From an uncultured Croceitalea sp. (GTDB lineage Bacteria; Bacteroidota; Bacteroidia; Flavobacteriales; Flavobacteriaceae), in contig CANMOV010000002.1 of the NCBI GenBank assembly GCA_947499565.1, positions 496,001-560,000 of the forward strand: DNA of 64,000 nt. The letters are read 5' to 3'. The notes below the pieces were generated by a model, which searched no databases, had not been told where the DNA came from, and saw nothing but the letters and a program-made list of their open reading frames with translations. Position numbers and translations under genes: made by a program. Each line of letters begins with the position of its first letter. The first letter of the stretch is position 1. This document shows, in pieces, positions 1-64,000 of this stretch.

Positions 1-99
1 TTTCCATTTACCTCCTATAAAATGTAATGTGGCATTGGTGCCACAATGAAAGATGTGTTCGTTTACTTGATACGCTTTCTGTTTTCCATCAACAATCAT
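1..99 (-). CDS. HxlR-family transcriptional regulator, N-terminus only
   Basis: The first 33 codons of a minus-strand gene that runs off the left edge. It starts at the ATG on 99-97; an in-frame TGA lies seven codons upstream, so this is the only plausible start. The translated end reads CGTNATLHFIGGKWK, which matches the opening of the HxlR winged-helix domain (a Cys near the N-terminus followed by an IGGKWK block). HxlR proteins are small cytoplasmic DNA-binding regulators, often responding to redox or electrophile stress through that Cys; this is family knowledge and not shown here. A 16-bp palindrome lies just upstream, and a small membrane protein gene is divergent to it. Confidence 0.75.
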   Translation of the reverse strand, partial: MIVDGKQKAYQVNEHIFHCGTNATLHFIGGKWK

Positions 100-114
100 A
101 ACTAGAATCTTGAC

Positions 115-130
115 CTGTCATCCATGACAG
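115..130. promoter_or_regulatory. 16-bp palindrome, candidate HxlR operator
   Basis: CTGTCAT-CC-ATGACAG is a perfect 7-bp inverted repeat with a 2-nt centre. It sits 16 bp upstream of the HxlR start and 63 bp upstream of the divergent gene at 193. Its position and symmetry suit autoregulation and control of the divergent gene by a dimeric winged-helix protein. This is inference from position only. Confidence 0.45.
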
Positions 131-192
131 TTATTGCATGGTAAAGATATTCAAAATATTTTTATACTGTAAAAAGTATAGTTATAGTAAAT

Positions 193-435
193 ATGGGAGT
201 TGTGTCAGACATCGTTGGATATTTTGCATTATTGCTTAATCTTTATTCCATGGCCGCCAAGGGAGAATGGCGTTTAAGAGTAATTTCCCTTATCGCGAAC
301 TGTATTTATATAGTTTATGGTATTCTAATACTGGCTAAACCTATTATAATAGGGTGCGCCATTGCAGTAGTCTTACATGGATACCGTTTGTACCAACTTA
401 AAATTAAAACATATGGAACAGATACGATTGGCTAA
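193..435 (+). CDS. small three-helix integral membrane protein (YgjV/CBU_0592/SemiSWEET-like)
   Basis: An 80-residue protein made almost entirely of hydrophobic helices, roughly at residues 5-22, 29-47 and 50-67. The first helix begins DIVGYFALLLNLYSM and the third ends HGYRLYQLK. This pattern recalls the small three-helix YgjV/CBU_0592-type proteins, which are distantly related to SemiSWEET half-transporters. The similarity is from memory and no function is claimed. The gene is divergent from the HxlR regulator, and its 3' end overlaps the start of the GNAT gene by 23 bp, which suggests translational coupling. Confidence 0.55.
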   Translation: MGVVSDIVGYFALLLNLYSMAAKGEWRLRVISLIANCIYIVYGILILAKPIIIGCAIAVVLHGYRLYQLKIKTYGTDTIG

Positions 436-937
436 AAAAGAAGATGCCATTTTCATAGCAATGCTAGGTCGAATAACCTTTACGGAGGCGTTTGGGCATT
501 TATTCACAGATAAAATAGGACTAAAGAACTACTTAGATACCACTTTCAACGTTGATAAGATTAAAAAAAGCTTGGAGAAAGAGAATAATATGTATTGGAT
601 TGCTTTTGTAAATAAACTCCCTGTAGGTTATGCGAAATTAAAATTGAATTCAACGTCTCAATTTGTTGATGCCTTAAACGTTAGTCAGCTTCAAAAAATC
701 TATGTCCTCCATGACTTTCTTTCTATGAAAATTGGAAAAAGATTGCAAAATCTTTTGCTACAAAAGGCCGCGGAAAGCGGAAGTGAAAAAATTTGGCTAT
801 CTGTATATGAAGGGAATAAAAGGGCCATTGGCTTTTATGAAAGAAATGATTTTAAAAAGGTGGGGACACATCAATTCAGTATAGGTAAGGATCATTTTCA
901 ATTTTGGGCAATGGAAAAAACACTAGAAAACATTTAA
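413..937 (+). CDS. GNAT family N-acetyltransferase
   Basis: A 174-residue acetyl-CoA-dependent acetyltransferase. The GNAT core is visible: strand and motif A at about residues 92-112 (LQKIYVLHDFLSMKIGKRLQ, with the acyl-CoA loop as KIGKRL), then the NKRAIGFYERNDFKKVG block (135-151) typical of the PaiA/RimI side of the family. The ATG at 413 was chosen over the upstream ATG at 377 because MEQIRLAKKEDA is the usual opening of such proteins and the longer form would overlap the preceding gene more. The substrate (polyamine, amino acid or antibiotic) cannot be read from the sequence. It converges on the MarR gene, with the two stop codons overlapping by 4 bp. Confidence 0.85.
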   Translation: MEQIRLAKKEDAIFIAMLGRITFTEAFGHLFTDKIGLKNYLDTTFNVDKIKKSLEKENNMYWIAFVNKLPVGYAKLKLNSTSQFVDALNVSQLQKIYVLHDFLSMKIGKRLQNLLLQKAAESGSEKIWLSVYEGNKRAIGFYERNDFKKVGTHQFSIGKDHFQFWAMEKTLENI

Positions 938-1425
938 TCGGGGATGGACAATAACAACTTTTTAAGTAAATGGGCTAGTTCTTTTTGCTCTTTTTTCGTC
1001 AAGACAGAGATGGAATCATGAGCTTCCTCAAAGCGAATTTCAATTGCTTTGTTTATAGTTTCAAGCCCTTTTTCGGTGAGTATTGCACGCTTAATACGCT
1101 TATCTTTTTCATCTGGTTTTCTATAAATAAGCCCCAGTTTTGTCAATCTGTCCAACAGTGCGGTCATAGCCCCTGAGGTAATTAAGACGGACTGCATTAG
1201 TTGGGTAGGAGTAAGTGCATAGGGATTCCCAGAACGTCGTAAAGTTGCCAAAACATCTAAGTCGGTATAATAAATACCCGTGTCTCGTAAAGCCAAACCC
1301 GCTTTTTTCTCCAAAATCTTACCGAGCTTTAGAACGCGTCCAACTACAGCCATAGCGGAAGCATCCAATTCGGATCTTTCGCTACGCCATTCTGCCAGTA
1401 ATTTGTCTATAATATCCGGTTCCAT
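934..1425 (-). CDS. MarR-family transcriptional regulator
   Basis: A 163-residue winged-helix regulator. A helical dimerisation segment (about 1-55) is followed by the DNA-binding domain (about 56-120), with recognition region LMQSVLITSGAMTALLDRL and the family's wing signature RKPDEKDKRIKRAILTEKG. A second helical dimerisation segment closes the protein. MarR proteins are dimers that repress neighbouring genes until a small ligand or oxidation releases them. The gene is divergent from the hydrolase at 1532, and the 106-bp gap holds two 18-bp palindromes that look like its own operators. The most likely role is autorepression plus control of the 1532-4213 operon. Confidence 0.9.
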   Translation of the reverse strand: MEPDIIDKLLAEWRSERSELDASAMAVVGRVLKLGKILEKKAGLALRDTGIYYTDLDVLATLRRSGNPYALTPTQLMQSVLITSGAMTALLDRLTKLGLIYRKPDEKDKRIKRAILTEKGLETINKAIEIRFEEAHDSISVLTKKEQKELAHLLKKLLLSIPD

Positions 1426-1455
1426 TAAAAAGAATATAGACGAAAATAAGAAATA

Positions 1456-1473
1456 TATCTTTATGTAAAGATA
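1456..1473. promoter_or_regulatory. MarR-type operator 1
   Basis: TATCTTTA-TG-TAAAGATA, a perfect 8+2+8 palindrome, 31 bp upstream of the marR start. It shares the TATCTT...AAGATA half-sites with the second palindrome 38 bp away (centre to centre). Size and symmetry are typical of MarR dimer sites. Confidence 0.6.
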
Positions 1474-1480
1474 AATTGTA

Positions 1481-1488
1481 TATATTTG
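1481..1488 (+). promoter_or_regulatory. candidate -7 box for the MarR-controlled operon
   Basis: TATATTTG matches the Bacteroidota -7 consensus TAnnTTTG and lies between the two palindromes, 44 bp before the ATG at 1532. No clear -33 TTG sits at the usual distance, because that position is inside operator 1. A repressor bound on both sides would cover it. Confidence 0.35.
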
Positions 1489-1493
1489 TAAAG

Positions 1494-1511
1494 TATCTTG
1501 ATATCAAGATA
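1494..1511. promoter_or_regulatory. MarR-type operator 2
   Basis: TATCTTGATATCAAGATA is a perfect 18-bp palindrome, 20 bp upstream of the hydrolase ATG and just downstream of the putative -7 box. This is where a repressor would block transcription start or clearance. Its half-sites are the same as in operator 1. Confidence 0.6.
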
Positions 1512-1531
1512 TTTCATTAAATCAAAAAAAC

Positions 1532-2446
1532 ATGAAAAATTATGTAATCACTTTAGCGCTAATTACGCTGTTAGGCTCTTGTAACTCACAAGAAAAAAAT
1601 GAAGTTATTCCTTTAGCAGTTAAGGAAACAAACTTTAATTATGAACCCACGGTACTCGCCCAAGACACTACAAAGCTGTTTATTGGAGAAGGGGATATTA
1701 ATAGTGATACCGTATTGATTATTGCAGAGGGTGGTCCCCACAATCAATTGTATTTTGACTTTAGCGGAAGAACAGTATGGTCTGCATTACCAGACTTTTT
1801 CAGTTACTATCGAGCACATATTCATCAGGCAAACACACTAAACCCAACAATATACCATTGGAAAAATGAGTTCACGGAAGAAATGGCGGAACTGGAAGTG
1901 AACAACGAGGTTGAAATTCTTAATAGGACTATAAAGTATTTTAAAGATCGTAATAAAAAGGTAATAGTTGCGGGTACTTCTTGGGGTGCGATGATGATTC
2001 CTTACCATTTGACAACTAGCGAAAATCAAGCGGATAAGTATCTAATAAGCGCTGGGAGATTAGATCCAGCGCCTTTACAAGTAAAATATCATTTAAAAGG
2101 CTACAATTCAAAGTATTTGGAAGATGGCAAGACTTTAATATTTCCAGATACTACGAGGGTACGTAATCCCAACCGAGGAGAATACTACCATAAAATATCT
2201 AGGGTAAAGCAATTCATGAAAGGGGTATTGGGCAAGCATAGATTTACACACGAACTAGCAGATACAGATTTATCAAATGTCGTATTTGCCTATGCTACCA
2301 ATGACCCTCAAATTGGAGCACTTACCGAAAACGAAATCAAGTTTTTAAAATCTAAGGGTGTGCCTATTTACACTTCAGACGGAGGACATGCAGGACCAGA
2401 CAGACGAATTATAGAATTGGTAAAAGATGGAACCATTAAACTTTAA
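1532..2446 (+). CDS. alpha/beta hydrolase lipoprotein
   Basis: A 304-residue exported protein. The signal peptide ends in a lipobox (LGSC, Cys17), so the mature protein should be membrane-anchored on the periplasmic side. The strand VLIIAEGGP near residue 61-69 and the nucleophile elbow GTSWGA (Ser150 in GxSxG) mark the alpha/beta hydrolase fold. A C-terminal SDGGHAGPDRR motif at about 282-292 supplies a plausible catalytic His. The substrate is unknown. It is the first gene of a four-gene operon (gaps of 4-7 bp) divergent from marR, and is probably repressed by it through the two palindromes. A detoxifying or ester-cleaving role would fit MarR control, but this is inference. Confidence 0.75.
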   Translation: MKNYVITLALITLLGSCNSQEKNEVIPLAVKETNFNYEPTVLAQDTTKLFIGEGDINSDTVLIIAEGGPHNQLYFDFSGRTVWSALPDFFSYYRAHIHQANTLNPTIYHWKNEFTEEMAELEVNNEVEILNRTIKYFKDRNKKVIVAGTSWGAMMIPYHLTTSENQADKYLISAGRLDPAPLQVKYHLKGYNSKYLEDGKTLIFPDTTRVRNPNRGEYYHKISRVKQFMKGVLGKHRFTHELADTDLSNVVFAYATNDPQIGALTENEIKFLKSKGVPIYTSDGGHAGPDRRIIELVKDGTIKL

Positions 2447-2450
2447 TAAA

Positions 2451-2879
2451 ATGAGCAAAATAAATATAAGGAGTACATTTTTTATACTATTGTTTCTTGG
2501 TGCATTCGTCTCATTGAGTGCCCAAGAAAAAGAGGCCTCCCATCAATATGAGACTCGTTTTGAGCGTATTGCTCAAGAACAGCTAGATGCCTACAATGCC
2601 AAGGATATAGATTCGTTTCTAAAATCCTATGCAGAGGATGTTAAAGTCTACCGTTTTCCAGATAGATTGCTTTATCAGGGAAAAGATAAAATGCGGGATA
2701 CCTATAAACGTATGTTCGAAACTATACCAAACCTGCACTGCACTTTAGAGAATAGAATAGTAGAACAAAATGTGGTCATTGATAAGGAAAAGGTTCAATT
2801 GGGAGATAAAACGATCAGGGCCACCGCCATTTATGTAATAAAGGACTTTAGAATTAAAGAAGTCTATTTCATTCAGTAA
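2451..2879 (+). CDS. exported SnoaL/NTF2-like protein
   Basis: A 142-residue protein with a Sec signal (FFILLFLGAFVSLSAQ) followed by one NTF2-like cone-fold domain. The segment AQEQLDAYNAKDIDSFLKSY...FPDRLLYQGKDKMRDTYKRMF is typical of the SnoaL-like group annotated as nuclear transport factor 2 family or steroid-isomerase-like proteins. These domains bind small hydrophobic ligands or catalyse isomerisations; no catalytic set is assigned here. The start is taken at the ATG on 2451, 4 bp after the hydrolase stop, because it opens directly into the signal peptide. It is the second gene of the MarR-linked operon. Confidence 0.7.
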   Translation: MSKINIRSTFFILLFLGAFVSLSAQEKEASHQYETRFERIAQEQLDAYNAKDIDSFLKSYAEDVKVYRFPDRLLYQGKDKMRDTYKRMFETIPNLHCTLENRIVEQNVVIDKEKVQLGDKTIRATAIYVIKDFRIKEVYFIQ

Positions 2880-2883
2880 TAGT

Positions 2884-3648
2884 ATGCACTTATACGATAT
2901 ACTAAAAAGCCGCAGACTTCATTCTCTCAAAGAAAAAGTCAGAATATTGTTCCCGGAATTTCTTATGCTTTTTTTGGCAGTTTTTCTGGGCTTTATAGCT
3001 GATAATATTAGAGATGGATTCGTTGAAAAAGGCATCGAAAAAGAGTATGTACAGTCCCTCTTGAAGGATATTGAAATCGATAAAGTAAAGATTCGTGAAA
3101 CCATGTCCTTCAATGAATATCGTATCAAAAAATTGGATACGCTTTCAGATTTGGGTTTTACCTACAATCAACACAAAGATGATAAAGCCCTTTACATGAG
3201 TTATGAAGGCCTAAGTGGGGACCCTGTATTTTTTATTCCCAATGAGCAAACTTTAAGACAATTGAATTATTCTAGTGGCTTGCGTCTTTTGTCTAGTAAG
3301 GCTGTGGTGAGAGCTATATTGGAATACGATTACCGAAAACAAGAATTAAAAAGGCAACAAGAGGATTATGATTTTATTTACAAACAGACCTCCAATTTAG
3401 GCCTACGAATTTTTAACCAATTTCCTTTCAAGGCTAAAGCTCAGTATAGAAGACGGACCGGGCAGATAAGCACAAAGGCCATTACCCAAAAATTGCTTTC
3501 CAATGATACCATACTCATTAATGAATTTGCAAACAAGGTCTATATCTATCAAAGTAATGTGGAGTATTATAATATAATGTTAGAGGATGCATGGTTCAGT
3601 GCGGATAGTTTAACCAAGAAAATAAAAAAAGAATACCGAATTAATTAA
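2884..3648 (+). CDS. DUF6090-like membrane-anchored protein
   Basis: A 254-residue protein with a single strong transmembrane helix near residues 22-40 (FPEFLMLFLAVFLGFIADNIRD) and a long, charged, mostly helical region beyond it. The opening FPEFLMLFLAVFLGF followed by an EKEY...LL.DIE segment is characteristic of the Flavobacteriia-specific DUF6090 family, recognised from memory. No catalytic motif is visible, and the function is unknown across the family. It lies 4 bp after the NTF2-like gene and 7 bp before the next gene, so it is co-transcribed with them. Confidence 0.6.
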   Translation: MHLYDILKSRRLHSLKEKVRILFPEFLMLFLAVFLGFIADNIRDGFVEKGIEKEYVQSLLKDIEIDKVKIRETMSFNEYRIKKLDTLSDLGFTYNQHKDDKALYMSYEGLSGDPVFFIPNEQTLRQLNYSSGLRLLSSKAVVRAILEYDYRKQELKRQQEDYDFIYKQTSNLGLRIFNQFPFKAKAQYRRRTGQISTKAITQKLLSNDTILINEFANKVYIYQSNVEYYNIMLEDAWFSADSLTKKIKKEYRIN

Positions 3649-3655
3649 AATAAAG

Positions 3656-4213
3656 ATGAAGAAGATATTAATAGTAATATTGGCAGTAGCAATCGGTCAG
3701 TTTGTATGGGCTCAAGAAACCGGGAAAGATTCCTATACCATTCAGCGTTTATTAATCTATAACGAAAAAGGTGAGGTATTGCTAGAAAAAAATGATTTTG
3801 GCTGGATGACTCCAGCACTTCGTCATAATACTAAGGCATCCATAAAGCAAGGCTTAGCTCAGCTAGCTGCGGAATACAATCTTAGCATATCCAGTCCTAA
3901 GATTGCTGGCATCTTTATGTTTGTTCCTAATTATAAGCCCATTTCCCAATTTAGACAACATTATAGATGTAACAAGGTGGATGGAAGCCTTGTGGTTCCA
4001 GAAAACAAAGAAGATGCAAGATGGTTTACGATTAGCAAAGCTGCTGAGATGATATCTTTGCCAGATACAAAAGCACCTGTAGTAATAGGGGAGATGACAA
4101 AACAATTATTATATTATCCAGAAAGCCTCTGGGGAGGAACATTTGAATTGCGCAAAGATAAAACAGGTAAAATATCCCACACGATAATTGAAAACTACTA
4201 TACGTTAAGGTAA
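3656..4213 (+). CDS. exported Nudix-like protein with a degenerate Nudix box
   Basis: A 185-residue protein with a cleavable signal peptide (MKKILIVILAVAIGQFVWAQ) and a Nudix-type layout: strand YTIQRLLIYNEKGEVLLEKN, then a helix-loop region at about 48-75, then GIFMFVPNYK. The position of the Nudix box reads KASIKQGLAQLAAEYNL. The REUxEExGU residues that bind metal are mostly lost, with one Glu remaining, so pyrophosphatase activity is doubtful. Export is also unusual for Nudix proteins. It is the last gene of the MarR-linked operon. It may bind a ligand and not cleave it; this is inference. Confidence 0.5.
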   Translation: MKKILIVILAVAIGQFVWAQETGKDSYTIQRLLIYNEKGEVLLEKNDFGWMTPALRHNTKASIKQGLAQLAAEYNLSISSPKIAGIFMFVPNYKPISQFRQHYRCNKVDGSLVVPENKEDARWFTISKAAEMISLPDTKAPVVIGEMTKQLLYYPESLWGGTFELRKDKTGKISHTIIENYYTLR

Positions 4214-4258
4214 ATTCAGTTATTATGAATGCTAATTTCATAACCAGTTGGACATTTT

Positions 4259-4410
4259 AATGAAAATTTGTCTGTTCGAGTGATTTTTATGGACAAGGTT
4301 CAGAAAAATTGTATCGAGAATAAGGACTTTTTAGATTAAAAACCTTGTTCTCGATACCTTCCCTTGCAGCAGTCGAGCTTTTTCCTCGAAAAAAACTGAC
4401 GGCTTTTGGC
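4259..4410. repeat. interspersed hairpin element, copy A
   Basis: A noncoding palindromic unit. It carries CTGTTCGAGTGA (4272-4283), then an inner stem GTATCGAGAATAAGG (4311-4325) that pairs with CCTTGTTCTCGATAC (4343-4357; one G-T wobble), and an outer right side with TCGAG and AAAACTGACGG. The same blocks in the same order recur near 7890, 20740 and 29390 in other intergenic gaps. It lies between the MarR operon and the next plus-strand gene. Confidence 0.65.
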
Positions 4411-4451
4411 ACCTATAATTACAAATTGTACAACCTATTAATACTACTACT

Positions 4452-4865
4452 ATGTTGGAACTGCAGCCCGAATATTTAAATAAAATAGCGAATCAGTTAA
4501 TTATAATAAACTCCTTATTAGGTGGGTTTTCAATTGCTGTTATGGCAAATTTATTAATAACAAAGAGTGAAGGTAACATTGGAGCTTGGCTTCTTAAAGT
4601 AAGTATCTTAGCGGCAGCTTTCTTTTTAATAACAGTTTTTGCAATGACCAAAATTGTTATGATGACAACAGAAGGATATCCAATTGATTTTGAAACTAGT
4701 GAACTAATTTTTCCAAAAATTGTTGGATTCGCTTCTTTTGTTTTAGGGATTGTTTCGCTTTGCGCGCTATTAGGACTTTCTGGTTGGAATAAATCAAGAG
4801 CAACAGGTATATTTTCAACTAGTGTTGGAATAGTAACCTTGGTTTTGATATTACTTAATCTATAA
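4452..4865 (+). CDS. four-helix membrane protein of unknown function
   Basis: A 137-residue protein with four predicted transmembrane helices, at about residues 12-34, 45-70, 88-110 and 117-136. There is no signal peptide and no recognised catalytic or transport motif. I do not recognise the family. It stands alone, with a hairpin repeat upstream and a 263-bp gap downstream before the AraC gene. In that gap I see no further gene or clear regulatory signal. Codon use is AT-rich like its neighbours. Confidence 0.5.
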   Translation: MLELQPEYLNKIANQLIIINSLLGGFSIAVMANLLITKSEGNIGAWLLKVSILAAAFFLITVFAMTKIVMMTTEGYPIDFETSELIFPKIVGFASFVLGIVSLCALLGLSGWNKSRATGIFSTSVGIVTLVLILLNL

Positions 4866-5128
4866 ATCCTTATTTTCCTTTAATTTTTTTCTAAAACTTT
4901 CTCAGAAAAAGTAATGAAACCGAGCTCTTTTGCGAGGTTCATGAATACCTTTAAAAACAATAAATAAACACTTATTGCATGAACGGTGGTAGGTGGGGAA
5001 AATAATATGTGCGGAATGGTAGGCTTTTAGACTTGTATCCCAACTTCTTTAGCAGTTAATGCCATTTTCGTAATAGCAGCATATATAGTCTTAAATATGT
5101 TGTATTATTGAGATATTTCGATTGAGAA

Positions 5129-5974
5129 ATGGATACATTTAAAACTATAGTGCCTAAGGATAAAGACTTATTAAAATGCATAGCATATTACTATTTCCAC
5201 GAATCAAAAGATGAACATTTCAGTAAGGACATTGTTTATCACCCTCATTATTTAGTAGCTCTTAATGTATATAGTAAAGTTAAAATACAGTGGAATGAAA
5301 ATGGGAAAACGTATTTGCCAATAAAGTCGGATGCAAAAGAAGTGATTCTGACCATAAATAACAAAACAAGCAAAGAAGTAAGATTAAGAGGTGCGTTTAA
5401 TAAAATTGGAGTTGTTTTTAACCCACTTGGCATTAATCATTTTATTAATTATCCGTTAAATAAATTAGTAGAAAATAATAGAGCATCAAATTTCGATTAT
5501 TTTGGAGATGATTTTTTAAACACTTCAAGATTGGTGTTCAATGAGCCTAGTTTGGTTGGTAAAGGAAATTTGCTAGACTCTTTTTTTAAAAATTATTTCA
5601 AAGAGTTTGAAGACAAACGTGTTACAAAAGCTATTGATTTAATTTTTAACTCTTCTAAAATGCCCAAAACCCAAGAACTTGCAGATTGTTTAGATATAAG
5701 CAGAAAAACATTATTAAGATTGTTTAAAATGCATTTATGCTTTTCCGTTGAAGAATTTAAATCGGTGGTAAAATTTAGGAGAGCACTATTATCTTATGAG
5801 GAAGCCATTAATAAGCCAGAGTTAAGTCATGTTGCATATGACAATGAATATTACGACCAATCAGATTTTATAAATCATTTCAAATCTATTACTGGTTTAA
5901 ATCCAAGTAAATTCTTCTCTTCAATAAATAATATAAGCAACAATGGTACTTATTGGACATTCAAAAAAGATTAA
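5129..5974 (+). CDS. AraC-family transcriptional regulator
   Basis: A 281-residue regulator. The N-terminal about 150 residues (KDLLKCIAYYYFHESKDEHF...IVYHPHYLVALNVY) resemble the DUF6597-type sensory domain common in Bacteroidota AraC proteins. The C-terminal about 100 residues hold the two helix-turn-helix units, with LADCLDISRKTLLRLFK as the first and the signature SHVAYDNEYYDQSDFINHFKSITGLNPSKFF as the second. It is followed 81 bp later by a serine hydrolase gene in the same orientation, which is a likely target, though no operator was identified. Confidence 0.8.
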   Translation: MDTFKTIVPKDKDLLKCIAYYYFHESKDEHFSKDIVYHPHYLVALNVYSKVKIQWNENGKTYLPIKSDAKEVILTINNKTSKEVRLRGAFNKIGVVFNPLGINHFINYPLNKLVENNRASNFDYFGDDFLNTSRLVFNEPSLVGKGNLLDSFFKNYFKEFEDKRVTKAIDLIFNSSKMPKTQELADCLDISRKTLLRLFKMHLCFSVEEFKSVVKFRRALLSYEEAINKPELSHVAYDNEYYDQSDFINHFKSITGLNPSKFFSSINNISNNGTYWTFKKD

Positions 5975-6055
5975 CATGTCTCAATTCTCCAATTCTTTCT
6001 GTTAGTTATTCTTTTTTTTTGTATTCAGATGTATTGTTTAGTAAATAAAAAGTAG

Positions 6056-7186
6056 ATGCAGAAAGGATTAATTACATTATTTTTAATAGTGTTTGGCTTA
6101 ACCATTTCCATAGGCCAGAATACAACCAAGACGCTGGATTCGGAAATTAAAAATCTATATAAATCTTTAGAGATACCTGGCTTTTCCGTAGCTATAGTTA
6201 ATTCAGATTCCGTGGTATTTCAAAAAAGTTATGGCTATGAGAATCTGGATCAACACTTAAAATTTTCTGCCAAGAAAAGATTTAATATTGCCTCAATATC
6301 AAAGACCTTTATAGGTATTGGTATTATGTCACTAATAGAGCAGGGAAAATTTACCTTAGATACACCTATTAATGATTTGTTGCCATTTAAAGTGTATAAT
6401 CCGAACAATAGTACTAAAATTACCATCAGGCATTTGGCAACCCATACATCATCTATTTTAGATAATGACATCGGACAGAAATCGTGGTACTTAGATGGTG
6501 CCTTAAAACTTTCAAAAAAGGAAGTTGATAGGGATACTTACAAGACCTTTTGCAGTTGGGCGGATAATACTCGAACAAGCCTTGGTGATTTTTTAAAATC
6601 ATCTTTAACTAAAGAAGGAAACCATTACTCTAAGAAAAGATTCGCGAAGACGGCACCAGGAGATACATACGTATATAGCAATATCGGTGCAGCTTTAGCT
6701 GCATATATTATAGAATTAAAGACTGGTATGTCGTATGATGTATTCATAGAAAAATTAGTTGCAAAAGAATTTGGTTTCCCACCAAATGTATGGAAGCATA
6801 CCTCAGAACAGCTTCCTACTAGCTATTTTCAGAATAAAATAGAAATTCCGACCTATCGTCCTATTTTGTATCCAACAGGCGGTATGATGCTTTCATGTGA
6901 AGAATTATCTCGCTATTTGTCATCTATGATTAAAGGCTTTAAGGGTGAAAGTAAAATTCTAAAGCCAGAATCATTTCAAAAAATGATGAACCTATCTGAA
7001 GGAAATGGTGTTTTTTGGGAATTAAAGGGCAATAAAGTTGGACATAATGGTGGTAATTATGGAGTTATATGTTTAATGAGTTTTGATAAAGAGACAGGTA
7101 TTGGTAAGATTCTGATGACTAACATAAGTTCGTATGCTTCTGATAACATATTGAAACAAGTTGTAAAAATCTGGGGCGCAATATGA
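6056..7186 (+). CDS. exported beta-lactamase-family serine hydrolase
   Basis: A 376-residue class C beta-lactamase/DD-peptidase-fold hydrolase. The signal peptide ends near GLTISIGQ. The catalytic tetrad motif is SISK (Ser80, Lys83), followed by the second motif YSN at about 206-208 and a late HNGG at about residue 337, in the place of the KTG/HxG triad. These enzymes act on esters, D-amino-acid peptides or beta-lactams in the periplasm; the substrate is not predictable. It is clearly paralogous to the lipoprotein at 18089-19306: both share ASISKT..IG, LPFKV.NPN, IR.LA.HTSSI and a YSN.G block. It follows the AraC regulator. Confidence 0.8.
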   Translation: MQKGLITLFLIVFGLTISIGQNTTKTLDSEIKNLYKSLEIPGFSVAIVNSDSVVFQKSYGYENLDQHLKFSAKKRFNIASISKTFIGIGIMSLIEQGKFTLDTPINDLLPFKVYNPNNSTKITIRHLATHTSSILDNDIGQKSWYLDGALKLSKKEVDRDTYKTFCSWADNTRTSLGDFLKSSLTKEGNHYSKKRFAKTAPGDTYVYSNIGAALAAYIIELKTGMSYDVFIEKLVAKEFGFPPNVWKHTSEQLPTSYFQNKIEIPTYRPILYPTGGMMLSCEELSRYLSSMIKGFKGESKILKPESFQKMMNLSEGNGVFWELKGNKVGHNGGNYGVICLMSFDKETGIGKILMTNISSYASDNILKQVVKIWGAI

Positions 7187-7452
7187 GCGTTTTTGTAGGT
7201 TAACTAGAATATTCTGAAAAATTTATTTACGGAGAGTTTCTCATATTTTGGTTCAAATAAATTTAATCAAACACTCGAAACAAAAAAACCAAAGCTTTTA
7301 CCTTGATTTTTAGTCTATTGGTACTCAAGGCGGAAATTAGCTCCGCTGAGTCCCAGCTCAAACCTGTTGAAAATATAAAAGTCAATCATAGCTATGATTG
7401 CTTTCTTCGTTTTTGAACTTTATATAAATTATCATTTACTAAAGCTCTAAAA
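7187..7452. other. intergenic stretch with tRNA-Leu-like fragment and palindrome
   Basis: About 300 bp without a gene. It contains a 28-nt segment at 7319-7346 that matches the tRNA-Leu 3' end at 7493-7520 in the same orientation at 21 of 28 positions, beginning with an identical TGGTACTC. It also holds the perfect 18-bp palindrome CAATCATAGCTATGATTG at 7383-7400. The fragment could be the remnant of an attachment-site duplication or a decayed tRNA copy. No integrase gene is present. Confidence 0.35.
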
Positions 7453-7484
7453 CGAAAAAAGTCGCAACATTAGTTGCGACTTTT
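7453..7484 (-). terminator. rho-independent terminator of the tRNA operon
   Basis: GTCGCAAC (7461-7468), an ATTA loop, then GTTGCGAC (7473-7480), flanked at 7455-7460 by six A residues that read as a U-tract on the minus strand. It lies 8 bp beyond the 3' end of tRNA-Leu. Confidence 0.85.
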
Positions 7485-7492
7485 ATAATTAT

Positions 7493-7579
7493 TGGTACTC
7501 GAGGCGGGACTTGAACCCGCACGGACTAATGTCCATTGGATTTTAAGTCCAACGTGTCTACCAATTCCACCACTCGAGC
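7493..7579 (-). tRNA. tRNA-Leu (anticodon TAA)
   Basis: An 87-nt class II tRNA read on the minus strand. The acceptor stem GCTCGAG pairs with CTCGAGT, the anticodon loop is CTTAAAA (TAA), the variable arm is long, and the T-arm reads CGGGTTCAAGTCCCG. The 3' CCA is encoded (7493-7495). It is followed by a strong terminator and preceded 50 bp upstream by tRNA-Gly. Confidence 0.95.
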
Positions 7580-7629
7580 CTGATATTGGTATCAGCATAA
7601 AAAAAACGCTGACAAGCAGCGTTCTTTTG

Positions 7630-7702
7630 AGCGAAAAACGGGATTTGAACCCGCGACCTCCACCTTGGCAAGGTGATGCTCTACCAGCTGAGCTATTTTC
7701 GC
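7630..7702 (-). tRNA. tRNA-Gly (anticodon GCC)
   Basis: A 73-nt tRNA on the minus strand. The acceptor GCGAAAA pairs with TTTTCGC, the D-arm is AGCTCAGCTGGTAGAGC, the anticodon loop contains TTGCCAA (GCC), and the T-arm is CGGGTTCAAATCCCG with discriminator T. A complete CCA is not encoded. It is the first tRNA of a two-gene operon with tRNA-Leu. Confidence 0.95.
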
Positions 7703-7715
7703 ATTTTAAGGAACG

Positions 7716-7745
7716 TGCACTTTTACAAGTGCGGATGCAAATTTA
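7716..7745 (-). promoter_or_regulatory. tRNA operon promoter -7 box and leader hairpin
   Basis: On the minus strand TAAATTTG (7745-7738) fits TAnnTTTG and lies 36 bp before tRNA-Gly. It is followed by a leader hairpin, GCACTTGTAAAAGTGC (7731-7716). The -33 element is not clear. Confidence 0.4.
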
Positions 7746-7746
7746 A

Positions 7747-8103
7747 TACATTTCTTTAAATCTAAAAGAATTTTTAAATGAAAAGATTAAACTTCCTTAT
7801 CCAAAAAAGCATTGCTTTTTCCTAGTCATAATGCTCCAGCCGAGATCTAATACAAAGGTTCTACATGTTTTGAGTATTCATTGTTGCAAAAACTGTCAGT
7901 TCGAGTTTTTTCTTTAGAAAAAGTATCGAGAACTCTTTTGAATGAAGCTGGTGGGCAAAGCTTTTTAATAAATAGCAAGTTAAATTAATACTTAGAAGTT
8001 GGCTTTCTTGTCTGGTTACCTTCTATGAGACTCGTTTGTATTAGGTGATTGCTATTTCGACAGGCTCAATATGACATCGAGCGCTATGTGAGATAATAAG
8101 GTG
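7747..8103. other. intergenic stretch with partial repeats
   Basis: No gene is visible between the tRNA promoter and mutS. At 7891-7933 lies a half copy of the hairpin element (ACTGTCAGTTCGAGTTTTTT, then GTATCGAGAAC) without a matching right arm. At 8056-8076 lies an inverted copy of the GTCACACTGAGC-type repeat (TTCGACAGGCTCAATATGAC). AAAAAGCA-T-TGCTTTTT at 7802-7818 is a tight inverted repeat with a 1-nt centre. Confidence 0.45.
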
Positions 8104-10725
8104 CTATGAACTCGCTTTTTTCTTTTTACTAAGCAAGCGCTTAATTTCATTAAGCTTCATAAGCGCTTCTACTGGTGTAAGTGTATCAATGTCTAAATGA
8201 AGAATTTCCTCTTTAATTTCTTCCAATAGGGGATCATCCAAATTAAAGAAGCTCAGCTGCATTTCGTCTTGGGCAGCTTCTAGGTTAGTAGCTATTTCTT
8301 CACTCGAATGCGACTTTTCGAGCTTTTTAAGCATTTTATTGGCTTTTTGAACTACCTGCTGAGGCATTCCAGCCATTTTTGCGACATGTATTCCAAAACT
8401 ATGCTCACTACCTCCTGCCACCAGTTTTCTTAAGAATAGCACATTATCTTTTAATTCTTTAACAGATACGTTGTAGTTTTTAATTCTACTAAAGGTATTT
8501 GTCATTTCATTAAGCTCGTGATAATGCGTTGCAAATAAGGTTTTTGCTTTTGAAGGGTGCTCATGGAGGTATTCCGAGATGGCCCATGCAATAGAAATCC
8601 CGTCGTAGGTGCTGGTACCCCTGCCAATTTCATCTAACAAGACCAAACTGCGTTCGGAAAGGTTATTCAAAATAGAGGCCGTTTCGTTCATCTCTACCAT
8701 AAAAGTAGATTCCCCCATAGAAATATTATCACTAGCACCAACTCGGGTAAAAATTTTGTCTACAACACCAATTTTTGCCGAAGCAGCAGGTACAAAACTT
8801 CCCATTTGTGCCAGGAGCACAATTAATGCAGTTTGGCGCAAAATAGCGGATTTACCACTCATATTTGGCCCAGTAATCATGATGATTTGTTGGTTGTCTC
8901 TATTAAGAACAACATCATTGGTAATATAACTTTCCCCTAGTGGAAGTTGTTTTTCTATTACAGGGTGTCTACCATCTTTTATTTCTAAATCTGTAGAATC
9001 ATTAAGCTCTGGCAGCGTATAATTGTTGTCTTTTGCTAATTGGGCAAAACCACAAAGACAGTCCAATTGCGCAATTAATTGTGCATTTTGCTGTACCTCA
9101 AGTATGTGTGCTTGCATCCAAACTAGTAACTGTTCAAACAGCTGCTGCTCTAAACTAAAAATACGTTCTTCGGCACCTAATATCTTTGCTTCGTACTCTT
9201 TAAGTTCCTCAGTGATATAACGTTCCGCATTTACTAAAGTCTGCTTGCGAATCCAGGTTTCTGGCACCTTATCTTTGTGTGTATTTCTAACTTCAATATA
9301 ATAGCCAAAAACATTATTTGAAGCAATTTTAAGGGATGTAATACCTGTAGCTTCGGTTTCTCGCTCTAGCATTTTATTTAAATAATCCTTGCCAGAAAAT
9401 GCCAAACCTCGTAATTCATCTAGCTCTTCAGAATAGCCTTCTGCTATAGTATGGCCTTTGGCAATACTTATAGGAGCTTCCTCATTAAGCATTTCTTTTA
9501 TTTTACCTCGTAAAGTCTCGCAGGAATATAAATGTTCCCCAATATGTTGCAATGATGTATTTGCACTTTCTATGGCCAGTTGTTTAATGGGAACAACAGC
9601 TTCTAAGGAATTTTTAAGCTGAACTACTTCTCTGGGGTTAATTTTACCAGTAGCTACTTTGGAGATTAGACGTTCCAAATCGCCCATTTGCTTTATCCAA
9701 TGCTGTAGTTTTTGAAGCTGCGTTTCTTCAACTTTTAAAAAGGAAACAACTTGATGTCGCTGTTGTATTTTTTTAGCATCTTTCAGCGGGAGTGCCAGCC
9801 ATCTTTTTAACAAACGCCCTCCCATTGGGGAAATGGTTTTGTCAATGATTTCTAGTAAGGTAACTGCATTTAGATTGGTAGATTGATACAGTTCTAGATT
9901 ACGAATAGTAAAGCGATCCATCCAGATATACTCTTCTTCAGCAATACGTTGTAAGGTATTTATATGCTGTAACTGGCGATGTTGCGTTTCAGATAAATAG
10001 TGCAAAATTGCACCCGATGCGATTATGCCATGCTGCAAATGTGCTACACCAAAACCTTGTAATGTTTTGGTCTTAAAATGATTAGTGAGGCTTTCATTAG
10101 CATAATCTTCTTGAAATATCCAATCTTCCAGAAAAAAAGAATGTAATTGATTGCCAAAAGCATCCAGAAAATCTTTTTTATGTGCTTTGGAAACTAGTAT
10201 TTCATTAGGACTAAAATTCTGGATTAGTTTGTCTATCTGCTCAGCAGAACCTTCTGAGGTTAAAAACTCCCCCGTAGAAATATCCAAAAAAGAAACGCCT
10301 AGTTTATTACGCCCAAAATGCACGGCTGCTAAAAAATTATTGGTTTTGGCATTTAAGATATCATCATTTAAAGCAACCCCAGGCGTTACTAATTCTGTAA
10401 CTCCACGCTTTACAATGCTTTTTGTTTGTTTGGGGTCTTCCAACTGGTCACAAATAGCAACACGCTGCCCAGCTTTAACCAATTTTGGTAAATAGGTGTT
10501 TAAAGAGTGATGTGGAAAACCAGCAAGTTCTGTTTTATCACCTCCATTATTTCGGTGTGTTAAGACAATTCCTAAAATTTGTGCGGCTTTAATAGCATCT
10601 TCACCAAAAGTTTCGTAAAAATCACCAACACGAAACAGCAATAAGGCATCAGGATGTTTGGTCTTGATGGTGTTATACTGCTGCATTAAAGGGGTGACCT
10701 TTTTCTTTTTTGTTGAACTCGCCAA
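8104..10725 (-). CDS. mutS: DNA mismatch repair protein MutS
   Basis: An 873-residue cytoplasmic ATPase that recognises mispaired bases and starts mismatch repair. The mismatch-binding N-domain carries the F-x-E motif within [11 protein letters not shown] near residue 34-44. The connector, lever and clamp domains follow, then the ABC-type ATPase with Walker [10 protein letters not shown] near residue 617, a Walker B-type [15 protein letters not shown], and the LFATHYHEL switch. The C-terminal tail is acidic and helical. Length is as usual for the family. The start is a TTG at 10725-10723, giving [17 protein letters not shown]; the first in-frame ATG is 13 codons further in and would cut the conserved PLMQQY opening. 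It is divergent from the RNA methyltransferase gene. Confidence 0.97.
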
Positions 10726-10815
10726 TGCTAAAAAGTTTAATTTTACCGAAAATAGGAACTCAGCAAGGTTTCTAAAACCATTGTTGATATTATAAGGCCA
10801 AAAGTGGATAAATTT

Positions 10816-11346
10816 ATGCGTAAGCTTGCCAATGAGGAATTAGAACGTTTAACCATTGAAGATTATAAGAAGGCAAAGAAGACGCCACTAATTATAGTGT
10901 TGGATAATATTAGAAGCCTAAACAATATAGGCTCCGTGTTTAGAACAGTGGATGCTTTTTTGGTAGAAAAAATCTATTTGTGTGGAATTACTGCAAAACC
11001 ACCTCATAAAGACATTCATAAAACCGCTCTTGGTGCAACAGAAAGTGTAGCTTGGGAGTATCGCGAAAGTACAATGGAACTGGTTGAAGAACTACAGTCC
11101 AAAGATGTTAAAGTAATTGCTATTGAACAGGCGGAAAATGCAGCAATGCTAAATGATTTCTCTGTAGAAGATAAACAAACCTATGCTTTAGTTTTTGGTA
11201 ACGAAGTAAAAGGTGTTGCTCAGGAAGTGGTTTCTAAAAGTGATGCAGTCATCGAGATCCCACAATTTGGAACCAAACATTCTTTAAATATCTCGGTAAG
11301 TGCAGGGGTAGTAGTTTGGGATTTTTGGTCTAAACTAAATCGGTAA
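10816..11346 (+). CDS. TrmH/SpoU-family RNA 2'-O-methyltransferase
   Basis: A 176-residue SPOUT-fold methyltransferase that transfers a methyl group from S-adenosylmethionine to a ribose 2'-hydroxyl in tRNA or rRNA. All three SpoU motifs are present: [12 protein letters not shown] (motif 1, with the catalytic Arg), VFGNEVKGV (motif 2) and [22 protein letters not shown] (motif 3, the trefoil knot). It lacks the N-terminal substrate-binding domain of RlmB-type enzymes and is close in size to TrmL. The ATG at 10816 (MRKLANEEL) is preferred to an upstream GTG at 10804 because it gives the usual opening. The target nucleotide is not predictable. Confidence 0.85.
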
Positions 11347-11370
11347 ATATCAGTTCTAGCAAGGGTGAAA

Positions 11371-11400
11371 ATAAAAAACCCCCAACTTGTAGGTCAGGGG
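11371..11400 (-). terminator. probable terminator of folK-dNK
   Basis: On the minus strand CCCCTGAC, a CTACAA loop, then GTTGGGGG form an 8-bp stem with two wobble pairs, followed by TTTTTTATTTT. It lies about 95 bp beyond the folK-dNK stop codon. Confidence 0.5.
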
Positions 11401-11495
11401 CATAACATATAGTTTGAGTTAGTTAGTTTCTGTCTAAACAGGGTGCTAATAAAATAAAACCTTTCGTTATATCCAAATATTTTCTAAAAATTATC

Positions 11496-12641
11496 TTAAG
11501 ACTTTAACTCAATAATACCGGTTTCTAGTTGTTCTAAGATAACCTCGTAATCCATTGAATTATCAACAAAATCAAGGGTTCCTAGGTCTATAAGTAGCGT
11601 GTTTTGATGTGGATGACTCTTAATAAAATCTAAATAACCACGGTTAATCTTTTCTAGATAATCGGGGCTAATATTCTGTTCATAGTCCCGTCCGCGCTTC
11701 TTAATATTAGCTAAAAGACGCTCAGTATTCTGGTATAAATACACATAAATATCAGGTTTCTTTACCTCATTGTACATAAAATTGAACACCTTTTTGTACA
11801 ACTCGAACTCTTCTTTTTGCAGGGTGATTTTAGCAAAAATGAGCGATTTAAATATATCATAATCGCTTACCATAAACTTTTTAAACAAATCAAATTGAGA
11901 AGTGTCATCCGTGAATTGTTGGTAACGGTCTGCTAAGAAAGACATTTCCAAAGGGAAGGCATAGCGCGCTTGGTCTTCATAAAATTTGGGTAGAAAAGCA
12001 TTGTCTGCAAAGCGTTCTAATACTAATTTTGCATTAAAATCTTCAGCTATTTTTTTTGCTAAAGTGCTTTTGCCAGCACCAATGTTACCTTCAATTGCTA
12101 AAAATTGAAGTTGAGAGAACAGTTCCGTTCTATTTTTATAAAAACGATACTCGGTCTTCTCCAACTTGTTTTTATCCTTACATTCTTGAAGAAGATTTCT
12201 AGTATCTTTTTTAAGTATAGGGTGGTAAAACTGAGGAGCAATATCCGCAAGCGGTTTTAAAACAAAATTACGTTCCGCCATTCTTGGGTGCGGAATAGAT
12301 AAGCCCGCTCCATTCAGAATTAAATCATCAAAATAAAGAATGTCCAAATCAATGCTACGAGAAGCATAACCTACATCATTATTTTTTTTTCTTCCAAAAC
12401 TTAATTCAATATCCTTTAGCTGCGCTAAAAGTTCAGATGGAGCTAAACTAGTCTCTAATAAGATGCAGGCGTTTAAAAAATCAGCCCCATCAAAACCTAC
12501 AGCTCCATTTTCATAGACGGAGGAAGTTTTTTGAATAACGCCAACCTTTTTTGCTAGCAATAACAGTGCTTTTTGCAGGTTTAGGTACCTGTTTCCTAAA
12601 TTACTCCCGATAGATAGATATGCCTTATTAAAGTCTTTCAT
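11496..12641 (-). CDS. folK: bifunctional HPPK (FolK)-deoxynucleoside kinase fusion
   Basis: A 381-residue two-enzyme fusion. Residues about 1-160 are 2-amino-4-hydroxy-6-hydroxymethyldihydropteridine pyrophosphokinase: YLSIGSNLGNR, then FGRKK and RSIDLDILYFDD with the two metal-binding Asp, then HPRMAERNFVLKPL. This is the folate step before FolP. Residues about 178-381 are a deoxynucleoside kinase of the dCK/dGK type: P-loop EGNIGAGKST, ERFADNAFLPKFYED, and a late RGRDYEQ lid. The kinase half salvages deoxynucleosides to dNMP. The fusion is known in Bacteroidota, and nothing suggests a frameshift. It links one-carbon and nucleotide metabolism, like thyA and folA elsewhere in the window. Confidence 0.92.
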   Translation of the reverse strand: MKDFNKAYLSIGSNLGNRYLNLQKALLLLAKKVGVIQKTSSVYENGAVGFDGADFLNACILLETSLAPSELLAQLKDIELSFGRKKNNDVGYASRSIDLDILYFDDLILNGAGLSIPHPRMAERNFVLKPLADIAPQFYHPILKKDTRNLLQECKDKNKLEKTEYRFYKNRTELFSQLQFLAIEGNIGAGKSTLAKKIAEDFNAKLVLERFADNAFLPKFYEDQARYAFPLEMSFLADRYQQFTDDTSQFDLFKKFMVSDYDIFKSLIFAKITLQKEEFELYKKVFNFMYNEVKKPDIYVYLYQNTERLLANIKKRGRDYEQNISPDYLEKINRGYLDFIKSHPHQNTLLIDLGTLDFVDNSMDYEVILEQLETGIIELKS

Positions 12642-12733
12642 ATTGCCTTTGGCAAAATAACTAAAACATTTGAACAGATTCGCATAATTTAATTGTAACG
12701 TATTATATAAAAAGGAGACATATCTGCAATGGT

Positions 12734-12741
12734 TATATTTG
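12734..12741 (+). promoter_or_regulatory. candidate -7 box for sppA
   Basis: TATATTTG fits TAnnTTTG and ends 21 bp before the sppA ATG, giving a short leader. No good -33 TTG is at the expected spacing. Confidence 0.35.
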
Positions 12742-12762
12742 TGACCGAATAAATTTAGTTAA

Positions 12763-14523
12763 ATGAAGTTTTTAAGAAATTTACTTGCAGCTATTTTGGG
12801 CTGCTTGATTGCTTTTGGAGTATTATTTTTTATGTTTTTCGTTTTTGTCGCTTTACTTGGCAGGGGGGATGATACTGTAAAGGTTAAAGAAAATTCTATA
12901 CTAGAGTTGAGTTTAAACCAGCCTATAAGGGATTATGAAGGAAAGGACGCAACTGATCCTTTTGCAGGGTTGTTTGAAGAAGGAGAAGGGTTAGATGAAA
13001 TTCTACATACGATAGCAGTAGCTAAAAATGATGATAAAATTAAGGGGATTAGCATGACGACAAGCTTCCTACAAGCTGGGTTAGCGCAGACTCAAGAAAT
13101 TAGAACAGCTTTACAGGATTTTAAAGCAGATGGAAAGTTTATTTATGCGCACTCTGATTTCTATACACAAAAGGTATATTATTTAACTAGTGTAGCAGAT
13201 AAAATGTATTTAAATCCTCAAGGAGCAATGGACTTTAAGGGTTTAGCTTCTGAAGTTTTGTATTATAAGGATTTACAGGAAAAGACGGGTATTAAGATGG
13301 AAGTGATACGACATGGTAAATATAAGAGCGCGGTGGAACCTTATCTATCTAATACCATGAGCGAAGCCAATCGTTCTCAAATTAAAGAGTTGATAACTTC
13401 ATTATGGAATAGTATGTTGACCGATATTTCATCTTCCAGAAATATTGATGTTGCTAATTTGAATATAATAGCGGATACCTTAGGAGGACGTACGCCCAAA
13501 TATGCTGTGGAATCTGGCTTAATAGACGGAAATGTTTATTTTGATGAATATGAAGGCTTATTAAGGGAAAAGCTAGCTATTGAAGAAGATGAAAAGTTGA
13601 ATTATGTAGATTTTGGTGATTATGTAAAAGTTGCAAGTAAGAAAACATTAAAATCGGGAGTAAATAAAATTGCAATTATTTATGCGCAAGGGGAGATTTT
13701 TTATGGAGAAGGTAGCAAAGAAATTATTGGACAGGGAGCTATAAACCGAGCTTTGGATAAAGCAAGAGATAATGATAATATAAAGGCGATAGTATTACGT
13801 GTTAACTCTCCAGGAGGCAGTGCCTTGGTTTCAGATATTATTTGGAGAGAAATAGAATTAACTAAGAAAATAAAACCGGTAGTAGTTTCTTTTGGAAACG
13901 TTGCCGCTTCAGGCGGATATTATATTGCTGCGGGTGCCGATAAGATTTTTGCAGAACCAACAACGATTACAGGTTCTATTGGCGTTTTTGGAACCATACC
14001 AAACATTAATGAGTTAGCGGCAGATATTGGCGTAAATGCAGAACAAGTAGGAACCAATAAAAATTCAATAGACTATTCTTTGTTTGAACCTATGACAGAT
14101 GCCTTTAGGAGTCAGGTTCAAGAGGGTATAGAGCAAACCTATGACACTTTTTTACAGCGTGTAGCCGATGGTAGAAATATGTCTGTAGAAGCTGTTGATG
14201 AAATTGCTCAAGGACGTGTATGGAGTGGAGTGGACGCAAAGGAGCTAGGTCTTGTGGACGAAATAGGGAATCTAGATGATGCTATAGCTGCTGCTGCAGA
14301 AATGGTAGATTTGGATACTTATGGAATTCGAAAATACCCAAAATACAAATCCGACTTTGAAAAATTAATGGAGGACTTTGGTGGTGCAAAAGCTAAAGTA
14401 GGGGAGTCTTTTATAAAAGAAGAACTTGGCGAAGAAGCTTTTCAAATATTAAAAGAAGTAAAACAACTTTCGCAACAAAAAGGAGTTCAGGCAAGAATGC
14501 CGTTTACATTAAATATAAAATAG
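12763..14523 (+). CDS. sppA: signal peptide peptidase SppA, 67K type
   Basis: A 586-residue membrane-bound serine protease that degrades leftover signal peptides after secretion. One N-terminal transmembrane helix (about 7-31) anchors a tandem pair of ClpP-like domains, as in E. coli SppA. The Lys general base lies in the N-domain motif GKYKSAVEP at about 185-193. The Ser nucleophile lies in the C-domain motif VAASGGYYIA (Ser383), preceded by RVNSPGGSALVSD and followed by TITGSIGVFG. Length fits the long form. It heads a plus-strand run with the transporter and AsmA-like gene. Confidence 0.95.
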   Translation: MKFLRNLLAAILGCLIAFGVLFFMFFVFVALLGRGDDTVKVKENSILELSLNQPIRDYEGKDATDPFAGLFEEGEGLDEILHTIAVAKNDDKIKGISMTTSFLQAGLAQTQEIRTALQDFKADGKFIYAHSDFYTQKVYYLTSVADKMYLNPQGAMDFKGLASEVLYYKDLQEKTGIKMEVIRHGKYKSAVEPYLSNTMSEANRSQIKELITSLWNSMLTDISSSRNIDVANLNIIADTLGGRTPKYAVESGLIDGNVYFDEYEGLLREKLAIEEDEKLNYVDFGDYVKVASKKTLKSGVNKIAIIYAQGEIFYGEGSKEIIGQGAINRALDKARDNDNIKAIVLRVNSPGGSALVSDIIWREIELTKKIKPVVVSFGNVAASGGYYIAAGADKIFAEPTTITGSIGVFGTIPNINELAADIGVNAEQVGTNKNSIDYSLFEPMTDAFRSQVQEGIEQTYDTFLQRVADGRNMSVEAVDEIAQGRVWSGVDAKELGLVDEIGNLDDAIAAAAEMVDLDTYGIRKYPKYKSDFEKLMEDFGGAKAKVGESFIKEELGEEAFQILKEVKQLSQQKGVQARMPFTLNIK

Positions 14524-14536
14524 TGTAGCTTTGATT

Positions 14537-14557
14537 TGTCACACTGAGCTTGTCGAA
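14537..14557. repeat. short intergenic repeat of the GTCACACTGAGC type
   Basis: The site contains GTCACACTGAGCTTGTCGAA. It matches, in opposite orientation, the motif at 8056-8076 with four differences over 21 positions. It sits in the 61-bp gap between sppA and the transporter gene. Near-identical motifs are scattered through many Bacteroidota intergenic regions (from memory); the role is unknown. Confidence 0.5.
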
Positions 14558-14584
14558 GTGTACTAATAAAAGTTTTAAACATCC

Positions 14585-15292
14585 GTGAACCAAAAAGACA
14601 AAAGAATTGCTTTTCAGATATACCTGTATTTAGGAGCTTTATTTATTACGTCGTTAGTAGTGTCTAACCTAATTTTTCAAAAATTCTTTTATTGGAATCC
14701 TTTAGGGGATATAAAAGTTTTTGGGGCTTCTATCTTTGAAATTTCTGTAGGAATTTTGCCGTATCCAATCACTTTTTTAATAACCGATTTAATTTCGGAG
14801 ATTTTTGGAAAGCGTAAAGCCAATCAGGTTGTAGTTGCAGGTATTTTTGCTTCTTTTTTCTCATTAGCTATCGTATATACAGCATCTGCAGTTCCTGCTA
14901 CCGAATGGTCACCAGTGACCAATAGTATGTTTTCAGAAGTTTTTGGAAATACAATTGTTGCGGTCTTTGCTTCGATGATGGCTTATTTATTAGCCCAGTT
15001 TGTAGATATACAGCTATATCATTTTTGGAAAAAAGTAACTAAAGGCAAGCATCTTTGGTTGCGAAATAACTTTTCTACATTCTCTTCTCAATTCATAGAT
15101 ACCTTTACCGTAGTGCTGCTTTTATGCGCTTTTGGAGAGATTCCTTGGGAGCTTTTCTATGGTCTGGTCATCAGTGGATTTATTTTTAAGATTTTTATAG
15201 CATTTCTCGACACCCCTTTGCTCTATCTTTTCGTATATCTATTGCGAAAAAGATTTAACCTAAAGTTAGGGGAAGAAATAGTGCTGGATTAA
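14585..15292 (+). CDS. yhhQ: queuosine precursor transporter (YhhQ/VUT family)
   Basis: A 235-residue inner-membrane protein with about six helices. It fits the vitamin uptake transporter-like YhhQ family, which imports preQ0/preQ1 for queuosine modification of tRNA. Typical features are the opening helix LYLGALFITSLVVSNLIFQKFF, the signature ILPYPITFLITDLISEIFGKRKANQVV, and the later RNNFSTFSSQFIDTFTVVLL. The start is a GTG at 14585; no ATG lies close by, and the next in-frame Met is well inside the protein. It lies 61 bp after sppA. Confidence 0.88.
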   Translation: MNQKDKRIAFQIYLYLGALFITSLVVSNLIFQKFFYWNPLGDIKVFGASIFEISVGILPYPITFLITDLISEIFGKRKANQVVVAGIFASFFSLAIVYTASAVPATEWSPVTNSMFSEVFGNTIVAVFASMMAYLLAQFVDIQLYHFWKKVTKGKHLWLRNNFSTFSSQFIDTFTVVLLLCAFGEIPWELFYGLVISGFIFKIFIAFLDTPLLYLFVYLLRKRFNLKLGEEIVLD

Positions 15293-15328
15293 TGACTTTT
15301 TCTTTTTTTAGGTTTCTAAAGTATTTGT

Positions 15329-17947
15329 ATGAAGAAAAGAGCTTTAAAAATAGTCGGAATGATCTTTTTAATACTATTAGGTTTAGTTATTGCCCTTCCT
15401 TTTTTTCTGGAGGGTAAAATTGCTGAGATTATAAAAAATAAAGTCAATCAGAATGTAAATGCAACTTTAGATTTTGAAGATGCTAATCTAAGTCTGATTA
15501 AAAGTTTTCCAAATGCTTATGTGGATTTACACAACACTTCTTTGGTGAATAAAGCCCCTTTTATTGGCGATACGCTCTTTTCTTCTGGTACTGTTGCCTT
15601 AAATATGTCTATAAAGGAATTGTTTAAAAGTGCTGATGAACCTATTGCAATCAAAAGTTTGATAGTAGACAATGCAAAACTTCATATAAAAGTTGATGCA
15701 GACGGAAATGCAAATTATGATATTGCAAAAGAAACTGAAGCCGAATCCCAGACTAAACCTGAAGAAGATTCCAATAACTTCACGCTAGCTTTAGAAGCAT
15801 ATGAAATAACAAATACAGCAATCATTTACGATGATTTTAAAAGCGGTATGCATTTAGTAGTATCAGAAATGAATCATTCTGGTACAGGGGATTTGTCTTT
15901 AGAACAATCAGAATTGCAAACCAAAACAGACGCCTTAGTTTCTTTTGAGCTGGATAGTACCAAATACCTAAATAAAAACAAGGTTTCTTTAGATGCACTT
16001 CTAGGAATAGACCTAAAAGCAAACAAATACTCTTTTCTAGAAAATAAAGCTTTAGTAAATCAATTGCCTTTGGTTTTTGACGGTTTTGTAAAAGTAAATG
16101 AGGAAAATCAAGAGGTAGATATCAGTTTTAAAACCCCATCTTCAGACTTTAAAAATTTCTTGGCACTAATTCCAGAGGAGTATTCCAAAAACATAGAAAG
16201 TGTAAAGACTACAGGGAATTTTGAAGTTAATGGGCAATTTAAAGGTATTGTAGATGAGAAGCATATTCCAACTTTTGCTATCAATATCAATTCAGAGAAT
16301 GCATCATTCAAATACCCAGATTTACCAAAAGCGGTTAAGAATGTGTTTATAGATACACAGATAAATAATGAAACAGGCATTACTGAAGATACCTATGTAA
16401 ACATTAATAAATTGTCTTTTCAGATAGATGAAGATCGTTTTAATGTAAATGCTAAGATTAAGGATTTATTGGGCAATACCAAGGTAAATGCCCACGCGGA
16501 TGGGAAAATGAATTTAGCTAATATCTCAAAAGCATATCCAGTACCTTCAGGATTAGATTTGTCTGGTCTGTTAACCGCAGATGTTACTACCGCTTTTGAT
16601 ATGGCGTCTCTGGAAAACAAGAAGTATGCGAATACAAAGACCAGCGGTAAAATGGATGTAAAAGACTTTAAGTATAATTCTGAGGAATTAAAGAATCCAG
16701 TTATAATAAACACCGCAGCAGTAACTTTTAATCCAGAAACAGTTTCTTTAAATTCTTTTGATGGTAAAACCGGTCAGACCGATTTTAAAGCCACAGGAAC
16801 TATTACTAACCTATTAGGTTTTTTATTTAATGAAGAGAATGTGGAAGGTGATTTTAAACTACAGTCGGACACTTTTGCTTTGAATGATTTTATGGTGGAT
16901 GAAACCGTAGCGGAAGAAACACCCACAGAAAACCCAACCACAAGCGAGCGTATTAAAATACCATCTTTTTTAGATGCAACGATAGATGCAACAGCAACCA
17001 ATGTACTTTATGATAATTTAAATCTTAAGAATGTTGTTGGGCGGTTAAAGATAAAAGACGAAACAGCTTTGCTTCAAAATTTAAGTTCAGATTTGTTTGA
17101 TGGTAAACTAATCGTAAACGGCTCAGTTTCTACAAAGAGCGAAATCTCTACTTTTGATATGGCTCTGGGGATGGAAAGCTTTAAGATTGGAGAATCCTTT
17201 AAGGCTTTGGATATGTTTAAAGTGTTGGCACCAGTTGCAAATGCTTTGCAAGGAAAATTAAATTCTACCATAAAACTTTCAGGGAACCTAAAGGACGATA
17301 TGACCCCTAATCTTGGAGCGTTAACAGGAAATGTTTTGGCAGAAGTATTATCCACCAACTTAGATACTAAAAATGCTCCACTGTTAAAAGCATTGGATGG
17401 TAAGCTATCCTTTCTGGACTTAGAAGCAATTGATTTAAAAGGTTTAAAAACGGCATTGTCTTTTGATAACGGAAAAGTAAAAGTGAAGCCTTTCGCATTA
17501 AAATATAAAGACATCGCTATAAATGTAGATGGTAGCCATACGTTTGATAGGCAATTACAGTACAAAGCTACTTTAGATGTACCTGCTAAATATCTAGGAG
17601 CTGAGGTGAATAATTTAATTGCCAAAATAGATGATAGTAGCCTTAAAGATTTAACCATACCAGTTATAGCTAATATTGGAGGCAATTATACAAGCCCAAA
17701 TGTAACTACGGATTTAACTTCTGGAGTTTCTAAGTTGACACAACAATTGGTGGAAATACAAAAACAGAAACTGCTTAATCAAGGAAAGGATAAAACCAAA
17801 GATTTATTGGGCGGACTTTTAGGGAATAAAAAGAAAGATTCTACACAAACCGACTCTACCAAGAAAAAGGATGCCGTAAAAGATGCTGCTGGCTCAATCC
17901 TAGGAGGACTTTTAGGTAAAAAGAAGCAAAAGGATACGGTGAATTGA
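15329..17947 (+). CDS. AsmA-family envelope protein
   Basis: An 872-residue protein with an N-terminal membrane helix (about 8-28) followed by a long beta-rich periplasmic region. The opening KIVGMIFLILLGLVIALPFFLEGKI followed by LDFEDANLSLIKSFPNAYVDL is the AsmA N-terminal domain signature. The segment from about 560 to 790 matches the AsmA-like C-terminal domain. The last about 80 residues are low-complexity, with two GGLLG(N/K)KK-type motifs, and may be disordered. AsmA-like proteins span the periplasm and influence outer-membrane lipid transport. The protein is longer than E. coli AsmA (about 617 residues), but such lengths are common in Bacteroidota. Confidence 0.82.
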   Translation: MKKRALKIVGMIFLILLGLVIALPFFLEGKIAEIIKNKVNQNVNATLDFEDANLSLIKSFPNAYVDLHNTSLVNKAPFIGDTLFSSGTVALNMSIKELFKSADEPIAIKSLIVDNAKLHIKVDADGNANYDIAKETEAESQTKPEEDSNNFTLALEAYEITNTAIIYDDFKSGMHLVVSEMNHSGTGDLSLEQSELQTKTDALVSFELDSTKYLNKNKVSLDALLGIDLKANKYSFLENKALVNQLPLVFDGFVKVNEENQEVDISFKTPSSDFKNFLALIPEEYSKNIESVKTTGNFEVNGQFKGIVDEKHIPTFAININSENASFKYPDLPKAVKNVFIDTQINNETGITEDTYVNINKLSFQIDEDRFNVNAKIKDLLGNTKVNAHADGKMNLANISKAYPVPSGLDLSGLLTADVTTAFDMASLENKKYANTKTSGKMDVKDFKYNSEELKNPVIINTAAVTFNPETVSLNSFDGKTGQTDFKATGTITNLLGFLFNEENVEGDFKLQSDTFALNDFMVDETVAEETPTENPTTSERIKIPSFLDATIDATATNVLYDNLNLKNVVGRLKIKDETALLQNLSSDLFDGKLIVNGSVSTKSEISTFDMALGMESFKIGESFKALDMFKVLAPVANALQGKLNSTIKLSGNLKDDMTPNLGALTGNVLAEVLSTNLDTKNAPLLKALDGKLSFLDLEAIDLKGLKTALSFDNGKVKVKPFALKYKDIAINVDGSHTFDRQLQYKATLDVPAKYLGAEVNNLIAKIDDSSLKDLTIPVIANIGGNYTSPNVTTDLTSGVSKLTQQLVEIQKQKLLNQGKDKTKDLLGGLLGNKKKDSTQTDSTKKKDAVKDAAGSILGGLLGKKKQKDTVN

Positions 17948-18088
17948 CTCGAACGGTCTCGGCTATGAGTAGTTGCGTGGTTTAGTGATTAACTTTGCAA
18001 GTACACACCAAGTTGGAAATTCCGCAGGAATTTCCAAAGTAGGCGAGAAAAAGCATTTACTTATAGCCATTGTTATCAACTGGCTTTT
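17948..18088. repeat. structured intergenic element beside the serine hydrolase gene
   Basis: TTGGAAATTCC (18013-18023), GCA, GGAATTTCCAA (18027-18037) is a perfect 11-bp hairpin. It is nested in weaker dyad symmetry: CGGCTATG near 17959-17966 against TATAGCC near 18062-18068. The element ends in GCCATTGTTATCAACTGGC, close to the 3' end of the 18089-19306 gene. It resembles the long imperfect palindromes that flank single cargo genes in some flavobacterial genomes (from memory). Confidence 0.4.
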
Positions 18089-19306
18089 TTACTTGAGCTT
18101 GGTTTCATATTCACTTAAAACGTTATAAATTTTATTTAAAGTAGGTCGAACTTCTTCGTCAAAATCCGTGTCCGTGTTTATTAAAATTATTTTACCAATC
18201 AAGCTTTCAGGATTAAAATACATATACGCCATAACACCTGGGTCGTAACCATTATAACCAATTCCCCGTTTCGAGTAATCCATAAAAATACCCGTGTTGG
18301 CATCAACTCCTTCTGGAAGTTGACTTTTAATCAATTGTTTTTTAAAAAGTTCATTATAACTTTCTTTGGTCAATAAACTTCCATTTCCTGAATAACCCTT
18401 AATTAACTCGGACAAATATTTTCCCAAATCGGTGCTTGATGCAATTAGCCCACTTGCAGGAAACCCAACCGTTGTATAATCCGCCAAAATTTGTTCGTTG
18501 GTTGCATATAATGTCGAACGGTTATTTGATTCAGTATTTTTGATACTCCACCTTGACGAGTTCATTTGTAAAGGTTTAAGTATGTATTCTGCGGTAAATG
18601 TTTGATAGGGAATTCCAGTTGCTGATTCAATTACTAATGCACATAAGTTTGACCCAACATTTGAATAATCAAATTTAGAGGATGGTTTATTTAGAGAATA
18701 ACTTTCGCCATTGTTCAGGTTGCCTTTTTCCGTCAATAAACTTTCTAAAAAATTGGCAAGCGATATTTTAGTTTTAGGTTCATTGAAATACTTTGGTATC
18801 CCTATACCTTTTTCATGGTCTTTTTCGATGAGTATGTAATCGCTTTTCCAAAAATTATCTGAATCTGTTATTGAGGAGGTGTGGATTGCCAATTGTCTTA
18901 TTGTAATTGGTATCTCTTCAAAATTGGGGTTTGCTACTTTGAAAGGAAGATATTTATTTACGGGTTCATCAAGATTAAGTTTGCCCAATTCTTGAGCTTT
19001 GAATAATGAAAGCCCAATCAAGGTCTTTGAAATTGATGCAATAGGTTGAACGGTTTGACTTGAATATGGTTTTTGGGTCTCGGAGTCTGCAAATCCAAAT
19101 CCTTCATTATAGAGTGTCCCAATAGAATCTACCATTGCGACAGAAAAGCCAACTATTTTTCCGTTCTCGTTAATTTTGTCAATTCGAGTAGTCAATGAAT
19201 CTTTAATTTCCGAATAGTCTTTTATATTCTTTTTTATTGAACTGTTTTTTTGTCCACAAGCAACTACTAAAATGAAAACTGATAGGACTAAGATTGTTTT
19301 ATTCAT
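18089..19306 (-). CDS. serine hydrolase lipoprotein (beta-lactamase family)
   Basis: A 405-residue class C beta-lactamase-fold protein with lipobox VVAC (Cys17), so it is anchored in the membrane on the periplasmic side. The active-site motif is SISK within PIASISKTLIG; the second motif is YSN in FDYSNVGSNLCALVIE. It is a paralogue of the protein at 6056-7186. It stands alone, between a structured element downstream and a 79-bp palindrome-rich gap upstream, which makes it look like a single-gene insertion. The substrate is unknown. Confidence 0.8.
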   Translation of the reverse strand: MNKTILVLSVFILVVACGQKNSSIKKNIKDYSEIKDSLTTRIDKINENGKIVGFSVAMVDSIGTLYNEGFGFADSETQKPYSSQTVQPIASISKTLIGLSLFKAQELGKLNLDEPVNKYLPFKVANPNFEEIPITIRQLAIHTSSITDSDNFWKSDYILIEKDHEKGIGIPKYFNEPKTKISLANFLESLLTEKGNLNNGESYSLNKPSSKFDYSNVGSNLCALVIESATGIPYQTFTAEYILKPLQMNSSRWSIKNTESNNRSTLYATNEQILADYTTVGFPASGLIASSTDLGKYLSELIKGYSGNGSLLTKESYNELFKKQLIKSQLPEGVDANTGIFMDYSKRGIGYNGYDPGVMAYMYFNPESLIGKIILINTDTDFDEEVRPTLNKIYNVLSEYETKLK

Positions 19307-19328
19307 TAAACTTTGTTTTATCTAGCTT

Positions 19329-19365
19329 GTTGGTAACAACTGTATATAGTTACTGGTAACTATAT
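19329..19365. promoter_or_regulatory. paired palindromes between two serine hydrolase genes
   Basis: GTTG-GTAA-CAAC (19329-19340) is followed by a perfect dyad with arms ATATAGTTAC (19344-19353) and GTAACTATAT (19356-19365) around a 2-nt centre. They lie upstream of the 18089-19306 gene and just past the 3' end of the 19386-20684 gene. They could be an operator, a weak termination structure or the boundary of a mobile cassette. Confidence 0.4.
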
Positions 19366-19385
19366 TTCTTTTATAGGATTACTAT

Positions 19386-20684
19386 TTATTTCTTCAAAGC
19401 ACCATAAACTAGCTCTTCCAGTTTTCCATCAATTTCTTGGTTATAAGGGGACTGCAACACCTGTCTTAACTGTATAAAAACTATCTTATTTGTTGGATCT
19501 ATCCAGAAGGTAGTGCTAAAAGCGCCACCCCAACTATAGGTGCCATCTGGCCTAGAAGTTTCACCCTTAGCTACATGAAAACCGTGTCCAAAACTTCCGG
19601 TACCCCATGGAAATGTAATCGTATCTAACTGAGGTTTATGCATAGCTTGGGCAGTTTCTGGTTTTAGTAGTTGTGCCTTACCTAATTTCCCATCATTTAG
19701 CATCGCTTGGCAAAACAAAAAATAGTCCCTAGCCGTTCCAGTCATCCCACTACCACCAGATAGATAGGTTTTAGCCCCTTTAGTTGGGTAATTAGGTATG
19801 TAAAATGGACCCATATTGTCCGGAGCTTGCACAACTGTGCCATCTTGCCCAGTTAAAAACACTTTGGTTAGTTTTTGAGTAAGCGAATCATTAAAGAAAA
19901 AATCGAGCTTTTCTATTCCAATAGGTTCGGTAATATTTTCACGGATATAATCATCTAACTTCATCCCAGAGGCTACTTCTACCACGCGTCCTAAAACATC
20001 GGTATTAAGGCCATACATCCATTTTGCTCCTGGTTCATGCATCAGCGGTAAATCCCCTAATTTACTAGCTGTTTCTTCTATGGTTATAGGTAAGTGCGTA
20101 CTCAAATCAGGAATTCCGTGTTTGGTTAGTATGGCACCATTTACAGGAGGGTTCATAAACCCGTAGGGAACCCCAGCGGTATGGGTCAGTAATTGCTTTA
20201 CTGTTGGAATGTTCGTTGTTGAAGTACTAGTCCAAGTAGTATCAACTGGATTAAAATCCGTAAGCACCTCGGTTTCGTTAAATGAAGGAATATATTTCCC
20301 TACAGGGTCATCTAGTTTTAACTTTCCAGCTTCTACTAATTGCATAGCAGCAACGGATACAAGCGGTTTTGTCATAGACGCCATACGAAACAAATGGTCT
20401 TTGCGATAAGGTTCTGTTCTTGTGGAATCTGACCAACCCACTTCGGATTCATAAATAATTTTACCGTCTTTAGCGATTAGCGTAACTGCTCCTGGGTATT
20501 TTTTAGCTTCTACATATTCCATAACTAAAGCGTCAATTTTAGCAAGGCTATCTGTAATCATCCCCACTTCTTCAGGTGCAGCAAATTGGAATTTTTCTAC
20601 TTCAACGATTTCCTTTTTCTCGGTTCTACAAGAAGCGAAAAGAAAAATGCTAAGTAATACTAATAATAATTGTATTGGTTTCAT
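19386..20684 (-). CDS. serine hydrolase lipoprotein (beta-lactamase family)
   Basis: A 432-residue class C beta-lactamase/esterase-type hydrolase with lipobox FASC (Cys19). Its motifs are SMTK within FRMASMTKPLVSVAAMQL, then YGLN as the YxN motif, and a late GHGFHV/SWGGAFSTTFWIDP region that stands where the HxG motif lies. It is more distant from the two other serine hydrolases in the window and closer to the EstB-like esterase group. It probably acts on periplasmic esters or peptides. Confidence 0.8.
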   Translation of the reverse strand: MKPIQLLLVLLSIFLFASCRTEKKEIVEVEKFQFAAPEEVGMITDSLAKIDALVMEYVEAKKYPGAVTLIAKDGKIIYESEVGWSDSTRTEPYRKDHLFRMASMTKPLVSVAAMQLVEAGKLKLDDPVGKYIPSFNETEVLTDFNPVDTTWTSTSTTNIPTVKQLLTHTAGVPYGFMNPPVNGAILTKHGIPDLSTHLPITIEETASKLGDLPLMHEPGAKWMYGLNTDVLGRVVEVASGMKLDDYIRENITEPIGIEKLDFFFNDSLTQKLTKVFLTGQDGTVVQAPDNMGPFYIPNYPTKGAKTYLSGGSGMTGTARDYFLFCQAMLNDGKLGKAQLLKPETAQAMHKPQLDTITFPWGTGSFGHGFHVAKGETSRPDGTYSWGGAFSTTFWIDPTNKIVFIQLRQVLQSPYNQEIDGKLEELVYGALKK

Positions 20685-20735
20685 CTTTTTAGTTTTTAAA
20701 TAAACCCTTTATCCACAGGAAGTTCGAAAGTATAA

Positions 20736-20890
20736 CTAAAAGTCAGTTCGAGTGATTTTGAGGTACGAAAAACAGTATCGAGAACTAATTTAACTAAGAA
20801 ATTCTTATTCTCGACCTGCCTGCCGCCAGGTTGGTACAAATTTTACTCATTTACAATCGTAAAATCCACTCGAATTGACAATTTTATTAA
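20736..20890. repeat. interspersed hairpin element, copy C
   Basis: This is the best preserved outer arms of the family. GTCAGTTCGAGTGATTTT (20742-20759) faces AAAATCCACTCGAATTGAC (20861-20879), nearly perfectly complementary. Inside is the second stem, GTATCGAGAA (20775-20784) against TTCTCGAC (20808-20815). A CCTGCCTGCCGCCAGG segment (20815-20830) interrupts the right half. It lies in the gap between divergent minus-strand transcription units. Confidence 0.7.
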
Positions 20891-20913
20891 AACGTCCAAC
20901 GAGTTAAAATACA

Positions 20914-21708
20914 TTAGTTAATATCAATTCCAACAAAGTATCCTTCGCTACCGCGAACATTAAAGACAGTATTATCTTCAAAAATGAGGTACTGTCCTTT
21001 TATACCTTTTAGTACTCCTTCAAATGAGGGTGTTTTGTCCAAATTTAAGCTCTTCACTTTTTCAGGATATTGTAGCACAGGAAATTCTAAGTTAGTTTCC
21101 GTATTTGCCGTAATAAAATACTCGGCTGCCTCCTCTGGGATATGGTCTTTTAATTTATCTCGCCACTCCACCAAGTCTAATTCCTCAATTTCATTTTGCA
21201 GCATTTTACGCCAATTGGTTTTGTCACCTACATGATTTTTTAAAGCCACCTCGGTAATACCCGCTAAATACCGGTTTGGAACTTCAACAATTTCAATAGC
21301 TTCATGGGCACCTTGATCTATCCAACGGGTGGGCACTTGAGTTTTTCTAGTAACCCCCACTTTTACATTGCTAGAATTTGCTAAATAGACAATATGAGGT
21401 TGTAATTGTACGCGTTTTTCATATTCTAGATCCCGATCTTCTTTACCTAAATGTGCGGTACTTAATTCTGGTTTCATAATCCAATCTCCAGCAGCAGGAG
21501 TTTCATAAAAACAAGATTTGCAAAAGCCCTGGCGGTAAATAGGTTTGTTCTTACCGCAGCTTAAACATTGAAATTTGATAAACTCTATTTTTAAGGATTT
21601 ATCTAAAGCCTGATTAAAATTGATGAAATCATTCTCAAAAACTAAAAAATACTGAATTGGATTTCCTAATTCGGTTTGCATTTTTCGTAAAACACCTTCG
21701 TATAACAT
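20914..21708 (-). CDS. DUF2797 domain protein with treble-clef-like zinc site
   Basis: A 264-residue cytoplasmic protein of the DUF2797 family. A CLSCGKNKPIYRQGFCKSCFYE motif near residues 48-69 gives two Cys pairs for a zinc ribbon. The central QPHIVYLANSSNVKVGVTRKTQVPTRWIDQGAHEAI segment has the GIY-YIG-like strand arrangement (VYLA..., KVGVT) seen in this family. Function is not established; nucleic-acid binding is possible. It is divergent from the GH3 gene, with a 91-bp gap between their start codons. Confidence 0.75.
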   Translation of the reverse strand: MLYEGVLRKMQTELGNPIQYFLVFENDFINFNQALDKSLKIEFIKFQCLSCGKNKPIYRQGFCKSCFYETPAAGDWIMKPELSTAHLGKEDRDLEYEKRVQLQPHIVYLANSSNVKVGVTRKTQVPTRWIDQGAHEAIEIVEVPNRYLAGITEVALKNHVGDKTNWRKMLQNEIEELDLVEWRDKLKDHIPEEAAEYFITANTETNLEFPVLQYPEKVKSLNLDKTPSFEGVLKGIKGQYLIFEDNTVFNVRGSEGYFVGIDIN

Positions 21709-21799
21709 TGGAGTGGATTCTATTATAAATAATATTGAAAATAAAAGCTATTTTAGCTATAACACCAAGCTAGAATTTAAAAGACTAAATATACCTAAA

Positions 21800-23326
21800 A
21801 TGGCAATACCATTATTTAATTCTATTGCATCTTGGCTATTGAAAAAGCGCTATCATCAGATAGAACTTTTTTTAAAATACCCTGCAGATGTGCAAGATGA
21901 GGTAAGGCAGCAACTATTGTCCTATTCTAGCGAAACGGTATTTGGTAAACAACATGGTTTTGAATCAATCTCCACCTACAAAGAATTTTCAGAACGTGTA
22001 CCTATTGTTAATTACGAACAATATGCAGATTTAATTGAACGTACCCGTAAAGGGGAGCAAAACCTATTTTGGCCTACAAATATCAAATGGTTTGCAAAAA
22101 GTAGCGGGACCACTAATGCTAAAAGCAAATTTATACCAGTAAGTTCAGAAGCATTAGAAGATTGTCATTATAAATCTGGTAAGGATTTGCTTTGCCTCTA
22201 TTTAAATAATAATGAGAATTCGCAATTGTTCAATGGTAAGAGTTTACGTTTAGGTGGTAGTAAGGAGTTGTATGAAGACAATGGAAGTTTTTTTGGAGAT
22301 CTTTCAGCGATTCTAATAGATAACATGCCACTTTGGGCAGAATATAGTAGTACTCCAAGTAATAAAGTGTCCTTAATGAGCGAGTGGGAGACTAAACTTG
22401 AAGCGATTATAGAAGAAAGTATAAAAGAGAATGTAACCAGTTTGGCAGGCGTGCCGTCTTGGATGCTGGTTTTACTAAATAATGTTCTAGAAAAAACTGG
22501 GAAAAACCATCTTTTTGAGATTTGGGAAAACCTAGAAGTTTATTTTCATGGAGGAGTAAGTTTTGCGCCTTACCGAGAACAGTATAAAAAATTACTCCCA
22601 AGAAGAAAGTTTAATTATTATGAAACTTATAATGCCTCTGAAGGTTTTTTTGGGATTCAAGACCGCAATAATTCTGAAGATTTATTGCTCATGTTAGATT
22701 ATGGGATTTTTTATGAGTTTATCCCTATGGATTCCTATGGAAAAGAAACGCAAACTGCTATTCCTATTTGGGAAGTGCAAACTGGCGTTAATTATGCTAT
22801 TGTTATTACCACGAACGGAGGGCTTTGGCGCTATAAAATTGGGGATACGGTTCGTTTTACATCAACAAATCCATACCGCATACGAATCACTGGAAGGACT
22901 AAGCACCATATAAATGCCTTTGGAGAAGAACTAATTATAGAAAATGCTGAAGAAGCTCTTGAGCAAGTTTGTAAAAAAACGGGTGCAGAAATAAAGGATT
23001 ATACAGCTGCTCCCATTTTTATGAAAGAGAATGAGAAGGGTGCTCATGAATGGATAATTGAGTTTAGAAAGCAACCGAAGGATATTAATTACTTTACGGA
23101 GTTTTTGGATAATGCTTTAAAATCCCTAAACTCAGATTATGAGGCTAAACGCTATAACAACATTACCTTAAAAATGCCAGAAGTACATGTGGCAAGAGAG
23201 AATTTATTTTATGATTGGTTAAAATCTAAAGATAAATTAGGAGGACAACATAAAATTCCGCGATTAGCTAATGAACGTTGTTATGTAGAGGAACTGCTAG
23301 AAATGAATAGTTTGGTGGCTAAATAG
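21800..23326 (+). CDS. GH3-family acyl-acid-amido synthetase-like protein
   Basis: A 508-residue member of the GH3 family (named after the plant auxin-responsive GH3 proteins), an ANL-superfamily adenylating fold that in plants joins carboxylic acids to amino acids. Visible are the ATP-binding loop WFAKSSGTTNAKSKFIPVS, the NYYETYNASEGFFGIQD core motif, and LWRYKIGDTVRFTS. Bacterial substrates are unknown. The start is set at the ATG on 21800 (MAIPLFNSIASWLLKKRYHQ), the usual family opening; the ORF extends 29 codons upstream without similarity. The membrane regulator gene follows after 6 bp. Confidence 0.85.
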   Translation: MAIPLFNSIASWLLKKRYHQIELFLKYPADVQDEVRQQLLSYSSETVFGKQHGFESISTYKEFSERVPIVNYEQYADLIERTRKGEQNLFWPTNIKWFAKSSGTTNAKSKFIPVSSEALEDCHYKSGKDLLCLYLNNNENSQLFNGKSLRLGGSKELYEDNGSFFGDLSAILIDNMPLWAEYSSTPSNKVSLMSEWETKLEAIIEESIKENVTSLAGVPSWMLVLLNNVLEKTGKNHLFEIWENLEVYFHGGVSFAPYREQYKKLLPRRKFNYYETYNASEGFFGIQDRNNSEDLLLMLDYGIFYEFIPMDSYGKETQTAIPIWEVQTGVNYAIVITTNGGLWRYKIGDTVRFTSTNPYRIRITGRTKHHINAFGEELIIENAEEALEQVCKKTGAEIKDYTAAPIFMKENEKGAHEWIIEFRKQPKDINYFTEFLDNALKSLNSDYEAKRYNNITLKMPEVHVARENLFYDWLKSKDKLGGQHKIPRLANERCYVEELLEMNSLVAK

Positions 23327-23332
23327 TAATTC

Positions 23333-24454
23333 ATGGGAATCTCCGATTTTTTCAACCTCTTTTTAATCATTGGAGCAGTACAGGGCTTTATATTCATTTT
23401 TGCTACTTTTTCCTTGCGCAAGAAGATTGAAAAACCAATTCTGTTCTTAAATCTTTTTGTTTTATTTCTATCTCTAAATAACCTTCAATCCTGGTATATT
23501 GATAGGCAAGACCTTGACGCCGATGTTTTGGATAGATTTATTACTATTCCGTGGTATATACTCATTGTGCCAATGTTTTATTCTTTTTTAATTTATTATT
23601 TACAGATCGAGCGAAAGAAAACCCCGTTAATTGTTGTTTCGATTACACTTTTCATAATAGCGCTTATAACTAGATTTTTATTGATTAATGCAGTGGATAA
23701 TAATAGAATTGAAATTTCTATACTCAAGAAATATCATTTGGTTGAGGATGTATTTGCTTTTAGCTATTCTGTGATACTTTATTGTATGTCCATAAGCGTA
23801 CTTAGAAAACACAAATCACTATACTCCCAAATATTGGTGTTTGATAACTTAAAATGGATTCATCTTTTTTTGAAACTAGGAGGAGTAGTCTTTGGCTTTT
23901 GGGTCTTAGCCATTCTGCTTAATAATTTTTCTAACCAAATTAGTGCTCCATATTCCTATTATCCGTTAAGATTCTTTTCAAGCATTTTAATTTACTGGGT
24001 TGCCTACCAAGCTTTCTTTCAATATAGGCTGCTAAAAGATAGAATTAAGCTAAGGCAGTTAATACAAAAGAGTAAATTTAAAAGTGATAATTTGTCCATT
24101 GAATCTGCCCCGAAAACAAAACTTACTTATCAAGAATTTGCGTTATATGTAAAGGAAAATAATTCCTTTTTAAATCCGCATTTGAGCTTAGAGAGCTTAG
24201 CTGCGGAACTATCTATTGGCGTTAGCACCTTATCCAAGGTAGTTAATTCCAAAGAAGAGAATTTTTCGGATTTTATTAATTCTCATAGAATTGAGGCAGC
24301 CAAAAAGTTTTTAACTACTGCTGATTTTGACAACTATACTATAGTAGCAATCGGTTTAGAATGCGGGTTTAATTCTAAATCTACTTTTTACACCGCCTTT
24401 AAGAAAAGTACTGGCAAAACACCATCCGAGTTTCGAAAATTAAACAAAACCTAA
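23333..24454 (+). CDS. membrane-anchored AraC-family regulator
   Basis: A 373-residue one-component regulator. The first about 235 residues hold six or seven transmembrane helices (about 7-27, 36-52, 66-87, 98-115, 134-151, 180-200 and 210-228). A cytoplasmic AraC DNA-binding domain follows at about 265-370, with helix-turn-helix LESLAAELSIGVSTLSKVVN and the signature IGLECGFNSKSTFYTAFKKSTGKTPSEF. Fusions of 7TM-like sensors to AraC domains are common in Bacteroidota and probably sense an envelope or extracellular signal. It lies 6 bp after the GH3 gene, so the two are likely co-transcribed. Confidence 0.82.
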   Translation: MGISDFFNLFLIIGAVQGFIFIFATFSLRKKIEKPILFLNLFVLFLSLNNLQSWYIDRQDLDADVLDRFITIPWYILIVPMFYSFLIYYLQIERKKTPLIVVSITLFIIALITRFLLINAVDNNRIEISILKKYHLVEDVFAFSYSVILYCMSISVLRKHKSLYSQILVFDNLKWIHLFLKLGGVVFGFWVLAILLNNFSNQISAPYSYYPLRFFSSILIYWVAYQAFFQYRLLKDRIKLRQLIQKSKFKSDNLSIESAPKTKLTYQEFALYVKENNSFLNPHLSLESLAAELSIGVSTLSKVVNSKEENFSDFINSHRIEAAKKFLTTADFDNYTIVAIGLECGFNSKSTFYTAFKKSTGKTPSEFRKLNKT

Positions 24455-24492
24455 GTTGTCCTGTTTTTTATAAGTTGGATTTTTTCGGATAG

Positions 24493-24519
24493 TTGACTCT
24501 TTCATTGAATTTAGTTTTG
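24493..24519 (+). promoter_or_regulatory. candidate promoter for the small outer-membrane protein
   Basis: TTG (24493-24495), 16 bp, then TAGTTTTG (24512-24519), a good match to the flavobacterial TTG/TAnnTTTG pattern. It is followed 26 bp later by the ATG at 24546. Confidence 0.5.
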
Positions 24520-24545
24520 AATAAAACCTTTTAAAACTAATGGAT

Positions 24546-24995
24546 ATGAAAAAATATTTCTTTGTTATTATAGTTTTTACACTTCTAAAAGTAAATGCTC
24601 AAGAAAACTCTTTTTATGGAGAATTGGGAGGGGCTGGACCAATTTTTTCGCTGAACTATGAACGGGAAGTCATTGATGATTCAGCACTTTTATTGCGCAT
24701 AGGCCTAGGCTACTTAAGTACTTGGAGTTATGAAGGACTAACCATTCCTATAGGTGCTTATCATCTGATTGACTTAAATAAGGGAAATCATCTGGAGCTA
24801 GGTGGGAGTTATACTTTTGGATTGGGAAGGGATAATGATATTGGCACTGGTTTTTTTCTTCCAGCCATTGGTTATCGAAAGTATAAAGAAGGTAGGAAGG
24901 GTTTTTTTAAGATTACTTTTAACCCTGTACTATACAATGATGAACCTATTGAAGTAATTCCTTGGGGAGGAATTTCATATGGAGTTCGATTTTAA
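24546..24995 (+). CDS. small outer-membrane beta-barrel-like protein
   Basis: A 149-residue exported protein. The signal peptide MKKYFFVIIVFTLLKVNAQ is followed by alternating hydrophobic strands rich in Gly and aromatics (FYGELGGAGPIFSLNYER, LLLRIGLGYLSTWSYEG, HLELGGSYTFGLG), and the protein ends in an aromatic (YGVRF). This is the pattern of a small outer-membrane barrel or porin-like fold. I do not recognise a specific family. An in-frame ATG two codons upstream (24540) is an equally possible start. Confidence 0.55.
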   Translation: MKKYFFVIIVFTLLKVNAQENSFYGELGGAGPIFSLNYEREVIDDSALLLRIGLGYLSTWSYEGLTIPIGAYHLIDLNKGNHLELGGSYTFGLGRDNDIGTGFFLPAIGYRKYKEGRKGFFKITFNPVLYNDEPIEVIPWGGISYGVRF

Positions 24996-25103
24996 AGAGC
25001 TATACATAGATGGGGCCTCAGTTTTTTGTATTTATCAATAAAAATGACTCTTAATGAGACAGAAATAGTGGAAAAGGTACCAATTACACAATTTTTAAAT
25101 AAT

Positions 25104-25123
25104 CTACGAAAACGTTTTCGTAG
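25104..25123. promoter_or_regulatory. perfect 20-bp palindrome, LacI-type operator candidate
   Basis: CTACGAAAACGTTTTCGTAG is perfectly self-complementary with a central ACGT. The core GAAAACGTTTTC has the central CG dyad typical of LacI/GalR-family operators. It lies 130 bp upstream of the 25253 gene. No LacI-family regulator is encoded in the window, so it would be acted on from elsewhere. Confidence 0.5.
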
Positions 25124-25252
25124 GTTTATACCGTTCATCGAACAAATTTCTTAATTGAACAAATAAATAGGGATTTACGGAGTTATTGGTTGAAGTTTGT
25201 TTTAAGATAATTCCCCAATCTTTAAAACTTATACCAAGTAAAAATTTAAATT

Positions 25253-25792
25253 ATGGCTGAAAAATTGATTATACTTTCTGATATGTGGGGAGTAAAAAAA
25301 GGGTTATGGATTACTTCTTATTTTGGATATCTGCAACAGTATTATGATATAACCTTCTATGATTGTCAACAATTAGCAAATATTGATGAGCTAATAAATA
25401 CCAAAGAGAATTTACACAAAGCATTTATAGATGGCGGTATTGATACTGCTGTTGCACACTTGCTTAAGAAAGAAACAGAAGCTAGCCATGTATTAGCATT
25501 TAGTACTGGGGGAACAATTGCGTGGAAAGCTGCTTTAAAAGGTCTTCCAATGAAATCGCTTACTGCAATATCTGCTACTAGAATAAGAATGGAAGAAACT
25601 AGTCCTAAAGTTGACATGAATCTTATTTTTGGCGAATGTGATAAATTTAAGCCAGGAATGAAATGGGCTAAAGAAGTTGGAGCAGACTTAAATGTAATTC
25701 CTAGTTTTGGACATGAGTTATATTCTGACGAGAAGATTATTAGTGAGGTGTGTATGGAACTTTTACATAAAGTAACTCGTAAAGCGGTTTAG
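25253..25792 (+). CDS. small alpha/beta-hydrolase-like protein
   Basis: A 179-residue cytoplasmic protein with an alpha/beta hydrolase-like pattern. Strand KLIILSDMWG is followed by a nucleophile elbow HVLAFSTGGTIAWKAAL (Ser in A-F-S-T-G, a relaxed GxSxG), then MNLIFGECDKF and a terminal SFGHELY that could supply the catalytic His. It has no signal peptide and is short for the fold, so the cap domain must be minimal. The function is unknown. It is monocistronic, ending at a bidirectional terminator shared with clpX. Confidence 0.6.
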   Translation: MAEKLIILSDMWGVKKGLWITSYFGYLQQYYDITFYDCQQLANIDELINTKENLHKAFIDGGIDTAVAHLLKKETEASHVLAFSTGGTIAWKAALKGLPMKSLTAISATRIRMEETSPKVDMNLIFGECDKFKPGMKWAKEVGADLNVIPSFGHELYSDEKIISEVCMELLHKVTRKAV

Positions 25793-25813
25793 ATTACATA
25801 AAAATATAGATTA

Positions 25814-25846
25814 AAAAAAAGAGCCCTTGTAAGGGCTCTTTTTTAT
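25814..25846. terminator. bidirectional rho-independent terminator
   Basis: AGAGCCCTTG (25821-25830) and TAAGGGCTCT (25831-25840) form a hairpin flanked by A7 on the left and T6 on the right. It can therefore stop both the plus-strand hydrolase gene and the minus-strand clpX transcript. Confidence 0.9.
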
Positions 25847-25865
25847 ATCTAAAAGTTGTCAAAAA

Positions 25866-27101
25866 CTAGGAAACAGCTTTAAGCTTTTTAATAGTTTCAT
25901 AAGAAAGCTTTTCTTCGGCATATGCCTTTGTTACCTTAAATTCTTTTTCTTCACTACTAGGTAAACTAAACATGGCATCTGTAAATACAGCTTCACATAA
26001 AGAACGCAAACCTCTTGCGCCTAGTTTATATTCTACTGCTTTTTCTACCAAATAGTTTAAAGCCTGCTCTGTAATGGTAAATTTAATACCATCCATGGTA
26101 AACAGTTTCTCATACTGCTTAATAATTGCATTTTTTGGCTCCGTAAGGATTGCACGTAATGTCTTTTTGTCCAAAGGATTCATGTGCGTGAGTACAGGAA
26201 GACGCCCAATAATTTCTGGGATTAATCCAAACTCTTTTAAATCTTTTGGAATAATATATTGTAAGATGTTTTCTTCATCTAGATTTTCATCAGCTTTAGA
26301 TGCACTATAACCTACCGCTTGCATATTCAAACGTTTGGTGATAGCTCTTTCAATACCATCAAAGGCTCCACCTGCTACAAATAAAATATTTTCTGTGTTT
26401 ACCTCTATAAATTTTTGGTCTGGATGCTTTCTCCCTCCTTTTGGTGGGACATTTACTACGGTACCTTCTAAAAGCTTTAGAAGACCCTGTTGTACACCTT
26501 CTCCGGATACATCTCTAGTAATAGATGGGTTATCACTTTTACGTGCAATTTTGTCAATCTCATCAATAAAAACTATTCCACGTTCTGCCTTTTCCAAGTT
26601 ATAGTCAGCGGCTTGCAATAAACGTGTTAAAATACTTTCTACATCTTCACCCACATAACCAGCCTCCGTGAGTACTGTTGCATCTACTATAGCTAAGGGT
26701 ACATTGAGCATCTTAGCGATAGTCTTGGCAATTAATGTTTTACCGGTACCGGTTTGCCCAACCATAATGATATTACTCTTCTGAATCTCAATATCATCTT
26801 CTTTACTCTTTGGTTGTAATAACCTCTTGTAGTGATTATAAACGGCTACGGACATTACCTTTTTGGTACGCTCTTGGCCAATAACAAAAGTATCTAGAAA
26901 TTCTTTTATCTCCATTGGCTTCTTTAAAACCAATTCTGAAGAAAGATCGTTGTTCTTGGATTGTTTTGATTCTTCTGATACGATGCTATACGCTTGCTCA
27001 ATACATCTATCACAAATATGCGCATCCAAACCCGCAATCAAAAGATTGGTTTCCGGTTTTTTTCTTCCACAAAAGGAGCATTCTAAGTTTTCTTTTGCCA
27101 T
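25866..27101 (-). CDS. clpX: ATP-dependent Clp protease ATP-binding subunit ClpX
   Basis: A 411-residue AAA+ unfoldase that feeds substrates to ClpP. The N-terminal zinc-binding domain has two Cys pairs ([12 protein letters not shown] and HICDRC). The AAA+ module carries Walker A GQTGTGKT, the pore loop GYVGEDVE, Walker [12 protein letters not shown] and a sensor-2 GARGLRS. The start is the ATG at 27101 ([12 protein letters not shown]), three codons inside the longest ORF, as is usual for the family. clpP lies 78 bp upstream in the same orientation and tig beyond it, the classic tig-clpP-clpX order. Confidence 0.97.
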
Positions 27102-27179
27102 ATATAGCATTAAAGTTTACAGTACATTAACGCAAAAACAAGGGAAATGGTTTGTTGTACTGTATATAATTGGTCGAAA

Positions 27180-27860
27180 TTACGATTTATCTCTTACTAA
27201 GATTTCATCTATCATACCATATTTTTTAGCAACATCTGCTTTCATCCAGTAATCACGATCACTGTCTTCATATACTTTATCATAGCTCTGCCCAGAATGT
27301 TTGGCTATAATGTTATAAAGTTCTTCTTTAAGTTTTAAAATTTCCTTTGCGGTAATTTCAATGTCACTGGCCTGACCTTGTGCACCTCCCATTGGCTGAT
27401 GAATCATCACCCTTGAATGTGTTAAGCCACTTCTTTTTCCAGATTCTCCTGCACATAGAAGCACAGCCGCCATAGAAGCCGCAATACCTGTACAAATAGT
27501 GGCTACATCTGGTTTAATAAATTGCATGGTGTCATAAATGCCTAAACCTGCATACACACTTCCACCTGGTGAGTTAATATAGATTGAAATGTCTTTATTA
27601 GCATCCGTGCTTTCTAAAAACAGTAGTTGAGCTTGTACAATATTGGCAACTTGGTCATTAATACCAGTTCCCAAAAAGATAATACGGTCCATCATTAATC
27701 TAGAGAAAACATCAAAAACTGCAATATTCATTTGACGTTCTTCAATGATATTAGGGGTCATATTTGTTGGATACATACTACTTACAATTTGATCGTAGTA
27801 CATGCTATTTATGCCTTGATGTTGCGTAGCGTATTTTTTAAATTCTTTTCCGTAATCCAT
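27180..27860 (-). CDS. clpP: ATP-dependent Clp protease proteolytic subunit ClpP
   Basis: A 226-residue serine peptidase that forms the tetradecameric proteolytic barrel paired with ClpX. The catalytic triad is visible: Ser129 in GIAASMAAV, His154 in VMIHQPMGG and Asp203 in SDRDYW. The N-terminal about 40 residues before NIIEERQMNIAVFD form a propeptide-like extension, common in Bacteroidota. It is separated from tig by a strong terminator hairpin and from clpX by 78 bp. Confidence 0.97.
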   Translation of the reverse strand: MDYGKEFKKYATQHQGINSMYYDQIVSSMYPTNMTPNIIEERQMNIAVFDVFSRLMMDRIIFLGTGINDQVANIVQAQLLFLESTDANKDISIYINSPGGSVYAGLGIYDTMQFIKPDVATICTGIAASMAAVLLCAGESGKRSGLTHSRVMIHQPMGGAQGQASDIEITAKEILKLKEELYNIIAKHSGQSYDKVYEDSDRDYWMKADVAKKYGMIDEILVRDKS

Positions 27861-27881
27861 AGAATTTTTTAAAGCTTATTA

Positions 27882-27922
27882 TAATAAAAAACGGTTCTGA
27901 AAATTCGAATTTTCAGAACCGT
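27882..27922 (-). terminator. terminator/attenuator between tig and clpP
   Basis: A perfect 32-bp palindrome at 27891-27922 (arms ACGGTTCTGAAAATTC and its complement). On the minus strand it is followed by TTTTTTATTAT. It lies 23 bp beyond the tig stop codon and 30 bp before the clpP start, so it should reduce read-through from tig into clpP. Confidence 0.85.
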
Positions 27923-27945
27923 AAAGATACATATTATTTAGAATG

Positions 27946-29268
27946 CTATTTGTAAGCGTCTTTTATAAAGTTATCGTAACTAACTTCTTTTACTTTAAGA
28001 TTAGCCTTTTCTTTATAAAGGTCTAGTAATTTCTGACTCATTAATTGCTCAGACATTCTTTTAACCTCTTCTTGATTACCCATTACTCTAGTTGCCACAT
28101 TTTCTAATTCCTCTTCGGTTGGACTTAAATGTCCGTATTGTGCCATTTGAGATTTAATGAAACCTTTTGCAAACTCCTTGAGCTCATCAAACTGAACTTG
28201 AAGATCATTTTCATTAATAATTCTACCTTCAATTAGTTGATATCGAAGTCCTTTTTCAGACTTTTCATATTCTTCACTGGCTTCATCTTCAGATAATGGA
28301 TTTTCACCACTAACCTGAATCCACTTCTTTAGAAATTCGGTTGGAAGCTCAAATTTGGTCTCATCAATCAGCCTTTCCGTAATATCGTTTAAAAGTTTCT
28401 GGTCAGCTTGCTGTTCAAACTGTTTTTCAGAATCTTCTTTAATACGTGCTTTAAGCTCTTTTTCTGATTTGATATTACCTTCTCCAAAAAGTTTGTCGAA
28501 CAATTCTTGGTTTAACTCAGCTGATTCCCTTTCATTTATTTCTTCAATAGTAAAAGAAACTTCTACATTAAGTTTTTCAGCTTTTTCTTTAGCAATACCA
28601 AGAGCAGATGGTAAAAGATAGTCTTCTTTAAATAAACCTTTAGTCTTTATACTAACTACATTGCCAACTTTTTTCCCAACTAAAGCATCAATAGCTTTCT
28701 TGCTTTTGATTTTATCTAGTTCTATAGTGGTTTTGTTATCAATTTCTTCAGCCTCGTTTTTAAATACACCAGAAACTTCATCGGTTTTGCCCGCTTCTGT
28801 CTTAGAAATTAGCTTACCGTACTGTTTTTGGATACGCTCTACTTGTTCATCAACCATTTTCTTGTCAGCAACAATTTTATACTGCGTAATGGCTTTTTTA
28901 GTTTTAAGATTCACTTTAAAGTCAGGTGCAAGGCCTAACTCAAATTCAAAAGCAAATTCATCGTTATCCCAGTCAAAACCATCTTGTTGTTTTGGTAGGG
29001 GATTACCTAAAACATCTAATTTCTCTTCCGTAAGGTATTTGTTCAAATTGTCCTGTAGCAATTTGTTCACTTCATCAACTAAAACAGCTTTTCCATATTG
29101 TTTTTTAATAAGCCCCATTGGAACCTGTCCTTTTCTAAAACCTGGAATATTTGCCTGTTTTCTGTAGTCTTTTAAAATAGTATCTACCTTCTCTTGATAA
29201 TCATCTTTGGTGATAGCTACTTTTACTACTGCATTTAAGTCGTCTATCTGTTCTTTTGTAATATTCAT
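27946..29268 (-). CDS. tig: trigger factor
   Basis: A 440-residue ribosome-associated chaperone and peptidyl-prolyl isomerase. The N-terminal ribosome-binding domain contains the signature IPGFRKGQVPMGLIKKQYGK near residues 38-57. A divergent FKBP-like segment lies around residues 150-240, and the rest is the long helical C-terminal chaperone domain. Length is normal. It sits upstream of clpP and clpX with a strong promoter of its own at 29304-29334. Confidence 0.93.
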   Translation of the reverse strand: MNITKEQIDDLNAVVKVAITKDDYQEKVDTILKDYRKQANIPGFRKGQVPMGLIKKQYGKAVLVDEVNKLLQDNLNKYLTEEKLDVLGNPLPKQQDGFDWDNDEFAFEFELGLAPDFKVNLKTKKAITQYKIVADKKMVDEQVERIQKQYGKLISKTEAGKTDEVSGVFKNEAEEIDNKTTIELDKIKSKKAIDALVGKKVGNVVSIKTKGLFKEDYLLPSALGIAKEKAEKLNVEVSFTIEEINERESAELNQELFDKLFGEGNIKSEKELKARIKEDSEKQFEQQADQKLLNDITERLIDETKFELPTEFLKKWIQVSGENPLSEDEASEEYEKSEKGLRYQLIEGRIINENDLQVQFDELKEFAKGFIKSQMAQYGHLSPTEEELENVATRVMGNQEEVKRMSEQLMSQKLLDLYKEKANLKVKEVSYDNFIKDAYK

Positions 29269-29303
29269 CTATAGTAAACTGTTTGCTTTTCTAAAATGGT
29301 TGG

Positions 29304-29334
29304 CAAAAATACTATATTTTCGATTGGTTGCCAA
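29304..29334 (-). promoter_or_regulatory. tig promoter overlapped by an inverted repeat
   Basis: On the minus strand TTG (29334-29332), 20 bp, then TATTTTTG (29311-29304), an excellent fit to TTG-N(17-23)-TAnnTTTG, 36 bp before the ATG. The inverted repeat GTTGGCAA (29299-29306) / TTGCCAAC (29328-29335) covers both the -7 and -33 boxes, as an operator would. Confidence 0.6.
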
Positions 29335-29384
29335 CTTTTTAAGCTGTTGAAAACCAAACTATAACTTAGCTGTTTGCATTTTGA

Positions 29385-29515
29385 TGAAAATTCGTGACTT
29401 CGAGTGATTTTTGAAGTAAAAACGGATAAAAATTGTATCGAGAAGAAGAATTTTCAATTTGAATCCTCGTTTTCGATACTTTGCTTAGTGAAAAACTTGA
29501 ATTGACAGTTTTACT
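29385..29515. repeat. interspersed hairpin element, copy D
   Basis: GTGACTTCGAGTGATTTTT (29394-29412) on the left faces AAAAACTTGAATTGACAGTT (29491-29510) on the right. An inner stem pairs GTATCGAGAA (29435-29444) with TTTTCGATAC (29470-29479). It has the same architecture as copies A and C and lies between tig and the holin-like gene. Confidence 0.65.
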
Positions 29516-29547
29516 AGAATTATTTTCCAAAGTAAACAGGTTATGAT

Positions 29548-29898
29548 TTACTTTTTCTTATCCTCTTTTAAAACAGAAAACAAAATAGACTGGAGTAAGG
29601 AAAGTAAAAGGCTAAATATGATGGCCCAAAGTACTCCATTTACATTAAAACCAGTAATGAAATTGCTTGCTAAAAGAATAATTATAGCATTTATGACCAA
29701 CAAGAACAGTCCAAAGGTAACTATAGTGACAGGTAGCGTTAATATGACCAAAACAGGTTTTACTATAAAGTTTAAAAGACTTAATACAACTGCGACAATA
29801 ATGGCAGTACCATAGGTGTCTACGCTTACATTTGGAAGTATTTTGGAAAGTATGACGACAGCTACTGCGCTTAATAAAATTCGTAGGATGAGTTTCAT
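29548..29898 (-). CDS. phage holin family (PF04020-like) membrane protein
   Basis: A 116-residue protein with four transmembrane helices (about 3-22, 30-49, 56-78 and 85-108). The FIVKPVLVILTLPVTIVTFGLFLLVINAII core is typical of the PF04020 phage-holin-like family. In chromosomes of this group these are housekeeping inner-membrane proteins of unknown role, and nothing here points to a prophage. It ends in a charged KEDKKK tail. Confidence 0.8.
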   Translation of the reverse strand: MKLILRILLSAVAVVILSKILPNVSVDTYGTAIIVAVVLSLLNFIVKPVLVILTLPVTIVTFGLFLLVINAIIILLASNFITGFNVNGVLWAIIFSLLLSLLQSILFSVLKEDKKK

Positions 29899-29958
29899 AG
29901 TTAGGTATTTCTATAAAAATACAATTTATGATTTTAATCTTTTGCGGTTGGAAACAAA

Positions 29959-32016
29959 CTAGTTGATTAATATTTCATCAACAAAAAGCCAACTTTTACC
30001 ACCAGGAGATTGATGCCAAGAAGGATTTTTTAAAACACTTTCTACTTGAATACGAACATATTTTGTTGAAACTTTTGGCAACTCAATATCAAAGAAATCA
30101 ATACTACTGTTAGATGATGGTTCTTGTTCAGGAAGCTTTACAGTATGCAAACGTTTAAAATTTTGCCCATTATCCGAAACCCAAATTTTAAACCCGCTTG
30201 GATGAAATATCCAATTAGTAGGAGCAGATAATGCTCCAACAGAGATTGATGAGATTTCTTTTTTATCTTTTAATTTAAAGGTTGCGCTAAAATGAGAAGC
30301 CTCATAGCCTAACCATTTACCATCTACAAAACGCTCACTACCTCTTTCTAAGTCGATTAATGTTTTTGCTCCTTTTCCTTGGTATTTTTCACTTGGTGCC
30401 TTGTTTAATACAATATCTTCATAGTCTATGGTGCTCCTTTTAAAATTTGTAATTACAACCTCGCTTTTACCCCAACCTTCTTTATGGCTTATAGCTTTTA
30501 CTGTTGTTGTTTCTTTTAAGAGAAATGGTTCTGAATATTTTGTAGAAGTAGTATCTGGCTCTGAATTATCGGTAGTATAAAAAATACTTGCATTTTCAAA
30601 TGAAGTAGCCATCTCTACTGCCAGCGAATCCTTGATGAAATTGGATTCTACAATTACTAGTGGAGGTGTTATTGCAGAAGCTGCAAAAATTTCTTTATTT
30701 ATTTGATGAGCTACAAAGGTTGGGTTGTTTTCCGTTAATTGTGCAATTCCTTCATCTGTTATATTGGTTTGCCAGAGGTAAAGGTCTTTTAGGTTAGGCA
30801 GTTTTTTAAGTACGCCTATAGCATCATCAGAAACCTCGGTTGCATAAAGGTTTAAAGACTCGAGTTTAGCTAATTTTTGAATTTTGTCAAGTGTCTTATC
30901 CGTAATAGTCGTGTTCTGGAGTTGCAGCTTGGTAAGGTTCTCAAAAATTGAGATGGAACTTGCTAATGAATCTTGAAAATTGGAATGCCCCAAGTTAAGT
31001 TCCACAATATTCTCAGCATATTTTTTGAACCTTTTAAAACTATCTTCAGATAAGTCCTCCCTATTTGCAAGATTAAGCGAGTAAAGTGGACTTCCTTCTT
31101 CTAACGGGTAAAGCGAAATGCCAGCTAGTTTAATTGAGCTTAACCAGTCTTCATCCACTGGGTTTAGATCTTTGGCAAGTAGGGCCCTAATGGAAGTATC
31201 TTCTTCTAAATCATTTAAATAGCTTTGAATTTTTTTATTTCTTTCTAAATCGGAAGTAATACAATCAAAGCAATTATCATTTTCCATCCACCAATGTAAA
31301 AGTGCAACTTCATTATCCGTTAATTGTACTTTTCCTTTTGGAGGCATATGTTCTTCATCTTCCAAAGGCAATTGGACTCTATGCAAAAGCAAAGGAGTTT
31401 CAGAAGCAGACGAATCTAAAAGACTTCCAGATTCACCCCCCAATAGTAATTCTTGTTGGCCTGTAAGCAATAATTTTCCTTCTGTTTTTTTAGGATTGTG
31501 ACAGCTTACACACTTGTTGTCCAAAATTGGCTGAACAATATCATTATATACCAGAGCTTTATTTACATCTTCAATTATAATTTTATTTGATGCAATATCT
31601 TTAGTTAAAAAACCTTCTCCATGGGTCATGTTTCCTCCCCAATGTCCTGCTATGGTCAACATTACCATTACTACCATGAACATGGGAAAGTATAGTTTAA
31701 CTACAATTTTATTTTTGTTGTCTTTAGCAAAAAACAATAGTACCGCTATGACCGTCATACCAATACCCATCCATTTATGCCTAAAAAGTGCATCTTCGTC
31801 ATAGGATCCGCTATCCTCTAGAAAAAGACCAGTTACAATTGATCCAATAGCACTTAAAACTCCAATAGCGATGGCAAATTTTATGATATTACCAATATCT
31901 TCTTTTGTTCTAAGGCGCTGATAGACTTCCAGCAGAAATGCGAAAATTAAGATACCTATTGGTAAGTGAACCAAAATGGGATGGAAATTGCCAATATTTA
32001 TAGCTAGATATGTCAT
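29959..32016 (-). CDS. membrane cytochrome-LRR-discoidin multidomain protein
   Basis: A 685-residue protein and the last gene of a five-gene operon. Order: an N-terminal membrane region of about four helices (8-27, 42-62, 80-96 and 108-125; DUF2231-like), then a planctomycete-type cytochrome C domain with one haem site CVSCH near residue 170 and a MPPKGK segment near 225. Leucine-rich-like repeats follow at about 330-430 (LTKLQLQNTTI, LESLNLYATEV, LKDLYLWQTNI), then a chitobiase/hexosaminidase C-terminal fn3-like domain (about 450-520), and finally an F5/8-type discoidin domain (about 545-685). It probably sits in the inner membrane with its binding domains in the periplasm. The discoidin pair suggests glycan binding; no enzymatic domain is seen. 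Confidence 0.75.
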   Translation of the reverse strand: MTYLAINIGNFHPILVHLPIGILIFAFLLEVYQRLRTKEDIGNIIKFAIAIGVLSAIGSIVTGLFLEDSGSYDEDALFRHKWMGIGMTVIAVLLFFAKDNKNKIVVKLYFPMFMVVMVMLTIAGHWGGNMTHGEGFLTKDIASNKIIIEDVNKALVYNDIVQPILDNKCVSCHNPKKTEGKLLLTGQQELLLGGESGSLLDSSASETPLLLHRVQLPLEDEEHMPPKGKVQLTDNEVALLHWWMENDNCFDCITSDLERNKKIQSYLNDLEEDTSIRALLAKDLNPVDEDWLSSIKLAGISLYPLEEGSPLYSLNLANREDLSEDSFKRFKKYAENIVELNLGHSNFQDSLASSISIFENLTKLQLQNTTITDKTLDKIQKLAKLESLNLYATEVSDDAIGVLKKLPNLKDLYLWQTNITDEGIAQLTENNPTFVAHQINKEIFAASAITPPLVIVESNFIKDSLAVEMATSFENASIFYTTDNSEPDTTSTKYSEPFLLKETTTVKAISHKEGWGKSEVVITNFKRSTIDYEDIVLNKAPSEKYQGKGAKTLIDLERGSERFVDGKWLGYEASHFSATFKLKDKKEISSISVGALSAPTNWIFHPSGFKIWVSDNGQNFKRLHTVKLPEQEPSSNSSIDFFDIELPKVSTKYVRIQVESVLKNPSWHQSPGGKSWLFVDEILIN

Positions 32017-32020
32017 TGAT

Positions 32021-32830
32021 TTATTCTACTAATATTTCATCTATAAAAAAGAATGGGATAGTTCCTTTGCCCTGATGCCATTCGGGAATATTCTCCATGG
32101 TTAATTGTAAATTTATTTCTGAATAAACACCTTGCTCTAGGGGAATCTCAATAAACTCTAATTGTGTTAATTGTGCACTATTTGGGCTTTTTAATTTTAA
32201 ATCCCCAATATGTTTAGAATTAGAGGTTACTGCAATGGACTTTGGAGAAAAAATCCAAGAATTATGATCTTTTAAAGTACTTAATACAATTTTAGAAATT
32301 GGCAACTCCTTTTTTAAGTTAAGTTGGATTGTTGTTGTAGGAGATAAAAAACCTAACCAATAAGACCCATTTCTAAACTGAGTGCTCCCTTTTTTTAAAT
32401 CCGTTAAAGAATTTATGCCAGTCCCTTTATAGTTAGCGTGAGGTTGCGGTGATGTAATTATCAAAGCATCTGAAATACTTTGGTTTATCTTAACCACTTT
32501 AGTAGATATTTGTTTGCTTGGCTGGTAATCTGGATGGAACACCTTGAAATTATAATTTCCAGTTTCATTTACTTCTAATGGGCCTTTGTAAATCGTTGAA
32601 CTTTTCTCGACATTACCGCCATCGGTTGTATAGCGAATTTTTGCTCCGTCAACTTCAAAATATGCGGTAATGACTGTGGAATTTTTAAAAATGGTAGAGT
32701 CAATAACAACTCTGGGGGGAGCCAACTCAAATAATTTATTTTCAGCAAACTTTGGCTCAGAGTTTTGTTTACATGACCAAAAACCTATGCCAAACAGAAA
32801 AAGTAATATGAAATTGACTTTATATTTCAT
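32021..32830 (-). CDS. discoidin-domain lipoprotein
   Basis: A 269-residue lipoprotein (lipobox FWSC, Cys20). It consists of a chitobiase C-terminal-like domain (about 45-115, with VDGAKIRYTTDGGNVEKSSTIYKGPLEV) and an F5/8-type discoidin domain (about 130-269). These are the same two domains that end the neighbouring 685-residue protein, so it looks like a detached copy of its C-terminal half. The start is the ATG at 32830, which overlaps the stop of the upstream NHL gene (TAATG), indicating coupled translation; the longest ORF runs 15 codons further upstream inside that gene. Confidence 0.75.
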   Translation of the reverse strand: MKYKVNFILLFLFGIGFWSCKQNSEPKFAENKLFELAPPRVVIDSTIFKNSTVITAYFEVDGAKIRYTTDGGNVEKSSTIYKGPLEVNETGNYNFKVFHPDYQPSKQISTKVVKINQSISDALIITSPQPHANYKGTGINSLTDLKKGSTQFRNGSYWLGFLSPTTTIQLNLKKELPISKIVLSTLKDHNSWIFSPKSIAVTSNSKHIGDLKLKSPNSAQLTQLEFIEIPLEQGVYSEINLQLTMENIPEWHQGKGTIPFFFIDEILVE

Positions 32831-33864
32831 TAAACTCTGTATAATTTTATAGGATAGGTTTTTCCAGAATTCCATTGTGCAACGTATAGATTTTCATCAT
32901 CATCTACGCAAACATCATGCGGATGTTGAAACACTTTTAGGGTTTGATACATTGGGCTTAACTTCTTTTCTTCATAACTTGGTTTACAACCCCCAGGTGC
33001 AGAAATAAGCCGATTTTCTTCATCTAAAATACTAATGAACCCAGTCCCTTCTGAACCGTTTCCAGACCAAATTGTGGCTAGGTAAACATTTTTGTCATGG
33101 ATTACTGGTCTACAAATATAGGCTCCAGGTAAATCAATAGTGCTCAAATAGTCGCCATCCATACTAAAACGTTTTAATTTATTCTGCTGGCGAGCAGTTA
33201 TTAACAATGTAGGATTTGCTGCATCGCGGTCATCTATACAAATACCGTGTGCATTGTTAAATAGATGGTCTTCCTCACCTCTTCCTCCAAATACATTAAG
33301 AAGCGCTCCTTCAGCATTGTAATGCATAATATATTGTTCACCATAGCCGTCAGCAACATAAACATCTCCATTTAGTGCTACTGCAGTCTCTGTTGGAATG
33401 TAGTTCTCTTTTTTAGCATATTTTCCAGATTCTTTAGGATATGGGAAAACCTGAATAACTTTTCCATCTATTGTGGTTTTTATTACCTCATGGCGTTTGT
33501 TATCAGCTATATAAAGTACATCTTCACCATTTTCAACGTTTAATGTTAACCCATGTGCACCAGGATAATCTGTTCCCCAGACTTCTATTAATTTTCCTGA
33601 GCGATCGTAAATAATGACATTATTTTTGGTGTGATTTGTTAGAAGAATAATCCTTCCTTTAGAATCCTGAACCATTTCATGGCAATCGTTAACTGGAAAA
33701 AAATTTGAGTTAAGTGCTCCCCACTGTAAATCTATTTTATATTGATGGGAGTTGTGGCCAATTACTGCATCCTTGTATGAAAACAAATGATTTGCATTTA
33801 ATATTCCAGAGGCCAAGCCTGCAGTTGTTAAACTACTATTTCTAATAAAATTTCTTCGTTTCAT
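32830..33864 (-). CDS. Tat-exported NHL-repeat beta-propeller protein
   Basis: A 344-residue protein with a twin-arginine-like signal (MKRRNFIRNSSLTTAGLASG) followed by NHL-type repeats forming a six-bladed propeller: HEMVQDSKGRIILLTNH, AHGLTLNVENGEDVLYIAD, PTETAVALNGDVYVADGYG, AHGICIDDRDAANPTLLIT and HDVCVDDDENLYVAQWNSG. NHL propellers bind ligands or proteins; peptidyl-amidating enzymes also have this fold, but no catalytic set is claimed. The stop overlaps the next start (TAATG), and its own start overlaps the end of the DUF1501 gene. Confidence 0.75.
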   Translation of the reverse strand: MKRRNFIRNSSLTTAGLASGILNANHLFSYKDAVIGHNSHQYKIDLQWGALNSNFFPVNDCHEMVQDSKGRIILLTNHTKNNVIIYDRSGKLIEVWGTDYPGAHGLTLNVENGEDVLYIADNKRHEVIKTTIDGKVIQVFPYPKESGKYAKKENYIPTETAVALNGDVYVADGYGEQYIMHYNAEGALLNVFGGRGEEDHLFNNAHGICIDDRDAANPTLLITARQQNKLKRFSMDGDYLSTIDLPGAYICRPVIHDKNVYLATIWSGNGSEGTGFISILDEENRLISAPGGCKPSYEEKKLSPMYQTLKVFQHPHDVCVDDDENLYVAQWNSGKTYPIKLYRV

Positions 33865-35357
33865 TAGGCTAGCAAATCATTCATAATGTGCCCTTCAACA
33901 TCTGTTAATCTAAAGCGTCTACCCTGATATTTATAGGTGAGTTTTTCATGATCAATTCCTAATAAATGAAGCATTGTTGCTTGAAAATCGTGAACATGTA
34001 CAGGGTCTTTAACTATATTATATCCAAATTCATCTGTTTCCCCATAAACCACTCCTGGTTTTATGCCTCCACCTGCCATCCACATGGTAAAACATCTAGG
34101 ATGATGGTCACGACCATAATTGGTGTCTGTAAGTAAGCCTTGAGAATAATTTGTTCTACCAAACTCCCCTCCCCAAATAACCAAGGTATCTTCTAATAAG
34201 CCTCGTTGTTTTAAATCCGCAACAAGTGCTGCAGACGCTTGGTCAACATCTTTAGCTTGTTTTTCAATAGCATTGGGTAGATTGTCATGTTGATCCCATC
34301 CCATATGATATAACTGTATAAAGCGCACATCTTTTTCTGCTAATTTCCTAGCTAACAAACAATTAGCTGCATAGGTTCCAGGAATTTTCGCATCTGCACC
34401 ATACATTTGATAGATGTAATCTGGTTCATCATCAGTGTTCATTACATCAGGCACAGATGTTTGCATCTTATAGGCCATTTCGTATTGTGCTATTCTGCTT
34501 TGAATTTCTGGGTCGCCAAATTCATCATATTGCTTATCGTTTAACTCAGCTATTTTATCAAGAATATCACGTTTACTTTCTTTAGTGATTCCTTTTGGGT
34601 CATTTAAATATAAAACAGGGTCTTTTGCTGCTCTAAACTGAACTCCTTGGTGTAAGGAATGTAAAAACCCATTACCCCATAATCGGGTGTATAACGGTTG
34701 ACCATTAGGTCTTCCTGAGCCTCTGGACAATAATACTGTAAATGCAGGGAGGTTTTTATTTTCGCTACCTAACCCGTAGCTTAACCAAGAACCCATGCTA
34801 GGTCTTCCGGGCTGTTGCGAACCTGTTTGGAAAAAAGTCACGGCGGGATCATGATTAATAGCTTCCGTAAACATCGATTTTACGATACAAAGCTCATCGA
34901 CCATTTTAGCAGTATAGGGTAATAAATCGCTCACCCAAGTTCCATTTTTACCATATTGCTTAAAATCAAAAACCGAACCAGCTAAAGGAAAACTATCTTG
35001 TCCAGAAGTCATTCCTGTTAAGCGTTGACCATTTCTTATGGACTCTGGAAGTTCTTCGCCTCTTCTTTTTATTAATGTTGGTTTATAATCGAACAGTTCT
35101 AATTGTGATGGACCTCCACTTTGGAATAGGTAAATTACCCTTTTTGCTTTTGCGGCATGATGCAATACATCTAAAGTTCCCTGATTACTTCCAAAACTAG
35201 ATTCTTTGGTAATTATACCATTTTCATCTTTTCTGAAAAAAGAACAGCCCATTAAACTACTTAAGGCAGCACCTCCAACACCAAGAGCGGATTTCCCTAA
35301 AAAAGACCTTCTGTTTAATAACAGTGAACGTTCATGTAAAATTTTCTTCTCACTCAT
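33864..35357 (-). CDS. DUF1501 family protein, Tat-exported
   Basis: A 497-residue protein with a twin-arginine signal (NRRSFLGKSALGVGGAALSSLMGC), possibly also lipidated at the Cys in SLMGC. The body is the DUF1501 family, an alkaline-phosphatase/sulfatase-superfamily-related fold. Visible are IYLFQSGGPSQLELFDYKP, FTEAINHDPAVTFFQTGSQQPGRPSMGSW, LVIWGGEFGRT and GRDHHPRCFTMWMAGGG. The conserved HD and DHH residues look like metal ligands. DUF1501 genes are regularly next to DUF1549/DUF1553 genes in Planctomycetota and some Bacteroidota, as here. Biochemical function is unknown. Confidence 0.85.
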   Translation of the reverse strand: MSEKKILHERSLLLNRRSFLGKSALGVGGAALSSLMGCSFFRKDENGIITKESSFGSNQGTLDVLHHAAKAKRVIYLFQSGGPSQLELFDYKPTLIKRRGEELPESIRNGQRLTGMTSGQDSFPLAGSVFDFKQYGKNGTWVSDLLPYTAKMVDELCIVKSMFTEAINHDPAVTFFQTGSQQPGRPSMGSWLSYGLGSENKNLPAFTVLLSRGSGRPNGQPLYTRLWGNGFLHSLHQGVQFRAAKDPVLYLNDPKGITKESKRDILDKIAELNDKQYDEFGDPEIQSRIAQYEMAYKMQTSVPDVMNTDDEPDYIYQMYGADAKIPGTYAANCLLARKLAEKDVRFIQLYHMGWDQHDNLPNAIEKQAKDVDQASAALVADLKQRGLLEDTLVIWGGEFGRTNYSQGLLTDTNYGRDHHPRCFTMWMAGGGIKPGVVYGETDEFGYNIVKDPVHVHDFQATMLHLLGIDHEKLTYKYQGRRFRLTDVEGHIMNDLLA

Positions 35358-35358
35358 A

Positions 35359-37689
35359 TTATCCTCGGGTAATGGTTTCGTCTAAATTTAAAATGGTATG
35401 CGTAACTAAAGACAAAGCAGCAAGCTTATCTGTTGGAATACTTTCATCTGCTGTAAAATCTCCAATTGTTACATATTCAGCTGCACTAATTTCGTTTGAA
35501 TTAATTTTACGCATCATATTATCGTAATGTTCAATAAGCATATTTACCTCGTCAGTATCCGGAAGGCGCGATGTCGCTTTTTGAAAAATATGAGTTATTT
35601 GCTCTTTGTTCGTTTTAGGGTATAGCTTATAAGTGTTTGCCGCCAATACTCTAGATGCTTCAATAAGTTGTGGGTCGTTCAACAAGACAAGTGCCTGTAG
35701 GGGCGTATTTGTTTCCTGTCTTTTTACAGTACATAAATCTCTAGAAGAGGCATCAAAGGTCATCATGCTAGGAGGAGGTACCGTACGTTTCCAAAATGTA
35801 TATAAGCTTTTACGGTAAAGATCATTTCCAGTACTTTGTACGTATTGTGCAGTACTACCGCCGCCGCCGCCTGTAGTCTCTTCCCAAATACCTTCTGGTT
35901 GATAAGGCTTAACGCTTGGACCACCTACTTCTTTATTTAATAACCCGCTTACGGCAAGTGCTTGATCACGAATCATTTCCGCAGATAATCGAAGTCTTGG
36001 AGCTCTGGCTAAGAACGTATTTTCTGGATCCTTTTCTAATAACTCTTGGCTTATTTTTGAGCTTTGTTGGTAGGTTGAAGACATAGCCATAAATTTCAAC
36101 ATCTCTTTTATGTTCCAATTATCTTCTTGAAGTTTAAGTGCCAGGTAATCCAACAATTCTGGATGGGACGGTAATGCTCCTTGATTACCAAAATCATAGG
36201 ATGAGCTTACCAATCCAGTTCCAAACATTCTTTGCCAAAGACGGTTTACGGTTACTCTCGCGGTAAGCGGATTTTTTGCATTAAACAACCATTTGGAAAG
36301 CCCTAACCTGTTTTTTGGCAAGTTTTCTGGAAAAGCTAAAACGGATTCTGGTGTATTAGGGTATACCTCGTCTGTTGGTTGATCATAAACACCTCTATTT
36401 AAAATAAATGCAGGTTTTACTTCCTCCCGCTCATACATCACCATTACTGGAATTTCTTTCTTCTGGGATTTTTGCAGATTTATAAAATCTAACACACCAT
36501 CCACCTCTTTTTGAGTGATAGTGATATAAGGTTCAGGAGTTTCTTCTGGTAATGGTACGGTATTTTTTTCTTTGTTATTATTAAAGAAGCTAAAAAGCTC
36601 AAAGTGTTCTTTTTGACTTATTGGATCATATTTGTGATCATGACATCTTGCACATTCAAAGGTTAACCCTAAGAAAGCTGTACCAAAAGTTGTTAGTCTA
36701 TCTTCAACATATTCTACGTGATACTCCTCAGGAATTGTTCCTCCTTCAAAAGTGATTTTATGATTCCTATTAAAGCCGGTTGCAAGTATTTGCTCTAAAT
36801 TTTGTTCCGGTAATAAATCACCTGCTAATTGATACGTTACAAACTTATCATAGGGCATGTTTTCGTTAAATGCATGTATAACCCAATCTCGCCAGGGCCA
36901 CATGGTTCTCTCAAAATCATCTTGATACCCATGTGTGTCAGCATATCTACTAATATCCATCCATTCAGCAGCCATGTGTTCTGCATAATCAATAGTATGT
37001 AAAAGTGAGTCTACTAATTTTTCATAAGAATTGGCTGAGCTATCTTTTACAAACGCATTTACTTGTTTTGGGTTTGGAGGAAGACCAGTTAAATCAAAGA
37101 AAACTCTACGAATTAATTTTTCTTTACTCGCTGTATTAGAAGGAGACAATCCATTAAACTTCATTTTGGAAAGCACAAACGCATCTATTTCGTTATTTGC
37201 CCAATCTTCTTGATTAATTGGTGATTCTTGTGGTTTGGGAGGTATAAACGCCCAATGTTCTTTATATTCTGCTCCCTGTTCAATCCATTTCTTTAAGATA
37301 GCTTTTTCAGTATCTGAAAGTGCTAAATTAGATTCAGGCGGGGGCATTAATAAATTTGAATCTTCAGAATAAATGCGGTCAACTAAAGTGCTTTGCTCCG
37401 GTTTTTTTGGAACAATAGCATAATGATCTTCCAGTTTACCCAACGCTTTGTATGCATCTTCGGGGGTGTTTAGTGATAAACCACCCTCTATAGCATTTTT
37501 ATCTGGACCGTGGCATTTAAAACAACGATCGGAGATAATTGGTTTTACATCAAAAGTAAAATCTATTTTTTCTGGAATAGCACCTAAATCACTTTTTGAT
37601 ATTATTTTTTCAGTTGTACTAGGGTTTTGTTTACACGAGTATGATGCCATTAAAAAAATGAGCAGACCTAGGTGTAGTCTTATTCTCAT
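35359..37689 (-). CDS. PSCyt1-DUF1549-DUF1553 lipoprotein cytochrome
   Basis: A 776-residue lipoprotein (lipobox SYSC, Cys19) and the first gene of the operon. Order: planctomycete cytochrome C domain (PSCyt1) with haem site CFKCH (Cys56, Cys59, His60) and LLMPPPES, then DUF1549 (about 130-340, with FDLTGLPPNPKQVNAFV and a second CxxCH, FECARCHDHKYDPI, near residue 347), then DUF1553 (about 440-730, with WLFNAKNPLTARVTVNRLWQRMFGTGLV and SSRDLCTVKRQETNTPLQALVLLNDP). The ATG at 37689 gives a proper lipoprotein signal; the ORF opens 21 codons earlier without one. It lies downstream of a terminator and 1 bp upstream of the DUF1501 start. Confidence 0.85.
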   Translation of the reverse strand: MRIRLHLGLLIFLMASYSCKQNPSTTEKIISKSDLGAIPEKIDFTFDVKPIISDRCFKCHGPDKNAIEGGLSLNTPEDAYKALGKLEDHYAIVPKKPEQSTLVDRIYSEDSNLLMPPPESNLALSDTEKAILKKWIEQGAEYKEHWAFIPPKPQESPINQEDWANNEIDAFVLSKMKFNGLSPSNTASKEKLIRRVFFDLTGLPPNPKQVNAFVKDSSANSYEKLVDSLLHTIDYAEHMAAEWMDISRYADTHGYQDDFERTMWPWRDWVIHAFNENMPYDKFVTYQLAGDLLPEQNLEQILATGFNRNHKITFEGGTIPEEYHVEYVEDRLTTFGTAFLGLTFECARCHDHKYDPISQKEHFELFSFFNNNKEKNTVPLPEETPEPYITITQKEVDGVLDFINLQKSQKKEIPVMVMYEREEVKPAFILNRGVYDQPTDEVYPNTPESVLAFPENLPKNRLGLSKWLFNAKNPLTARVTVNRLWQRMFGTGLVSSSYDFGNQGALPSHPELLDYLALKLQEDNWNIKEMLKFMAMSSTYQQSSKISQELLEKDPENTFLARAPRLRLSAEMIRDQALAVSGLLNKEVGGPSVKPYQPEGIWEETTGGGGGSTAQYVQSTGNDLYRKSLYTFWKRTVPPPSMMTFDASSRDLCTVKRQETNTPLQALVLLNDPQLIEASRVLAANTYKLYPKTNKEQITHIFQKATSRLPDTDEVNMLIEHYDNMMRKINSNEISAAEYVTIGDFTADESIPTDKLAALSLVTHTILNLDETITRG

Positions 37690-37730
37690 TATTAATGCGT
37701 AAGTGCTTGAACAGTAGTCTAGTAAATGCA

Positions 37731-37787
37731 TAAAATAAAAAAGCTTAACCAATACCTCTAAATTAAAGATAAATGGTTAAGCTTTTT
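37731..37787 (-). terminator. terminator between the SGNH gene and the cytochrome operon
   Basis: A perfect 14-bp stem (AAAAAGCTTAACCA at 37738-37751; TGGTTAAGCTTTTT at 37774-37787) with a 22-nt loop. On the minus strand it is followed by TTTATTTTA. It lies 49 bp past the SGNH stop. Confidence 0.75.
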
Positions 37788-37835
37788 ATAATTATTCGAC
37801 TAATGACTACTGCCCTTATATCAATGTAAAAAAAT

Positions 37836-39416
37836 TTAATTGATATATAATCCTGTAAAATTAAGAGGATTTACAGGGGGCAAGTTAGAGCCATATTTGG
37901 CGTTTATTGCCTCAGTAAATGCAGTTGCAAGTATTGCATAACCGCGAGGTGAAGGATGTACTCCATCTAAAGAGAAACCACCACCAGTACCAAAAGTAGA
38001 AGTAACTACACTACCATCCGCTAATGTGAACCCACTTGTTCCTAACTCCACTAACAATGCATTGGCATCAACAAAAGCAATATCGTATTGAGTAGCTAGG
38101 GCTTCAATTGTTTGATTAAAAGCAATAACAGCATTGTTCGCGATTTCTTGCTCTTCTGGAGTTAGCACCAATTGGTCGTCTAAAGGCCATGTTACGCCAT
38201 TTATAGCCAATTGCCCGGCACTTTCAGGTGGTAAGCCTAAACCTTGTAAGGTAGCAAAGGCTTCTTCATTTAGTTGAGCAATTTCTCCAATACTTGTTAA
38301 TGTTAATAAATCATTTTCATTTGCTTGTCTAGCTTGTCCGTAAACAAAACCTGTAACTGTTGCAGTGGCAGCATCAACACCAAACATTTGAAGTGCTCCT
38401 GTTATTTGAGCAGATAAATCTGTAAGATTCTCATCCTTAATAATGACTGCACTGGCAGCATCGGTAGCAAATACAATTTGTCTTTCTGGAACACCCAAAG
38501 CAGTAAAAACTGCATTTAATCCAGCGAACTGTGCATTAAGAACAGGTATTTGTGGCCCAAAGGCAGGATTTGTTGGGTCTAAAGGATTGTAAGGTACCGT
38601 TGTTAAGAATGGTATGGTAGTAACATTAGGAATGTTGGCAATTACACCCTCAGCACCATTTGCCGTCATTGCTTGTAATACACCATTAATAGAACCAGCT
38701 ACTACATTTACGTCAGAAATATCTGATCCTCCATAAGTACTTGGGTCTATATTTCCTGCTTGGTCAACACCAGCTCCACCGGCTGTTACATAGCCTAAAA
38801 CATCATTGTTTCCAATCCACAGGCTAAAGAATGTTGCATTTTGTGCAGCAGCATCTCCTAAAATAGTTGCGTCTGGCGCAGAAGCGAAACGCACATAGTA
38901 AGGATTTGCAGTACTTCCAACACCAGCTACACTTCCATAGCCAGGAGCTAATAAGTGATAACTTTTTGCACCAGGTACACCCATATTATTAAAGGGACCT
39001 GATAAAACGTTAGAAACTTCGGTTGCACCTTGACCAGATACCGGTACTGGCGTAGGAGAACCTGAGGTGAAAGAAAGAATTAAGCGATTACCTGAAATAG
39101 GAGTTCCTCCTAAAGTAAGACCGCCTAAATCATCTGCCATAAAAGGGATATTAAACTCTCCACCACCTGCTAAAGCAAAGTTTGATGCTAACATATTGGG
39201 AAATGATGCAGCTTGACCAGATTGGAAAAGTGCAGCATCAGAGAAACCTGCTGTTAACGAATTTCCTATAGAAACATACTTTGAAAAGTCTGCAGAACCA
39301 CTTGTAAATGTAATTGGGTCTGGAGGTGTAGGAGTGGTATCTGTAACAGTATCATCATCAGAACAAGAGACAAAAATAAGTCCAAACATAGAAAGTAGTG
39401 CGAGGAACTTTTTCAT
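37836..39416 (-). CDS. SGNH/GDSL-type hydrolase lipoprotein
   Basis: A 526-residue lipoprotein (lipobox FVSC, Cys18, then an acidic DDDTVTDTTPTPP linker). SGNH hydrolase blocks are present: block I YVSIGNSLTAG (Ser53; GDSL reads GNSL), block III WIGNNDVLG and block V LDGVHPSPRGYAIL with the catalytic Asp and His. It is long for the family because of inserts between blocks. It is likely a surface or periplasmic esterase/lipase. It has its own good promoter and terminator, so it is monocistronic. Confidence 0.85.
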   Translation of the reverse strand: MKKFLALLSMFGLIFVSCSDDDTVTDTTPTPPDPITFTSGSADFSKYVSIGNSLTAGFSDAALFQSGQAASFPNMLASNFALAGGGEFNIPFMADDLGGLTLGGTPISGNRLILSFTSGSPTPVPVSGQGATEVSNVLSGPFNNMGVPGAKSYHLLAPGYGSVAGVGSTANPYYVRFASAPDATILGDAAAQNATFFSLWIGNNDVLGYVTAGGAGVDQAGNIDPSTYGGSDISDVNVVAGSINGVLQAMTANGAEGVIANIPNVTTIPFLTTVPYNPLDPTNPAFGPQIPVLNAQFAGLNAVFTALGVPERQIVFATDAASAVIIKDENLTDLSAQITGALQMFGVDAATATVTGFVYGQARQANENDLLTLTSIGEIAQLNEEAFATLQGLGLPPESAGQLAINGVTWPLDDQLVLTPEEQEIANNAVIAFNQTIEALATQYDIAFVDANALLVELGTSGFTLADGSVVTSTFGTGGGFSLDGVHPSPRGYAILATAFTEAINAKYGSNLPPVNPLNFTGLYIN

Positions 39417-39469
39417 ATAGATAAAATTAAAGTTAGTTTAAGTTAAATAAAGCGTTAATCGCTTATTTC

Positions 39470-39500
39470 CAAAACTATGTGAAAATTGTTATACATACAA
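39470..39500 (-). promoter_or_regulatory. promoter of the SGNH lipoprotein gene
   Basis: On the minus strand TTG (39500-39498), 20 bp, then TAGTTTTG (39477-39470), an excellent consensus match 53 bp before the ATG. A 16-bp palindrome, ATTATGCATGCATAAT, lies just upstream at 39517-39532. Confidence 0.6.
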
Positions 39501-39547
39501 TAAAATGGCAAAAAAAATTATGCATGCATAATAAATTGCATCAAATT

Positions 39548-40318
39548 TTAACGATTTAGAAAATCCAAGGTCTTAGAAAAGAATTCTTTTGGATTTTCTG
39601 CATGTAGCCAATGGCCAGCATTTGAAATGGTGCTAATTGTAGCTTTTGGAAAATGTATTTTAATGGTATCAAAGTCGTTTTGCAGAATATATTCAGACTT
39701 ATCGCCTCTTAAAAATAGTGTCTCTCCGGTAAAAGTGGCAGTAGAACTTATGTTTTCTCCTATTTCTTCCATTTTGTACTGTAAAACAGGCAGATTAAAT
39801 CTAAGCCCAAGTTTTCCTTTTTCAACCCAATATAAATTTTTCAACAAAAATTGTCGGATACCCATATTTGAAATGTGACTGGCTAATGCATTATCCGCTT
39901 CACTTCTGGATGCTATTGTTTCCAAATTTAGCGCTACAAGACCATTGATAATCTCACTATGATGCGGTGGGTAGTATTTTGGAGCGATATCTGCAACTAT
40001 TAGTTTTTCTACTAATTTAGGATTTGAACACGCAAATTGCATTGCTGTTTTTCCACCCATGGAGTGACCAATAAGGTTGGCTTTTGGAATGTTATGATTA
40101 GCCATATAGCTTTTAAGGTCATTGGCTAATGTTTCATAATCAAAATTTTCTGAATGAAAACTCTTACCATGATTACGCTGGTCTATTAAATGTACTTGGA
40201 AACCATTTTTAGCATAAAGATTTCCTAATGTCTTCCAATTATCAGACATTCCTAAAAACCCATGTAAAATTAACAATGGCCGTCCCTCTCCAATAATTCT
40301 TGAGTGTAATAATTCCAT
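39548..40318 (-). CDS. alpha/beta-fold esterase (YbfF-like)
   Basis: A 256-residue cytoplasmic alpha/beta hydrolase. Oxyanion region LLILHGFLGMSDNWKTLG, DQRNHGKSFHS, nucleophile elbow GHSMGGKTAM (Ser in GHSMG), and a late SNAGHWLHAENP with the catalytic His. This arrangement matches the YbfF/acyl-CoA esterase-like group. The ATG at 40318 overlaps the pdxJ stop (TAATG), so the pair is translationally coupled; the longer ORF from 40381 would lie inside pdxJ. Confidence 0.85.
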   Translation of the reverse strand: MELLHSRIIGEGRPLLILHGFLGMSDNWKTLGNLYAKNGFQVHLIDQRNHGKSFHSENFDYETLANDLKSYMANHNIPKANLIGHSMGGKTAMQFACSNPKLVEKLIVADIAPKYYPPHHSEIINGLVALNLETIASRSEADNALASHISNMGIRQFLLKNLYWVEKGKLGLRFNLPVLQYKMEEIGENISSTATFTGETLFLRGDKSEYILQNDFDTIKIHFPKATISTISNAGHWLHAENPKEFFSKTLDFLNR

Positions 40319-41031
40319 TATTGTAGCCGGTGTAAGTACATGTTTATTACATTTTCTAAGCCAAGGTATAGCGATTCGCAAATAAGCGCATGACCAATAG
40401 ATACTTCAAGTAAATGGGGAACATTATCTTTGAAAAACTTAATGTTATCCAAGCTTAAATCATGACCAGCGTTAATCCCAATTCCTAAATCATGAGCTGT
40501 TTTTGCAGCATTGGTAAAAGGAATTATGCCTTCTTTGTTTCCTTCCGAAAATGATTTTGCAAAGCTTTCGGTATATAATTCAATCCGATCAGCACCAATT
40601 TTGGCTGCTCCTTCAATCATTTCTTCTATTGGGTCAACAAAAATAGAAGTACGAATACCGTTTTCTTTAAATACAGTAATAACATCCGTTAAGAAGTCCT
40701 TGTGTTTCATGGTATCCCATCCAGCATTGGAGGTGATGGCATCCTCAGCATCTGGAACTAAAGTTACTTGGGTAGGCTTTATGGCCAAAACCATGTCCAC
40801 AAACTTTGGTATGGGATTCCCCTCAATATTAAATTCTGTGGTTACTACGTCTTTTAAATCATAAGCATCTTGATACCGTATATGCCTTTCATCTGGTCTT
40901 GGATGAATGGTAATTCCTTGACCTCCAAAAGATTCAATGTCTTTCGCAGATTTTAAAAGATTAGGAACATTACCACCACGTGAATTTCTAAGGGTGGCTA
41001 ATTTGTTGATGTTGACACTTAGTTTTGTCAT
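40318..41031 (-). CDS. pdxJ: pyridoxine 5'-phosphate synthase PdxJ
   Basis: A 237-residue TIM-barrel enzyme. It condenses 1-deoxy-D-xylulose 5-phosphate with 3-amino-2-oxopropyl phosphate to make pyridoxine 5'-phosphate, in the DXP-dependent vitamin B6 route. Signature segments are LSVNINKLATLRNSRGGNVPNLL, GITIHPRPDERHIRYQD, VTLVPD and GINAGHDLSLDN. The start at 41031 (MTKLSVNINK) is the family opening. It is divergent from the CBS-domain gene. Confidence 0.95.
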   Translation of the reverse strand: MTKLSVNINKLATLRNSRGGNVPNLLKSAKDIESFGGQGITIHPRPDERHIRYQDAYDLKDVVTTEFNIEGNPIPKFVDMVLAIKPTQVTLVPDAEDAITSNAGWDTMKHKDFLTDVITVFKENGIRTSIFVDPIEEMIEGAAKIGADRIELYTESFAKSFSEGNKEGIIPFTNAAKTAHDLGIGINAGHDLSLDNIKFFKDNVPHLLEVSIGHALICESLYLGLENVINMYLHRLQ

Positions 41032-41054
41032 GAAATCTTTTGCTTTTATGATTG

Positions 41055-41062
41055 CAAAAATA
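41055..41062 (-). promoter_or_regulatory. candidate -7 box for pdxJ
   Basis: On the minus strand TATTTTTG fits TAnnTTTG and lies 23 bp before the pdxJ ATG. The -33 TTG is not obvious. Confidence 0.35.
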
Positions 41063-41119
41063 CAAATTGGGCACGCCTTTTGCAGTTTAAAATTAGTATT
41101 TTGCACAAGATTTAAAGGT

Positions 41120-41776
41120 ATGGATTTACATAGTCAATTATTAAACAATTTGCCTGTATTTGAGGTGTCCCAAATGATGGGTAAGATTATTGATTTTTTC
41201 GATAAGACTACCTGTTCCCATGTTGCTATTACTGAAAATAATACCTTTTTAGGTGTTTTGCCAGAAAATGATTTAGCCTATTTTGAAGCTGATAAAAAAA
41301 TTGAAGATTATCGTCATAACCTTGAAAATTTCTTTGTAACCAACGAAACTTCTTGGCTTGATGTTCTTGAAATTTTTGCGCGAAATGAAGCCAACATAAT
41401 GCCTGTAATAGATGCAGATAAGCATATTTTAGGGTATTATGACCTAACAGATATTGTAGGCGTTTTTATTGGCACTCCCTTTTTTACTGAACCAGGAGGC
41501 ATTCTAATAGTAGAGAAAGGAATGAAAGATTATTCCATGAGTGAAATTGGACAAATAGTTGAAAGTAACAATGCCAAACTTTTAGGCGCATTCATTACGG
41601 ACAATCAAAATGATGTTGTGCAAGTAACTTTAAAAATTAGTTCTACGAGTCTAAATGAGATTTCGCAAACTTTTAGAAGGTATAATTACAATATACTTTT
41701 TGGAAACAGTGACGATCAGTTTCTGGAAGATTTAAAGAAACGATCAGCGTATTTAGACAAGTACCTTAATGTCTAA
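41120..41776 (+). CDS. CBS-domain protein with ACT-like C-terminus
   Basis: A 218-residue cytoplasmic protein. Two CBS motifs form one Bateman module (about 14-65, CSHVAITENNTFLGVLPENDL; and about 72-125, IMPVIDADKHILGYYDLTDIV), which in other proteins binds adenine nucleotides. The rest (about 133-200) has an ACT-like strand-helix pattern (LIVEKGMKDYSMSEIGQIVESNN). No effector domain is present, so it may act on a partner. The start at 41120 is well within a longer open frame that overlaps pdxJ antisense. It directly precedes nadK in the same orientation, and a nucleotide-sensing role is attractive but unproven. Confidence 0.8.
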   Translation: MDLHSQLLNNLPVFEVSQMMGKIIDFFDKTTCSHVAITENNTFLGVLPENDLAYFEADKKIEDYRHNLENFFVTNETSWLDVLEIFARNEANIMPVIDADKHILGYYDLTDIVGVFIGTPFFTEPGGILIVEKGMKDYSMSEIGQIVESNNAKLLGAFITDNQNDVVQVTLKISSTSLNEISQTFRRYNYNILFGNSDDQFLEDLKKRSAYLDKYLNV

Positions 41777-41814
41777 TATATATCTTACCTTTTAGTATCT
41801 AAAAATAAAAGTAA

Positions 41815-42696
41815 ATGAAAGTTGCGATTTACGGACAACCTTTTATTGGAAATGACATTTCTTGTGTGATTGAGCTGTTAGATGAACTTGAAAAAGTGAA
41901 TGCGATAGTAGCAATAGAGTACGATTTTGTTAGGCTTATTTTAGAGGAGCACACTTTAAAAGAATACCAAACTTTTACCCAAGAAGATGGTTTAGATAAT
42001 TCTTTTGATATGTTCGTGAGCTTTGGTGGGGATGGAACTATGCTAAGGGCCGTTACTTATGTGCGCGATTTAGATATACCTATTGTTGGCGTAAATACTG
42101 GACGTTTAGGGTTTTTATCAACATTTAAGAAAGAAGACGTACGAAAAGTAATAACCGAATTTGTAGCGGGCAGTTTTACTATTGAAGAACGTGGATTAGT
42201 TGAGATTTGTTTAGACCATGATGTAGAAGAATTTGGTGATTTAAATTTTGCTCTAAATGAGATAACAATAAGCAGAAAGGACACTACTTCCATGATAACT
42301 GTTGAAACGTATTTGAACGGGGAATACCTAACATCTTACTGGGCGGATGGCCTTATAGTTTCTACGCCAACTGGATCAACAGGATATTCTTTAAGTTGTG
42401 GTGGTCCAGTAATTGCACCATCTACTAAATCTTTAGTGTTAACGCCAATTGCACCTCATAATTTAAATGCCAGACCTTTTGTAATTCCTGATGACACAGA
42501 AATTAGACTAAAGGTTTATGGACGAGAAGAAAACCATCTAGTCTCTCTAGATTCTCGTATAGCTACAATACCAAATGAAAAGGAAATTGTAGTTAAAAAA
42601 TCTGGATTTACTATCAAAATGATAGAATATAAGTCCGAAAGTTTTCTTAAAACATTACGCAATAAATTACTTTGGGGCGAAGACAAGCGTAATTGA
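41815..42696 (+). CDS. nadK: NAD kinase
   Basis: A 293-residue cytoplasmic kinase that phosphorylates NAD to NADP. The catalytic GGDGT motif is at 71-75 (Asp73), followed by VNTGRLGFLSTF and the NE/D motif FALNEITISRKD. The conserved GLIVSTPTGSTGYSLSCGGP and ITPIAPHNL-type region are also present. Length is normal. It opens the conserved envelope block of Bacteroidota (nadK-DUF6089-uppS-bamA). Confidence 0.95.
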   Translation: MKVAIYGQPFIGNDISCVIELLDELEKVNAIVAIEYDFVRLILEEHTLKEYQTFTQEDGLDNSFDMFVSFGGDGTMLRAVTYVRDLDIPIVGVNTGRLGFLSTFKKEDVRKVITEFVAGSFTIEERGLVEICLDHDVEEFGDLNFALNEITISRKDTTSMITVETYLNGEYLTSYWADGLIVSTPTGSTGYSLSCGGPVIAPSTKSLVLTPIAPHNLNARPFVIPDDTEIRLKVYGREENHLVSLDSRIATIPNEKEIVVKKSGFTIKMIEYKSESFLKTLRNKLLWGEDKRN

Positions 42697-42808
42697 CCTT
42701 CTGGTAACAATAAAAAAGCACAAAAACAGTTTTAAAAGAGAACATTATATGACGGTGTTGCAAGACTTCTTGTAAAATACTCGTTATGGCAACAACTTTT
42801 GTTTTTTT

Positions 42809-43492
42809 ATGAGAGTATTCTTTTTAATCTTTTTATTTGGAATAAGCACCTTAGGAGCACAAACCTATGAAGTTGGTGTTTTTGCAGGTGGTGCAAATAT
42901 AATAGGCGATGTAGGAAGAACTAACTATATTCTTCCGTCAGGCATTGCTTATGGAGCATTGTTTAAATGGAATAAAAGCAAAAGATATGCTTGGAGAGCA
43001 AGTGTAACCAGAGGTTCTTTTACCGCGGATGATACTAAATCTAACCTTGCATCGAGAAACCAAAGGGCTTTTGTGGTTGAAAATTCCGTAACAGAGTTTT
43101 CGGCAGGATTAGAATTTAACTTTGTAGAATACAACCTTCATAAATTAGGTCCCGCCTTTACTCCTTATTTATATACTGGGCTTACCTATTTTAGGTATGA
43201 TTTCAATTATATAGATGCACTACAAGTGCAAGATATTAACCAAAAAGATGGCGCTTTTGCTATTCCTATGACTGTTGGTGCAAAATATCGAATAAGTCAG
43301 TTATTTATTATTGGTGCGGAAATTGGCGCTAGATATACTTTTACAGATAATCTAGACGCTAGTAACCCAGAAGGTTCCAACTTTGAGCAGTTTAGGTTTG
43401 GAAATATTTTAAGTGATGATTGGTATGTCTTTTCTGGTATCACATTTACTTATACCTTTGGGCGCAAACCATGTCAAGATTGTTTTGAGTGA
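42809..43492 (+). CDS. DUF6089-type outer-membrane protein
   Basis: A 227-residue exported protein with signal peptide MRVFFLIFLFGISTLGAQ. It then has Gly- and aromatic-rich strands (YEVGVFAGGANIIGDVG, YGALFKWNKSKRYAWRASVTRG, FTPYLYTGLTYFRYDF, YVFSGITFTYTFGRKPCQDCFE), the pattern of an eight-stranded outer-membrane barrel. DUF6089 proteins sit between nadK and uppS in many Bacteroidota and are listed as PorT-like or unknown. The two C-terminal Cys (CQDC) are near the end. Its stop overlaps the likely uppS start. Confidence 0.75.
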   Translation: MRVFFLIFLFGISTLGAQTYEVGVFAGGANIIGDVGRTNYILPSGIAYGALFKWNKSKRYAWRASVTRGSFTADDTKSNLASRNQRAFVVENSVTEFSAGLEFNFVEYNLHKLGPAFTPYLYTGLTYFRYDFNYIDALQVQDINQKDGAFAIPMTVGAKYRISQLFIIGAEIGARYTFTDNLDASNPEGSNFEQFRFGNILSDDWYVFSGITFTYTFGRKPCQDCFE

Positions 43493-44237
43493 TAAAACGA
43501 ATTCCTTAGCAGAAATAAATCAAGATAGATTACCCAAACATATTGCCGTTATTATGGATGGTAATGGCAGATGGGCCAAGCAGCGTGGTAAATTACGCGT
43601 TTTTGGGCATCAAAATGGGGTGGAGGCAGTTAGGCAAACCGTTGAAAACTGTGCTAAACTAAAAATTGATTTTCTTACACTTTATGCATTTTCTACTGAA
43701 AATTGGAATCGCCCTAAGGTTGAAGTTCAAACTTTGATGAAACTTTTAGTGTCTTCTTTGCGTAAGGAGTTAAAGACCCTTAATAAGAATAATATTAGGT
43801 TAAACGCGATTGGAAATATAGATTCTCTGCCTAAAAAAGCTCACGATGAGTTAAAGGAGGTAATCTCAAAAACAGAAAAAAATTCTGGGATGACACTTAC
43901 TTTGGCATTAAGTTATGGGTCTAGAGAAGAGCTGAAAACAGCTATAAAGGCTATAAGTATCAAAGTTAAAAATAATATAATTTCTCCCGAAAGTATTGAT
44001 GAAACGATTATTAATACTCATCTTTACACGCATGATTTGCCAGATGTAGACCTGTTAATACGTACAAGCGGGGAGCATAGAATAAGTAATTTTCTACTTT
44101 GGCAAATTGCATACGCTGAATTATATTTTATTGACGTATTTTGGCCCGATTTTAACGAACATCATTTGGTAGAAGCTATTAAGAACTACCAAAATAGAGA
44201 AAGAAGATTTGGAAAGACTAGCGAACAACTCAATTAA
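43485..44237 (+). CDS. uppS: undecaprenyl diphosphate synthase (isoprenyl transferase)
   Basis: A 250-residue cis-prenyltransferase that makes the C55 lipid carrier for peptidoglycan and other surface polymers. Catalytic IAVIMDGNGRWAK (Asp25), FLTLYAFSTENWNRP, and the closing VDLLIRTSGEHRISNFLLWQIAYAELYF are all intact. No ATG lies at a suitable place: the nearest upstream ATG (43413) is deep inside the preceding gene and the next is in the active site. The TTG at 43485, overlapping the DUF6089 stop, gives a normal-length protein and is preferred. Confidence 0.93.
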   Translation: MSDKTNSLAEINQDRLPKHIAVIMDGNGRWAKQRGKLRVFGHQNGVEAVRQTVENCAKLKIDFLTLYAFSTENWNRPKVEVQTLMKLLVSSLRKELKTLNKNNIRLNAIGNIDSLPKKAHDELKEVISKTEKNSGMTLTLALSYGSREELKTAIKAISIKVKNNIISPESIDETIINTHLYTHDLPDVDLLIRTSGEHRISNFLLWQIAYAELYFIDVFWPDFNEHHLVEAIKNYQNRERRFGKTSEQLN

Positions 44238-46854
44238 AAAGATAAATACAATTACTTCCCATAGACTATTATTACTCCTCCTTTTTCTAACTACAACTAT
44301 ATCTTTTTCCCAAACTTCTTTTGAGGATGGTAAAAAGTATATACTTGGTGGTTTAGAAGTTACTGGTCTCCAGAGTTATAATGAGCAAACTGTAAAAACA
44401 TATACTGGCCTTAGAGTAGGTCAGCAGATTACAATACCTGGTGATGAATTAAGTGCTGTTATTAAAAAGTTGTGGGGATTAGAGCTTTTTAGTGATGTGG
44501 CTATGTATCAAACTAAAATAGAAGGTGATAAAATCTTTTTGGAGCTTAATATCTTGGAGAGACCTACACTTTCAAAAGTTACCGTTTATGGGGTAAAAAA
44601 ACGTAAAATTGATGAAATCATTAATGATACAGACCTTAAGAAAGGCAAGAAAATAACGGAGAGCCTAATAGCTAATACTAAAGGCTACTTAGAAAATAAA
44701 TATAGAAAGCAGGGATTTTTAAATGCTAATGTAAATATCGCTACTGCTAAAGATACTACGGGCACCAACACTGAAAGTATGGTGGTAAACGTGAATAAGG
44801 GTGATAAAGTTAAAATAAAAAGTATTGCATTTGAGGGTAACGAAAAGGTAAAAGATAAGAGGCTTAGAAGAGCTCTTGCAAAAGCTAAGATTAAAAAGAA
44901 GAAGCTTGGTGCATTTTGGCAACGCTCAAAATATATGGATGAGGAATTTAAAGAAGGCCTTAAAAATGTTGTAGATGCCTATGCGGAAAAAGGATATCGT
45001 GATGCTCGTGTATTATCGGATACTTTTATTAAGGTTGATGAAAATAATATTGCTTTAAAAATTAAAGTAGAAGAAGGCAATAAATATTACTTTGGAGATA
45101 TAGATTTTGTAGGTAATTCGGTATATACGGACCGACAATTAAGTCAAGTTTTAGGTATCAAAAAAGGTGATACCTATAATGGAGTGCTTTTAAAAGAGCG
45201 TATTGCGGATAATTCTAAGCCAGATGCTATAGATATTACCAATCAATATCAAAACAATGGATATTTGTTTTCACAGATTAACCCTGTTGAGGTTGCAGCA
45301 GTAAATGATACTATTGATTTTGAAATTAGAATTATAGAAGGAAAAGAAACTTTTCTAGATCATGTAACCGTAGTTGGTAATGATAAAACCAATGACCATG
45401 TAATATTTAGAGAGTTGCGAACAAGACCTGGTCAAAAGTATAGTAAGGATAATATTGTAAGAAGTGTTAGGGAATTAGGACAATTGGGTTTTTTCGATGC
45501 AGAACAGATTGTTCCAGATGTAGAGAATCCAGACCCAAATGCAGGTACGGTAGATATTAAATATAGTCTAGTAGAATCTGGATCTAGCCAAATAGAATTA
45601 CAAGGTGGATATGGTGGAGGTGGTTTTATTGGTACTTTAGGATTATCTTTTAGTAACTTCTCGCTTCAAAATATCTTTAAAGGAGAGTCATACAAGCCAG
45701 TCCCAATGGGTGATGGTCAGACTTTTGCGTTGCGCTTACAAGCAAGTAGAACGTTTAGAGTATATAGTTTAAATTTTGCAGAACCTTGGTTGGGTGGTAG
45801 AAAGCCGGTGCGTTTTAACTTGTCTTTTTCACGAACACAACAATTTTCTTCAAACTTTAATAATCAGGGTCAGATAGATGTTGATAAAGACAGAGGCTTT
45901 TCTATAACCGGAATTTCTGCTGGTTTAGCAAAACGTGTACAATGGCCAGATGATTTTTTCACGATTTCTCATTCATTAGGTTATCAATTGTATGACTTTA
46001 AAAATTATAATATTGGATTATTCAATTTTGGTAATGGAACCTCAAATTCTTTAGCCTATACTTTTGGACTCTCAAGAAGTTCTCAAGGGCCAAGTAGAAT
46101 ATTTCCACTATCAGGTTCAAATTTCGAAATTACAGCTAAACTTACCCCACCATATTCATTGTTAACAGGTAAAGATTTTAAGAGCTTAAAAATACGAAGT
46201 GACGAAATTGCGGCTTCTGCTTCTGATGGAACTCCATTAACGACAGCAGAAACTAATGAATTACAATCAATAGAAGAAGAGCGTTTTAAGTGGCTTGAGT
46301 ATTACAAAATAAAATTTAAGGGAGACTGGTATACACGCCTTGCTGGTAAATTGGTTCTTAGAACAAATGCAGAATTTGGTTTCTTAGGAAGTTATAATAA
46401 TGATATAGGAGATGTACCTTTTGAGCGCTTTTTTGTAGGAGGTGATGGTCTAGGTAACTTTACATTAGATGGTAGAGATGTTATACAGTTAAGGGGGTAT
46501 GAAAACAGTTCCTTAACACCATTTAGTGTAAACCCAATCACAGGAAGGCAAGAACAAGATGGAGGTACTATTTATAATAAGTTTTCAATGGAATTACGCT
46601 ACCCATTAACCTTAAAACCTTCAGCATCTATTTACGCGCTATCATTTTTAGAAGCTGGTAATTCTTTTGGCAATTTTAATGAATTTAATCCGTTTGAGTT
46701 AAAGAGATCTGCTGGAGTGGGGTTACGTATTTTTATGCCGGCATTTGGTCTTTTGGGCATTGACTTTGGCTATGGATTTGATACTGATGCTAATCCAACT
46801 TCTATTGGTCCAAGCGGCTGGCAAACACACTTCATTATTGGTCAACAGTTTTAA
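44209..46854 (+). CDS. bamA: outer membrane protein assembly factor BamA
   Basis: An 881-residue Omp85 protein that inserts beta-barrel proteins in the outer membrane. The signal region RLLLLLLFLTTTISFSQ is followed by POTRA repeats (about 45-435, e.g. YILGGLEVTGLQSYNEQTV and NKYYFGDIDFVGNSVYTDRQL), then a 16-stranded barrel with the signature VIQLRGYENSS (the RGF/RGY motif of strand-loop 6) and a C-terminal aromatic (GQQF). The start is the TTG at 44209, overlapping uppS by 29 bp; no ATG precedes the signal peptide. The following ompH/skp genes supply periplasmic chaperones for the same pathway. Confidence 0.95.
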   Translation: MERLANNSIKKINTITSHRLLLLLLFLTTTISFSQTSFEDGKKYILGGLEVTGLQSYNEQTVKTYTGLRVGQQITIPGDELSAVIKKLWGLELFSDVAMYQTKIEGDKIFLELNILERPTLSKVTVYGVKKRKIDEIINDTDLKKGKKITESLIANTKGYLENKYRKQGFLNANVNIATAKDTTGTNTESMVVNVNKGDKVKIKSIAFEGNEKVKDKRLRRALAKAKIKKKKLGAFWQRSKYMDEEFKEGLKNVVDAYAEKGYRDARVLSDTFIKVDENNIALKIKVEEGNKYYFGDIDFVGNSVYTDRQLSQVLGIKKGDTYNGVLLKERIADNSKPDAIDITNQYQNNGYLFSQINPVEVAAVNDTIDFEIRIIEGKETFLDHVTVVGNDKTNDHVIFRELRTRPGQKYSKDNIVRSVRELGQLGFFDAEQIVPDVENPDPNAGTVDIKYSLVESGSSQIELQGGYGGGGFIGTLGLSFSNFSLQNIFKGESYKPVPMGDGQTFALRLQASRTFRVYSLNFAEPWLGGRKPVRFNLSFSRTQQFSSNFNNQGQIDVDKDRGFSITGISAGLAKRVQWPDDFFTISHSLGYQLYDFKNYNIGLFNFGNGTSNSLAYTFGLSRSSQGPSRIFPLSGSNFEITAKLTPPYSLLTGKDFKSLKIRSDEIAASASDGTPLTTAETNELQSIEEERFKWLEYYKIKFKGDWYTRLAGKLVLRTNAEFGFLGSYNNDIGDVPFERFFVGGDGLGNFTLDGRDVIQLRGYENSSLTPFSVNPITGRQEQDGGTIYNKFSMELRYPLTLKPSASIYALSFLEAGNSFGNFNEFNPFELKRSAGVGLRIFMPAFGLLGIDFGYGFDTDANPTSIGPSGWQTHFIIGQQF

Positions 46855-46954
46855 TTTAAAGAAAATAGGTCAAATTAGAAAGGGTTAATTCGCTCATTTT
46901 AAATGATTTCAGTATTTTGGCACGATATTTTCTATGTAAAAAGCGTAAGTAAAA

Positions 46955-47788
46955 ATGAAGTTAAAAGTTCTTTTTTTCATAACTATCACTTTATGTTCCT
47001 TATATGGATTTTCTCAAAGAGGAGTTCGAATTGGATATGTAGATATGGAATACATTTTGGAAAACGTAGAAGAGTATCGTGATGCAACGGCGCAATTGGA
47101 TACCAAAGCCCAAAAGTGGAAGCAGGAGATTGAGTTAAAGCAAAGCACTGTTGAGCAGATGAAGAAGGATTTAATGGCAGAAAAGGTGTTGTTAACTGAT
47201 GAGCTTATTGCGGAACGAGAGGAAGAGATACAAATTTTAGAAACGGAGTTGTTAGATTATCAGCAAGATCGTTTTGGCCCACAAGGAGATTTAGTTTTGC
47301 AAAAGAGACTATTGATTCAGCCAATACAAGATCAGGTATTCAATGAAGTTCAAAAAATAGGTGCTAACAAAAAGTATGATTTTATTTTTGATAAATCAGC
47401 GGATGTTGTAATGTTGTATTCTCAAAAAAGGCATGATGTTAGTGACTTAGTTTTAAGAGAAATAGGCAGAACAAGAAAGATTAGTGCCTCAAAGAAAGAC
47501 CAAAAGCTAAAAAATAGATTAAAAGAATTTGAAGCAGAAGAAGCAGAGGAGAATGAAGAAATTAGTGATGCTTTAAAGGAAAGACAAGATAAAGCGGCTG
47601 ATACAAAGGAAGCAAGAGCAAAAGCTTTTGAAGCAAAAAAGGCTGAACAATTAAAGTTAAGAGAAGCGCGTAAAAAGGCTTACGAAGAGCGAAGAAAAAA
47701 ATTATTAGAAGAGCGTGAGGCTAAACGTAAAGCTAAAGAAGAGAAAAATAATAAAGAGAAAGATTCAAAAGATGAATCTAAAGATTAA
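46955..47788 (+). CDS. OmpH/Skp-family periplasmic chaperone with long basic tail
   Basis: A 277-residue exported protein. The signal peptide ends near YGFSQ, then comes the Skp-like start VRIGYVDMEYILENVEEY and a long coiled coil. After about residue 185 comes an extra, highly charged Lys/Glu/Arg-rich coil (EAEEAEENEEISDALKER and repeated EER/KKA segments) ending KDESKD, which is beyond the usual Skp length of about 160-170. Skp proteins are trimeric and cage unfolded outer-membrane proteins for BamA, encoded just upstream. The tail may be disordered or a single helix. Confidence 0.85.
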   Translation: MKLKVLFFITITLCSLYGFSQRGVRIGYVDMEYILENVEEYRDATAQLDTKAQKWKQEIELKQSTVEQMKKDLMAEKVLLTDELIAEREEEIQILETELLDYQQDRFGPQGDLVLQKRLLIQPIQDQVFNEVQKIGANKKYDFIFDKSADVVMLYSQKRHDVSDLVLREIGRTRKISASKKDQKLKNRLKEFEAEEAEENEEISDALKERQDKAADTKEARAKAFEAKKAEQLKLREARKKAYEERRKKLLEEREAKRKAKEEKNNKEKDSKDESKD

Positions 47789-47832
47789 ACACTAAAATTA
47801 AATTAACACTCGAATTAAAGTTACTCAGAATT

Positions 47833-48342
47833 ATGAAAAATGTTAAGAAGATTGCTGTAGCACTAGTATTATTTGTTGCAGCTACGGGATTTGTAAATGC
47901 ACAAAGCAAAGTTGCTCACATAAATGTTCAGCAGCTATTATCTGAAATGCCCGAAATGATTGCTGCACAAGCTGAGCTAAAAAAGTTGCAAGAGACTTAT
48001 AGAGCGGATTTAGAAGGTTCAATGAAAGAAATGCAGAACAAGTATACCCAATATCAAAATGAAGCTTCATCAAAATCAGCTGAGGAGAACGAGAAGAGAG
48101 CTGTGGAGTTGCAAGGCTATGATAAAAATATTAAGCAAGCAGAGCAACAAGCAATGCAAGAAATGCAAAAGAAGCAGCAAGAGCTGTTTGCACCAATATC
48201 TGAAAAAGCAAAAAATGCTATAGATAAAGTTGCAGCTGCCTTAGGTTACGATTATGTAATTGATGCTAGCCCGGGATTAAGCCTTATCGTTTCTAAGGGT
48301 AAAGACTTACTTCCAGAAGTAAAACAAGAATTAGGATTTTAA
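47833..48342 (+). CDS. OmpH/Skp-family periplasmic chaperone
   Basis: A 169-residue protein of the standard Skp size. Signal peptide MKNVKKIAVALVLFVAATGFVNAQ is followed by VAHINVQQLLSEMPEM and a central coiled coil (about 40-120), ending with YDYVIDASPGLSLIVSKG, the conserved strand. It is paralogous to the longer Skp 44 bp upstream. Both follow bamA, so the pair serves outer-membrane protein transit. It ends at a clear terminator. Confidence 0.9.
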   Translation: MKNVKKIAVALVLFVAATGFVNAQSKVAHINVQQLLSEMPEMIAAQAELKKLQETYRADLEGSMKEMQNKYTQYQNEASSKSAEENEKRAVELQGYDKNIKQAEQQAMQEMQKKQQELFAPISEKAKNAIDKVAAALGYDYVIDASPGLSLIVSKGKDLLPEVKQELGF

Positions 48343-48365
48343 GTTTTTAGAATATTATAAATTAA

Positions 48366-48402
48366 AACCATCTTGATGATTGAATCAAGGTGGTTTTTTT
48401 AT
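48366..48402 (+). terminator. terminator after the second ompH
   Basis: ACCATCTTGA (48367-48376) pairs with TCAAGGTGGT (48385-48394; one wobble), followed by T7. It closes the envelope block before murI. Confidence 0.8.
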
Positions 48403-48410
48403 TTTTGAAT

Positions 48411-49193
48411 ATGCAGAGACCCATAGGTATTTTTGATTCTGGCGTTGGAGGCACTTCTATTTGGAAAGAACTATACCAACTAATGCCAAATGAAAGTACT
48501 ATTTACCTTGCGGATAGTAAAAATGCTCCTTATGGTGAAAAGGCTAAGGAAGAGATACTTCAGTTAAGTATAAAAAATACTGAGCTTTTATTAGAAAGAG
48601 ATTGTAAATTGATTGTAGTGGCTTGTAACACTGCGACGACAAATGCGATAGATTATCTTAGAAAAAATTATAATATCCCTTTTATAGGTATTGAACCAGC
48701 TATTAAGCCAGCTGCTCTTCAGACTGAAACAAAAAAAGTGGGTGTTCTTGCCACTAAAGGCACTTTATCTAGTAATTTATTCTATAATACCTCCAAATTA
48801 TTTGCCTCAGGCATTAAAGTATATGAGCAAGAGGGTAAAGGATTGGTAGAATTAATAGAAGCTGGGCTTTCAGATTCTAAGGAGCTAAAGAATCTTCTTA
48901 ATCAATTTTTACATCCAATGTTGGAAGAGGGGATAGATTGTTTGGTTTTAGGTTGTACTCATTATCCTTATCTAATACCTGTACTGGAAGAAATACTACC
49001 AAAGGGTATTAGGATAATTGATTCTGGGCAGGCTGTTGCTAAACAAACACAATCCGTTTTAGAATCAAATGTATTATTGAATTCAAGTTCAGAATCCTCC
49101 CCAAAGAAGCTATTTTATTCCAATGCAAATCCCCTTTTGTTAAAAAAACTTGTTAATCGGGACGATATAGAAGTAAGTTACCTCGACTTTTAG
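48411..49193 (+). CDS. murI: glutamate racemase
   Basis: A 260-residue cytoplasmic enzyme that makes D-glutamate for peptidoglycan. Both catalytic Cys are present, in VVACNTATTNA and LVLGCTHYPYL, and the opening IGIFDSGVGGTSIW is intact. The ATG at 48411 is seven codons inside the open frame. The gene ends in TAG at 49191-49193, where it overlaps the convergent folA stop codon by 4 bp. It lies immediately after a terminator, so it may use a promoter within or just before that region. Confidence 0.95.
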   Translation: MQRPIGIFDSGVGGTSIWKELYQLMPNESTIYLADSKNAPYGEKAKEEILQLSIKNTELLLERDCKLIVVACNTATTNAIDYLRKNYNIPFIGIEPAIKPAALQTETKKVGVLATKGTLSSNLFYNTSKLFASGIKVYEQEGKGLVELIEAGLSDSKELKNLLNQFLHPMLEEGIDCLVLGCTHYPYLIPVLEEILPKGIRIIDSGQAVAKQTQSVLESNVLLNSSSESSPKKLFYSNANPLLLKKLVNRDDIEVSYLDF

Positions 49194-49684
49194 TCTTTTC
49201 TTTTATAAGTCAGGTAGGTAAAGTCATATTCATGCCTATCATCTTTAGCATGATATTCTTCTTTAACCAATAACCATTCGTTTAAATTAACCTCTGGGAA
49301 GAAAGTATCAGCTTCTATGTTTGCATGAACTCTAGTAAGTTCAATATGCGTTGCCAATTCTAGAGACTGTTTATATATTTCGCCTCCACCAATAATATAT
49401 GCTTGTTCATCATCTGTGGTAAGTGCGATTGCAGCTTTAATGGAATTAACAACAGTACATTCAAATTTTGGCAGATACTTTTTGTCCCTAGTAATTACAA
49501 TATGTTCTCTATTAGGTAAGGCTTTTGGGAAACTTTCCAATGTTTTCCTACCCATAATTATTTTGTGACCTGTAGTTAAGCTTTTAAATCGCTTAAAATC
49601 ATCTGGCAAATGCCATGGCAAATCATTATTAATACCCAATGCATTGTTTTCTGCAGCAGCTGCTATAATAATAAGTTTGCTCAC
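49190..49684 (-). CDS. folA: dihydrofolate reductase
   Basis: A 164-residue NADPH-dependent enzyme that regenerates tetrahydrofolate. Conserved elements: LIIIAAAAENNALGINNDLPWHLPDDFKRFK (with the active-site Asp), GHKIIMGRKTLESF and AYIIGGGEIYKQ. It starts with GTG at 49684, overlapping the stop of the 2TM gene by 4 bp (coupled pair). It complements thyA and folK in the window, which together cover dTMP synthesis and folate recycling. Confidence 0.95.
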   Translation of the reverse strand: MSKLIIIAAAAENNALGINNDLPWHLPDDFKRFKSLTTGHKIIMGRKTLESFPKALPNREHIVITRDKKYLPKFECTVVNSIKAAIALTTDDEQAYIIGGGEIYKQSLELATHIELTRVHANIEADTFFPEVNLNEWLLVKEEYHAKDDRHEYDFTYLTYKRKD

Positions 49685-50070
49685 ACTTCTTTTTTTTTAT
49701 TAAAGTTGGATATAGGAAAATCAGTATCAATTTCCTTTTGAATTTCAGCAATCCTAGCTTTTTGTTTGGCTACTAGTTTTTCTCGTTGTTTTCTTTCCCA
49801 AGCTGTACCCATAAATTTATGAGTCACAAATACGTTAAACAAATGCACTAAAAAAAGTAGTGCCCATACGGAGATTGCCCAAATGTACCAATCATAGGAT
49901 TCCCATTGCTTAAATATTTTGTTAATCAGAATAATAAAAACGCTACCAATTAAGAAAATAACAAAATGTGAAAACAATCTTTTCTTCTGTTTTATTCTTT
50001 TTTGAGCATTCTCAAGCAATTCATGCTGCTCCGTATCAACATCTGACTTTGGCTTATTTTTTGAAAACAT
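49681..50070 (-). CDS. 2TM domain protein
   Basis: A 129-residue protein with two adjacent helices (about 36-54 and 66-86). It fits the Bacteroidota 2TM family: FSHFVIFLIGSVFIILINKIF, then WYIWAISVWALLFLVHLFNVFVTHKFMGTAWERKQ. Charged coils lie at both ends. The family has no known function and often sits by folA, as here (4-bp overlap). A candidate -7 box is at 50090-50097. Confidence 0.8.
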   Translation of the reverse strand: MFSKNKPKSDVDTEQHELLENAQKRIKQKKRLFSHFVIFLIGSVFIILINKIFKQWESYDWYIWAISVWALLFLVHLFNVFVTHKFMGTAWERKQREKLVAKQKARIAEIQKEIDTDFPISNFNKKKEV

Positions 50071-50089
50071 GTTTGCCTATCTTTAGACA

Positions 50090-50097
50090 CAAAGATA
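50090..50097 (-). promoter_or_regulatory. candidate -7 box for the 2TM-folA pair
   Basis: On the minus strand TATCTTTG fits TAnnTTTG, with TTTG at 50116-50113 fifteen bp upstream (slightly short spacing). It overlaps an inverted repeat, TATCTTT (50079-50085) / AAAGATA (50091-50097). Confidence 0.4.
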
Positions 50098-50125
50098 ACC
50101 GATTTAGGATTTCAAAGACTTTAAG

Positions 50126-51205
50126 ATGGACCAAATTAGAAAACAGTTTCCTTTATTAAACCATTCTATTTATGCAAATACAGCGGCAACAGGTTTGCTT
50201 TATGATGATTTATTAGAATGGAGACAGGATCACGATTTAGACTATCTAATTGGCGGAAGTGATATGAAGGGGCAATCCAATAAAATGCATTCTGAAACCA
50301 GAAAAATAGTTGGTAAATTTTTTAATTGCCAAGTTGATAACGTTGCTCTGGTGCCAAACTTTACCATAGGGTTAAATTTTTTAGTTGAAGGTTTAAGCAA
50401 AAAGGAAAAGGTACTGCTTGTAGAAGGCGATTATCCATCGCTCAATTGGCCGTTTGAAAGTAGAGATTTAGATATAACTCATATAGCTATTTCTGAAAAT
50501 TTTGAGGAGCAGTTGTACGATACAATTAAGGCAAAGGGGATTACGGTTTTAGCCTTAAGTATTATACAATGGTTAAATGGAATTATGGTTGATATGTCTT
50601 TTCTAAAAAAATTAAAGACTGATTTTAAAGATTTGGTGATTATTTCAGATGGCACACAATTTTTAGGAACAAGAGAATTTGACTTTTCTAACTCTGGTAT
50701 TGATATCATTGGTGCAAGTGGATACAAATGGTTACTGTCAGGATATGGAAATGGGCTTATTTTGGTGAAAGAAGAAGTGAAGGAACGTTTTGCATTAGTA
50801 GCTAAAGGATATGGCTCCGGTAGAAATATGAAAGAATACAATCATGTAAGAACATTTTGCAAACATTTAGAACCGGGGCATTTAGACTCTTTAAGTTTTG
50901 GAAGCCTTGCTTTTTCTCTAGAATTTTTAAATAAGATTGGACTCTCTAAAATAGCGCAACAAAATATCGCGCTGAGTAATATGGCGAAATCGTCTTTTAA
51001 TGAATTGGGTTTGTTAGAGGAAGTAGTGGCTAAACGTAATTATCATAGTACTATTTTCAATATAAAAGCAAATAAACAAGTGTTTGACAAGCTTTTGCAG
51101 AATGAAGTTGTTTGTGTACAAAGAGGAGACGGAATTCGAATAAGCTTTCATTTTTATAATACCATAGCAGAAGTAGGTAAAATCGTAAAGCTTCTTAAAA
51201 AATAA
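50126..51205 (+). CDS. class V aminotransferase-fold PLP enzyme
   Basis: A 359-residue cytoplasmic PLP enzyme of the cysteine desulfurase/class V aminotransferase type. Visible are the opening HSIYANTAATGLL, the region VALVPNFTIGLNFLVEGL, ISDGTQFLGTREFDF (Asp that contacts the PLP nitrogen), and the Schiff-base Lys in IGASGYKWLLSGYGNG. No active-site loop Cys of a true desulfurase is evident near the expected place. The reaction is unknown. It lies about 3 kb from the ergothioneine genes on the opposite strand; that pathway needs a PLP C-S lyase, so this is a possible candidate. Confidence 0.8.
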   Translation: MDQIRKQFPLLNHSIYANTAATGLLYDDLLEWRQDHDLDYLIGGSDMKGQSNKMHSETRKIVGKFFNCQVDNVALVPNFTIGLNFLVEGLSKKEKVLLVEGDYPSLNWPFESRDLDITHIAISENFEEQLYDTIKAKGITVLALSIIQWLNGIMVDMSFLKKLKTDFKDLVIISDGTQFLGTREFDFSNSGIDIIGASGYKWLLSGYGNGLILVKEEVKERFALVAKGYGSGRNMKEYNHVRTFCKHLEPGHLDSLSFGSLAFSLEFLNKIGLSKIAQQNIALSNMAKSSFNELGLLEEVVAKRNYHSTIFNIKANKQVFDKLLQNEVVCVQRGDGIRISFHFYNTIAEVGKIVKLLKK

Positions 51206-51367
51206 CTGAAGGCTATCTTTTTGAGCAAAATTCTCCATTAAATTTATCAAAGTGAATAATACATCAAGCATATTTTATCAAATCGATAAATCGTATGTAA
51301 CCTATTGACTTATAATGGTTTTATATATTGTTTTGCATATTAAATCACTTAAGAAAATTAGATTATC

Positions 51368-51664
51368 ATGGCAATAAAAAAACAATACTTAAAGAGCAAG
51401 CCGGTTTGCAAAGTAACTTTTACAGTACCTGCGGAAGAGGCAAAGAAAGTAGCTGTTGTAGGAGATTTTAACAACTGGAATCCAAAAAGCAGTACACTTA
51501 AGAAATTAAAAAACGGAACTTTTAAAGGTACTTTTGACCTTCCAAAAGAGAATACCTACGAATTCCGTTATTTGGTAGATAGCAATTATATTAATGATAA
51601 TGAAGCTGACCGTTACCAATGGAATGATTACGCAGGGACGGAGAACGCTGTTTTAGTAGTTTAA
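51368..51664 (+). CDS. isoamylase early-set (CBM48-like) domain protein
   Basis: A 98-residue single-domain protein, with no signal peptide and no catalytic domain. VTFTVPAEEAKKVAVVGDFNNWNP is the CBM48/isoamylase N-terminal signature, continuing with FRYLVDSNYINDNEADRYQWNDYAGTENAVLVV. Such free-standing domains bind glycogen-like or other sugars, or AMP in eukaryotic relatives. In Flavobacteriia they are common near thyA/folA; the role is not known. It is followed by a bidirectional terminator. Confidence 0.85.
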   Translation: MAIKKQYLKSKPVCKVTFTVPAEEAKKVAVVGDFNNWNPKSSTLKKLKNGTFKGTFDLPKENTYEFRYLVDSNYINDNEADRYQWNDYAGTENAVLVV

Positions 51665-51680
51665 CGCGTAAGTCTTATAA

Positions 51681-51715
51681 AAACAAAACCCAATGCAAGA
51701 GCATTGGGTTTTTTG
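51681..51715. terminator. bidirectional rho-independent terminator
   Basis: AACCCAATGC (51687-51696), AAGA loop, GCATTGGGTT (51701-51710) with A-rich left and T-rich right flanks. It serves both the CBM48 gene and the convergent DUF427 gene. Confidence 0.9.
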
Positions 51716-51730
51716 GTTTAATAAAGGTAT

Positions 51731-52012
51731 TTATTTTTCTACGGTAACCCCTTTCCAAAAAGCTACTCTTCCTTTAATTTGTTTAGCTAGCTCACTAGTT
51801 TCTGGATAATACCAAGCCGCGTCAGTATTAGTTTTTCCATCAACTTCAAGTGAGTAGTAAGAAGCCATACCTTTCCATGGGCAGTTGGTATGCGTTTCAC
51901 TTGGTTTAAAAAATTCTTTTTTAATGCTTTCTGCAGGAAAATAGTGATTATTCTCAACAACTAGCGTATTGTCACTTTCTGCTATAACAGTATTATTCCA
52001 AATTGCTTTCAT
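51731..52012 (-). CDS. DUF427 domain protein
   Basis: A 93-residue protein of the DUF427 family. AIWNNTVIAESDNTLVVENNHYFPAESIKKEFFKPSETHTNCPWKGMASYYSLEV is the classic pattern, including the CPWKG motif. It is the last gene of the egtB-egtD unit, overlapping egtD by 4 bp (ATGA). Function is unproven; the genetic link suggests a role with ergothioneine or a related thiol. Confidence 0.85.
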   Translation of the reverse strand: MKAIWNNTVIAESDNTLVVENNHYFPAESIKKEFFKPSETHTNCPWKGMASYYSLEVDGKTNTDAAWYYPETSELAKQIKGRVAFWKGVTVEK

Positions 52013-52983
52013 CCGATTTTCTTTTTAAAAATGTAGTTTTTGTAAAATTTATTTTCATCACTAAAATGATGTGTGATTTTAAGACCCGCTTCATTTGCTA
52101 GCCATGCAACCACATCATCGTCGTACTTTTGAGAGATTTCCGTATGTATAGTTTCCCAAGCTTTAAAGTTGACTTCTAAGTCCAATCCACTAATCCGTAT
52201 GGCTTGTTTTTCTTTAGAAACCAAATAACTTTTTGCAGTGCCAGTCTCCGGATCATAAACCTCCCAGTGTATGAACTTATCTAAATCAAAATTACCATCC
52301 ATTTCTTTGTTGATACGGGCAAGTATATTCTTATTGAATGCTTCCGTAATCCCAGTTTTATCATTGTAAGCATCCAATATAGCCTGCGGATTTTTCTTTT
52401 GATCAAATCCCATAAAAATTAAATCATCCTCATTTAATACTTCTTGCATGTTTTTAAGAAATGAAATTGCCTGCGGATGCAATAAGTTTCCAATATTAGA
52501 GCCTAAAAAAAGAATTACTTTACGTTTATTGCTGCTTTTGCCAATATCTGCCAGCGTATCAAAATAGGTGCCTTGTATAGTATTAATTTCAACACTTGGT
52601 AATTCTTTAGTAACAGCGGTTTCTAATTGGTCTAGTGCATTTTGACTAATATCAATAGGGCTGTAATCAAAATCAATATCTTTTTCTGAAAAATGGCGTA
52701 GGAGAATTTTAGTCTTTTTACCATCGCCAGCACCCAATTCAAAAAGGCTAAAAGGCTTATTGCTATTCGTAAAAATCTCGGCTATCCTTTCTTTATGATA
52801 TTCCAAAATATGAAACTCGCAGTCAGTAAGGTAGTATTCTGGCATTGCCATAATATCTTGAAAAAGTTTATCACCAATTTCGTCGTAAAAATACTTAGAG
52901 GATAAAAACTTTGGTTGAGCTGTTAAACCATCATAGACTTCTTGCTCAAAAGCTGAGGTTAATACGGTAGATTTCTCTTGCAT
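52009..52983 (-). CDS. egtD: L-histidine N-alpha-methyltransferase EgtD
   Basis: A 324-residue S-adenosylmethionine-dependent enzyme that trimethylates histidine to hercynine, the first step of ergothioneine synthesis. The SAM loop FSLFELGAGDGKKTKILL, the segment VILFLGSNIGNLLHPQA and the histidine-binding segment near the C-terminus fit the family. Length matches mycobacterial EgtD (about 320). It lies 16 bp after egtB and overlaps DUF427. Confidence 0.92.
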   Translation of the reverse strand: MQEKSTVLTSAFEQEVYDGLTAQPKFLSSKYFYDEIGDKLFQDIMAMPEYYLTDCEFHILEYHKERIAEIFTNSNKPFSLFELGAGDGKKTKILLRHFSEKDIDFDYSPIDISQNALDQLETAVTKELPSVEINTIQGTYFDTLADIGKSSNKRKVILFLGSNIGNLLHPQAISFLKNMQEVLNEDDLIFMGFDQKKNPQAILDAYNDKTGITEAFNKNILARINKEMDGNFDLDKFIHWEVYDPETGTAKSYLVSKEKQAIRISGLDLEVNFKAWETIHTEISQKYDDDVVAWLANEAGLKITHHFSDENKFYKNYIFKKKIG

Positions 52984-52999
52984 TTGTTTTTTGTCGTGA

Positions 53000-54160
53000 T
53001 TATTTGGCTAACCTTAATCCGGTAAATTGCCATCTTAAATTTGGATGAAAAAAGTTTCTGTATGTAGGTCTAGTATGTTTTTCTGAAGTTGCTATTGAGC
53101 CACCTCGTAGAACTTTTTGGTTTACCATGAATTTGCCATTGTATTCCCCTAAAGCACCGTCTGCTTTTTGGTAATTTGGGTATGGTAGATAAGCACTTTC
53201 CGTCCATTCCCATCGTTTCCCCCATGGAAAATATTGCTGTGCAATTTCCCATTCAAATTCTGTCGGTAATCGCAATCCCTTCCATTGCGCATATGCAAAA
53301 GCTTCAAAATAGGCGATATGGGCTAAAGGAGCATTCATGTCTATTTTTTTTAATCCAGCATAGGTGTAATAATGCCACTCATTATCAATTTTGTGCCAGT
53401 ACAGCGGGGATTTAATTTTATTTAAGCTTACCCAATCCCATCCTTCAGCATGCCATAGGTCAAATCTTTCATATCCATTAGCATCTATAAACGCAATAAA
53501 TTCTCCGTTTGTAACAAGTTTATTGGAAATTTCATAGGCATTCAGGTACACTTTGTGCTTTCCTAATTCATTATCATAGCAAAATCCTTGGGAATTATGA
53601 CCTACTTCATACACGCCTTCTTCAACAGAAATCCAATCTTGTTGATGATTCTCAACTGGATGGTCTAAAATTCTTTTGGAATATGCGGGAAGTAAAGGAT
53701 TGTTTCCTAGAATATATTTGATGTCTGTGAGTAATAATTCTTGATGTTGTTTCTCGTGATGTATACCAATTTCAAGCAAGTCGTTTAAGGTTTGTGGTTG
53801 TTCAACTTCAAAGAGTTTTTTAACAGCTGCTGTGATATATTTTCGGTATTCGTAAACTTTTTTAACCGATGGGCGACTCATATTGCCACGGTCAGATCGT
53901 ACTACTCTTTTACCTACAGTTTCGTAATAACTATTAAACACAAATGAGAAGTCCGCATCAAAAATTTGATAATTTTCAATATGCGGTTTTAAGATAAATT
54001 CTTCGAAAAACCATGTCGTATGGCCTAAGTGCCATTTTGGGGGACTAACATCAACTACTGGTTGTACTACATAGTCTTCAGTCTCAAGGGGTGTACAAAT
54101 AGTTTCAGAATGTGCACGGGTTTCAAGAAAAAACTCCAAAAGGGAATCGGTAGCAATCAT
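53000..54160 (-). CDS. egtB: hercynine oxygenase EgtB (sulfoxide synthase)
   Basis: A 386-residue iron enzyme. It joins a sulfur donor to hercynine by oxidative C-S bond formation. The DinB-like N-domain supplies the three-His iron site: His47 in WHLGHTTWFFEE, and His135/His139 in HHEKQHQELLL. The C-terminal FGE-sulfatase-like domain carries LRLPTEFEWEIAQQYFPWGKRWEWTESAYLPYP and VLRGGSIATSEKHTRPTYRNFF. It is somewhat shorter than the mycobacterial protein (about 430). No EgtA or EgtC is nearby, so the sulfur donor may be cysteine; that is inference. Confidence 0.92.
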   Translation of the reverse strand: MIATDSLLEFFLETRAHSETICTPLETEDYVVQPVVDVSPPKWHLGHTTWFFEEFILKPHIENYQIFDADFSFVFNSYYETVGKRVVRSDRGNMSRPSVKKVYEYRKYITAAVKKLFEVEQPQTLNDLLEIGIHHEKQHQELLLTDIKYILGNNPLLPAYSKRILDHPVENHQQDWISVEEGVYEVGHNSQGFCYDNELGKHKVYLNAYEISNKLVTNGEFIAFIDANGYERFDLWHAEGWDWVSLNKIKSPLYWHKIDNEWHYYTYAGLKKIDMNAPLAHIAYFEAFAYAQWKGLRLPTEFEWEIAQQYFPWGKRWEWTESAYLPYPNYQKADGALGEYNGKFMVNQKVLRGGSIATSEKHTRPTYRNFFHPNLRWQFTGLRLAK

Positions 54161-54223
54161 GTAAGCGATTTTACCTTAAAGATAAAGAAATGTCATCGGG
54201 AGGAAGGGCTAAAAATGTATTTT

Positions 54224-55717
54224 TTATGCCATCTGATAAATAGGTAAACTAAAACTAAAGGAAGTTCCTTCATTAGGCTTGCTTAGTACCCTGATACTAG
54301 CGTTGTGAAGCTCCATAATCTTTTTTACTATCGCCAAACCAAGTCCAGCACCTTCTTTATGTTCACCAGTTTTCGTCTGTCTATAACGTTCAAAAATTAA
54401 AGCCTGATTTTCTTGTTTTATACCTGGTCCAGAATCCTTGATAGTAATTTCAATATCTTCATTTTTTGGAGTTATTTGTACAATTACCTCACCATTTTCG
54501 GGTGTGAATTTTAGGGCGTTATCCATTAAATTCTGGATTGCTCTTTCCACTAACGAAATATCAGCAAATACGAGAGGGATTCCTTCGCCCATTTCCAGTT
54601 TTAATTTAATATTCTTTTGTTTTGCCAAAACATTATAGTTTCTATGTATATCGTTGGCGAGCTCACTTATCAAAAACGGCTCTTTTTGAGGTTCAATTTG
54701 ATTGGCTTCTAGTTTCGAATATTCAAATAATTGCGAAATTAATTTTGAAAGTCTCTCCCCACTCTTATTTATAGTTTTTAAGTAGTCTGATCGTTCTTGT
54801 TTGGTTAAATCTTCATCCTTCATTTGAAGCGTTTCAATATAACCTTGAATAATAGAAAGAGGCGTGCGTAAATCATGAGAAATGTTGGCAATAAGTTCTC
54901 TTCGTAATTTTTCGACAGACTTAATTTTATCAATATCACTTAAGATTGTTTCTGCCATTTCATTGTAGGTAGTAGTCACACCCGCTAAATCGCTTTTATC
55001 AGCATCTTTAATTCTATATTCAAGATCACCCTGTTGAAAACGTTTAGCAGCAAAAACTAATTCGCGTAAGTTTTTAGTAAGATACCAAACGGATAAAATT
55101 CCAAGAATTGCTGCAAATAGTAGCGTTAGAATTGAAGTTCCTAAACCAAGTTTTAGCGCATAACTTTTAAAAAGATTATCGCGAGTAGTAAGGTATTCTT
55201 CCCCAGCTAAGATGATATATACATACCCTTCTTTGCCTCCTTTATTGAATTTTGCAGCTGAAAAAACTTTTTGATTAGCATTGTTTTTAGGGTCATCACC
55301 AAGAATATAACTTTCCCCATTGTTTGTTATATACTTCTTAATGGGAGCTAAGGCTACCTTTTTCTGATTGGTCTCTGGTGCATCATGGTCTAAAACTACA
55401 GAATACTGCACGTTACCGTCCATATCTAACAAATACACTTCTATTGCTCGGTTCACAGCCATCATATCATGCATAATGTCTCCAAACAATACTTTATTTA
55501 TTGCTCCTGTGCTATCAATAGGGGAAGCATCAACAAATTTCTCATCAATTAAATCTTGAGCAAGATTGGCATGTAAACGTTGTGTGGTTTCATAGAAATA
55601 TTGATTGGATAAATAAATAGTAGCTATGGTATAGCCTAAACCTGCCAATAGTAGAATAGCTAAAAAAGAAAGGGTTAATTTTTTTACTAACCTGTTAGAA
55701 AGTATACTATTGCTCAT
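54224..55717 (-). CDS. membrane sensor histidine kinase
   Basis: A 497-residue kinase. Two transmembrane helices (about 14-34 and 186-208) frame a periplasmic sensor loop of about 150 residues. Next come HAMP (about 206-258), the phospho-acceptor helix ELIANISHDLRTPLSII (His281), and the ATPase domain with NLMDNALKFTPENG, GPGIKQENQALIFERY and GAGLGLAIVKKIM. It is the partner of the response regulator just upstream, with overlapping ATGA. The signal is unknown. Orientation places both divergent from the seven-repeat lipoprotein gene, a possible target. Confidence 0.92.
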   Translation of the reverse strand: MSNSILSNRLVKKLTLSFLAILLLAGLGYTIATIYLSNQYFYETTQRLHANLAQDLIDEKFVDASPIDSTGAINKVLFGDIMHDMMAVNRAIEVYLLDMDGNVQYSVVLDHDAPETNQKKVALAPIKKYITNNGESYILGDDPKNNANQKVFSAAKFNKGGKEGYVYIILAGEEYLTTRDNLFKSYALKLGLGTSILTLLFAAILGILSVWYLTKNLRELVFAAKRFQQGDLEYRIKDADKSDLAGVTTTYNEMAETILSDIDKIKSVEKLRRELIANISHDLRTPLSIIQGYIETLQMKDEDLTKQERSDYLKTINKSGERLSKLISQLFEYSKLEANQIEPQKEPFLISELANDIHRNYNVLAKQKNIKLKLEMGEGIPLVFADISLVERAIQNLMDNALKFTPENGEVIVQITPKNEDIEITIKDSGPGIKQENQALIFERYRQTKTGEHKEGAGLGLAIVKKIMELHNASIRVLSKPNEGTSFSFSLPIYQMA

Positions 55718-56421
55718 AATTCTTCATTGAATTTATATCCAACACCCCATGTGGTTAAAATAAACTTTGGATTACTCATATCCGGTTCTATTTTAGAACG
55801 TAAACGGTTTATATGGGAATTTACCGTATGCTCATATCCTTTAAAATCATAACCCCAAATAAGGTTTAACAACTTGGTCCGATCATAACTTTTTCCAGGG
55901 TTAGAAGACAAGAAAACTAGTAATTCAAATTCTTTAGGAGAAAGCTCAATCTTTATACCATCTAATATTACTTTACGCATTTCCACATCTACTGATAGAT
56001 TGTCGAAGTGGATTACTTTTTCACCACTAGCGGTATTTACATCTTCCCTAACAGACATTTTCTGTCTTCTAAATATTGCCTTTACGCGTGCAATAAATTC
56101 TCTTACACTAAAAGGTTTTGTAAGGTAATCATCAGCTCCAACCTCAAGTCCTAAGACTTTATCAATTTCTTCAGACCGGGCGGTAAGCATCATTATTGGG
56201 GACTTTATATCATTAGCTCTAATCTTCTGGCATACTTCAATACCATCCATTTCTGGTAGCATAACATCTAAGATTATCAAATCCGGAACTTGCTCTATGG
56301 CTTTACGCAGACCATCATCACCTTGAGTAGATGAGTCTACTATACAACCTAAATCTTTCAAGTGTATTTCTAATAAATGAATGATTTCAGGGTCATCTTC
56401 AATAATCAATACATTTTTCAT
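55714..56421 (-). CDS. OmpR/PhoB-family response regulator
   Basis: A 235-residue regulator. The receiver domain (about 1-118) has the acidic pair EDD (8-10), phospho-acceptor Asp52 in LIILDVMLPEMDG, and the switch Lys in GADDYLTKPFSVREF. A winged-helix DNA-binding domain follows (about 140-233, with LSPKEFELLVFLSSNPGKSYDRTKLLNLIWGYDF). The ATG at 56421 gives MKNVLIIEDD; an in-frame ATG two codons earlier exists. It overlaps the kinase gene by 4 bp. Confidence 0.93.
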   Translation of the reverse strand: MKNVLIIEDDPEIIHLLEIHLKDLGCIVDSSTQGDDGLRKAIEQVPDLIILDVMLPEMDGIEVCQKIRANDIKSPIMMLTARSEEIDKVLGLEVGADDYLTKPFSVREFIARVKAIFRRQKMSVREDVNTASGEKVIHFDNLSVDVEMRKVILDGIKIELSPKEFELLVFLSSNPGKSYDRTKLLNLIWGYDFKGYEHTVNSHINRLRSKIEPDMSNPKFILTTWGVGYKFNEEL

Positions 56422-56642
56422 GCACAACGAATTAAAGGGTAAAATGTCACGGAAAGTTCACAGTTTAGAATTTAAAGTTGTGAATCCCGATTTATAGAGT
56501 CGGTATTATTTTAATTTTCTTGCATTAAATGGTTAAAATAATAGTTAAATAATTGAAAATGAGTGTTTAACAAAAGTTGAATTTTATGTGATACTTCTGT
56601 TACAAGTTCAAAGTTTCTTTGGGTAAACTTTAAACACTAGAA

Positions 56643-59054
56643 ATGATGAACAACTTAAAAACAATTTTCGGTTTACTTTCTATGGGGATTATGCTCCTAG
56701 GATGTGAAGCTGAGAATGATGATGAAGGAGCGGTGACTTTAGATGCTGGCTCACTATCTGGAGGACCTTTTACATTTACTGTTGATGGCGAGCCAGACAT
56801 GGTAAGTGGTATTACTTTAGATGATACCAATTTAACCGGAACTATACAGGGATATGTAATTACGGATGATTCTAAAAATATTTTGGGATTACCGCCAACA
56901 TTAGCTGCAGTTGAAGGGGTGAATTTTGATGAAGCAGGAGCTGGCTCTTGTTACATTTACCATTTAACCTACGAAGAAGGTTTAACAGGATTGGCAGCTG
57001 GAGAAAATTTAGAAGATTTGGCAGGAGATTTTGACCTGTCTAATTTCTTGGTAGTTAATCGTAACGCTCTTAATGCTGGAATTTTAGCAGGAGGACCATT
57101 TGAATTTGCTGTGGATGGTGTGCCAGATATGGTAAGTGGAATAACTTTAGATGATTCAGAATTAAATGGAGATATTCAAACCTATGTGATAACTGATGAT
57201 GCTAAAAACATTTTAGGTTTGCCTCCAACACTAGAAGCGGTTGAAGGTGTAGATTTCGATGGTGCCGGAGTAGGGTCTTGTTATATCTTTCACCTAACCT
57301 ATTCTGGGGAATTAGCAGGATTAGAAGGTGGAAAGAACTTAGAAGATTTAGCAGGTAATTTTAATCTCTCTAATTTTTTAATGGTTAATAGAAGCGCATT
57401 GAATGCTGGGGTATTATCTGGAGGCCCTTATGAGTTTGTTGTAGATGGTATCCCAGATATGGTTAGTGAGATTTCATTAGACGATTCCGAATTAAATGGA
57501 GACAAACAAACTTATGTAATTACAGATGATTCCAAGAATATCTTAGGAATTCCTCCAACACTTGAAGCAGTTAAAGGGGTCGATTTTGATGGTGCTGGCG
57601 TTGGTTCTTGCTATATCTATCATTTAACATATTCAGCAGAGCTAGAAGGCTTAGAAGCTGGAAAGAATTTAGATGGGTTGACGGGTAATTTTGGTCTTTC
57701 CAATTTTGTCATAGTTAATAGAAATGCATTAAATGCAGGTGCATTAAACGGCGGACCTTATAATTTTGTTGTAGATGGTGTGCCAGATATGGTTAGCGAG
57801 ATTTCATTAGATGATTCTGAATTGAATGGGGATAAGCAGACTTATGTGATTACGGATGATTCCAAGAATATCTTAGGGATACCTCCTACACTTGAGGCAG
57901 TTAAGGGGGTGGATTTTGATGGTGCTGGCGTTGGTTCTTGCTATATCTATCATTTAACCTATTCTACTGGTCTTGAAGGTTTAGCGGCTGGTAATAACCT
58001 AGAGGGATTAACGGGTAATTTTGACCTATCTAATTTTGTAGTGGTTAACCGTAATGCTTTAAATGCAGGAAAACTAGCGGGCGGACCTTATAATTTTGTT
58101 GTAGATGGTGTGCCAGATATGGTACAGAATATTTCATTAGATTCCTCTGAGTTAAATGGTGATAAGCAGACTTATGTAATTACGGATGATTCTAAAAATA
58201 TTTTAGGAATTCCTCCAACACTTGAAGCGGTTAAAGGAGTGAATTTTGATGGTGCTGGAGTTGGTTCTTGTTACATCTATCACTTAACCTATTCGACAGA
58301 TTTAGGTGGTTTAGAAGCTGGAAATAATTTGGCTAGCTTAACTGGCGAATTTGACCTTTCTAACTTTATAGTAGTTAATCGGAATGCTTTAAACGCTGGT
58401 AAATTAAATGGAGGACCTTATAATTTTGTAGTTGATGGAACACCGGATATGGTACAAAATATTTATTTAGATGATTCTGAATTAAATGGGGATAAACAAA
58501 CTTATGTAATTACAGATGATTCCAAGAACATTTTAGGCATTCCTCCAACACTTGAAGCGGTTAAAGGAGTAGATTTTGATGCTGCTGGAGTTGGTTCTTG
58601 TTACATCTTTCATTTAACATACTCCACTGATTTAGAAGGTCTGGAAGGTGGTAATAATTTGGCTGATTTAACAGGTGAGTTTGACCTTTCTAACTTTGTA
58701 GTTGTAAATAGAAAAGCATTAGACGCTGGTGTCTTAAATGGCGGTCCTTTTGAATTTATTGTTGATGGTTACCCAGATATGGTTAGTGGAATTTATTTAG
58801 ATGATACCAATCTAACAGGTAGCAATCAAACCTTCGTAATTACCGATGATTCTAAGAATATTTTGGGCTTACCACCAACATTAGAAGCTGTTGAAGGTGT
58901 AGATTTTGATGCGGCAGGTGTAGGTATCTGCTATATCTGGCACTTAACATATGAAGGAGAGTTAACTGGATTGGAAGCCGGTAAAAATGTAGCTGATTTA
59001 GAAGGCGCTTTCGATTTATCAAACTTTATTAAAGTTCGAAGAAAAGTACATTAA
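56643..59054 (+). CDS. lipoprotein built of seven 110-residue tandem repeats
   Basis: An 803-residue lipoprotein (lipobox LLGC, Cys21). After a short acidic linker, everything from residue 35 to the end is seven tandem copies of one 110-residue unit. Each unit reads roughly AG.L.GGP..F.VDG.PDMV, then ITDDSKNILG(L/I)PPTLEAV, F..AGVGSCYI.HLTY, LSNF..VNR. Each has one Cys and many Asp/Glu and Gly. The unit resembles a beta-rich repeat of large Bacteroidota surface proteins, known to me from sequence only, with no assigned function. The mature protein is strongly acidic. A role as a surface-displayed binding or adhesive stalk is inference. It is divergent from the response regulator, 221 bp away. 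Confidence 0.8.
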   Translation: MMNNLKTIFGLLSMGIMLLGCEAENDDEGAVTLDAGSLSGGPFTFTVDGEPDMVSGITLDDTNLTGTIQGYVITDDSKNILGLPPTLAAVEGVNFDEAGAGSCYIYHLTYEEGLTGLAAGENLEDLAGDFDLSNFLVVNRNALNAGILAGGPFEFAVDGVPDMVSGITLDDSELNGDIQTYVITDDAKNILGLPPTLEAVEGVDFDGAGVGSCYIFHLTYSGELAGLEGGKNLEDLAGNFNLSNFLMVNRSALNAGVLSGGPYEFVVDGIPDMVSEISLDDSELNGDKQTYVITDDSKNILGIPPTLEAVKGVDFDGAGVGSCYIYHLTYSAELEGLEAGKNLDGLTGNFGLSNFVIVNRNALNAGALNGGPYNFVVDGVPDMVSEISLDDSELNGDKQTYVITDDSKNILGIPPTLEAVKGVDFDGAGVGSCYIYHLTYSTGLEGLAAGNNLEGLTGNFDLSNFVVVNRNALNAGKLAGGPYNFVVDGVPDMVQNISLDSSELNGDKQTYVITDDSKNILGIPPTLEAVKGVNFDGAGVGSCYIYHLTYSTDLGGLEAGNNLASLTGEFDLSNFIVVNRNALNAGKLNGGPYNFVVDGTPDMVQNIYLDDSELNGDKQTYVITDDSKNILGIPPTLEAVKGVDFDAAGVGSCYIFHLTYSTDLEGLEGGNNLADLTGEFDLSNFVVVNRKALDAGVLNGGPFEFIVDGYPDMVSGIYLDDTNLTGSNQTFVITDDSKNILGLPPTLEAVEGVDFDAAGVGICYIWHLTYEGELTGLEAGKNVADLEGAFDLSNFIKVRRKVH
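56745..59051 (+). repeat. seven in-frame 330-bp tandem repeats
   Basis: Repeat units begin at 56745, 57075, 57405, 57735, 58065, 58395 and 58725; the last is one codon short of 330. Units 3 to 6 are nearly alike (DSELNGDKQTYVITDDSKNILGIPP...AVKGV). Units 1 and 7 share a different version (DDTNLTG, GLPP, AVEGV). A stretch of 47 nt is identical between units 3 and 4 (57582-57628 and 57912-57958), a mark of recent duplication or gene conversion. Confidence 0.95.
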
Positions 59055-59102
59055 TTCATTGAAAAAGAGAATTAAAGTGTGTTTTGTTTATTTTGTTAAT
59101 AT

Positions 59103-59131
59103 GAGCCCAGGCGAGAGTTTGGGCTTTTATT
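59103..59131 (+). terminator. short terminator after the repeat lipoprotein
   Basis: AGCCCA (59104-59109) and TGGGCT (59120-59125) with a T-rich tail. The stem is only 6 bp, so efficiency is uncertain. It overlaps the 3' end of the convergent TonB-domain gene. Confidence 0.55.
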
Positions 59132-59945
59132 GTAATTTAAAAAAGATAGGGATTGAATAGGGTATTTTTACTGGTTTTCCATTTTGTTTGGCTGGTTCCA
59201 TATCTGGAAGATACTGTATAATTCTAACTGCTTCTTTTTCTAGTATCGGATGAGGTCCTTTAGTCCTAATATTTGTTATTTTTCCATTTTTAGATATTGT
59301 AAATACAATTGAAACTTTTCCAGATATTCTTTTTTGTTGAGCCTCATTGGGGTATTTAAAATGATACTTAATGTGTTCTTGCATCTTTTTTTGAAAGCAT
59401 ATTTTTGCTTGTTCTTCATTTAAATTAAAACATCCAGGAAATCTTGGAATTTCTTGGATTAGGCCACCAGAATAGGGTGTTTTTAAAGGTATTTTTTCGA
59501 AAGTGGTTTCCCCATCATTATTGCGGACTACATATTTAAAATCAAATAGGTGTATAGATATGTGTGGTTTAGGTTTTCGATTGATGATACCATTAATAGA
59601 TAATTTTTTAAAAATTGATTCGTACTTCTTGTTTAAGGACTTGTTAATTTTTTTGATGTTAATTCCAAAACCACTTTTGTTTTTATCAATTTGGTTTTGT
59701 GAATTAATAACTAATCTTCCGCCAAGTTTTAAAGTGTCTATTCCTAATTTTGCGAATTTAATTCTATTTTCAAAAAGAAATTTTGAGGTTTTACTTTCTA
59801 AGAATTCATAAAAGCAGGTTGCCTTATCATTAGTTTTTTCACAATTAGAGATTATTACTTGCTCTTGAGGAAAGTATTCAATTTGTTCTTGAGACATTCC
59901 TAATTGGGTAAATACTATAAAAAGTGTCGAAAAAATATACTTCAT
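59127..59945 (-). CDS. TonB C-terminal domain protein
   Basis: A 272-residue exported protein with a signal peptide (IFSTLFIVFTQLGMSQ). The C-terminal about 90 residues are a TonB-type domain (FKYPNEAQQKRISGKVSIVFTISKNGKITNIRTKGPHPILEKEAVRIIQYLPDMEPAKQNGKPVKIPYSIPIFF). The middle is Lys- and Ile-rich without a known domain. It lacks the N-terminal membrane anchor and Pro-rich linker of true TonB, so an energy-transducing role is unlikely; these TonB_C proteins are frequent orphans in Bacteroidota. It lies 7 bp downstream of thyA in the same orientation. Confidence 0.75.
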   Translation of the reverse strand: MKYIFSTLFIVFTQLGMSQEQIEYFPQEQVIISNCEKTNDKATCFYEFLESKTSKFLFENRIKFAKLGIDTLKLGGRLVINSQNQIDKNKSGFGINIKKINKSLNKKYESIFKKLSINGIINRKPKPHISIHLFDFKYVVRNNDGETTFEKIPLKTPYSGGLIQEIPRFPGCFNLNEEQAKICFQKKMQEHIKYHFKYPNEAQQKRISGKVSIVFTISKNGKITNIRTKGPHPILEKEAVRIIQYLPDMEPAKQNGKPVKIPYSIPIFFKLQ

Positions 59946-59952
59946 ATTGAAT

Positions 59953-60777
59953 TTAAACGGCCACTACCCCTTTTATATGTGGATGCGGGTTATAGTCCAC
60001 TAAAGTGAAATCATCAAAAGTAAAATCAAAAATGCTTTTTACTTCAGGATTCAACACCATTTTTGGTAGTGGTCTTGGTTCTCGAGAGAGCTGTAAATCT
60101 ACTTGTTCCATATGGTTGTTGTAAATATGTGAATCACCGAAAGTATGGATAAAATCCCCCGCTTCGTAACCACATACTTGCGCCATCATCATAGTAAAAA
60201 GGGCATACGAAGCAATATTAAAAGGAACCCCCAAAAAAATGTCTGCACTACGCTGGTATAGTTGGCAACTTAATTTACCATCAGCTACATAAAACTGAAA
60301 GAATGCATGGCATGGCGGTAACGCCGCTTTTCCATTCGCTACATTCTCAGAAAAAGAAACAGAAGTATCCGGTAAAACACTTGGGTTCCAGGCAGATACT
60401 AACATTCTTCTGCTATTGGGGTTGTGCTTTATGGAGTGAATAACTTCTTTTATCTGATCAATCTCCTCACTATTCCAATTACGCCACTGGTGTCCGTAAA
60501 CTGGTCCTAAATCTCCATTTTCATCTGCCCACTCATTCCAGATACGAACTCCGTTTTCTTGAAGGTAGTTAACATTGGTATCACCCTTTAAAAACCAAAG
60601 TAGTTCATGAACTATAGATTTTAAGTGTAACTTTTTGGTGGTAACCATTGGGAAACCTTCAGAAAGGTCAAATCGCATTTGATAGCCAAAAACACTTTTA
60701 GTACCAGTACCAGTGCGGTCTCCTTTCTGGTTCCCGTGCTCTAAAACATGTTTAAGTAAATCGTGATATTGTTTCAT
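59953..60777 (-). CDS. thyA: thymidylate synthase
   Basis: A 274-residue enzyme that methylates dUMP to dTMP, using methylenetetrahydrofolate and yielding dihydrofolate (recycled by FolA). The catalytic Cys lies in [40 protein letters not shown], and the dUMP-binding R-T-G-T region [18 protein letters not shown] is intact. The protein closes with [11 protein letters not shown]. The ATG at 60777 ([15 protein letters not shown]) is preferred to one three codons earlier. A good promoter lies only a few bp upstream. Confidence 0.97.
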
Positions 60778-60783
60778 AAGAAA

Positions 60784-60812
60784 CAAAGGTAAAAGGTGAA
60801 AGGTAAAAGCAA
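60784..60812 (-). promoter_or_regulatory. thyA promoter with a very short leader
   Basis: On the minus strand TTG (60812-60810), 18 bp, then TACCTTTG (60791-60784). The -7 box ends only 6 bp before the ATG, so the mRNA would be leaderless or nearly so. Confidence 0.45.
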
Positions 60813-60823
60813 TAAAATGTTAG

Positions 60824-61177
60824 TTAGGATTTATTATATTTTATTAACGATGAGATTCGTTTTTGAAGACTTTGAATATCTCCAATAATTGGCGAAGCTA
60901 CATTTTGATTTATAAATTCTAAATCTTGACAAAGAATAGTATGGGTTTCGAGTTCATAGCTTGAGCCTAAACTTATTTGAAGAAAACGAATAAAATCCTT
61001 TTGGGAATATTTAGAACAACCTTCTGCGATATTTGCAGGAATAGATATTACGGCACGATTAATTTGGGATGTTAATCCATATTTTTCAGAATCAGGGAGA
61101 CTATTGGTAAGCTTGTAAGTTTCTTTTACAAGGAGTCTAGCATCTTTCCATACTTCTAACTCTCTAAAATTCCTCAT
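60824..61177 (-). CDS. four-helix-bundle protein (23S rRNA IVP family)
   Basis: A 117-residue helical protein of the S23/23S rRNA intervening-sequence protein family. RELEVWKDARLLVKETYKLTNSLPDSEKYGLTSQINRAVISIPANIAEGCSKYSQKDFIRFLQISLGSSYELETH is a clear match. These proteins form pentamers of four-helix bundles; function is unknown. It sits between the transporter gene and thyA in the same orientation, not inside an rRNA gene. Confidence 0.9.
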   Translation of the reverse strand: MRNFRELEVWKDARLLVKETYKLTNSLPDSEKYGLTSQINRAVISIPANIAEGCSKYSQKDFIRFLQISLGSSYELETHTILCQDLEFINQNVASPIIGDIQSLQKRISSLIKYNKS

Positions 61178-61218
61178 GATAAACTTTTCACCTTTAACCC
61201 TTCACCCATAAACCCTAA

Positions 61219-62670
61219 CTACCCTAAAATCATACCAGCAATCGTTGCAGAAAGTAGTGAGGCTAAAGATCCTCCAAGAACCGCTCTCATTCCAAACTCA
61301 GAAAGCGTTTTACGTTGCCCTGGTGCTAGAGAGCCAATACCGCCAATTTGTATGCCTATTGAAGCAAAATTGGCAAATCCACAAAGCATATAAGTTGCCA
61401 TAATAACTGACTTATTATAGGTGAAGTGCGTTGCGTTAGCCATATTCTTTAGTTCTGCAAGTTGTATGTATCCTATAAATTCACTTGCCGCAAGTTTAAT
61501 ACCCAGTAATTGCCCCATAAGCATGGTGTCTTCACTAGAAACGCCAATAAGCCACATTAATGGAGCAAAAATAGTCCCTAGAATTGCTTCTAATGAGAAT
61601 TTTTCATAAGCGGTATTGTTTGCAATCCAATTATTTAGAGAGGTCCAATCACCAACTCCATCTAATATTCCATTAATCATAGCTATAAATGCGACGAATA
61701 CTAAAAGCATGGCACCTACATTTACCGCCAATTTTAAACCTTCTGTGGTTCCATTCGCTATGGCATCCAAAATGTTTGCACCTATTTTATCTTGAGAAAC
61801 TTTTACGTCCGTATTAATCTTTTCGGTTTGCGGGTATAAAATTTTTGAAATTACAATTGCTCCTGGTGCTGCCATTACTGATGCTGCTAATAAATGTTTC
61901 GCAAAAATTAATTGTAACTCTGGATCATCACCACCCAAAAACCCAATGTAAGCTGCCAAAACAGCCCCAGCTACCGTAGCCATACCCCCAATCATGACCA
62001 AAAGGATTTCAGATTTGTTCATTTTTTCTAGGTAGGCTTTAATAAGCAGTGGCGCCTCTGTTTGTCCTAAAAAAATGTTCCCAGCAATGGATAGACTTTC
62101 TGCTCCAGATATTCCAAGAGATTTGGTGAGCAACCACGCTAAAGCTTTTACGACTTTTTGAATAATACCTAAATAAAATAAAACAGAAGTAAGTGCAGAA
62201 AAGAAGATAATAGTGGGTAATACCTGGAAGGCAAAAATATAACCAAAGGTATCCATATCTACTACCAGGCCTTCAAACAAAAACTTACTCCCAGCTCTTG
62301 TAAATTCTAATATATCAATAAAACGTTCGCCAATCCATTCGAATATAACTTGCACAAAACGAACCTTTAATACTCCCACGGCGATAATAAGCTGTAACCC
62401 TAAACCGATGCCTACCGTTTTCCAATTAATAGCGCGTCTATTAGCACTAAATAGAAATGCGATTAGCACTAAAACAAGCATGCCTAGAGCACCACGCCAA
62501 AGACTTGTAAAAGAAAAGCCTTGGTTGGGAACAACTTCTGGTATCGAAGTATCTATGGTTGTAGTTTCTATGGCAGTTTGTAAACTATCTATAACCGCAA
62601 GCTCTTGTGCGGAAATCTGGAAAGAGGTAAAACAGCAAAAAATGAGAATCCAAATTCCAGTTGATTTCAT
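61219..62670 (-). CDS. concentrative nucleoside transporter (NupC/CNT family)
   Basis: A 483-residue inner-membrane nucleoside importer, driven by H+ or Na+. Core CNT motifs are present: NIFLGQTEAPLLIKAYLEKMNKSEILLVMIGGMATVAGAVLAAY, FIAMINGILD, ATYMLCGFANFASIGIQIGGIGSLAP. The protein starts with a cleavable-looking signal (LIFCCFTSFQISAQ) and a periplasmic segment to about residue 48 before the transport core, an extension not found in E. coli NupC. With thyA and the dNK it provides nucleoside uptake and use. Confidence 0.88.
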   Translation of the reverse strand: MKSTGIWILIFCCFTSFQISAQELAVIDSLQTAIETTTIDTSIPEVVPNQGFSFTSLWRGALGMLVLVLIAFLFSANRRAINWKTVGIGLGLQLIIAVGVLKVRFVQVIFEWIGERFIDILEFTRAGSKFLFEGLVVDMDTFGYIFAFQVLPTIIFFSALTSVLFYLGIIQKVVKALAWLLTKSLGISGAESLSIAGNIFLGQTEAPLLIKAYLEKMNKSEILLVMIGGMATVAGAVLAAYIGFLGGDDPELQLIFAKHLLAASVMAAPGAIVISKILYPQTEKINTDVKVSQDKIGANILDAIANGTTEGLKLAVNVGAMLLVFVAFIAMINGILDGVGDWTSLNNWIANNTAYEKFSLEAILGTIFAPLMWLIGVSSEDTMLMGQLLGIKLAASEFIGYIQLAELKNMANATHFTYNKSVIMATYMLCGFANFASIGIQIGGIGSLAPGQRKTLSEFGMRAVLGGSLASLLSATIAGMILG

Positions 62671-62684
62671 AAAAAAAGTATTGG

Positions 62685-63311
62685 TTAGTTACGCTTGGAA
62701 ATTTCGTCACGAAGTTTAGCGGCCTTTTCGTAATCTTCGTTTGCAACAGCCTTATCAAGCTCTTTGTGTAGTTCTTCTACGGTCATTTCACGATAGCCAC
62801 CACCTGCATCAGATTCAATTTCTACAGTTTCACCTTCTTGAAGTATTTCATCAACTACAATACTATCATCATTATCTTCTTCTTTATCCTTAGATGAAAA
62901 TTTCAAGAAAATACCGGCTTTATCTAATATGGTTTTGTAAGTGAAAATTGGAGCGTCAAAACGTAAAGCTAATGCAATTGCATCACTAGTTCTAGCATCT
63001 ATTATTTCTTCAACTTTTTCACGTTCGCAGATAATACTTGAGTAGAATACTCCGTCAACCAGTTTGTGAATAATCACTTGTTTTACAACGATATCAAACC
63101 TATCAGAAAAGTTTTTGAAAAGGTCATGAGTTAATGGGCGAGGAGGTTTTATCTCCTTTTCCAATGCTATTGCAATAGATTGAGCTTCAAAAGCACCAAT
63201 TACTATAGGTAGTTTACGATCACCTTCAACTTCATTTAAAATAAGAGCATATGCACCATTTTGCGTTTGGCTGTATGATATTCCCTTAATTTTTAATCGA
63301 ACTAAACTCAT
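62685..63311 (-). CDS. bifunctional nuclease family protein with UVR motif
   Basis: A 208-residue protein. The bifunctional nuclease (DUF151) domain fills about 1-135 (LPIVIGAFEAQSIAIALEKEIKPPRPLTHDLFKN, EEIIDARTSDAIALALRFDAPIFTYKTIL), and a UvrB/UvrC-type interaction helix pair lies at about 170-206 (EELHKELDKAVANEDYEKAAKLRDEI). An acidic linker joins them. DUF151 proteins have been reported with DNase/RNase activity; the UVR pair suggests contact with a partner such as a Clp or nucleotide excision component. The combination is typical of Bacteroidota. Confidence 0.88.
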   Translation of the reverse strand: MSLVRLKIKGISYSQTQNGAYALILNEVEGDRKLPIVIGAFEAQSIAIALEKEIKPPRPLTHDLFKNFSDRFDIVVKQVIIHKLVDGVFYSSIICEREKVEEIIDARTSDAIALALRFDAPIFTYKTILDKAGIFLKFSSKDKEEDNDDSIVVDEILQEGETVEIESDAGGGYREMTVEELHKELDKAVANEDYEKAAKLRDEISKRN

Positions 63312-63330
63312 ATATATATTGTAGAAACCA

Positions 63331-63377
63331 AAAAAAGGCTGTTCAAATAAATGAGGGTCTCATTCATATGAACAGCC
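63331..63377 (-). terminator. terminator of etfA
   Basis: GGCTGTTCA (63337-63345) pairs with TGAACAGCC (63369-63377), with a nested AATGAG/CTCATT stem (63350-63355; 63359-63364). A6 at 63331-63336 gives a U-tract on the minus strand. It lies 28 bp past the etfA stop. Confidence 0.9.
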
Positions 63378-63404
63378 CCTTAGAATGAGGCAAATTAACA
63401 AAAA

Positions 63405-64000
63405 TTACGCGTTCTGTGCTTTAAATTCTTTTAATTTTTCAATGAGCTCTGGAACCACTTCAAAAGCATCACCTACTATGCCATAATCAGCTGCCTTGAA
63501 GAATGGAGCTTCTGGGTCATTGTTTATTACAACTTTGGTTTTTGATGAGCTCACCCCTGCCAAATGTTGTATTGCTCCTGAAATTCCAATAGCGATATAT
63601 AAGTTACTTGCAACTGGTTTCCCTGTTTGACCTACATGTTCACCATGTGGCCTCCAACCTAAATCCGAAACTGGTTTTGAACATGCTGTAGCAGCTCCTA
63701 GAATAGCTGCTAGTTCTTCTACCATTCCCCAATTTTCAGGGCCTTTTAGACCACGACCTGCTGATACAACGATATCTGCATCTGCAATAGTTGCTTTTCC
63801 AACAACCTTATCAATTTCAATAGATTTTGCACCAAAATCATTATCACTAATAGCAGGCGAAAAATCTTCCACTGAAGCTGAAGCTGCATTTTCCACTATA
63901 CCAAATGCGTTGTTAGATAAACCAATTACTTTGGTTTCGGAATCAATTTCTGTTTGTGCAAACCCCTTATTGCTAAAAGCAGTTCTTTTTACTACAAAAG
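63405..64000 (-). CDS. etfA: electron transfer flavoprotein subunit alpha, C-terminal part
   Basis: The last about 198 residues of EtfA; the gene runs off the right edge. The frame stays open beyond the GTG at 63896 to the window end (FVVKRTAFSNKGFAQTEIDSETKVIGLSNNAFG), so that GTG is not the start. The FAD-binding C-terminal domain is complete: SAGRGLKGPENW, ACSKPVSDLGWRPHGEHVGQTGKPVASNLYIAIGISGAIQHLAG, INNDPEAPFFKAADYGIVGDAFEVVPEL. With EtfB (presumably next to it, outside the window) it carries electrons from acyl-CoA dehydrogenases to the quinone pool. Confidence 0.95.
   Translation of the reverse strand, partial: FVVKRTAFSNKGFAQTEIDSETKVIGLSNNAFGIVENAASASVEDFSPAISDNDFGAKSIEIDKVVGKATIADADIVVSAGRGLKGPENWGMVEELAAILGAATACSKPVSDLGWRPHGEHVGQTGKPVASNLYIAIGISGAIQHLAGVSSSKTKVVINNDPEAPFFKAADYGIVGDAFEVVPELIEKLKEFKAQNA

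Follow-up and report, generated by a model that had tools for sequence, protein, structure and literature searches.

The locus and its lipoprotein

In the window (the whole stretch of 64,000 nucleotides that was analysed, from an uncultured Croceitalea sp.), a lipoprotein gene stands divergent to a two-component system, an arrangement that had already been read from the sequence alone and that the ORF and domain calls confirm (Table 1). The lipoprotein gene is single-copy in the source assembly (3.88 Mb, 19 contigs). A TonB_C-domain protein is encoded downstream of the array (59127-59945, minus strand), and the ergothioneine genes egtB and egtD follow directly after the kinase gene (52009-54160, minus strand), a neighborhood that is kept in 33 loci including the window.

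Table 1. Features of the lipoprotein locus, in positions of the window.
Feature	Position	Strand	Details
Sensor histidine kinase	54224..55717	-	HisKA and HATPase_c; HAMP just under the cut-off
Kinase sensor part	55148..55615	-	53-87% identical in 20 relatives
OmpR/PhoB-class response regulator	55714..56427	-	Response_reg and Trans_reg_C
Predicted operator facing the response regulator	56441..56462	-	score 17.9
Predicted operator facing the lipoprotein	56576..56597	+	score 15.1
Weaker, overlapping predicted operator copy	56587-56608	+	score 7.0
Lipoprotein ORF	56643..59054	+	803 aa, seven tandem 110-aa units
Signal peptide and lipobox, to Cys21	56643..56705	+	from sequence
Unit 1	56745..57074	+	
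Unit 2	57075..57404	+	
Unit 3	57405..57734	+	
Unit 4	57735..58064	+	
Unit 5	58065..58394	+	AlphaFold2-modelled stretch begins here
Unit 6	58395..58724	+	covered by the AlphaFold2 model
Unit 7	58725..59051	+	109 aa; covered by the AlphaFold2 model

The encoded protein consists of a signal peptide with the lipobox LLGC, a 13-residue linker and seven contiguous units (aa 35-803), each of 110 residues except for the last one with 109. The tandem array was detected at 56853-58952 with a period of 330 bp, a score of 1880 and 0% indels, which bears out the sequence-only reading that the whole mature protein is one array with an exact 330-bp period. Likewise, the alignment of all seven units, in which 64 of 109 columns are invariant, confirmed that each unit contains a single Cys at a constant position. 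Two versions of the unit exist, as had been noticed before, with units 3-6 sharing 'GIPPTLEAVKGV' where units 1, 2, and 7 carry 'GLPPT.xAVEGV'; unit 2 thus groups with the outer version.

A lipobox pattern was found in 70 of 80 family proteins (a few of these matches being false or truncated), and the family proteins are accordingly predicted from sequence to be bacterial lipoproteins, with the lipobox kept in relatives. The residues following Cys21 in the window protein, EAENDDE, resemble the acidic surface-export signal (LES), for which the excerpted text of PMC5080379 gives a consensus at positions +2 to +6 of surface-exposed lipoproteins. At least 2 D/E residues follow the lipobox in 63 of the 70 family proteins, while the 7 without an acidic tail comprise 3 truncated ORFs, 1 mis-hit of the pattern and 3 true cases (NKGET). 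The lipoprotein may thus reach the outer face of the outer membrane by way of its acidic tail, to the extent that the signal described in that excerpt applies here.

The repeat unit and its distribution

A unit profile (A1, built from 33 units) had matches in 66 of the 397 genomes from the bacterial family and in 8 of the 395 sampled from the phylum, with the window's own genome counted in both. A scan of genome contigs, covering the best 80 of 385 relatives and demanding a Cys at unit position 69 in at least one unit per locus, yielded 79 loci. The main protein is complete at 72 of them, and 70 of these 72 proteins are made of units only, numbering 2 (3 proteins), 3 (10), 4 (24), 5 (22), 6 (9), 7 (1), or 8 (1). 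The other two carry extra modules: L086 combines twelve units with a T9SS sorting domain, and L060 (9575-11812), which occupies the slot beside the kinase, fuses three units to a spondin domain within a single lipoprotein. Further fusions of this kind join one unit to spondin (L238, 6564-8168) or to RskA_C (L239, 6420-7631).

Single units gave no credible match to a Pfam or NCBIfam family and no credible sequence match in the PDB. By sequence, it appears to be a domain family of its own, not described in the libraries tried. The whole protein does score 48.6 bits against Pfam DUF2761 (PF10959; cut-off 25), the best stretch covering 40 of 94 profile positions, but membership was rejected, as only 5 of 33 single units match (best E 0.0077). 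NCBIfam swm_rep_I (TIGR02059) was rejected as well, with 31.2 bits for the whole protein against 40.1 required and again 5 of 33 single units matching (best E 0.015). Because single units score so poorly, the whole-protein scores are taken to be sums over weak repeat matches. A PHROGs match of unknown function (whole protein, best E 9.2e-10, best stretch of 25 residues) was set aside as a repeat sum, too. No match to the lipoprotein was found in plasmid records, and a search of the open-access PMC literature returned nothing on this lipoprotein family.

For the stretch starting at unit 5, AlphaFold2 predicts a chain of beta-sandwiches (pLDDT 94.7, pTM 0.81), and the top Foldseek match of this model is a cadherin chain (E 2.9e-06). 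The array is therefore modelled, with high confidence, as a head-to-tail chain of Ig-like beta-sandwiches. With respect to cadherins or any named Ig superfamily, the fold matches do not go beyond a shared arrangement: as a head-to-tail beta-sandwich chain, the array resembles cadherin-23 EC22-24 and SiiE, an adhesin, on fold matches only, and the window protein has no sequence match to any PDB chain. Another comparison is with DUF1735 and BACON, Ig-like domains of lipid-anchored Bacteroidota lipoproteins for which a spacer role has been proposed (PMC11216935, excerpted text). Compared by description only, they share with the window protein the lipid anchor, the Ig-like beta-sandwich and the proposed spacer role. 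However, DUF1735 is described in that excerpt as mostly an N-terminal module ahead of other domains in sugar-use loci, whereas the window protein is an array throughout, without a terminal module, and is encoded beside a two-component system.

Age and copy number of the units

The units of the window array are 67-90% identical at the protein level and 64-83% at the DNA level, and 15 pairs among units 1-6 gave dS values of 0.9-2.4 and dN values of 0.06-0.26, with synonymous sites near saturation. Therefore, judged from the sequence, the units are old duplicates under purifying selection and not freshly homogenised copies. This departs from the sequence-only reading on two counts, since the identities are too low for the units to be called near-identical, and the dS values do not fit an array that is still being homogenised.

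The repeat number, which had been expected to be variable, does vary between species. Within Croceitalea, 7 (window), 6, 5, and 5 units were counted (one genome per species), and the 70 units-only proteins range from 2 to 8. The nearest species has six units, of which units 1 and 2 (88% protein identity) and the last three (98-99%) align position by position with the window array. The best match of its third unit is window unit 4 (90% DNA identity), followed by window units 3 and 5 (82% each); therefore, one unit has been gained or lost around positions 3-4.

The gene itself is present in 4 of 8 Croceitalea genomes, including that of the window. One genome without it retains the kinase and the synteny, and in another the contig stops within 61 bases of the kinase sensor part; in the two remaining, less complete assemblies without the lipoprotein gene, the kinase was not found at the threshold used. 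At L380 (G006, 6177-6544), in one Croceitalea assembly, the lipoprotein gene is absent between the regulator and the downstream neighbor, which in the window is the TonB_C-type gene.

Cysteine covariation between neighboring units

Among 350 units compared (7 from the window and 343 from the 79 loci), all 350 have the Cys at position 69, a residue that the locus scan itself required in at least one unit per locus. Two further cysteines occur in subsets of units: C1, at unit position 12, in 57 of 350 and C3, at position 95, in 63 of 350, with none of the 350 units carrying both. In all 57 cases, a C1 in one unit is followed by a C3 in the next, while 20,000 within-protein shuffles produced at most 39 such junction pairs, although these counts come from related sequences. 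Viewed from the other side, the preceding unit is known for 61 C3 units and is a C1 unit in 57 cases, and the remaining 4 C3 units, all from Aquimarina, are instead immediately preceded by a Cys in the linker; two additional C3 units start truncated ORFs. Proteins made solely of C1-C3 pairs (21) have 2, 4, 6, 8, or 12 units, and those without C1 and C3 have odd as well as even unit numbers.

In the AlphaFold2 model, C1 is placed at the end of an early strand and C3 ahead of the last strand, and the two would therefore sit at the facing ends of neighboring beads in a head-to-tail chain. Together, the covariation and the model suggest that C1 and C3 form an inter-unit disulfide that staples units pairwise in these relatives. 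Neither residue is present in the window clade. Thus, the earlier idea of Cys pairing between units has gained support for relatives, but by way of C1 and C3, which the window protein lacks. The covariation suggests a building rule for tandem surface rods, the two-unit cassette, and the window clade has arrays without that rule, with odd as well as even numbers of units. A relative outside the 350-unit set, L025, has Ser instead of the position-69 Cys.

An exchangeable slot beside the two-component system

Regulator and kinase genes that are adjacent and divergent from the family gene were found at 38 of the 79 loci as well as in the window; this set includes L086, the relative of T9SS type, with a kinase of 54% identity. 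The predicted fold of the kinase sensor part (mean pLDDT 68) has CitA as its best Foldseek match (E 0.0088), with none reaching E 0.001, and we assign it with low confidence as PAS/PDC-like.

Among the 397 genomes, 57 matched a profile of the kinase sensor part, and in 52 the match was strong (E of 3e-59 at most). In these 52, the gene facing the regulator belongs to the repeat family in 14, encodes an RskA_C protein in 15 and a spondin protein in 10, and is none of these in 13. G033, where a spondin lipoprotein stands between the regulator and the repeat-family gene, is counted here as repeat family, and the slot gene of G397 was assigned from the positions of profile matches. Of the 5 genomes with weak kinase matches, 3 have spondin, 1 has RskA_C encoded on the same strand and 1 has another gene. 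Representatives were scored for RskA_C (PF10099) and spondin (NF038123), and the remaining slot proteins were labelled by BLAST to these. A repeat-family match was found in 0 of the 25 strong-kinase genomes with RskA_C or spondin in the slot versus 8 of the 13 with neither (Fisher p 2.6e-05, kinship ignored). Overall, the repeat family is carried by 22 of 52 strong-kinase genomes versus 44 of 345 others (p 1.7e-06). By these sequence assignments, RskA_C and spondin lipoproteins are alternative occupants of the slot next to the kinase. At L256 (G021), the protein that faces a weakly related kinase pair is of another type and 1576 aa long.

A predicted direct-repeat operator and its putative targets

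Of 75 intergenic regions between regulator and target, 42 contain the word GTGATACT, where 0.4 would be expected. Refined, the predicted operator reads TGTGA-N6-TGTGATAC-TTT, an 11-bp direct repeat that faces the regulator and often also the target, and 74 of the 75 regions score above the shuffle threshold with a matrix trained on the same regions. With a matrix from the family regions alone, 14 of 15 RskA regions and 10 of 13 spondin regions scored higher than the 99th percentile of shuffles. Conversely, training on RskA and spondin regions recovered 42 of 47 family regions, 5 of the 47 being second copies of the same genomes.

The operator also stands ahead of family genes that lack an adjacent kinase and a Crp palindrome (14 of 16, the other two just under the threshold score of 7.1). 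In the genomes with the kinase elsewhere (L233-L238), 5 of 6 family genes have it (11.1-19.1), and the sixth scores 6.2. For comparison, 1230 genes of the loci other than regulators served as control, and 17 of them score above 7.1, with a maximum of 9.8 except for one gene at 14.9, which faces the family gene of L085. In the kinase loci, 64 of 347 upstream regions exceed 7.1, all belonging to regulators or facing genes except for a second RskA_C gene in L207.

A strict search of the window's own genome returned 3 occurrences (1 in the reversed control): one in the window, one ahead of an ECF sigma gene and one within an ORF. Orthologs of the ECF sigma gene are present in 30 of 30 chosen kinase-bearing genomes, and the operator lies upstream in 26 of them, in promoters outside the training set. 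When one mismatch was allowed, the own genome yielded 8 matches against 12 in its reversed control, and the nearest species 16 against 8 in the control; of these, only the two-component intergenic sites and the ECF site combined a good score with a position ahead of the same gene in the two genomes. In this comparison, an intergenic match (L355, 8.6) has no counterpart between the own genome and the nearest species, and a match common to L359 and L368 (own genome and nearest species) scores low and lies inside ORFs; L359 and L368 also contain tandem paralogous small ORFs (92-117 aa) ahead of a response-regulator-like gene. MsrB was rejected as a third conserved target, with an operator in only 3 of 30 genomes. 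At L324 (G138), a strong operator is located 77 bp upstream of a gene which, from its sequence, we take to be msrB-like.

Through its placement before slot proteins, kinase-distant family genes and the ECF gene, the direct repeat is well supported as the predicted operator of an OmpR/PhoB-class two-component regulon. The sensor control put forward in the sequence-only reading is well supported by the same sites and, as far as operators tell, extends more widely than had been proposed.

A probable second regulator in relatives

At 16 loci, the family gene is preceded by a Crp/Fnr-type gene; a thioredoxin-like gene comes next in 15 of these and a carotenoid hydroxylase-like gene within five genes in 12, with domains scored on one locus (L100). 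In all 16, the start codon is preceded at a distance of 68-76 bp by the palindrome TGTWA-N6-TDACA (0.4% of shuffles), which also occurs in 2 of 56 other loci (L104 and L090). It was found again in 6 of 7 further Crp-type contexts from other genomes (L251 being without it) and before the family genes of L244, L250, and L252, beside which no Crp gene was seen; upstream of L252, it is accompanied by a marginal direct-repeat score of 7.8. None of the 9 Crp-context genomes among the 397 is in the kinase list. Taken by operator type, the 73 family genes of the first set of loci with enough upstream sequence divide into 53 with the direct repeat, 18 with the palindrome, 0 with both and 2 with neither, the latter lying just under the threshold; 7 more genes are too short upstream. 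For 14 of the 53 direct-repeat genes, there is no kinase within five genes, and these were outside training.

A proposed surface-response system and its alternatives

We consider it probable that the window protein is a seven-bead Ig-like rod, a surface lipoprotein that serves as dedicated output of the adjoining two-component system. The kinase would sense an extracytoplasmic signal, and the regulator would bind the 11-bp direct repeats in the shared promoter, which we infer from operator conservation, and switch its own gene, the lipoprotein gene and the distant ECF sigma gene, presumably by activation rather than repression. The lipoprotein would then travel to the outer membrane and on to its outer face, if its acidic tail acts like the export signal in the excerpted source. 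There, the predicted beads may line up head to tail and form a stalk; its length would depend on the number of units, and it could act as spacer, adhesin or shield. In other clades, the output slot would hold RskA_C or spondin lipoproteins, or the rod would come under a Crp/Fnr-type regulator.

On a broader scale, we lean towards an undescribed surface-response system of marine Flavobacteriaceae, in which the kinase-regulator pair would act on the ECF sigma gene and on one exchangeable lipoprotein (Ig-rod, RskA_C, or spondin), with the rod placed under a Crp/Fnr-type regulator in kinase-less relatives and probably built from disulfide-stapled two-unit cassettes in many relatives.

Alternatively, the lipoprotein could be no effector but a sensor accessory that touches and tunes the periplasmic domain of the kinase. 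The divergent orientation of the gene next to the regulator, the operators pointing towards both genes and the well-conserved sensor part are in line with this, and alternative slot proteins bear RskA_C, a domain that anti-sigma factors carry outside the membrane. There is also a precedent for the layout: cpxP adjoins cpxRA as the gene of an envelope protein divergent from its own two-component system, and the lipoprotein NlpE offers a comparable arrangement. The likeness is one of arrangement; CpxP is a small periplasmic protein and not a repeat lipoprotein. However, the sensor stays conserved while non-homologous proteins fill the slot, family genes also occur away from the kinase or under a Crp-type operator in genomes without a kinase match, and the acidic tail suggests surface exposure. 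A role as sensor accessory is thus unlikely, though worth keeping in view.

We regard it as distinctly less probable that the protein is redox-active, its conserved Cys reacting with oxidants or a ligand in a response to oxidative or light stress. Such a role would fit the invariance of the position-69 Cys in the units compared, the egtB/egtD neighbors in one context and the thioredoxin-like and carotenoid genes in the other. On the other hand, L025 has Ser at this position, the scan pattern required the Cys in at least one unit per locus, the candidate oxidative target msrB has an operator in so few genomes, and the neighboring genes may be coincidental. Least probable, and in our view very unlikely, is the generic evolution of an adhesin or repeat array, with Ig arrays growing and shrinking neutrally beside a two-component system kept as functionless inherited synteny: unit numbers do vary between species and 39 loci (window included) have the kinase neighborhood, 33 of them with egtB/egtD, but the operator is kept before non-homologous slot proteins and kinase-distant family genes, the family genes partition into two operator types, and the units are under purifying selection.

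A counterpart to the favored reading, the rod as output of a two-component regulon, may be PorX-PorY-SigP of Porphyromonas gingivalis, likewise a Bacteroidota two-component system working through an ECF sigma factor (PMC4800418, excerpted text). According to that excerpt, its components are encoded at separate places, with SigP interacting with PorX, whereas in the present system the regulator and kinase genes are neighbors and an operator is proposed to provide the link to the ECF gene.

The analysis turns an anonymous repeat protein into part of a defined, testable regulon, and from two short operators it can be predicted which genomes produce the rod and which regulator would govern it. Unrelated lipoproteins in one slot, and unrelated regulators before one lipoprotein, raise the question of which property these proteins share. 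Beyond the TonB_C-domain gene, a small ORF (60824-61177, minus strand), presumably four-helix-bundle-like and flanked by what we take to be thymidylate synthase and nucleoside transporter genes, is missing from this place in some relatives and occupies the same place in others.
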